24,516 nt of DNA from a virus, in IMG/VR virus record IMGVR_UViG_3300022744_000095, positions 1-24,516 of that record, one strand, 5' to 3'. Positions 1 to 24,516 of this stretch are shown in pieces (the first letter of the stretch is position 1; each line of letters begins with the position of its first letter). The notes beneath the pieces were generated by a model, which was given only the letters and a program-made list of their open reading frames with translations, did not search any database and was not told the DNA's origin. The position numbers and the translations under genes were made by a program.

Positions 1-622
1 TCGCTGCCATGCCTGCGGACAACGCGGGGCCGTCTGCCCGGCTGACTACCCAGCCGAAAGGATACAGCAGCTTCGCCTGATCTGGCCGAATCGTTGACCA
101 TGGGTTTCCCGGAGCTGGCGGGAAGGCTACCGCGGGGAAGCCAGCAACGACCAGCGGCGAGGTAACGGCCGTGCCAATCAGCCTGGCCGGATTGTTGGCG
201 GAGCTTTCGCTGTAAGAATCCGCCCCGACATAGGTGACCTCAAAGCCCAATGCAGGGACGAATACGTCCACCGTGGGCCAGCTCCCGTCGGCATTCGGCC
301 CCGGCACTCCGGCTACCTTGACGTTGCTGCCGCCGTGGGAGGCGGAACCGGGGATCGTCCGGGCATAGTGCCTCTTCTTCTTCACGCCCAGTCCGCGCAG
401 TGTTAGTGTGTAGAGCCCGGTCTGGATCGGTTCGGTTTCCAGAGCGCTCACGATAAAACCCTGTGCGCCGGGAAACGCTGACCCCTCCTCAAATCCCCCG
501 AGTTCTGCTGTATCGCCGGTGCACAAGTAGACCCGGCTGCATTCGTCCCACTGGGGCAAGTCCGGTGTGCTGTAGCGTACGCCGGACATCGGCTGGTTGG
601 CATTGGTTCGCAGGCGGATCAT
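1..622 (-). CDS. Partial tail protein downstream of tape measure (C-terminus off the left edge)
   Basis: The reading frame opens at an ATG at 622-620 and stays open to the window edge, giving about 207 visible residues. The start ATG overlaps the tape-measure stop by 4 bases (ATGA at 622-619), so translation is probably coupled. The visible part has no membrane segment and is rich in Gly, Pro, Ser and aromatic residues, with a basic KKKR patch near residue 81, in keeping with a beta-rich structural protein. I do not recognise the family. By position, directly after the tape measure in a siphovirus-type tail cassette, it should be a distal-tail, hub or baseplate-like protein. That role is inferred from synteny only. 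Confidence 0.75.
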   Translation of the reverse strand, partial: MIRLRTNANQPMSGVRYSTPDLPQWDECSRVYLCTGDTAELGGFEEGSAFPGAQGFIVSALETEPIQTGLYTLTLRGLGVKKKRHYARTIPGSASHGGSNVKVAGVPGPNADGSWPTVDVFVPALGFEVTYVGADSYSESSANNPARLIGTAVTSPLVVAGFPAVAFPPAPGNPWSTIRPDQAKLLYPFGWVVSRADGPALSAGMAA

Positions 623-2439
623 TGGCTTGGGGCGCGGGTATTCTTGAGAGAATTTTTGATGTCACTCACCTCGGTCAGGAGCTTCTTCAGCACGGCATCC
701 CGCCGTTGCTGGCCCTGATCTGCCGCTTCCGCTTTTCTTTGCCCTCCCGCCGCTTCGCCTTCTTTGGCTACCCGCTCCTGTGCCCGACCCGTGTGGGCGT
801 CCAGTGCCGCGCCACTGGGGGCACGGCCGTAGAGCCAACCGCTGTTTAACCCGCTGAATTGGTTGCGCATTCCGCCATCTCCGTGTGCCGCCCGGAATTG
901 CGCGGTATTTTGCCTTTTCGATGGGGGCCGCGGGGCCGCCGCGGGGGCAAAGCTGAAGCTCTGCGGGCCATCCGAGAAACCATCATTCAGCATCATATTG
1001 TGATGCCCTGCTGTTTGATTACTCTTTGGCTTCTCTGGCTTCGCTACAGGCAATGTGTATTCGCCGCCACTGACCTTGGTTAATTCAAGAGAGCTCGGGG
1101 ACGCCGCCGCAAACATACCCTTTCCCGCCGCCCCCTGTCTAACTCGGGTGTCTGCCGCCTCGACCGCTGCATCCTTCGCCCCAAATTTTTGTGTCAGATC
1201 CGCGTTTAGTTTTTTCCGCATCTCCGCATCTTCTACTGGGGCTTTGCTCCGGCTCTCAACGCCCCCCCATATGCGGGTGGCTTTGTCCCGAGCCTCTGCC
1301 GCCGCTGCATTCACCGAGGCGGAGCCCCACTGCGCGCCGGGCTTGGCGGCGGCGGTGCCTTTCCACTCGAACTCTGCAAGCCCTGCCTCTTCGAGGCCCG
1401 CCTTGACATAATCAATCGTCCCGCCGGTCAACTTCTGAGCAATATAATCCCCAGCTCTCTCCAATCCCTCAAGGATTGCTGCGCTGAACTCCAGCGCTGC
1501 CGCCTTAAGCTGAGACCCGAGCACATCTCCAACTATGCCTTCTTTGATTACCTGAAGTCCGGTCTGAATTCCCGAGCCTATGCTTTCCCCGATCTGCTTT
1601 GCCAGCCCCTGCTGCCCGTCCAATTGGCGGGTCAATTCATCCATCACTGGCTTCAGTCCCTCGTTGAGTCCCTTGCCGAGAGTCGTCATGAGCCCGTTCC
1701 AGCTATCTCCCAGCGTGCTCAGCTTTCCTTCAAAGGTTCCCGCAATCTCGGACATCATGCCGCCAAACTTCCCGCCGTTTTCCGTCAGGCTGCGGAATGC
1801 CTCCTGTAGCATGGGAAAGGTGACGTTCCCTTCGCTGGCCAGCTGCTTGATGGCCGCTTCATTCCGTCCCGTCTGCTTGGCAAACTCCTGGAGCACGGGG
1901 ATACCCCGTCCCAGCAGTTGGTTAATGTCCTCGGCATACAAGGTGCCAGCTACCCGTGCTTTGCCATAGATTTGCGCCAGTCCACCAATGTCGGATTGTG
2001 TGCCGCTGGCAATATCGCCTATGCGCTTGAGCGTATCCGGGATGGTTTGGGCGTCTTCTCCAAAAGCTGCCAGGCTACGCGCCGCGCCAGCCAGTTCTGG
2101 GAATTCAAACGGTGTCGAATTCGCCAGCGTGCGAATCTTGCCAAGCAATGTTTCCGCCTTCTGTCCGTCTCCGAGAAGAACGCGGAAGGCAACGGCGGTG
2201 CTTTCTGCGCTGCCCGCCAGTTTTGCCGGCAGACTCAGCCCGCTCATAATCCCTGTGATGGCACGCATCTGATCCGGCAGTTTCCACAGCGCGCTCCCGA
2301 CGCCACTGAATGCCGAGGCCATTGCCGCGCCCGCACTGATCATCGCGGTTTTCGCGCTGTCGGTGGCGTTCATCACGCGCCGCATGCCGGAGATGAAGGC
2401 TTTGGCGTCCAGGCCGATGCTGTAGCTTATTCCGGGCAT
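619..2439 (-). CDS. Phage tail tape measure protein
   Basis: This 606-residue protein sets tail length and is threaded through the tail tube during assembly. The N-terminal 250 residues match the tape-measure pattern. There is a start resembling MPGISYSIGLDAKAF, Ala/Gly-rich helices, then the conserved block around residues 85-250 with motifs like STPFEFPEL, AEDINQLLGRGIPVLQEFA and GTFEGKLSTLGDSWNGLM, as in TMP domains of Mu-like and lambda-like siphophages. The C-terminal third is Ala/Lys/Pro-rich low complexity and ends in a short coiled-coil-like segment. At about 0.15 nm per residue this length suggests a tail near 90 nm. The start overlaps the chaperone T frame by 13 bases, which is the standard position for this gene. 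Confidence 0.93.
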   Translation of the reverse strand: MPGISYSIGLDAKAFISGMRRVMNATDSAKTAMISAGAAMASAFSGVGSALWKLPDQMRAITGIMSGLSLPAKLAGSAESTAVAFRVLLGDGQKAETLLGKIRTLANSTPFEFPELAGAARSLAAFGEDAQTIPDTLKRIGDIASGTQSDIGGLAQIYGKARVAGTLYAEDINQLLGRGIPVLQEFAKQTGRNEAAIKQLASEGNVTFPMLQEAFRSLTENGGKFGGMMSEIAGTFEGKLSTLGDSWNGLMTTLGKGLNEGLKPVMDELTRQLDGQQGLAKQIGESIGSGIQTGLQVIKEGIVGDVLGSQLKAAALEFSAAILEGLERAGDYIAQKLTGGTIDYVKAGLEEAGLAEFEWKGTAAAKPGAQWGSASVNAAAAEARDKATRIWGGVESRSKAPVEDAEMRKKLNADLTQKFGAKDAAVEAADTRVRQGAAGKGMFAAASPSSLELTKVSGGEYTLPVAKPEKPKSNQTAGHHNMMLNDGFSDGPQSFSFAPAAAPRPPSKRQNTAQFRAAHGDGGMRNQFSGLNSGWLYGRAPSGAALDAHTGRAQERVAKEGEAAGGQRKAEAADQGQQRRDAVLKKLLTEVSDIKNSLKNTRAPSQ

Positions 2440-3235
2440 GGCTTGGTGGCAGCGATAAAGGCTTGGAGTTCAGCGGAGGGACCAGCGGGTTGTTTGCCGT
2501 GGCGTTCGAGGGCGGCGGGCATCAGGGCCAGCGCCGCGGGCAGTGGCCAGCGCAGCCATGCCTCGGCACGGCTGGCCCCATATTCTGCCATGAGAAATTC
2601 CATCACAGTTATGGCGAATCCGGCGTGGCTGCCGCTGGTAATTCGGAGGCTCCCGGGGTTTCCGTCAGTACCGTTCCCGGAGTGGTCAGTACTGGCGCCT
2701 GAGGGTTTACCGAGTCGAGCAACCCGCATTGTTCGAGCACAAACCTGTAGAGCTTGCCCAGAAGCTCCCATCGTGCTTTTTGTGGCAGGACGGCGTCACT
2801 CCACCGCATCGCCGCCAACAGCAATGGACCTTCGCCGCTGCGGGCTTCCTTGTATGCGATCTCGGGCTGCGCAAAGGCATAGACCTGCATCAGCATGATC
2901 TCCACAGGCAGCATGAATTCCGGGGGAGAGGCCCCCATTCCTTTCTGCTGCCACTTTTCCATTTCAGCAGTGTGCAGCCGCTCAGCACGGGAAACCAGCG
3001 CATCAACCCACGGCTGCATCAGCCGGAGCGCGCAATAGGTCGCCATAGGATAATGGTGCATCACGACGCCTTCGATCATGCTGGTCTCCGGCTGGGTCAC
3101 AGCATCAATGTGCGCAGGCACCCCGCCATCGGAGCGCACTTGGGCGGCTGCGGCCATACCTTGTTGCATGGCCAGCAGTTTAGCAAAAACGGCAGGATCA
3201 GCGACGCCGGGTTGTGGTTGTGGAGGTGGTTTCAT
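2427..3235 (-). CDS. Predicted -1 frameshift product of the tail assembly chaperones (gpG-T fusion)
   Basis: Two overlapping minus-strand frames lie directly upstream of the tape measure. The first (G, 2609-3235) ends at 2609. A second frame, open from 2771 to 2427, ends 13 bases inside the tape-measure gene. An A AAC CCT heptamer at 2708-2702 is in the G frame and would allow slippage to AAA CCC, joining about 178 G residues to about 91 T residues (roughly 269 aa in all). This is the usual architecture of tail assembly chaperones in siphophages and Mu-like phages. The alternative is independent initiation of T at an ATG at 2603, five bases after the G stop, giving a 58-residue protein (2427-2603). 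Both models fit the sequence. Confidence 0.55.
2609..3235 (-). CDS. Tail assembly chaperone G-like protein
   Basis: This 208-residue helical protein is encoded between tail-structure genes and the tape measure, the position of the tail assembly chaperone (lambda gpG analogue). It starts with a Pro-rich leader (MKPPPQPQPG), followed by Met- and Ala-rich helices, for example around SMIEGVVMHHYPMATYCALRLMQ's region at residues 52-72. It ends in a Thr/Pro/Glu-rich disordered tail after residue 175, where the overlap with the second frame begins. I assign it by position, size and overlap, not by a motif. Chaperones of this class bind the tape measure during tail assembly and are not retained in the virion. 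Confidence 0.65.
   Translation of the reverse strand: MKPPPQPQPGVADPAVFAKLLAMQQGMAAAAQVRSDGGVPAHIDAVTQPETSMIEGVVMHHYPMATYCALRLMQPWVDALVSRAERLHTAEMEKWQQKGMGASPPEFMLPVEIMLMQVYAFAQPEIAYKEARSGEGPLLLAAMRWSDAVLPQKARWELLGKLYRFVLEQCGLLDSVNPQAPVLTTPGTVLTETPGASELPAAATPDSP
2702..2708 (-). promoter_or_regulatory. Candidate -1 ribosomal frameshift heptamer (A AAC CCT)
   Basis: On the minus strand the heptamer AAACCCT fits X XXY YYZ in the zero frame of the G-like chaperone (codons AAC CCT, residues 177-178). Slipping back one base gives AAA CCC and enters the open downstream frame that ends at 2427. It lies inside the overlap of the two frames (2771-2612), upstream of the G stop. Heptamers of this general form serve lambda-type G/T genes, although a CCC/CCT second codon is less slippery than AAA or UUU. 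Confidence 0.5.
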
Positions 3236-3247
3236 AGGTTGGAAAAA

Positions 3248-3829
3248 TCAGTCGTGCAGGCCGTCATACTTCGTCGCCGCGATGCTCATACTCGCTGCCG
3301 CTCCGTTACTCCAGTTCACCCGGCGGCTCAGCACGATAGCCGTGATCAGATCGCCATCAGCGGTAAGCCACGCCACCTCATCGCCACGGCGAGGGTAAGG
3401 CGGCTGGGTAAAAATGGCCGTGCACACCAGCTCAGTGCGTTCGAGCCCCAGCACTACCCCTGCGGCGTTGCCGTCTTCATGGGGCAGCACCTGTAAATCA
3501 CCGGTTTCCGTTTCTTGCGCCTCCTGGAGCCAGCCCCATTCCAGCGCCCGGCCCCCGCAACCCCACTGCATCAGCGTGCGTGTGCGGTCCTCATTCCACA
3601 CATCTTCGTTGCCCCAGAGAATGAACGTTGCCGCGGCGTCCGTCGCTGGAAGCGCCGGGCTCAGGATCACTGGTTCGGCACTGCCGCCAAGCGTGATCTC
3701 TGCCGTCGCCGTCGCGATCGGCTGCACTGCACCGCTGAAGATCAGCTCCGTGCCCGCAGCCCCAGTCAGCTTCAGCGGCTCTGCGCCGAAGATCAGCAGG
3801 GCAGCAGCTCCGGTTTGGATTTCAGACAT
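3248..3829 (-). CDS. Putative phage tail protein, unknown
   Basis: This 193-residue protein is encoded between the chaperone and a tail-fibre-like gene. Residues 1-70 are Ala/Thr/Gly-rich and strand-like, resembling a short beta repeat (GAEPLKLTG, GSAEPVILS). Residues 70-193 are richer in Trp and acidic residues (VWNEDRTRTLMQW, EWGWLQEAQETETGD) and end with a compact beta-like segment. There is no signal peptide or membrane segment. Start support is weak: no Shine-Dalgarno is seen before the ATG at 3829. A virion or assembly role in the tail is inferred from position only. Confidence 0.7.
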   Translation of the reverse strand: MSEIQTGAAALLIFGAEPLKLTGAAGTELIFSGAVQPIATATAEITLGGSAEPVILSPALPATDAAATFILWGNEDVWNEDRTRTLMQWGCGGRALEWGWLQEAQETETGDLQVLPHEDGNAAGVVLGLERTELVCTAIFTQPPYPRRGDEVAWLTADGDLITAIVLSRRVNWSNGAAASMSIAATKYDGLHD

Positions 3830-3844
3830 AGCGCAGGGCGGGGC

Positions 3845-4681
3845 TTAAATTTCCTGCGTTCCCAGGGACATCACGAGCCCGCCCGCCTCGATCTGGAAGA
3901 AGCTCCCCGCCCCTACCACCCGTCCGTTGCCAGGCAGAGGCCGGGCAAATTTGGGCGCCCCATTGCTCGTGGAGCTGAGGCCCACATACTTCACCCGGCC
4001 ATACGCTCCTGTGGCCCCGCCACTGGCGGGCCAGCGCAGTGCGCTCACGTTGCGGCGCGCCCGTTTGCCGGGCACCGTTGCGGACTCCCAATGGCTGCCG
4101 TCATTCGCCACGCTGATTCGGCTGTAGCCAGTCCCGGACGTGCTCACTTCGCTGCCGCCGTTGAATGGATTGTCCAGCCACAGGCTGAGGTACCACGAAG
4201 CCGGGATGCTCAGCGTGTCGCCGTTGAGAATGCGGGCGAGAATGCCCGCGGCATAGGTGCCATCTACCAGGCCGCCGCCGCTGAGTTCCAGCCGCAGACT
4301 GCCCGCGGGAAAGGTCAGGGTTTCCCCCAACAGCACCGCTCGATCTTCCGGCAATTTCAGGGCCAGATCGGGAGTGCCGGCGCCACCCGCAGTGATGGCG
4401 AGGTAACGCGCCGTTGCCCAGTTGGCAGTGGCTGTCGGGTAATCGAAGTCTGCACTATTCACCATCGCCACGCCGCCATTGATCGCGGTGGCAGCCGTCC
4501 ACAGCAGATCGTTCGTGTCATACTCGAACGGAGCATAGGCACTGCCGCTCAGCCCCGCGCCACTATCAAACGGATTGCCGTCGTAGAGATCGGCGTCGCG
4601 GTCTATCGGCGTCACGGCCCATGTGCCACCGCCAAAGAGCGCAGTGAGAATCGTGTCCCCGTAGGAGTCGGCGATCAGCAT
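3845..4681 (-). CDS. Tail fibre-like protein with two tandem Gp80-type domains
   Basis: This 278-residue protein resembles the small phage tail-fibre-like (Gp80-type) family twice over. The second half (about residues 140-275) follows the family pattern closely: ARILNGDTLSIPASWYLSL, GGSEVSTSGTGYSR, a central block ending LRWPASG, YGRVKYVGLSS, then FFQIEAGGLVMSL. The first half (about 1-135) shows a diverged copy: a start around ILTALFGGGTWAV, a middle YDGNPFDSGAGLSGSAYA, WATARYLAI, and LGETLTFPAGSLRLEL. Family members usually have one copy of about 125-140 residues, so this looks like an internal duplication. A strong Shine-Dalgarno (CGGAGG) sits 6-7 bases before the ATG, unusual in this arm and consistent with high expression of a virion part. 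Confidence 0.72.
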   Translation of the reverse strand: MLIADSYGDTILTALFGGGTWAVTPIDRDADLYDGNPFDSGAGLSGSAYAPFEYDTNDLLWTAATAINGGVAMVNSADFDYPTATANWATARYLAITAGGAGTPDLALKLPEDRAVLLGETLTFPAGSLRLELSGGGLVDGTYAAGILARILNGDTLSIPASWYLSLWLDNPFNGGSEVSTSGTGYSRISVANDGSHWESATVPGKRARRNVSALRWPASGGATGAYGRVKYVGLSSTSNGAPKFARPLPGNGRVVGAGSFFQIEAGGLVMSLGTQEI

Positions 4682-4707
4682 AGTGTCCTCCGGAAAAAGT
4701 AATCAGA

Positions 4708-5214
4708 TCAGTCCCAGACGGCGATACTGGTGCCCAGAGAGCCGTCCTGTTCGACGTTGTAGCTCCAGAACACTCCGCTGGCCAGCATGGCCTTGTCGTG
4801 GATGGCCTCGATGTCGAGCATTCGCCAGCCACTCTGTTCCCACTTGATGGAGAAATCCTGAATGATGAGCAACACCCCGGCCAGTGCGCCATCCGTATCA
4901 TCGGGTATGAGCACACCGAGGGGATAGCCCTGCTTGGGGCGTGGGGCATCCACAGGGAATAGAATCGAAAATTTCCCCTCCCAGCCGGGGTCTACAATGC
5001 CGCGCGCAAGAGTCGCGCCGCCCGCGCCTTTGACCTGAACCTTGTCGCCTTTCGTATTGATGGTGCCGTTGACTATAATGCCGTAGTCATCCTGACCGAG
5101 CGCGGCCGTGCCATACAGGTAGCGGCTGCCAGTGGGGCTGCTGCCGCCCTGCCATGCCTGCTGTGCGCCGGTGAGGATCATCGTGTCCGTATCTGCTGTG
5201 AAATCGAAGGGCAT
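4708..5214 (-). CDS. Putative major tail (tube) protein
   Basis: This 168-residue protein is beta-rich (ADTDTMILTGAQQAW, DDYGIIVNGTINTKGDKVQVKG, GVLLIIQDFSIKWEQSGW) and fits the size of major tail tube subunits. It lies between the gp37-like tail completion gene and the fibre-like gene, upstream of the chaperones and tape measure, the usual tube position. No sheath gene of about 400-500 residues accompanies it, which supports a non-contractile tail. I see no diagnostic motif, so the assignment rests on length, composition and synteny. Confidence 0.5.
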   Translation of the reverse strand: MPFDFTADTDTMILTGAQQAWQGGSSPTGSRYLYGTAALGQDDYGIIVNGTINTKGDKVQVKGAGGATLARGIVDPGWEGKFSILFPVDAPRPKQGYPLGVLIPDDTDGALAGVLLIIQDFSIKWEQSGWRMLDIEAIHDKAMLASGVFWSYNVEQDGSLGTSIAVWD

Positions 5215-5236
5215 AAGAGTGGGAGGTGGAGATGGG

Positions 5237-5782
5237 TTAGTTGCCGCTGCTCAGGGCAAGGTTGATGCGTTTGACGTTGTTAGGCTCGCGGAAGGCGAAG
5301 GGCAGAGCCCAGCGGACTTCCCGCGCGGGATGCTGAAGAAGGATGGATGGATCAGGCGGGCGGTAGGGACCGGCTCCGGTCAGGACGAATCGTCCGATCT
5401 CCGGATGCGTGGGAGTCTGCGGCTCAGTCCAGTCCGCAGGCCAGTCGGGATCTCCGGGCATCTGAAACACGATGGCGAGCAAGGCCCGGCGGGCCTTTTC
5501 TTCGGCGTTCAGGAGCTTCACCGCAGCATCGAGTTCATCGCGGCCCAGACCGCGAGGGATCTGCACCGTGATCTTGCCGGTCAGTGTGCCCGCCAGTCCG
5601 CGAAGCTCCGGGCTGTTCGGCACGTAGTCTGTTACCTGCATCACGGCTCTTACGCCGTCCGGCTGTTCTCCCAGGTATTGCAGTGCCGTCCATTCATCAT
5701 CCGATACACTGACCGTCCAGCCCGTGCCGAACATCTCGGCGAGAGCGGGCTTGAGCACAGTGAGCAGCGAGGCGGCAGTCAT
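5237..5782 (-). CDS. Gp37-like (DUF1834-type) tail completion protein
   Basis: This 181-residue protein follows the gp36-like gene, as Mu gp37 does. The pattern fits: an N-terminal helix with LLTVLKPALAEMFGTGWTV, a middle segment DGVRAVMQVTDYVPNSPELRG, TGKITVQIPRG, an alpha segment LDAAVKLLNAEEKARRALLAIV, and a C-terminal strand region WALPFAFREPNNVKR. Proteins in this position join head to tail or close the tail end. Start: ATG at 5782, three bases after the stop of the small upstream gene at 5786. Confidence 0.65.
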   Translation of the reverse strand: MTAASLLTVLKPALAEMFGTGWTVSVSDDEWTALQYLGEQPDGVRAVMQVTDYVPNSPELRGLAGTLTGKITVQIPRGLGRDELDAAVKLLNAEEKARRALLAIVFQMPGDPDWPADWTEPQTPTHPEIGRFVLTGAGPYRPPDPSILLQHPAREVRWALPFAFREPNNVKRINLALSSGN

Positions 5783-5785
5783 GGC

Positions 5786-6037
5786 TTAGGCTTCCTGCGG
5801 TTCGGGGGCCGTTCCCGGTGCGCTGTCGGCGACGGGAGTGCAAGCCCCGGCGAGTGCTTGCAGGGCCGCCTCGACAGCGGCGGGGTCGAGCCCTCTCGCC
5901 GTGCATTCCGCGGACTTGCCGCGAATCCGTTGCAGTGCTGCCGCGACCATCCGTGCGGTCGCTGCGTAGCTGGGGAGGTTATGCAATGCCGCCTTCAGAA
6001 AGCGGCGGTCTGCGTCAAATTGATCTTGCTCTGTCAT
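5786..6037 (-). CDS. Small helical phage protein, unknown
   Basis: This 83-residue protein sits between gp36-like and gp37-like genes. The first 60 residues appear helical (DQFDADRRFLKAALHNLPSYAATARMV is the leading region) and are followed by an Ala/Pro-rich tail. Spacing to both neighbours is under 13 bases, so it belongs to the head-tail transcript. No family is recognised. It may be a small head or connector accessory protein. Confidence 0.6.
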   Translation of the reverse strand: MTEQDQFDADRRFLKAALHNLPSYAATARMVAAALQRIRGKSAECTARGLDPAAVEAALQALAGACTPVADSAPGTAPEPQEA

Positions 6038-6049
6038 GGCTTGGAGTGG

Positions 6050-6496
6050 TTAGACGGGCATGCGGCCCGGTAGTTGGCTGGCCACAATGCCCGGGCCTTT
6101 GACGGCCAGTGGCCCGCGGCCTGCGGGGGGAGTGGCGGGGGGCGGGCTTCCGGCATCCAGGAGGATTTTCCCGGCTCCTATGTTTTTCAGATGGGCTCGG
6201 ATCGTAGCCGCTTCATCTTTCATGGGGTTGCTGTCGCCGTTGAGACCGCGGCGGCTGAAGAGCGCATACAGGCTTAGCGTTCGCGCTGCCGTCTTGACAG
6301 TGGGCTGCACCGGCTCCGCAAAGGGGTAAGCATAGCGCGGTGCCAGCAGTCCATTGATCTCATCCGCCACGCTGTCTGCCAGCATTTCCCACACATCATC
6401 CGGGTCACTGCTGCCACCGTCCGAGAGGGCCGCCGTGATGTCCTCCAAAGGCATCCGGCCTGTCAGTTCTTCGCGGGTGATGTAAGCCGTCGCCAT
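6050..6496 (-). CDS. Mu gp36-like protein (DUF1320), head-tail connector
   Basis: This 148-residue protein fits the DUF1320/Mu gp36 pattern. It starts MATAYITREELTGRM, a segment typical of the family (Y-T-x-E-x-L), followed by an alpha-helical section in which a helix with VADEINGLLAPRYAYPF precedes a PTVKTAARTLSLYALFSRRG helix. The tail is Pro/Gly-rich (PPPATPPAGRGP). In Mu, gp36 lies downstream of the capsid gene and acts in the head-tail joining region. A GAAGG-like weak Shine-Dalgarno lies in front of the ATG. The upstream spacer to the capsid gene (6497-6593) is the longest in this arm and holds the repeat structure described at 6540-6584. Confidence 0.82.
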   Translation of the reverse strand: MATAYITREELTGRMPLEDITAALSDGGSSDPDDVWEMLADSVADEINGLLAPRYAYPFAEPVQPTVKTAARTLSLYALFSRRGLNGDSNPMKDEAATIRAHLKNIGAGKILLDAGSPPPATPPAGRGPLAVKGPGIVASQLPGRMPV

Positions 6497-6539
6497 ACTG
6501 TTTTAGCCTTCAGCCTTTAGACTTTCCATTCCACTGTCA

Positions 6540-6584
6540 GGCGCGGGCGGGCTCTGGTCGAATTCCACACCCGCGCCCCCAGAG
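6540..6584 (-). repeat. Interleaved inverted repeats (possible RNA pseudoknot) after the capsid gene
   Basis: On the plus strand, GGCGCGGG (6540-6547) pairs with CCCGCGCC (6570-6577), and CTCTGG (6552-6557) pairs with CCAGAG (6579-6584). The arms alternate, so both stems can form together only as an H-type pseudoknot; otherwise they compete. The element lies in the 97-base gap just after the major capsid stop. An mRNA 3'-end stabiliser or attenuator that raises the capsid to downstream ratio is the simplest idea. No T-tract follows, so it is not a classical intrinsic terminator. Confidence 0.5.
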
Positions 6585-6593
6585 GAGGATTGG

Positions 6594-7532
6594 TTATGCC
6601 GCATCAGCTCCGGTCGAGCCGTAGCAGGCCTGCCGATTGATGATGTCAATGTTCCCGCGCCAGTAGATTTGGCTCATGTAGCGGTTCGTTTGCATCACGG
6701 TTCCGTCCTGCGGGTTCGTCTGCATGTAGAAGGCGGGCGCGACCTCGTTTTGCACAACCCCGGGCTTTTCGACTGAGGTGTCGAACAGGAACCAGTGATG
6801 CGCGTAGTCGCCCACGAGCTGCCCCCACACCACCAGTTTGCAGATCCCGGCGTTTACGTTGTCGTCGCCGCCATCCACGCGCGTGGCACCTACGCACTTT
6901 TGCGCGGTCTTGCGGTATTTTGGCCCCACGACCAGAATGGTATTCTCCGGTGAAGTGCCGTAGCCCAGCGGGTTTTTCTCGGTATCACTCTGACTTTGCA
7001 GTGTCTCCAGCGCGGAGTCAAAGTTCGCGGTGCTGAACTTCTTCGTCATCGCGTTATAGAAGGTCTCACTCTTTGCAGAGCCCTTTTTGGCATCGCTGCC
7101 GCTCGCGTAGAAGATCTGGTTGGTTCCGCTGAACCCGCCAGTCAGGCGGGAGCGGAGAAGCTTCTCTTGAGTTAAGGCCACAGCCTTGCCCGCTCCGGTG
7201 AACTGCCGGTTATAGACCTGAGCCTGTCGCCGTTCGAGCTTCGCGCGATGCAGCATGATGAGGCGGCTGAACTCTTTGTTGTCCACCGTCTTGGAAATGC
7301 TGTCCAGATTCTGCGCCCGCTGCATTCCGGTATCGGTGATTTCCTCCAGCAGCAGCACGCCAGTATCAATGTCATACTGCATGTTGGCGAAGCCTTCAGA
7401 GTTCTCCGGATCGCAGACCAGAGACACCAGCATGCCGCCAGCCGCTTGCGCTGCCGCGAGGCCGTTGCCGAATTTTCGTGAGTAGCCTTTTGAGAGGCCG
7501 TTGAGGTAACCTTGAGAGAGAATGAGTGACAT
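6594..7532 (-). CDS. Major capsid protein (Mu gpT-like)
   Basis: This 312-residue protein has the Mu gpT-like capsid layout. The N-terminal arm is MSLILSQGYLNGLSKGYSRK. A middle helical section follows with EFSRLIMLHRAKLERRQAQ and a loop rich in Gly/Ser (GGFSGTNQIFYASGSDAKKG). The C-terminal part holds the gpT-type block NTILVVGPKYRKTAQK, then LVGDYAHHWFLFDTS and YMQTNPQDGTVMQTNRYMS, ending IYWRGNIDIINRQACYGS. Gene order supports it: protease/scaffold, then decoration, then capsid, then gp36. Length matches Mu T (about 305 residues). It should be the most highly expressed gene of the arm. Confidence 0.9.
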   Translation of the reverse strand: MSLILSQGYLNGLSKGYSRKFGNGLAAAQAAGGMLVSLVCDPENSEGFANMQYDIDTGVLLLEEITDTGMQRAQNLDSISKTVDNKEFSRLIMLHRAKLERRQAQVYNRQFTGAGKAVALTQEKLLRSRLTGGFSGTNQIFYASGSDAKKGSAKSETFYNAMTKKFSTANFDSALETLQSQSDTEKNPLGYGTSPENTILVVGPKYRKTAQKCVGATRVDGGDDNVNAGICKLVVWGQLVGDYAHHWFLFDTSVEKPGVVQNEVAPAFYMQTNPQDGTVMQTNRYMSQIYWRGNIDIINRQACYGSTGADAA

Positions 7533-7626
7533 GGCGTGGGATCAGTTGGGAGTGGGTAAAGGCGGGCCGCCGGTTGGCTCCTTGCCAATGTGTCCCCGGC
7601 GGCCCTTCTTGGGCGGTGTATATTCG

Positions 7627-8046
7627 TTAGGCGCGGCGGGTGGTATCCACGATGCATTTGCCCGTGGTCGGGTCGAACCCGAGGAAGATGCCCACAGCGA
7701 AGCCGTTCGTTCCGGCTGCGTTCTTGACCGTCATATCGTCTTCGCAGTAGGCGGGCTTCCCGACATAGGCGGCGGTCAGGGCTGCCGAGGCGCTATTTTC
7801 GAAGGAAAACACGCCTTGCCCCACATCTACGGTGAGAGACCCGGAGGCCGGTTGTTCGACGGTTTTGCGGGCCACACCGAGAAAGGTCACAGAGGCCGTG
7901 GGGGTGGCAGGCAGGGCTTTGCCGCTGCTGTTTGCCATCACGAGAGTCCCTGCGTAGATGGTAGTTGCGGAGGCGTTATACACCGGCACGGCCTGAAAGG
8001 CATTGCTGGTGTAGCGTGAGCAATCGTATGCGGAGGATGCGGCCAT
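7627..8046 (-). CDS. Capsid decoration/stabilisation protein (DUF2190-like)
   Basis: This 139-residue protein has the all-beta pattern of DUF2190-like head decoration proteins: VPVYNASATTIYAGTLVMA near residues 20-38, VTFLGVARKTVE, GSLTVDVGQGVFSFENS, a lid strand, then GFAVGIFLGFDPTTGKCIVDTT at the C-terminus. It lies between the protease/scaffold and the capsid gene, the usual position of decoration proteins. Spacing to the capsid gene is about 94 bases. Two cysteines are present but no metal motif. Confidence is good for a head-decoration role and moderate for the exact family. Confidence 0.75.
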   Translation of the reverse strand: MAASSAYDCSRYTSNAFQAVPVYNASATTIYAGTLVMANSSGKALPATPTASVTFLGVARKTVEQPASGSLTVDVGQGVFSFENSASAALTAAYVGKPAYCEDDMTVKNAAGTNGFAVGIFLGFDPTTGKCIVDTTRRA

Positions 8047-8081
8047 AGTGATTAGTTCCGGGTGTTAGGTTGGGGGGGGGC

Positions 8082-8579
8082 TCACTTCATTTCGGCAATC
8101 TCGGCTTCACTGAAGCCTTGATCCCGGAGGGCTTGAATCTCCTGAGGATCGCGCCGCCCGGCGAGGCCCGGTGTGCGGCTCAACTTCGCAGGCACCATAC
8201 TGGAGATCGGCACCGCGCCTTCGGGCAGGGATTCAAGATAGGCTTTCGCCGATCCCTTCTCCTCATTCTCCAGCGCCAGCAGTTGTTTCGCGGAGAGCAT
8301 TATAAGTTTTCCAAGGCCGCAGGCCTCTTCGATCATCGCCTGCATCTCTGCCAGCTTTGTGGCCTGCTTGGTTTCCGAGCGCAGGGTTTCGACATCGGCG
8401 GAGAGCTTGGTAAGTTTTGCGCTCAATTCGGCCATTGCCGCAGCATCGCCCGGTTTGGATGCCAGTTTCGCCTTCGCTTCTTCCGCGGCAGCGGCCAGTT
8501 GTTCGGCGGTCGGATTTTCCGGGCAAGTGATGCCAAGAAGTGCGTAGAGTGAGCAGAGCAGTTCAGTTTCGGGATTCAT
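8082..8579 (-). CDS. Possible internally initiated scaffold protein (Mu gpZ-like)
   Basis: An in-frame ATG at 8579 (residue 195 of the protease) follows a Thr/Pro linker and opens a 165-residue helical protein starting MNPETELLCSLYALL. Mu makes its scaffold Z from an internal start in the I gene, and the linker position matches here. There is no convincing Shine-Dalgarno in front of it, though many starts in this window also lack one. The upstream region holds an 8-base tandem repeat (TGAGGCTG twice, plus strand) in the linker. I consider this likely by homology to Mu, not proven by the sequence. Confidence 0.4.
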   Translation of the reverse strand: MNPETELLCSLYALLGITCPENPTAEQLAAAAEEAKAKLASKPGDAAAMAELSAKLTKLSADVETLRSETKQATKLAEMQAMIEEACGLGKLIMLSAKQLLALENEEKGSAKAYLESLPEGAVPISSMVPAKLSRTPGLAGRRDPQEIQALRDQGFSEAEIAEMK

Positions 8580-9161
8580 GTGAGGCTGTGAGGCTGTAGG
8601 TGTGGGCGTTTGGAGCAGGGATTTAGAAAGTGTGGCTACGCGGGCGTTGAGTTTTTGCAGTCCGGCCCGCAGCGAATCCGCGATGGTCGCCCCATCGGCA
8701 GCGCCATGGCGGCAGTGGGCATAGCTGTGCAGCCCGATCACCTCGCGCGTCGCCTCATCATAGATCGGCGCGGCGCTCAGATCGCCGTAGGGGTCTGGCA
8801 CTTCCGTGCTGCCCTTGAGCCACTCGACCCGGGCCGCCAGCAGGCCGATGCCGCGGCGCACTTCCGGAGTTCCCTTGGAGGCAAAGGGCATGGGGTGATC
8901 CTCAGGATTCTCGGGCACACTGGCGTGCTCGAAGTCGCCATAGACCTCCTCGCGACGCAGAAGCCGCTGATTCGCCGTCAGGCAGGCCAGCGTGCGTTCA
9001 TTCACAATGAACAGACCTTCCGCCGTCTCGTTGCGACCCCACTTGAGCAGCAGCAGCTCCGTCGGCTTGCCAACCAGAGCCGCGCCGCTGCTGCGGCACA
9101 GGCCTACCGCGACTGGCGCGGTGGCTGGTTTGACTGGAGTTAATTTCGCTTTGCTGGGCAC
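8082..9161 (-). CDS. Mu I-like prohead protease with C-terminal scaffold
   Basis: This 359-residue protein combines a protease domain (about residues 20-165) and a scaffold region (about 195-340). The protease part fits the Mu I peptidase family: DFEHASVPENPEDHP at 76-90 (with D76 and H79), IGLLAARVEWLKGS, then the PYGDLSAAPIYD core at 124-135. The scaffold is a long Ala/Lys/Glu coiled coil (for example 220-290) and ends in short helices. In Mu such proteins are cleaved or initiated internally to give scaffold. The start is GTG at 9161 with AGAGG about 6 bases upstream. A tract of nine G bases (8072-8080, plus strand) lies between its stop and the decoration gene. Confidence 0.85.
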   Translation of the reverse strand: MPSKAKLTPVKPATAPVAVGLCRSSGAALVGKPTELLLLKWGRNETAEGLFIVNERTLACLTANQRLLRREEVYGDFEHASVPENPEDHPMPFASKGTPEVRRGIGLLAARVEWLKGSTEVPDPYGDLSAAPIYDEATREVIGLHSYAHCRHGAADGATIADSLRAGLQKLNARVATLSKSLLQTPTPTASQPHMNPETELLCSLYALLGITCPENPTAEQLAAAAEEAKAKLASKPGDAAAMAELSAKLTKLSADVETLRSETKQATKLAEMQAMIEEACGLGKLIMLSAKQLLALENEEKGSAKAYLESLPEGAVPISSMVPAKLSRTPGLAGRRDPQEIQALRDQGFSEAEIAEMK

Positions 9162-9223
9162 GCGGGACCTCTACTCCGGCCTCCGGATTCCGCAGGACAC
9201 CCGCGCTCTGCGCGCACTCTCTT

Positions 9224-9805
9224 CTACCTCAACCCCTCGCGACTGCCTTCCTCCGTCAGCCCGAGCTTCGCACGAAGGATCGTCCGGATCAAGCGATCTG
9301 CCTGCGGCGTTGGCTGGCCATTAGCGTCGAACGGCAGGTAAGGCCGCGCCGGAATATCGCTCCCGGGGTGCCTCACCATCTTCAGCACTACCGGCTTCCC
9401 TCCAAGTGACGAGATCCCGAAGAGCTTGTATCCCGCGCTCTTAAAGGCCAGTGCCTTGCCGTTCTTGGGGAATATATCGTGCGGCTTTGTTTTGCCCCCG
9501 AGCTGGTGAATGCGTGCATACAGCGCATCGCTGCCGATGCTCACATGCTCCGGCGAGACACTGGTCACCGTCACGCTTTGCCTCAGCCGCGTGCTGTCCT
9601 GCAATGTGCTCGGGGTGCCGTCCTTTTTCGCCGGCCATGCTGTAGGCCGCAGGGCCGGGTTGGTATTGAAGGCCCGTTTGGCCATGCTTTTCAGGCCCTC
9701 GCCCACAGCCGCCATCGCCTCGCGGCGCGGCCCGGCATCCATGCCCCGCAGCTTTTGCAGCAGCTCAGGCATCAGCGTATCGCGGGCGGTGACAGAGATG
9801 GTCAT
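9224..9805 (-). CDS. Phage virion morphogenesis protein (Mu gpG-like)
   Basis: This 193-residue protein matches the phage virion morphogenesis family. It begins with an Arg/Leu helix (LMPELLQKLRGMDAGPRREAM as its leading region), then a Trp-Pro-containing loop RPTAWPAKKDG, LQDSTRLRQSVTV, the characteristic SDALYARIHQLGGKT segment, and HPGSDIPARPYLPFD near residue 150. In Mu gpG acts in head-tail joining. The family also includes tail completion proteins. It sits two genes after MuF as in Mu, with a small coupled gene in between. A 62-base gap with a GC-rich stem potential separates it from the protease gene start. Confidence 0.88.
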   Translation of the reverse strand: MTISVTARDTLMPELLQKLRGMDAGPRREAMAAVGEGLKSMAKRAFNTNPALRPTAWPAKKDGTPSTLQDSTRLRQSVTVTSVSPEHVSIGSDALYARIHQLGGKTKPHDIFPKNGKALAFKSAGYKLFGISSLGGKPVVLKMVRHPGSDIPARPYLPFDANGQPTPQADRLIRTILRAKLGLTEEGSREGLR

Positions 9806-9820
9806 TGCTGAAAAAATAGC

Positions 9821-10024
9821 CTAGCGCAAACAGGCCATCGCCTCGCCCTCTTCCGTGACCGTGGCTCCCAGCCATTCCATGCTTTCACGCGTTGGCTGAG
9901 GCGGCAGCGTCCGAAACACGTGTGGGGGACTTCCGGAAACCCTTACGTTGTCAGGCATGGCCTCGCAGGTGTATTCATACTCCACAGTGGAGCCGTCCGG
10001 AAATGTTGCAGTCATCGTCTTCAT
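9821..10024 (-). CDS. Small protein coupled to the MuF-metallopeptidase gene, unknown
   Basis: This 67-residue protein starts at ATG 10024 and overlaps the MuF stop by 4 bases (ATGA), so its dose should follow MuF. It begins with a strand pair (MKTMTATFPDGSTVEYEYTC) and continues with a Pro-rich loop and a short amphipathic helix. There is no membrane segment. Two possibilities fit: an ordinary head accessory protein, or a partner/immunity protein for the metallopeptidase domain of the upstream gene. In polymorphic toxin loci the immunity gene lies directly downstream, which is why the second is worth naming. The sequence alone does not decide between them. Confidence 0.6.
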   Translation of the reverse strand: MKTMTATFPDGSTVEYEYTCEAMPDNVRVSGSPPHVFRTLPPQPTRESMEWLGATVTEEGEAMACLR

Positions 10025-11529
10025 GGCTTTTGAACCATGGTAATCATCAACCGCAGGATGTCCAGCGCCACCCGGCCATGCTTGCCGCCCAGTGCGTCGC
10101 TCAGCATCGCTGCGCCCGCCAGCATTTCCATATGTACTGGCCCGATCTCTTTGCCGTCCCTTTGCGCTGCATATGGGTCGAAGTATTTACCTTTCTCCCC
10201 ACCGCGCGCCTCCCACTCCTTGAGCAGAGCCTGCCGCCATTGTGCTCCCTTCCAGGGATGCGACAACAGCCAGTGGGTCATCTCGTGGAAAATCAGCTTT
10301 CTCAACAACGTCTCAGACTGTGTGAGTCTGTGAGCTTTGTTGAGTCTCACCGTTCTCCCGTTATAGCTTCCAGCCTCCCCGCGGTCCTCTGCCGCCGCCG
10401 GATCATCATACCATTCCACCACCACAGTATTCAGCTCACGAGCGTAGTCGGAAGGCACGAATTTCAGGAAATCCGCTGCCGCCGCATAAATCACGGCGTC
10501 TGGCTGAGACCCGCTCCCCGTGATGCCCTGAATCACCTCCGGCATGGCCTGATCGCCGCGTTCCAGAGCGAAGAGCAGCGCCTGAGCATTCGCGTACGAT
10601 CTGCCCACTGTCTCGGCATTCACTCCCGCTGACTGCATGGCCTCTGCCAGAGATCTCCGGGGAGCCCGTGGAGCCTCGCGCTCCACATGGGCCGCCCATA
10701 CAGTTCTCCCATCCTCCATCGTGCAATGTTGAGCCCAGCCCTTCCACGCCTCCCACACCGGCGCATCATACCGCGCCTCGATGTCCGACAGCTTCATGCC
10801 CACATCCCCGGCGCGGAATTCGAATTCGCTCTCTCCGCGTTCCTTTGGCGTGCGCACGTCGAACATGACGGCAGCGCCGCGCTTGTGCCCGCCGCGTGAA
10901 TCGGGGCGTCCGGTAAAGAGATACCCGGTCTCCAGCCGGGCCAGCGCTTCGGCATCCAGCACGCGCACATTCTCCGGCAGAGTGCTGCCTGACAAATCCT
11001 CCGCGCCCATCTCCTCGGCCTCTTCCCGGGTAATGGCTACCTTCTCACACCGGCAGCCCCACTCCCAAGGTCCGGTATGCGTTTCCCAAAACGGGTGATT
11101 CGTGGGCAGCACTTTGCCGTGCAGCGCCGCGTGCGTATCCCGCTCCCGTCCATCCATGGTGCATACATACTGGCAAAATGGAAACACGTCTTCGTGAGCC
11201 TTAATGGCCCGGTGATTCCCCGCGCTGTATGCCTGAAAGCCATGCAGCCTCAGCAGCAGCTCAGCCCGGGCCTGTGCCGCCGCCTCAGTGTCAAACCATG
11301 GCCCCATGTCCGCCGCGATCTCCTTCTTGATCGTATCCCAGTCGCCTCCCAGCGGCAGATCCGCGATGCGGTCGCGGATGGTTTGCAGCGTGTCCATGCA
11401 TTCGATCCCGGCGATGGTGAACGCGTGCAGTTGCAACTCCGGCAGCATTTGCTGGAATACTTCCCGCGTGACGATAGACTTTCCCGCGATCAGCGCGGAT
11501 ACCTGCTGGTTGGGTTGAATTAGGGCCAT
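10021..11529 (-). CDS. MuF minor head protein fused to an HExxH metallopeptidase-like domain
   Basis: About 502 residues from ATG 11529; a TTG at 11544 is also possible but would overlap the upstream gene. The MuF domain covers roughly residues 75-165, with C119 and C123 (CQYVC), H133, the HPFW motif near 145-148, and C159/C161 (CRC). It is followed by a Mu F-like Trp-rich segment (VWEAWKGWAQ). Residues about 290-500 add a domain with strand TVVVEWYDD and the zinc-binding motif HEMTH at 415-419, with a downstream HMEML at about 466-470 as possible third ligand. Mu F is about 425 residues and lacks this motif. MuF-toxin fusions are a known polymorphic toxin class in temperate phages. The extension could instead be a virion protease. 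It lies four bases after its upstream neighbour. Confidence 0.8.
   Translation of the reverse strand: MALIQPNQQVSALIAGKSIVTREVFQQMLPELQLHAFTIAGIECMDTLQTIRDRIADLPLGGDWDTIKKEIAADMGPWFDTEAAAQARAELLLRLHGFQAYSAGNHRAIKAHEDVFPFCQYVCTMDGRERDTHAALHGKVLPTNHPFWETHTGPWEWGCRCEKVAITREEAEEMGAEDLSGSTLPENVRVLDAEALARLETGYLFTGRPDSRGGHKRGAAVMFDVRTPKERGESEFEFRAGDVGMKLSDIEARYDAPVWEAWKGWAQHCTMEDGRTVWAAHVEREAPRAPRRSLAEAMQSAGVNAETVGRSYANAQALLFALERGDQAMPEVIQGITGSGSQPDAVIYAAAADFLKFVPSDYARELNTVVVEWYDDPAAAEDRGEAGSYNGRTVRLNKAHRLTQSETLLRKLIFHEMTHWLLSHPWKGAQWRQALLKEWEARGGEKGKYFDPYAAQRDGKEIGPVHMEMLAGAAMLSDALGGKHGRVALDILRLMITMVQKP
10301..10344 (-). repeat. Nested inverted repeats inside the HExxH coding region
   Basis: CTCAACAA (10301-10308) pairs with TTGTTGAG (10337-10344), and inside it CAGACT (10314-10319) pairs with AGTCTG (10325-10330) around a GTGTG loop. 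The nested stems lie just upstream of the HEMTH codons in the mRNA direction. In RNA they would form a two-tier hairpin. A role in slowing translation before the peptidase motif is possible, but it may be chance. Confidence 0.4.
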
Positions 11530-11533
11530 GGCG

Positions 11534-11980
11534 TTAGTCTTCAAATCCTTTCTCTGTCATCACTGCGGCGCGGCTTTTGAGCAGCGTTGCCGCCGCCCTC
11601 ACCTCCTCAGCCGTCACCGGCTCGTGTTTCTGACCCACCTTGCGGTAGTCCACTGCTGGCCCGGACGGCATGGAGGGAATGCGGCTTGGGGCCGGGGCCT
11701 TCACCCTGCTGCGGAACAACATCAGATCCTCCTCGAACCGGTCCAGCGCAGTGAAGTTGCTGAATTTGAGTGCCCCGCGGTTCCGCTCCTGTCTCGCGAT
11801 GCCCTTGAGCAGATGCTTCAGCAGATCGCTCACATCGTCGGCGCGGTAGCCGGCCTGATGCAGCTGCATCCATGCATATTCCCGCTGCATATTCCAGGGG
11901 AGCGGCATCCCGCTGCCCTCGCAGTAGGCGCGGTGCATGGCCCGGCATTCGGTCTGGGCTGGCGTTTCGTTAGTCGGCAT
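11534..11980 (-). CDS. Helical phage protein before MuF, unknown
   Basis: This 148-residue protein starts at ATG 11980 inside the end of the Zn-ribbon gene (about 11 bases overlap) and ends four bases before MuF. The N-terminal 75 residues look helical with conserved-looking aromatic and acidic patches (NMQREYAWMQLHQAGYRADDVSDLLKHL's region, residues 30-56), a pattern of early phage replication-associated proteins. The middle is Pro/Ser-rich and the C-terminus is another helix with TAEEVRAAATLLKSRAAV. No family is recognised. The position just ahead of MuF is where a terminase or portal would normally be. At this length it is neither. Confidence 0.6.
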   Translation of the reverse strand: MPTNETPAQTECRAMHRAYCEGSGMPLPWNMQREYAWMQLHQAGYRADDVSDLLKHLLKGIARQERNRGALKFSNFTALDRFEEDLMLFRSRVKAPAPSRIPSMPSGPAVDYRKVGQKHEPVTAEEVRAAATLLKSRAAVMTEKGFED

Positions 11981-12173
11981 GGTGAAGGTCCGGGTATTTG
12001 ACTTTGAGCGATGCCCAGCAGCCCGGGCAGTAAAGAGCTTTCAGAGTGGCGGGCTCGCCACACTGGAGGCAGCGCGGGCGGCTCAGATCGCGCGCATTCG
12101 TGGCGAAGGCATCCGTGTTGCTCTTGCCGATTTTCCGGGCGTGAATGATTAGAGTTTTTCTCGTGTCCATCAT
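11970..12173 (-). CDS. Small zinc-ribbon protein
   Basis: This 67-residue protein has a basic N-terminus (TRKTLIIHARKIGKS) and a single zinc-ribbon-like pair: C35-x2-C38 (CLQC) and C49-x2-C52 (CPGC). It overlaps the upstream DnaA-like gene by ATGA at 12173-12170, so the two are translationally coupled. Small Zn-ribbon proteins of this kind are frequent in phage early regions, where many bind DNA or modify host polymerases, but the function here is unknown. Confidence 0.65.
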   Translation of the reverse strand: MMDTRKTLIIHARKIGKSNTDAFATNARDLSRPRCLQCGEPATLKALYCPGCWASLKVKYPDLHHAD

Positions 12174-12547
12174 GGTTGAGCGCTGAGATATTCCGTGATC
12201 GCGCGGAAGTCGGGATCGGCGGCCCGCAAGTCCTCTGCCCGTTGCAACAGGTGCCGTGCCGTGCCGTGGTCTGTGCGGCCCAGCAGCGCGGCGATGCTCT
12301 CAAACGACATTACCGGCTCGTTTTGCCGCAAGGCCCATACGACCGCCGCCCTCGCCTGAGTCTGACGGGCAAACCTCCGGGCATCCGTCATAGCCTCCGG
12401 CGACAGCCGGAAAGCTTTGGCCGCCAGCGCTACCAGCCGCTCGCCCCGGCTGCGCATTGGCCTGCTGCCGTTGCGGGTGAAGCTGCGCACGGGCAACTCC
12501 GTAACCCACATCAGTAAGCTGCCGCGGTTTGTCATCTGCACTGTCAT
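12170..12547 (-). CDS. Stand-alone DnaA domain IV-like DNA-binding protein
   Basis: From ATG 12547 this gives 125 residues. About residues 48-120 align with the DnaA C-terminal domain. A basic helix (DARRFARQTQARAAVVWALRQ) is followed by SFESIAALLGRTDHGTARHLLQRAEDL, matching the DnaA signature GGRDHTTVLHA in spacing and in the conserved D-H, then a tail helix DPDFRAITEYL. The AAA+ ATPase domain is absent. In full DnaA this domain binds DnaA boxes. As a stand-alone protein it may bind such boxes for replication or regulation, or compete with host DnaA. The start at 12547 overlaps or abuts the upstream stop at 12549. Longer starts only extend into the upstream gene. Confidence 0.75.
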   Translation of the reverse strand: MTVQMTNRGSLLMWVTELPVRSFTRNGSRPMRSRGERLVALAAKAFRLSPEAMTDARRFARQTQARAAVVWALRQNEPVMSFESIAALLGRTDHGTARHLLQRAEDLRAADPDFRAITEYLSAQP

Positions 12548-12548
12548 T

Positions 12549-13241
12549 TCAGTTCTCCAGCTTGAATTGTTCTTCGCTGCCATTGCCCAGCGCGCGCTGT
12601 CCATCGCCGGAGAGTTTGCGCTTCCAGTCATTCTCCGGAAGGCGGTTCAACGCCTGTTGAGCCGCGGCAAATTCATCGTCTGTCATTCTGCGGCCTGACT
12701 TGCCAGAGTCCGGCACATCCAAGCCATAGCGGGCGGCCATCGCTACCAGCAGCGCTTCGCGTTCAAGGCTTATTCCGTCCAGCCTTTTTTTGAACCGGCG
12801 TTCATTCTCCCGCTGCACTCGGCGCGCCTCCGCTTTCACAAACTTTCGCCGCTCTTCTATTTTCGCCAGCTCCTGTTGTAGTATGGCCATGTAATGCCGG
12901 GTGGCATCCACAATGTCCATCTCTTGAGCGATGGTCACACTGAGCGTCCATTCCTCCAATCCTCGACCGGCTTTCCTGCGTCCCCGCAGCTTCAGCGGAT
13001 TTTGTTTCAGCAGCCAGCAGGCGATGCGCAGCCAAAGTTTTTGCGCCAGATTTTCAGTGCTGACAATAAAGGGCACATCCCGCGGCGCATCGCCATTCAT
13101 CTGAGCCTCTGTCAGCCCCGCTTTGCGGAGACGCTCTGCCAAAAGACGGCCTGCGGTTTCCCTCTCCTGAGCGGAGGCGGCGGGATCATCCCTCATCGCT
13201 TTGAGGCTTTGTAGTGTGTTCCAGTTCGATTCGGAGTTCAT
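12549..13241 (-). CDS. DUF2786-like phage protein, tentative
   Basis: This 230-residue protein begins with a helical N-terminus (NTLQSLKAMRDDPAASAQERETAGRLLAERLR in residues 8-39, with the x-A-x-x-ER-T-A pattern of DUF2786) and is followed by a domain around 58-105 with WLRIACWLLKQNP. A long charged coiled coil runs from about 110 to 160 (EERRKFVKAEARRVQRENERRFKK is its core). DUF2786/DUF7168 proteins are common in phages and conjugative elements but their role is poorly known. The identification rests on a pattern match to memory. The stop abuts the DnaA-like gene. Confidence 0.5.
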   Translation of the reverse strand: MNSESNWNTLQSLKAMRDDPAASAQERETAGRLLAERLRKAGLTEAQMNGDAPRDVPFIVSTENLAQKLWLRIACWLLKQNPLKLRGRRKAGRGLEEWTLSVTIAQEMDIVDATRHYMAILQQELAKIEERRKFVKAEARRVQRENERRFKKRLDGISLEREALLVAMAARYGLDVPDSGKSGRRMTDDEFAAAQQALNRLPENDWKRKLSGDGQRALGNGSEEQFKLEN

Positions 13242-13243
13242 AT

Positions 13244-13897
13244 TTAAGCGGCGGGCTCTGCCGCGAAGGGAAATTCAAATTGCTCAGCTTCCTCATAGTC
13301 ATCGGCGGCATCGGGGATGCCGTCTTCATCCTCATGCATGTCATCCTCGCCAGCCTCCACGCGGGCAACCCCTGGCTTACTGCCACCAATGCGGCGCGGG
13401 CGCAGGCCGCTGGCATGGACCTCATCATAGGCATCTTTGAGCTGCTGCCAGCGCTCGGGCGTCCAAAAGCTGGTCTCGGCGCTCGCACTGCAATCGCGCA
13501 TGAACTGCCGCAGGCTGCCAATGTCGAGCCATGTGACGTTGCCCATGACTTCCCCTCGTACAAAGCCCGCCTTCATCCACACTCGGATGGTGAACCAGCT
13601 CACATCCAGCTTGAGGCGTTCCCCGATGTCTTTCGTGAGGCGAATGCGCGGGCTCCAGGAATCCCAGACGGGAATCACGGTGCCATCGGCGGCGAGCTTC
13701 AATTCCACCACTCCGACCTTGGGCAAGGCATCGCGCGGGATCTGCGCGGTGACATACCGGGGCGACCCATCCGCATTGCGGCCCGCCAGCAGCTTCACCG
13801 GCACAGGGGCCGCGCCGCCGCTCTGCGGCAGCTCTGCCTTCAAGGTTTTGATTTCGCCGGGTGCCGTGTTCATGTTAGAACGGTTCGTTTTCTTCAT
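13244..13897 (-). CDS. Early phage protein, unknown
   Basis: From ATG 13897 this gives 217 residues, with AGGGTG a few bases upstream (a GTG at 13903 and ATG at 13873 are alternatives). The N-terminus is disordered; about 35-75 looks like a beta segment with PVKLLAGRNADGSPRYVTAQIP. The centre (90-150) carries helical RLTKDIGERLKLDVSWFTIRVWM, reminiscent of a winged-helix fold. The C-terminus is acidic (GEDDMHEDEDGIPDAADDYEEAEQFEF in part), a feature of proteins that bind basic surfaces. The function is not recognised. Confidence 0.6.
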   Translation of the reverse strand: MKKTNRSNMNTAPGEIKTLKAELPQSGGAAPVPVKLLAGRNADGSPRYVTAQIPRDALPKVGVVELKLAADGTVIPVWDSWSPRIRLTKDIGERLKLDVSWFTIRVWMKAGFVRGEVMGNVTWLDIGSLRQFMRDCSASAETSFWTPERWQQLKDAYDEVHASGLRPRRIGGSKPGVARVEAGEDDMHEDEDGIPDAADDYEEAEQFEFPFAAEPAA

Positions 13898-14765
13898 GCT
13901 CACCCTGCCATTGCGGCTTGGGCAAAGACTGCGGGGTTTGTGCGGCTATGGCGCCCAGTCGGTTGCGGCGCTGGCTCTTGTTGCGCGTCTCCGGGCTGCC
14001 CTTGCCGGTTTTGGCACTCACGCGATTCCTGATGGTGTAAACCAACTGCCAGAGTTGCTTACGGTTGAGGGTCTTCTGCCCGGGGAACTTGTTTGCGGCG
14101 ATGGCCAGTAGATAGTTAGGATGCAACCCGGCTTTCGTCATGGCCTCGTTCAATTGCTTGAGCGCGAACCCCGCCTGCTTGCTGTCCGCCCGCAGATCGC
14201 CGCACTTATCGAAGCCCGTCTCCATCGCGGCGGTAAATGCCGGGGCGGCATCGCCGCAGAGCATGAGGAAGTGTGCCTCGATGTCCTTATAATGGGCACG
14301 CGTCGCCTGGCTGATGGCGCGGATGCGCCCGGCAGGATGCTCGCGCGTGGCAAACCCGATCTGGCTGTGCCGCCAGTCATTCTGCGCCTCTGTGGCGGTG
14401 GCATAGACCTCGCGCAGTCCGGGATCTGCGGCCAGTGCGACCTTCCATGCCCGGGCGGCCAGAGCGCCCAGCGCCTGACGCTCTTTGGAGCCAAGGAGCT
14501 GGGTGGTGGTTGTTGGGTAATGGTGACCGCCTCTCCCCCTCTCCCCGTCCCTCTGTCCCTCTGTCTGCAAAGAAGGAGAGACAGAGAGCGCGGGAGAAGA
14601 AGAGACTTGCTCTGGGATTGGCGCTCCCCCGATCCCGGGCACAAAGGCCCGATGCGGCGCGGCCATGCCGCCGGGGAGCGGCAGAGCCGCCGCCGGGCGC
14701 GGCGCTGCCGCGGGCCGCGGACGTTCACCGGGCTGGCGCAGTTGGTAGAATCGTGGCGCGTTCAT
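13875..14765 (-). CDS. Early phage protein with helical core, unknown
   Basis: This 296-residue protein has a long Pro/Arg/Gly-rich N-terminus (residues 1-85), including a Ser/Glu/Gln/Arg-rich segment encoded by an unusual pyrimidine/purine tract. A helical core from about 90 to 240 follows, with SKERQALGALAARAWKVAL, EAHFLMLCGD and KQLWQLVYTIRNRV. The C-terminus is basic. The core pattern (two helical bundles and a Tyr/Trp pair) recalls early transposable-phage proteins such as the gp16/GemA region, but I find no diagnostic motif and do not assign it. Confidence 0.6.
   Translation of the reverse strand: MNAPRFYQLRQPGERPRPAAAPRPAAALPLPGGMAAPHRAFVPGIGGAPIPEQVSSSPALSVSPSLQTEGQRDGERGRGGHHYPTTTTQLLGSKERQALGALAARAWKVALAADPGLREVYATATEAQNDWRHSQIGFATREHPAGRIRAISQATRAHYKDIEAHFLMLCGDAAPAFTAAMETGFDKCGDLRADSKQAGFALKQLNEAMTKAGLHPNYLLAIAANKFPGQKTLNRKQLWQLVYTIRNRVSAKTGKGSPETRNKSQRRNRLGAIAAQTPQSLPKPQWQGEHEENEPF
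14559..14586 (-). repeat. Pyrimidine/purine tract with inverted repeat
   Basis: CTCTGTCT (14559-14566) and AGACAGAG (14579-14586) are perfect 8-base inverted arms around a 12-base purine-rich loop. They follow a pyrimidine tract that includes a tandem CCCTCTGT repeat. It lies in the disordered N-terminal coding part of the neighbouring gene. It may be only a low-complexity expansion. Confidence 0.4.
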
Positions 14766-14767
14766 GG

Positions 14768-15010
14768 CTAGGCTGGCAACAGGAGTTTCATACCGCGCAT
14801 GGCATACCGGGGCATGGCGGGGAGTGCCGCGTGACCTTTGAACTTGATGCCGTCTTCGATCTGCTCTGGCCCGCAGGGTGCCTGCGGAGGCACGTCTCCC
14901 GCCCGCTCATACCATACATCGTTGTAGCACAGTTCGGCTGCGGGCTCGGAGGGGAAGGTAAGCACCTGTCCATCGGCAGTGCCTCCATAAAGTTGGATCA
15001 GGAAGGGCAT
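14768..15010 (-). CDS. Small phage protein, unknown
   Basis: This 80-residue protein starts at ATG 15010 and ends three bases before the next gene. Its N-terminus (MPFLIQLYGGTADGQVLTF) is typical of small phage proteins with a beta-rich fold, and a Pro/Cys segment (PPQAPCGPEQIEDG) follows. No membrane segment is present. It belongs to the early transcript. No family is assigned. Confidence 0.55.
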   Translation of the reverse strand: MPFLIQLYGGTADGQVLTFPSEPAAELCYNDVWYERAGDVPPQAPCGPEQIEDGIKFKGHAALPAMPRYAMRGMKLLLPA

Positions 15011-15015
15011 GGCGA

Positions 15016-15453
15016 TCAGGCGGCTGGTTTCTTAAACAGGCTGCTGAGCCATCTCTTGAGGCCATGCAGCACCGCCGGTTGTGCCGTCGCTTCCGGATCA
15101 ACTGCCTGCTGGAAGTCTTCGACGGTCACGATTTCCTTGCTCTCACGGCTGGCGCTGCCATCGGCTTTCGCTGCCTTCTTGAGCGCTGCGCTCAGGCTGT
15201 CGAGGGCCGCGATCTCGGCGGGGTAGTCATAGGACACGCTCTCTCCGAGGGAGATCACGGCAGCGGGCACCTTGATCAGCTTGTGCGTCTGTATGAGCGC
15301 CAGCATGGAGGCTTCGAGGTTCTTCTTGATGTCAGCAGCGGCTTTCGCCGCGCGGCTGGCAGTCAGCCAGGCCTCCACAAGGGCGGCTGCTTCAGGAGAG
15401 AGCGGAGTCAAGTCTTCGGCAAGGGGAGCGGTAATTTTGGGTTTGGCGGGCAT
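15016..15453 (-). CDS. Early phage protein with helical C-terminus, unknown
   Basis: From ATG 15453 this gives 145 residues. A Pro/Lys N-terminus (MPAKPKITAPL) leads into an Ala/Lys/Glu-rich helical region (LVEAWLTASRAAKAAADIKKNLEASML in residues 20-50), a short segment SYDYPAEIAALDSLSAALKKAAK, and a helix ending SLFKKPAA. A TATAAT-like sequence lies 3 bases before the ATG but I see no matching -35, so I do not call a promoter. The function is unknown. Confidence 0.55.
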   Translation of the reverse strand: MPAKPKITAPLAEDLTPLSPEAAALVEAWLTASRAAKAAADIKKNLEASMLALIQTHKLIKVPAAVISLGESVSYDYPAEIAALDSLSAALKKAAKADGSASRESKEIVTVEDFQQAVDPEATAQPAVLHGLKRWLSSLFKKPAA

Positions 15454-15457
15454 GGTA

Positions 15458-15610
15458 TTATAATAGGTGGGGTTGTTCGGGGGATATAGTGTCGCAAAAT
15501 CGGGTGTATCGGCGGCTGATGCGAAACACATACTGGCTACGGCATTTTTGCTCGAATAACCTCTTCAGCACATTGGACGGCAGATAAAAAAGAAAGCCCA
15601 GTTCGTTCAT
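15458..15610 (-). CDS. Small ORF of 50 residues, translationally coupled
   Basis: An ATG at 15610 overlaps the stop of the upstream gene by 4 bases (ATGA at 15610-15607), the junction type used throughout this arm. The frame runs 50 codons to TAA at 15460-15458, five bases before the next start. The peptide begins MNELGFLFYLPSNVLKRLF and continues with a basic, Arg- and Tyr-rich C-terminus (SQYVFRISRRYTRF). It fills what would otherwise be the largest gap in this part of the arm. Evidence is the coupling and the spacing; there is no homology. Confidence 0.5.
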   Translation of the reverse strand: MNELGFLFYLPSNVLKRLFEQKCRSQYVFRISRRYTRFCDTISPEQPHLL

Positions 15611-16254
15611 ACCAAGCCCTCCCCGTTAGTGTCGCTAAACAGCAGGTTCGCGATGGGCACAGCCCCGGCAACGCTCAGATCCTCCGGGGAGTCCCACACG
15701 AGAATGCCTTCATCGCTGATCTGCACGAGTCTGCGGCCCTGAATCACCAGCTCGGCATAGTCGGGGCCGCTACCGCCGGGCACATTGCGGAAGGCCCAGA
15801 CGGGCTGGAGCTTCCAGGCATTGCGGGGGGTGGCACATTCCGGCGCAAGGCTGGGCAGGGGCGCTTGGATAGCCAGCTCCCCCCGGGCATCGTCCACATA
15901 AATGCGTGTCGCCTTGATGGCGAGCTTGTGGCCATTGCGCAACTCCAGGAAGGCCATCGGCCAGCAGCCTGGGTTATAGTCATAGCGCATCGCCGCCACC
16001 ACCGGCTCCCAAGAAGGCAGCGGAAGGGCCAGCCAGGCATCGTAAAAGTCGCGAGGCACGGGCACCTTCAGCGGCTCGCGAAAATCGAACAGCGGACGCG
16101 GCCTGTTGAAAACGTATTCTGGGGCGATTTGCGGGGGGGGTGCCCCGTTTTGGCTGTATCCACCCTCGGAATCGCTTCCGGCGCGTTCTACCCCCTCCGC
16201 GGCATTCCGCGGCGGGGTTTTTTTGGCCTGATCCGGCATCAAAAAAGCACTCAT
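15607..16254 (-). CDS. Early phage protein, unknown
   Basis: This 215-residue protein has a disordered, Ser/Glu/Gly/Pro-rich N-terminus to about residue 45, including PPPQ encoded by an 8-G tract (plus strand 16133-16140) that could slip. The rest looks beta-rich with an aromatic core (RDFYDAWLALPLPSWEPVV; YDYNPGCWPMAFLEL), a strand pair LAIKATRIYVDD and a C-terminal GPDYAELVIQGRRLVQISD. It lies directly after ATPase B. The function is unknown. Confidence 0.55.
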   Translation of the reverse strand: MSAFLMPDQAKKTPPRNAAEGVERAGSDSEGGYSQNGAPPPQIAPEYVFNRPRPLFDFREPLKVPVPRDFYDAWLALPLPSWEPVVAAMRYDYNPGCWPMAFLELRNGHKLAIKATRIYVDDARGELAIQAPLPSLAPECATPRNAWKLQPVWAFRNVPGGSGPDYAELVIQGRRLVQISDEGILVWDSPEDLSVAGAVPIANLLFSDTNGEGLV

Positions 16255-16279
16255 AGTAAAAATGGGCGGTTTTTAGGGG

Positions 16280-17359
16280 TTAGGCGGCCTGCGGATAGGG
16301 GGCGTCAGGCCCCTGTGCCGGGAGGGTGGAATGGAGCCGCTTGGAGAGGCCGGCAGTGTTCTTGAGCACCGCTGCTACGGCTGCGGTGATTTCGGCGGGA
16401 GCCGCGGTCTCTTCTTTGCCGCGCACTTGCGCCTGCATGGCGGCGGCTTTGGCTACCTTGCGCACGAAGGCCCACAGGCCGTGTTCCCGGGCGTGCAGCA
16501 CCACCGCCGCAAAGGCCGCATCCCATTGCTCTGACCCCGGCTGCTTTTCCGTGGGCGGCTTAAGGCTCAGCCGTTGGGCCAAATACCGCTCCACGTTCTC
16601 GGCATCCGGCGCTGGCAGGGCAAGACGAAGATCCATACGGTTGTGGATAATCTGCCGCAGGATGGCCCAGCTCTTCGCCTGCACTTGCGTCCAGACGCTG
16701 GACGCCGCGGCCAGTGCCACCCAGCCCGGAGTATGATTGATGATGCCCTTCACGAGGTTATGTACATCGGCACCGGCTTCGTGATATTCATCTATGAGCA
16801 AGAGAACGGGCCGGGCCTTCAGGCGGCTGTAGATCATCGTGAGGCGGTCTCCGGCACTTACCGGCATATCCTCCTCCGTAATGCCCAGCGCCGTCAGGAT
16901 AGCCCCCGCCGCGCCCCGCAGCGTCTGCCAGCGGGGATCAGCCGCCACATAGACCGCGCCATCTATCTTGAGGGCCGCATAGCGCAGGCCCTCTGTCTTG
17001 CCTCCGCCGCCTTCGCTTTCGATCAGGAGAACGCGGTCGTTATTCGTATTGAGCTTGATACTCTGGCAGGCCTCCAGAATGGCGGCAGTGGGGGCGAGAT
17101 CGGCGAGGATGTCCTCTTTGTTCACCCTCAGGTCAAAGCGGTCGCACTCCACTCGCGCGGCTTCATACCTCGCAAGGTGGTTCTCGGCTTTCAGCTCCGT
17201 GAAATCCTGCGCAAGGATGCGTGCGAAGGTCTTATCGTTGATGCCGCTGATGTTGCGGCAGAGCTGGTTGCGGCTCCATCCCCGGGCTTTGCGCCAGCGT
17301 TCAATATCATGAGCCAGTTCGGCCAGACGGCTCTCCGGGTTCGCAGTAGATGCACTCAT
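16280..17359 (-). CDS. MuB-like AAA+ ATPase (transposition target protein)
   Basis: From ATG 17359, with a good Shine-Dalgarno (GGGAGGA), this gives 359 residues. Residues about 10-60 form an N-terminal HTH (LAHDIERWRKARGWSRNQLCR), as in MuB. The ATPase core has Walker A ESEGGGGKTEG at 114-124 and Walker B VLLLIDEYHEA at 185-195, followed by a sensor-like ASSVWT segment and a C-terminal helical domain. MuB forms ATP-dependent filaments on DNA, picks targets and stimulates MuA. The gene lies two genes after the transposase, whereas Mu has B directly after A, so two genes are inserted here. Confidence 0.85.
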   Translation of the reverse strand: MSASTANPESRLAELAHDIERWRKARGWSRNQLCRNISGINDKTFARILAQDFTELKAENHLARYEAARVECDRFDLRVNKEDILADLAPTAAILEACQSIKLNTNNDRVLLIESEGGGGKTEGLRYAALKIDGAVYVAADPRWQTLRGAAGAILTALGITEEDMPVSAGDRLTMIYSRLKARPVLLLIDEYHEAGADVHNLVKGIINHTPGWVALAAASSVWTQVQAKSWAILRQIIHNRMDLRLALPAPDAENVERYLAQRLSLKPPTEKQPGSEQWDAAFAAVVLHAREHGLWAFVRKVAKAAAMQAQVRGKEETAAPAEITAAVAAVLKNTAGLSKRLHSTLPAQGPDAPYPQAA

Positions 17360-17381
17360 ATTGGGTTCCTCCCGAGAATGG

Positions 17382-18281
17382 TTAGGCTTTGAGTTTGAGT
17401 AAGTATTTCCCGAAGTAGTCACGGACAGACTTGCCGGGCATCGGGCGGTTCCAAAACGTGCCGCTGCACACCTCGCAGTTACAGGCGACTTCAAAATCCA
17501 GCCCCCATGTGTCTATGAGTTCCGCCAATTTTTTCTGCGTCAACTCTCCCCCGGCCTGACGCATGGCCGCCGCCTTCATGTCTCCGGGGATCAGGCGAAT
17601 CTCCGCGTTCCGGTCTCGGAAACGGACGGTATCCGATGCCTTCACTCGTCCTCGCTCCCAATCCGCTTCCCGCGGATTCGGCCCGGCAAGCCGACCCGAC
17701 TTGCAGGGCGTGCAATTACACCGCCACTGGTATGGCAGAGCATTGGCGTCAATATAGGCGGCCAGTTCCTCCTGAGTCATCTCACCGGGATCTTTCTCCG
17801 CGGCCTCCGCGGCCTCCTGTTTCAATAGCGCCATGCCCACGTAGCGCAGCCTGCCTGTTGCCGGGCCGGGGCCGTAGATGTGCACTTCCGCCGTTTCCGG
17901 CGCGCTCTGGTAGAACCGGGCGATCCCGTTGCACTCGGAGGGCATATCGTCCGGAGGAAGGATCAACATCCAAGTGCGCCGCTGTCCATCCATCTCTCGC
18001 TCGAACTGTCCTGACTTGAGGTGTACCATCACGACTTCGGGAGTTGAGAGCAATGCCGTCTTAACCTTAGCCTTCTGCGCAGCACCTCCCCCCGGAGGCT
18101 TAGGCGGCGTAACGCCCGGCTTCCTCTCAAAAGACAGCGTCGTTTTACGCACCGTGGTGGTGGTGTGCTGGGTAAAGATCAGGCGGGCGGGCGGCTGGCC
18201 TTCAGTCGGGGCCGGGATGGGCTCAATGGGAGGCAGGGCGGCGACAGTGTTTCCAAAGAGGAATGCGGATACGTTATTCAT
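17382..18281 (-). CDS. Protein with duplicated CxCxxC domain between A and B, unknown
   Basis: This 299-residue protein has a Pro/Thr-rich N-terminus, an acidic middle and two similar modules in its C-terminal half. Each module is a short helix followed by a cysteine cluster: MTQEELAAYIDANAL ending C188-x-C190-x2-C193, and LTQKKLAELIDTWGL ending C267-x-C269-x2-C272, spaced by 79 residues. The duplicated LTQ..LA..ID..(G)L helix plus CxCxxC suggests paired metal (Zn) or redox clusters. It lies between transposase A and ATPase B, so a role in transposition or early regulation is plausible but not shown. A 12-base leader precedes its ATG. Confidence 0.65.
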   Translation of the reverse strand: MNNVSAFLFGNTVAALPPIEPIPAPTEGQPPARLIFTQHTTTTVRKTTLSFERKPGVTPPKPPGGGAAQKAKVKTALLSTPEVVMVHLKSGQFEREMDGQRRTWMLILPPDDMPSECNGIARFYQSAPETAEVHIYGPGPATGRLRYVGMALLKQEAAEAAEKDPGEMTQEELAAYIDANALPYQWRCNCTPCKSGRLAGPNPREADWERGRVKASDTVRFRDRNAEIRLIPGDMKAAAMRQAGGELTQKKLAELIDTWGLDFEVACNCEVCSGTFWNRPMPGKSVRDYFGKYLLKLKA

Positions 18282-18295
18282 GGTTCGCTGGGTAT
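18282..18295 (-). promoter_or_regulatory. Shared 12-base leader upstream of the CxCxxC gene
   Basis: On the minus strand ATACCCAGCGAA ends two bases before the ATG at 18281. The identical 12 bases precede the ATG at 18557. It takes the place of the Shine-Dalgarno but has no GGAGG. It could be a translational regulatory site. Confidence 0.4.
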
Positions 18296-18311
18296 GTTGG
18301 TTTTGGTGGAA

Positions 18312-18557
18312 TCAGGACTGAAGGATTGAGATCAGGCCGGTGAGCATGGCGCAGTAGAAGAATTGCTGAGCCTCGGGCGACGCGGCCCCGATGGCTTCGA
18401 ATGCGCCCGCAAAGGCTTCGGCCGGATGATCCTGCACATCCGAAGCCGCATAGGCCGCCCGGGTGATTATTTTGCCTGGCGCATTGCCAGAGGCCTCATT
18501 GGAGATCATCGCGTTGATCATCTCGCTGAGTTCGGTGAGGTGTTGTTTTGGGTTCAT
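18312..18557 (-). CDS. Small early protein between transposase and CxCxxC gene, unknown
   Basis: This 81-residue, mostly helical protein (HLTELSEMINAMI near the start; FEAIGAASPEAQQFFYCAML near the end) lies directly after transposase A. It ends 30 bases before the next gene and has the same ATACCCAGCGAA leader as that gene. There is no membrane segment apart from a mildly hydrophobic C-terminal helix. I do not recognise it. Confidence 0.55.
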   Translation of the reverse strand: MNPKQHLTELSEMINAMISNEASGNAPGKIITRAAYAASDVQDHPAEAFAGAFEAIGAASPEAQQFFYCAMLTGLISILQS

Positions 18558-18571
18558 GTTTCGCTGGGTAT
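18558..18571 (-). promoter_or_regulatory. Shared 12-base leader upstream of the 81-residue gene
   Basis: Second copy of ATACCCAGCGAA, again two bases before an ATG (18557), just after the transposase stop at 18579. The two copies differ outside this block. Confidence 0.4.
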
Positions 18572-18578
18572 TTTGTTG

Positions 18579-20429
18579 TTAGGTCGCTGCCAGTTGTTTG
18601 GAGTCCTCCGCCATGCGGGCAGCGAGCGCGCGGCGGTGGAGAGTGACGAGGTCGGGGGCTGGAGCCGAGGCCGGGGCGCGGCGCGGGGCCGGGGTTTCCG
18701 CGGGCTCTTCGCGGGCCGGTTGCGGGGCGGTTGCGGCGTCTTCGCGCGGGACCATCGGCCCGGCGTGATGGGCGCGCCCGGCGGCGTCGGTGAAGCGACT
18801 GCGCCGCGAGAGACTGGCAGCCGCGCCCTGCGGAAAGACGGCGCGGAACTCGCTGCGCAGGGCGGCGGCGGCCATGCGCTGGGGATCGTAGTCGGAAGCG
18901 ACGGCACTGAGGTTCTCTTGAGGCACATCGGCCCAGTGGGCGGCGAGGCCCAGCGGCTCCAGCAGGCGGAAGCCCTCGCGGTTCACCCGGCGGCCATGCT
19001 CCACACTGCGACCTTCCTTCAGCTCTGCATTGAAAAGGTGGCAGCCAGCGCCCGGATTCGCCGGATCGAACGCGGCAAACACTCGATGCCCATAGTCCAG
19101 CGTGGGCAAGCCCGGCGTACCATGCACGAGGAACCGGAAACTCACCGGCCAATGCTCGACTTTGCATTCATACACGCCATTCCTCACCGCCCCGGCGGCC
19201 TTCACCGGGAGCAGCCTCCATGCTTCCGACGGGGGCACCGCCCGGCGCTGAGGCGCGCCCCATGCCTCGGCGGGCGTCGTGGGCACATTGCCCAGCGCGC
19301 GGCGCGTTTGTGGCGTGGCGTGGTACTCCGCAATCGCCTCGGCATGGGCATTCTGCGCCTCGACCATCGTCCAGAACTTGCGCAGGGCCTCTGCGTTGCC
19401 TTCGATGGCCTGGCGATAGAGCCGCGCCGTGTAGAAGAACTCGCCGCGCACATTGCCCAGCCCGGTGAATCGCGCCCGGCAGAGCTGCTGATAGAGCTTA
19501 AATGCACCCTCGATCTCGCTCTTGCCCCGAGGGCTGAATTTCTGGCGGCAGCGGAAGAGCACGCCGTCGAGCGCGCCGAACACCATGTCCGCAGGCAGCA
19601 TCCACGACGGCTTGGGCTTGAGGCCGTAGAGGTAATTGTTATCCCACACGCCCCGCTCGAATCTCCACATGAGCGGCAGCCCGGCGGTGGCGATCACATC
19701 GCGCACATGACTGGCGATGTCCTCGACCCGGTAGGCATCCTTGCGGCGGCCAATGAGCGTCTCGCCTAACACCGCATGGCTGTAGAGGTCGCAGGTAATG
19801 AGCGCCTGTCTGCCAACGCTCTCCCTGCCCTGCGCAGCATCCCAGTAACGGAACGGCTCGTTGTGGCTCATGTCATCGGAGCTGAAGATGTGGCCGGCAG
19901 CGACATGATGCATCTCGCCGTCTTCATCCACCCAGATCATGGCGCGCCGGGCGCTGGCCTTTACGGTCAGCGGGGCATGGCCGCCGTTGAGTGCCGTGCT
20001 GATGTTCCGGCTCACCTGCATCGCGCGACGCACGGTGATGGGGTAGCTGCGCTTCCCGCTCACAAGGATGCGGCGCAGTCCCTCTATCGTCTCTGGCCTC
20101 GCCGGGGCCAGCTCTGGATGGAGCCGCTGCGCTACCGGGGCGGCGCTGTCATCCAGCCATGCCTTGAGCCCGGACTCCTGATTCTTCTTGAGCGCGCACC
20201 ATGCGGTGAGTCCGCTGGCTTCCTCCTGAGTTAGCTCCAATGCCGCCGGGCGGCCTGTGCTCTTGCCATCATGCAGCGCCGCCAGTCCGCCCGTGCTCTC
20301 CTTTGCGGCCCAGCGGTAATACGTGCCCCGCGGCACGCCATGCCGCAGGCAGCATTCCTGAGCGTCTCCGCCCGCCGCGATGCACGCGCGGATCAATTCG
20401 AGTTTCTGAGCTTTCTGCACGGCGGTCAT
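18579..20429 (-). CDS. MuA-like DDE transposase
   Basis: This 616-residue protein catalyses phage transposition. The N-terminal 45 residues look like an HTH (CCLRHGVPRGTYYRWAAK). The rve-type core shows the catalytic pattern: D185/D186 in FSSDDMSHNEP, a conserved ALITCDLYSHAVLG strand, D263 in RFERGVWDNN and E307 in KSEIEGAF. Spacing (about 77 and 44) is close to that of MuA. A beta-barrel-like domain follows (GVYECKVEHWPVSFRFLV through GAGCHLFNA) and a Pro/Ala-rich, basic C-terminus (ALHRR-like helix) matches the domain III/MuB-contact region. MuA is 663 residues. Clear identification; the end-binding sites were not found in the window. Confidence 0.9.
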   Translation of the reverse strand: MTAVQKAQKLELIRACIAAGGDAQECCLRHGVPRGTYYRWAAKESTGGLAALHDGKSTGRPAALELTQEEASGLTAWCALKKNQESGLKAWLDDSAAPVAQRLHPELAPARPETIEGLRRILVSGKRSYPITVRRAMQVSRNISTALNGGHAPLTVKASARRAMIWVDEDGEMHHVAAGHIFSSDDMSHNEPFRYWDAAQGRESVGRQALITCDLYSHAVLGETLIGRRKDAYRVEDIASHVRDVIATAGLPLMWRFERGVWDNNYLYGLKPKPSWMLPADMVFGALDGVLFRCRQKFSPRGKSEIEGAFKLYQQLCRARFTGLGNVRGEFFYTARLYRQAIEGNAEALRKFWTMVEAQNAHAEAIAEYHATPQTRRALGNVPTTPAEAWGAPQRRAVPPSEAWRLLPVKAAGAVRNGVYECKVEHWPVSFRFLVHGTPGLPTLDYGHRVFAAFDPANPGAGCHLFNAELKEGRSVEHGRRVNREGFRLLEPLGLAAHWADVPQENLSAVASDYDPQRMAAAALRSEFRAVFPQGAAASLSRRSRFTDAAGRAHHAGPMVPREDAATAPQPAREEPAETPAPRRAPASAPAPDLVTLHRRALAARMAEDSKQLAAT

Positions 20430-20438
20430 TTTCCGGGG

Positions 20439-21263
20439 TTAGAGGCTTTTGATGACGGACTCGAAGAAGGCGCGGGCTCCGTTGTCGGCGCCAAGCCATT
20501 CAATCCACGCCCCCTGTGCCAGCTCCTGTTGCTCGGGCGTCCACTGCGGCAGTTCTTTGAACTGCGTCTTAAAGGTGCCGAGCGTTTTGGTGAAGCCCGT
20601 CAGGCTGGAGGCCGGGCGCTTCGGCGGCGGGGCATTCTCTGACTTCGGGCTGCCAGCCAGCCCGGCGATCACTCCGCCAAGCCCGCAGCCCGCGGCAATC
20701 TGCGCCTCCACGGCGGCTCGCGCCTTCTTTGACTTCGCCACCAGCTTATACAGCTTGCAGGCCTGATCTATGCTGTCTGCCGATACGCCTACTTGCGCGG
20801 CCAGAGCGGTGCGGGTTAGGCATTCCGATTTATCGGAATCCCCCCCCGGGCGGCTCTCCACCACTTCCGGCGTGACACACACCGCCAGCCATGCGATCTG
20901 CCCCTTGGACTGCCGGCGGCGATGCGCATTCTGACGCAGGATGATCTCGCGGGCCTGACTCTCCGGCACTTCAATCAGCGGAGCCTCTGTGTGCCCGTGT
21001 CTGAGCGCGTAGTGCCGGCGGTGCCGTCCATCACAGATCAGCCAGCGGTCTCCCCGGCGCACTCCATACAGTGCCTCGCGGATGCCATCCTGCCGAATGC
21101 TTTCCTCCAGCGCACTTTCCTCCATTTCCTTTTCTTCCAGCTCTGCCTTATCGGCGTCCCGGTTTTTGCGGAGGTAATCAATGGCATCTTCCAGCATGGC
21201 TGCCTGTTCCAGCAGCGGGTGGATATCGGTCTTTGACAGGGCTATGTTAATTACTTTGTTCAT
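20439..21263 (-). CDS. ParB-like N-terminal domain protein
   Basis: This 274-residue protein has the ParB/Sulfiredoxin fold pattern. A helix with LEESIRQDGIREALYGV (52-68) is followed by DGRHRRHYALRHG (78-90; GRHRR is the box typical of ParB), then REIILRQNAHRRRQSKGQIAW (105-125, minus strand reading continuous), which matches the NxxRRxLs-x-x-Q pattern. An HTH-like segment RTALAAQVGVSADSIDQACKLYK (151-173) follows. ParB-like genes occur ahead of the transposase in some transposable phages. It could bind DNA to silence, segregate or regulate. A perfect 18-bp palindrome lies in its own coding sequence. There is no ParA gene in the window. Confidence 0.8.
   Translation of the reverse strand: MNKVINIALSKTDIHPLLEQAAMLEDAIDYLRKNRDADKAELEEKEMEESALEESIRQDGIREALYGVRRGDRWLICDGRHRRHYALRHGHTEAPLIEVPESQAREIILRQNAHRRRQSKGQIAWLAVCVTPEVVESRPGGDSDKSECLTRTALAAQVGVSADSIDQACKLYKLVAKSKKARAAVEAQIAAGCGLGGVIAGLAGSPKSENAPPPKRPASSLTGFTKTLGTFKTQFKELPQWTPEQQELAQGAWIEWLGADNGARAFFESVIKSL
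20822..20839. repeat. 18-bp perfect palindrome inside the ParB-like gene
   Basis: ATTCCGAT-TT-ATCGGAAT has perfect 8-base arms around a TT. It is followed by an 8-C/GGG tract (20840-20850). The length and symmetry fit a dimeric DNA-binding site. A parS-like site for the ParB protein or an operator/transposition enhancer are possibilities. Confidence 0.55.
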
Positions 21264-21274
21264 TCGTCGAATGG

Positions 21275-21577
21275 TTAGGTTGCAGGTTGTGTTTTCACTT
21301 TGCGGGGGCGGGCGGCGGCAGCCTCCTTGCGGGCCTTGCGCAGTGCCCAGCGGGCAAGCGCCAGACGGCTCTTCAGGTTGCGCACCTGCGCACGGCGCGC
21401 GTCCAGCTCAGTGGTATGCAGCTCTCTGGTGAAGGCCCACGTCTCTATGTGGTCCCCGGACACATACAGAGTCCGTAGCACCTTGTGCATGCCGCCGCCG
21501 GCATCTGTAACATAGGTGCTTGGGTACACCACATCCGAATCCACATGCCACAGTTGTTGACCGGTGGTGAAGCTCAT
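21275..21577 (-). CDS. Small early protein, unknown
   Basis: This 100-residue protein begins MSFTTGQQLWHVDSDVVYP (N-terminal strands: YVTDAGGGMHKVLRTLYVSG) and ends in a basic Ala/Arg/Lys helix with coiled-coil character (RAQVRNLKSRLALARWALRKARKE is part), so it may bind nucleic acid. Its ATG overlaps the upstream stop by ATGA (21577-21574). It lies 11 bases before the ParB-like gene. No family is recognised. Confidence 0.6.
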   Translation of the reverse strand: MSFTTGQQLWHVDSDVVYPSTYVTDAGGGMHKVLRTLYVSGDHIETWAFTRELHTTELDARRAQVRNLKSRLALARWALRKARKEAAAARPRKVKTQPAT

Positions 21578-21930
21578 GACCGCGCTCCTTTCTGTTTGGA
21601 TTTAGTTGCACGGCGGGGGTTGCAGCGGCGGGGGGCGGCGATGCCAAACTTTCTGCGAAGCTTTGTCATCTCGGCATGCAGCCGCATGAATTCGCTGCGC
21701 AGCATTTCCGGCGCCATTGGCGATTCCGCATCTTCAGCTATGTGCGCACTGAGCCGACCTTCTATCAGAGCCAGCAGTATGGCTGTTTCATAAGTCGGAC
21801 GTGTGGTGTGCCATTCGAGGAATGAAATCGCCGCCCCGGACAGCGCCGGGCGCGGAAGGCTTTTCAGCAGTTCCGCGGCTAGACCCGCTTGGAGGCTGTG
21901 CTTTAACAGAATGTTGGATGTTGTGTTCAT
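21574..21930 (-). CDS. Small early protein, unknown
   Basis: From ATG 21930 this gives 118 residues: MNTTSNILLKHSLQAGLAAELL (helical), a central segment with LSGAAISFLEWHTTRPTYETAILLALIEG, and a strongly basic C-terminus (RRCNPRRATKSKQKG) that probably binds nucleic acid. Its stop couples to the next gene. It lies 29 bases after the Ner-like gene, so it is first or second in the early transcript. The function is not recognised. Confidence 0.6.
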   Translation of the reverse strand: MNTTSNILLKHSLQAGLAAELLKSLPRPALSGAAISFLEWHTTRPTYETAILLALIEGRLSAHIAEDAESPMAPEMLRSEFMRLHAEMTKLRRKFGIAAPRRCNPRRATKSKQKGARS

Positions 21931-21959
21931 GCGTTGCGAAACTCGAAGGCAAAAAAAGA

Positions 21960-22157
21960 CTAACCAACTTTGCTCAGGTGGCGAGCCTTCCACTCATTGA
22001 GCGCGGCCAATGCTGACGGGCTCTGGCGCTTCCCTCTCGCCAGCTGACTAATATAACTGCGTGAAAGTCCAAGGTCCGACGCTGCAAACTTTTGCCAGCT
22101 TGGAGCCGGACCGGGCGGGCGTCGGAGGTGAATAAACTTCTTGCGCAAACGTTTCAT
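21960..22157 (-). CDS. Ner/Cro-like HTH regulator, first early gene
   Basis: From ATG 22157 this gives 65 residues. A short HTH_3-like fold is visible: WQKFAASDLGLSRSYISQLARGKRQSPSALAALNEW, with helix 2 SRSYISQLARG the likely recognition helix. It is divergent from the repressor gene across a 63-base region. Ner in Mu holds this exact position and represses the early and repressor promoters. The upstream frame continues to 22406 but that extension overlaps the divergent repressor gene and is unlikely to be used. Confidence 0.75.
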   Translation of the reverse strand: MKRLRKKFIHLRRPPGPAPSWQKFAASDLGLSRSYISQLARGKRQSPSALAALNEWKARHLSKVG

Positions 22158-22220
22158 TTGGTTTCGTATCTTGTGGACCCACCTTGGCACACAACCTTTC
22201 ACAACGCAAGAACAATTTTT
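22158..22220. promoter_or_regulatory. Divergent operator/promoter region between Ner-like and repressor genes
   Basis: This 63-base gap separates the two HTH genes. CACAA appears at 22190-22194 and 22200-22204, 10 bases apart (one turn of DNA), and its complement TTGTG at 22171-22175. These are candidate operator half-sites for one of the HTH proteins. For the minus direction a weak pair is visible: TTGTGT with GATACG 18 bases later. Neither a -10 nor -35 is strong on either strand, which is usual for a repressed phage switch. The repressor start has an AAGAAC-rich upstream region and no clear Shine-Dalgarno. Confidence 0.5.
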
Positions 22221-22619
22221 ATGAATCGCGAAACTTTCCCCCTCTGGCTTCAGGAGCGCATGACTGAACGAAGCTGGACTCAGGCCGATCTGGCGCGTCA
22301 CATGCGGACAAACAGCAGTACGGTGAAGCGTTGGCTGGACGGCTCCATACCTCACGCTAAAACCCTGTCTGAGCTGCAATCCCTGCTCAAGCCTCTCCAG
22401 TCGCATTTGAAGGAAGAGCCTATCGAATACATTGTTAGGCGTGATCTCGCAGAGGTGTTTTCCCTAACCATTTCCAAGAATCCGGCGCTGGCGCTGGAGT
22501 TCTGTATGGACTTCATCACTCAGGCCCGCGGCGGCGATGCGTCTGCGCTGGAAAAAGCAGAGATGCTGCTTAAACTCTTTGCTGAACATCTCCAAACCCA
22601 AGCTGCCTGCAAAAAATGA
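22221..22619 (+). CDS. CI-like HTH repressor of lysogeny
   Basis: From ATG 22221 this gives 132 residues; a longer frame to 22092 would overlap the Ner-like gene. The N-terminal HTH_XRE fold is visible: RMTERSWTQADLARHMRTNSSTVKRWLDGS, with STVKRWLDG as recognition helix, followed by a helical extension with LSELQSLLKPLQSHLK. The C-terminal half (residues 70-130) looks like an oligomerisation domain. There is no Ser-Lys protease motif of SOS-cleaved repressors. It is transcribed away from the early genes, as in Mu, and its stop overlaps the next gene by ATGA. Confidence 0.78.
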   Translation: MNRETFPLWLQERMTERSWTQADLARHMRTNSSTVKRWLDGSIPHAKTLSELQSLLKPLQSHLKEEPIEYIVRRDLAEVFSLTISKNPALALEFCMDFITQARGGDASALEKAEMLLKLFAEHLQTQAACKK

Positions 22620-23068
22620 ACCCTCGCTACTATTTACGCCTCAACGGTTGTGAGGAAACCGGGCCGCATGATGCACTGGAAATTGCCGAGGCGGTGCGCT
22701 GCGGGGCGCTGCCGCTGCATTGTCAGGCCCGGCGGGAAGGAGAGCACGCATGGCACACCGCTTCATGGCTGTGTGACCAGGATGGATTCGTCTGGCGCGA
22801 GGCAGCACGCCCGGCCCCGCCAGTGCAGCCGGCTCCTCTGCCGCCTCAACCGCAGCCGGTGTATGTGCCTGTCCCCGGCCCCGCTCAAATCATGATGCAG
22901 CCGCGCGGCAGCGGATGTCTGCCAGCCTTTGCCGGAGGTCTTACCGGATGCGCGCTGCTGTCCGTGCTGGCGTTGGCCTTTTCCATCTTCGTATTCAAGT
23001 CGTGTGTGGAGTCGCTGTCTCGCTCTGCGAAGGAAGCACCCCCACTCCCCCCGCCTGCCACAAAATGA
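22616..23068 (+). CDS. GYF_2 (DUF4339) membrane protein
   Basis: This 150-residue protein starts with the GYF_2 pattern: YYLRLNGCEETGPHDALEIAEAVR (residues 4-27), a GALPLHCQARREGEHAWHTASW segment, then a Pro-rich linker (PAPPVQPAPLPPQPQPVYVP) and one membrane segment (about 104-128, GGLTGCALLSVLALAFSIFVF). GYF-like domains bind proline-rich partners. The family is abundant in Verrucomicrobia and Planctomycetes. The start ATG overlaps the repressor stop (ATGA, 22616-22619). Expression with the repressor implies a role in the lysogen such as superinfection exclusion or another surface change. Confidence 0.75.
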   Translation: MNPRYYLRLNGCEETGPHDALEIAEAVRCGALPLHCQARREGEHAWHTASWLCDQDGFVWREAARPAPPVQPAPLPPQPQPVYVPVPGPAQIMMQPRGSGCLPAFAGGLTGCALLSVLALAFSIFVFKSCVESLSRSAKEAPPLPPPATK

Positions 23069-23610
23069 AACTCATGCCCATTCTCCTCGAAACCCTCAAC
23101 TCCGACCACACGGGCTGGCAGCCAGTGAGGACGCTGGCAACAGTGGCGGAAGCCGAGAAGTTGCGCACGCTGCTCAATGGCGCGCATACCATGCGCATCG
23201 CGCGCCCGCTGCTCTGTGCTGATCTGTGGCGGGTGGAATATTTGTCCCATCCCCACAGCCTCTATTGGAAGCAGTTCTGGTCAGGACCGGCCTGCGAAGC
23301 GCAGGAAGCGCTGGCGGCTGCAGAACTGAAAGGCCCAGCACGCATGGAACCGGTTGCCGCGGCCTCGCCCTCACTCCCTCAGGATGCCGCTGCGGATATA
23401 CAGGCCAGCGCCGCGCCTCTCTTTGGCGGGTTGCTGGTATTAGGCGGAGCCGGCGGGCTGATCTATTCCCTGACCATGGCCACGACGCTGAATGGCGTGG
23501 CCAATCTGGACGGCCAGCATAAGCAAATGGTGGCACTTATCATCAGCGGGCTGGCGATCCTCTGCGGGCTGTTGATCGCGCTGCTCACTGGCAAAACTCC
23601 CCGGGCATGA
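23065..23610 (+). CDS. Membrane protein with soluble N-terminus, unknown
   Basis: From ATG 23065 (ATGA overlap with the previous stop) this gives 181 residues. Residues 1-95 look soluble and contain PILLETLNSDHTGWQPVRTLATVAEAEKLRTLL and aromatic WRVEYLSHPHSLYWKQFW. Two membrane segments follow at about 118-145 (PLFGGLLVLGGAGGLIYSL) and 155-178 (MVALIISGLAILCGLLIALL), with a short basic end. The longer frame beginning at 22915 overlaps the GYF_2 gene and is not needed. Part of the coupled lysogenic operon; no family recognised. Confidence 0.65.
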   Translation: MKLMPILLETLNSDHTGWQPVRTLATVAEAEKLRTLLNGAHTMRIARPLLCADLWRVEYLSHPHSLYWKQFWSGPACEAQEALAAAELKGPARMEPVAAASPSLPQDAAADIQASAAPLFGGLLVLGGAGGLIYSLTMATTLNGVANLDGQHKQMVALIISGLAILCGLLIALLTGKTPRA

Positions 23611-23756
23611 TACGACACCGGTTACTGAGCAGCAAAGCAATGCCGCGATCTGCGAAGTCAGGCGTGACGCTGGACGCTGCATTCTGGAAGGCGCTGCTGT
23701 TTTGGGGCGGGCTGGCGTGGCTGGCGGGCGAAGCATTGACAAGACTGCTGTGTTGA
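23607..23756 (+). CDS. Small single-pass membrane protein of 49 residues
   Basis: It starts with ATGA overlap (23607-23610) with the previous stop. The peptide has a basic N-terminus (MIRHRLLSSKAMPRSAKSG) and one membrane segment with AFWKALLFWGGLAWLAGE. The last codons contain a TTGACA box that looks like the -35 of the following tRNA. It has the size and topology of phage accessory membrane peptides. The coupling strongly suggests it is translated. Confidence 0.6.
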   Translation: MIRHRLLSSKAMPRSAKSGVTLDAAFWKALLFWGGLAWLAGEALTRLLC

Positions 23757-23764
23757 GGTAAAGC
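23736..23764 (+). promoter_or_regulatory. Promoter-like element in front of the tRNA-fMet
   Basis: A perfect TTGACA (23736-23741) is followed after 17 bases by TAAAGC (23759-23764; three of six -10 positions). The predicted start, about 7 bases downstream, would fall near the mature 5' end of the tRNA at 23771. The discriminator ATGGGCC is GC-rich, as in stable-RNA promoters. The element lies in the last codons of the preceding ORF. Confidence 0.6.
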
Positions 23765-23770
23765 ATGGGC

Positions 23771-23847
23771 CGCGGGGTCGCGCAGCCCGGCAGCGCGCAA
23801 GGCTCATAACCTTGAGGCCGCTGGTTCGAATCCAGCCTCCGCAACCA
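23771..23847 (+). tRNA. Initiator tRNA-fMet (CAU), phage-encoded
   Basis: A 77-nt cloverleaf forms with CCA encoded at 23845-23847. Acceptor CGCGGGG (23771-23777) pairs with CTCCGCA (23837-23843), leaving a C1 x A72 mismatch, the hallmark of bacterial initiator tRNA (prevents use in elongation and allows formylation). D stem GCGC/GCGC; anticodon CAT (23805-23807) in loop CTCATAA; T arm GCTGG TTCGAAT CCAGC. Departures from the usual initiator: the anticodon stem is CAAGG/CCTTG, so only two of the three G-C pairs (30:40, 31:39) remain and 29:41 is A-U; D-stem 11:24 is C-G instead of A-U. It sits between the lysogenic operon and a phage structural gene. Confidence 0.93.
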
Positions 23848-23854
23848 TTTCTCC

Positions 23855-23890
23855 AAGCCCCCGCCGGTTTTGCGCCGCGGGGGCTTTTTT
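23855..23890 (+). terminator. Intrinsic terminator after the tRNA
   Basis: AAGCCCCCGC (23855-23864) pairs with GCGGGGGCTT (23877-23886) in a perfect 10-bp stem with a 12-base loop, followed by a T run to 23890. It ends the tRNA transcript and probably also the repressor/membrane protein transcript. Confidence 0.9.
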
Positions 23891-23954
23891 GTGCCGGTGC
23901 GTGGAGAGCGCGGGTGTCCTGCGGAATTCGGGAGCCGGGTTAGAGGTCCGGCAC

Positions 23955-24374
23955 ATGACGCCCGCCGCATCCTTCGATTTTTCCTCAGCCGCTCCGCTCT
24001 TTGCCGGGGCCGTCGCTTCCGACCATGTAATGGAAGGCACCGGCATCACCGCGGGGACGGCAGTGTTGATCATTCTGGGCGGCGGCGCTTTTCTGCTGAG
24101 CATCGTGGTGAACGTGATGAAGCTGCGCAGCTATTCGCGAACCGACCGAAAGACGGAAGCCAAAGCGGAAGCCGCAGACCTCGCCAGCAAAGAGGAGCTG
24201 AAGGAGGCGAAGCGCGAACTGAGGGAAGCTCAGCGGGAATTCAGACAGGAAATTACCAGCGCTCTTCAGGGCCTTACCAAAGAATTTCACGCCGCCCATG
24301 CCGACATGAAGAGCCACATCGGCAAACTCGCGGGCATGGCGGCGGCACATCACCCTAACACATCGCCCAACTGA
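23955..24374 (+). CDS. Mu gp25-like (DUF2730-type) membrane/coiled-coil protein
   Basis: From ATG 23955 with AGAGG about 8 bases upstream this gives 139 residues (the frame is open from 23889 but the upstream part overlaps the terminator). It has one membrane segment (about 30-55, GTAVLIILGGGAFLLSIVVNVM) followed by a long charged coiled coil with SKEELKEAKRELREAQREFR, ending in a short helix. Mu gp25 (DUF2730) has the same layout and precedes the small terminase gene. Spanin-like or holin-associated roles are also possible. Confidence 0.6.
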   Translation: MTPAASFDFSSAAPLFAGAVASDHVMEGTGITAGTAVLIILGGGAFLLSIVVNVMKLRSYSRTDRKTEAKAEAADLASKEELKEAKRELREAQREFRQEITSALQGLTKEFHAAHADMKSHIGKLAGMAAAHHPNTSPN

Positions 24375-24376
24375 TT

Positions 24377-24516
24377 ATGGAGCCGTCCGAGATCCGCAGC
24401 TTAGTGCTCATCTGGCTGTATGAGCGCGCCAGCTTTACCAGTCTGCCGCAGGCAGAAACAGCCATCCTCAACGGGCTCAAACGTGAAGGCTCCGCGCTCG
24501 AACTTCCGCAACTTCG
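24377..24516 (+). CDS. Partial small phage protein, cut by the right edge
   Basis: An ATG at 24377, two bases after the previous stop, opens a frame running off the window. The visible 46 residues (MEPSEIRSLVLIWLYERASF at the start, then SLPQAETAILNGLKREG) look helical. This is a plausible Mu gp26-like position, between gp25 and the terminase genes. The spacing gives good evidence of translation; the family is not assigned. Confidence 0.55.
   Translation, partial: MEPSEIRSLVLIWLYERASFTSLPQAETAILNGLKREGSALELPQL

What the first reader, a model, noticed from the sequence alone, without database searches (positions are those of the whole stretch)
23736..23890. Self-contained initiator tRNA-fMet cassette in a transposable phage
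A complete unit (TTGACA -35, 17-base spacer, GC-rich discriminator, 77-nt tRNA, intrinsic terminator) lies between the lysogenic operon and a phage structural gene. Seen: C1 x A72 mismatch and CAU anticodon, but the anticodon stem keeps only two of three G-C pairs and 11:24 is C-G. Known: bacterial initiator tRNAs depend on these positions, and toxins such as VapC cleave tRNA-fMet in the anticodon region. Inference: the phage may carry a variant initiator to keep initiation going when host tRNA-fMet is cut or scarce, or to favour its SD-poor and GTG/TTG starts. Phage-encoded initiator tRNAs are rarely discussed.
Basis: partly seen in the sequence, partly recalled or inferred. Interest (0 to 1): 0.85.

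Follow-up and report, generated by a model that had tools for sequence, protein, structure and literature searches.

The report
Lone initiator tRNA in a phage
This virus fragment carries one complete tRNA gene of the kind that starts proteins. It bears a base-pair change seen in phage copies but in none of the bacterial start-tRNA genes sampled, and similar lone copies turn up next to DNA-packaging genes in many unrelated phages, so viruses may supply their own protein-starting tRNA.

Summary
The tRNA is real: 23771-23847(+), C1xA72, CAU anticodon, encoded CCA, strong terminator at 23855-23890. "Self-contained cassette" is not supported: the -10 matches 3/6, and the tRNA starts 14 nt after a chain of overlapping genes led by the repressor, so it looks like that operon's last gene. 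"Two of three G-C pairs" is not a phage novelty: A29-U41 is the commonest state in host-junction initiators and occurs in Planctomycetota and Elusimicrobia. The other deviation, C11:G24, is phage-associated: 0 of 294 Planctomycetota genomes (133 had A11:U24) and 0 of 11 cellular genes with the same anticodon stem, against 13 of 37 initiator tRNAs inside viral contigs and 3 of 72 at contig ends (p = 4e-5). A wider pattern emerged: lone initiator tRNAs recur in unrelated phages, often beside terminase, portal or head genes (7 of 18 within 1.5 kb of terminase, 1.1 expected); several are unannotated in GenBank. The window ends before any terminase or portal, so its membership in that pattern is only suggestive. 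Most likely role: a phage-made supplementary initiator. Resistance to tRNA-fMet-targeting toxins is possible, but the anticodon loop is standard. Function is untested.

The parts
23771..23847 (+). initiator-type tRNA (CAU), C1xA72, C11:G24, A29-U41, G57, CCA encoded
   Evidence: ARAGORN; Rfam RF00005; positions
23855..23890 (+). intrinsic terminator (stem-loop 23855-23886 plus U tract)
   Evidence: fold; sequence
23736..23764 (+). proposed promoter TTGACA-17-TAAAGC; weak, begins inside the end of the preceding ORF
   Evidence: sequence; promoter scan negative
23607..23756 (+). 49-aa ORF with one hydrophobic segment, ATGA overlap with the preceding gene, ends 14 nt before the tRNA
   Evidence: translation
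23065..23610 (+). 181-aa protein with two hydrophobic segments
   Evidence: translation; no Pfam or PHROG family in this frame (searches scanned the longer ORF 22915-23610 as listed; those two calls had valid output)
22616..23068 (+). 150-aa GYF_2-like (E 0.006) protein with a hydrophobic segment
22221..22619 (+). HTH repressor-like protein, first gene of the rightward operon
   Evidence: PHROG transcriptional regulator E 5e-7
23955..24374 (+). 139-aa TM plus coiled-coil protein, first gene after the terminator; probable phage late gene, not proven
24377..24516 (+). start of the next ORF, cut by the record end
18579..20429 (-). transposase-like protein (marks a transposable phage)
   Evidence: phrog_310 transposase E 5e-6; HTH_28 and HTH_Tnp_1
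10021..11544 (-). Mu gp30-like minor head protein; no portal or terminase found upstream of it in the window
   Evidence: negative

Best explanation
A phage-encoded supplementary initiator tRNA. It is read as the last gene of the rightward repressor operon, with its 3' side set by the terminator, then processed and charged by the host. C1xA72 should let it be formylated and enter the P site as fMet-tRNA, so it adds to, or replaces, the host initiator when the prophage or infecting phage is expressed. Its C11:G24 pair marks it as belonging to a set of phage-borne initiators that have lost the cellular A11:U24 pair. Shown: the gene, its features, the operon layout, the phage association of C11:G24, and the recurrence of lone initiators near packaging genes in other phages. 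Inferred: expression, charging, formylation and benefit.
For: Intact gene with encoded CCA. Operon overlaps and 14-nt gap and strong terminator. No sampled species genome holds it. C11:G24: 0 of 294 Planctomycetota genomes against 133 with A11:U24; in viral contigs 13 C:G to 24 A:U inside, 3 to 68 at ends, p 4e-5. Viral records with a single, interior initiator tRNA, and packaging or head contexts in unrelated phages. A11:U24 is only a secondary formylation determinant and the 1:72 mismatch the primary one (PMC4611024), so C11:G24 need not stop formylation.
Against: No expression data. No own promoter. The host is unknown, so its initiator could not be compared directly. The tRNA is 670 nt from the record end, and Mu-like gene order would put a phage end somewhere right of the repressor. 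A phage could carry it neutrally.
Confidence: 0.55

Rival explanations
1. Host initiator gene at a phage-host junction: the transposable phage ends between 23756 and 23771, and the tRNA, the terminator and 23955 onward are host DNA.
For: In Mu-like order the repressor reads towards the left phage end (own knowledge); the tRNA is near the record end; many viral contigs carry initiators within 500 nt of their ends (72 of 143).
Against: C11:G24 is absent from 294 Planctomycetota genomes and from the 11 cellular matches and rare at contig ends (3 of 72). No terminase or portal was found in the window, so phage genes must continue beyond an end. The 14-nt spacing from the operon would need an insertion by chance just there.
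Confidence: 0.15
2. Counter-defence: the tRNA replaces host tRNA-fMet when a toxin such as VapC or another initiator-targeting system destroys or blocks it.
For: Initiator-targeting toxins exist, and phage tRNAs are proposed to evade tRNA nucleases (PMC10264068). Phage copies vary at 11:24 and at 29:41 (pyrimidine 29 in 14 of 37 interior against 4 of 72 end-adjacent tRNAs).
Against: The anticodon loop is unchanged. PMC10264068 reports that phages generally avoid encoding tRNA-fMet where VapC-LT2 targets its anticodon. No toxin was identified here.
Confidence: 0.2
3. RNA punctuation: the tRNA is there to be cut out of the transcript, so that RNase P and the 3' processing enzymes trim and separate the mRNAs around it.
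For: It follows an operon at 14 nt and precedes a terminator; in several phages it sits between terminase, portal and head genes on one strand.
Against: Any tRNA would do, yet phiLM21-like prophages with a single tRNA gene carry Met or fMet in 14 of 15 cases (PMC12429752). I searched only for initiators, so this rival is not excluded.
Confidence: 0.15
4. tRNA-dependent lysogeny: the tRNA compensates for a host tRNA gene broken by integration.
For: Known for integrase phages (Guerrero-Bustamante and Hatfull 2024, as cited in PMC12429752).
Against: This is a transposase phage; no integrase was seen among the ORFs scanned, and a tRNA target is not expected for a transposable phage.
Confidence: 0.03

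Closest known systems
Erythrobacter phages vB_EliS_R6L and ZS04 initiator tRNA (unannotated in GenBank)
   Same: Lone tRNA in the fetched region, C1xA72, C11:G24, non-G29, CCA encoded
   Different: Lies between terminase large subunit and portal; not a transposable phage by its annotation; C29
Clavibacter phage CN1A: tRNA, terminator, coiled-coil gene, terminase
   Same: Same order tRNA, terminator, coiled-coil gene
   Different: U1, A11:U24, preceded by tRNA-Trp; terminase present
phiLM21-like prophages with a single tRNA-Met/fMet
   Same: Single CAU tRNA gene in a temperate phage (PMC12429752)
   Different: Integrase phages; phiLM21 itself has A11:U24 and the tRNA upstream of terminase
Cellular initiator tRNA of Elusimicrobia
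   Same: 70/77 identical, A29-U41 shared
   Different: Differs at seven positions, among them A11:U24 and A at the T-loop position where the window has G

Membership tests
Bacterial initiator tRNA (tRNA-fMet) | No Watson-Crick pair at 1:72 | tested here: met
   C1/A72
Bacterial initiator tRNA (tRNA-fMet) | CAU anticodon | tested here: met
Bacterial initiator tRNA (tRNA-fMet) | Three G-C pairs 29:41, 30:40, 31:39 | tested here: not met
   29:41 is A-U; the same state is frequent in cellular initiators, so the textbook feature is not universal and does not exclude it
Bacterial initiator tRNA (tRNA-fMet) | A11:U24 in the D stem | tested here: not met
   C11:G24; hence 'initiator-type', a variant of the kind
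Bacterial initiator tRNA (tRNA-fMet) | Charged, formylated, used in P-site initiation | not testable with these tools
   needs bench work
Phage lone initiator tRNA beside packaging genes | Only tRNA in the record | tested here: met
   but the record is a 24.5-kb fragment
Phage lone initiator tRNA beside packaging genes | Terminase or portal within a few kb | tested here: inconclusive
   none in the window; the record ends 670 nt after the tRNA
Mu-like transposable phage | Transposase plus Mu-type head genes | tested here: met
   the family hits are weak to moderate

The most novel reading that the evidence does not exclude
Unrelated phages have repeatedly acquired a single initiator tRNA, kept it with the packaging and head genes, and let its 11:24 and 29:41 pairs depart from the cellular form because it serves a phage-specific job (driving initiation late in infection, or surviving attacks on host tRNA-fMet). 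The window carries one such tRNA at the end of the repressor operon of a transposable phage.
Probability: 0.35. Interest if true: 0.75.

Novelty: new variant of a known kind. Interest (0 to 1): 0.55.

Why it matters
Most work on phage tRNAs concerns elongator sets and codon use. A lone initiator cannot be explained by codon use, since every gene uses it once. Recurrence next to terminase in unrelated phages, with a pair not found in the sampled host genes, points to control of translation initiation as a phage strategy. It can be tested in culturable phages (R6L, ZS04, DoCa5, CN1A) whose initiator tRNA genes are not even annotated.

Tried and rejected
Relatives of the transposase, capsid, ATPase and 23955 protein in IMG/VR: none. 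Tape-measure relatives L188-L191 were found, but the stretches held carry no tRNA and share only two proteins with the window. Transposase in 100 genomes of the phylum of an Elusimicrobia genome: one weak match over the HTH part. Host not identified; the GYF_2-like gene hints at Verrucomicrobia or Planctomycetes from general knowledge only. First 50 nt of the tRNA, exact, in IMG/VR: no other contig. Anticodon-stem variant as the novelty: rejected after the host survey. Own promoter: rejected. tRNA-dependent lysogeny: rejected for a transposable phage. Repeats that could mark a Mu-type phage end right of the repressor: nothing convincing.

Full report
What is there. The window is a whole IMG/VR record, 24,516 bases, linear. 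One tRNA gene lies at 23771-23847 on the + strand. It has C1/A72, C11:G24, anticodon stem CAAGG/CCTTG, loop CTCATAA, T loop TTCGAAT and an encoded CCA. No tRNA appears in 100 resampled copies of the window. A strong terminator follows at 23855-23890.

How it is probably transcribed. A rightward operon starts with an HTH repressor (22221-22619) and runs through 22616-23068, 23065-23610 and 23607-23756 with ATGA overlaps. The tRNA starts 14 nt after the last stop. The TTGACA of the finding sits inside that last small gene; its -10 partner TAAAGC matches 3 of 6, and the scan finds no sigma-70-like site in 21900-24516. I therefore read the tRNA as the operon's last gene (inference).

Phage or host. 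The leftward strand encodes a transposase-like protein, an AAA ATPase, a Mu gp30-like minor head protein, a gpT-like major head protein, a neck protein and a tape measure. No terminase or portal was found in the 24.5 kb (ORF scans; six-frame profile searches), so those genes should lie beyond an end. The + strand right of the tRNA begins with a TM plus coiled-coil gene of the sort often seen among late phage genes, but its family hits are weak.

Is it a host gene? A pattern that matches the window tRNA (checked) was scanned against one genome for each of 84,980 species. It gave 11 loci (Elusimicrobia, Peribacteria, Planctomycetota and others), at best 70/77 identical, all with A11:U24. So no sampled species carries this gene.

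The anticodon stem. A29-U41 is shared by those 11 cellular genes. It is also the commonest state among viral-contig initiators within 500 nt of a contig end, most of which should be host genes at attachment sites (44 of 68 A11:U24 tRNAs), and it is seen in Planctomycetota. This part of the finding is ordinary. A review in the held library says three G-C pairs occur in all initiators (PMC4611024); these data show otherwise.

The 11:24 pair. In 294 Planctomycetota genomes the A11:U24 pattern occurs in 133 and the C11:G24 pattern in none. In IMG/VR the C11:G24 pattern gives 22 contigs (complete scan) and the alternative at least 120 (capped). Because of the cap only the contrast by position is safe: more than 1.5 kb from the end of the held stretch 13 C:G to 24 A:U, within 500 nt 3 to 68 (Fisher p 4e-5). 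Pyrimidine at 29 shows the same contrast, 14 of 37 against 4 of 72. So C11:G24 is a phage-associated feature, and the window has it.

A recurring context. Many records hold only this tRNA. Neighbours: L032 terminase, portal, tRNA, gp30-like; L066 portal, Mu F-like, tRNA, protease; L037, L039, L042 and L073 tRNA then terminase; L030 terminase then tRNA; L033 major head protein then tRNA. Among named phages: R6L and ZS04 terminase, tRNA, portal; DoCa5 and QDWS359 terminase, tRNA; CN1A tRNA, terminator, coiled-coil gene, terminase; phiLM21 and RHph_TM3_3_3 tRNA upstream of terminase; Dulem virus 40 tRNA 0.6 kb from terminase across the record ends. Counter-examples: L038, L040, L069, NTR1, Pan5, phiKX2. 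For 18 records judged independent with a located terminase, 7 lie within 1.5 kb (1.1 expected), 10 within 3 kb (2.3 expected) and 11 within 4.5 kb (3.4 expected); p at most 5e-5 by random placement. Limits: the records are those I happened to fetch, some terminase edges were estimated from profile hits and neighbouring ORFs, independence was judged by eye, and I have no control set of lone elongator tRNAs.

Literature. Single Met/fMet tRNA genes are on record for phiLM21-like prophages (PMC12429752) and a prophage related to phage 16-3 (PMC10460002). Phage tRNAs are proposed to resist anticodon nucleases through loop changes (PMC10264068); this tRNA has no loop change. Formylation rests mainly on the 1:72 mismatch with A11:U24 secondary (PMC4611024). 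I found no paper in the held library describing the terminase association or the C11:G24 bias; most subscription journals are not held.

Verdict. The gene is sound and very probably the phage's own. Function is inferred, not shown.

Noticed in passing
L013 1003-1079; L167 4001-4077; L178 1656-1731; L168 4000-4076; L176 4000-4076: Complete initiator-type tRNA genes in the GenBank records of phages R6L, ZS04, DoCa5, CN1A and MW202675 that carry no tRNA annotation at those places.
   Followed up: yes
window 23440-23970 (-) and 23804-24103 (-): Spurious antisense ORFs over the tRNA whose translations (LRRLDSNQRPQGYEPCALP, AEAGFEPAASRL) look like the false-protein motifs often read from tRNA genes.
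   Followed up: partly
L032 2797-4935 (+): Portal protein whose C-terminal part matches a PHROG labelled RNA ligase (phrog_755, E 2e-21), next to the initiator tRNA; may be a mislabelled family.
   Followed up: no
record of L045 (G128), 31654 and 61790: Two tRNAs in one 61.9-kb viral record, one beside terminase and one about 40 nt from the record end.
   Followed up: no
L169 3999-4075 and L177 1347-1422: Initiator-like tRNAs of phiLM21 and RHph_TM3_3_3 with G1 and U2, giving two mismatches at the top of the acceptor stem.
   Followed up: no
window 12170-12631 (-): Protein with a DnaA C-terminal helix-turn-helix-like domain (E 2e-5) in the early-to-late gap of the transposable phage.
   Followed up: no
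window 3845-4681 (-): Protein matching a podophage fibre family (Gp80, E 2e-18) inside the head-to-tail gene block.
   Followed up: no
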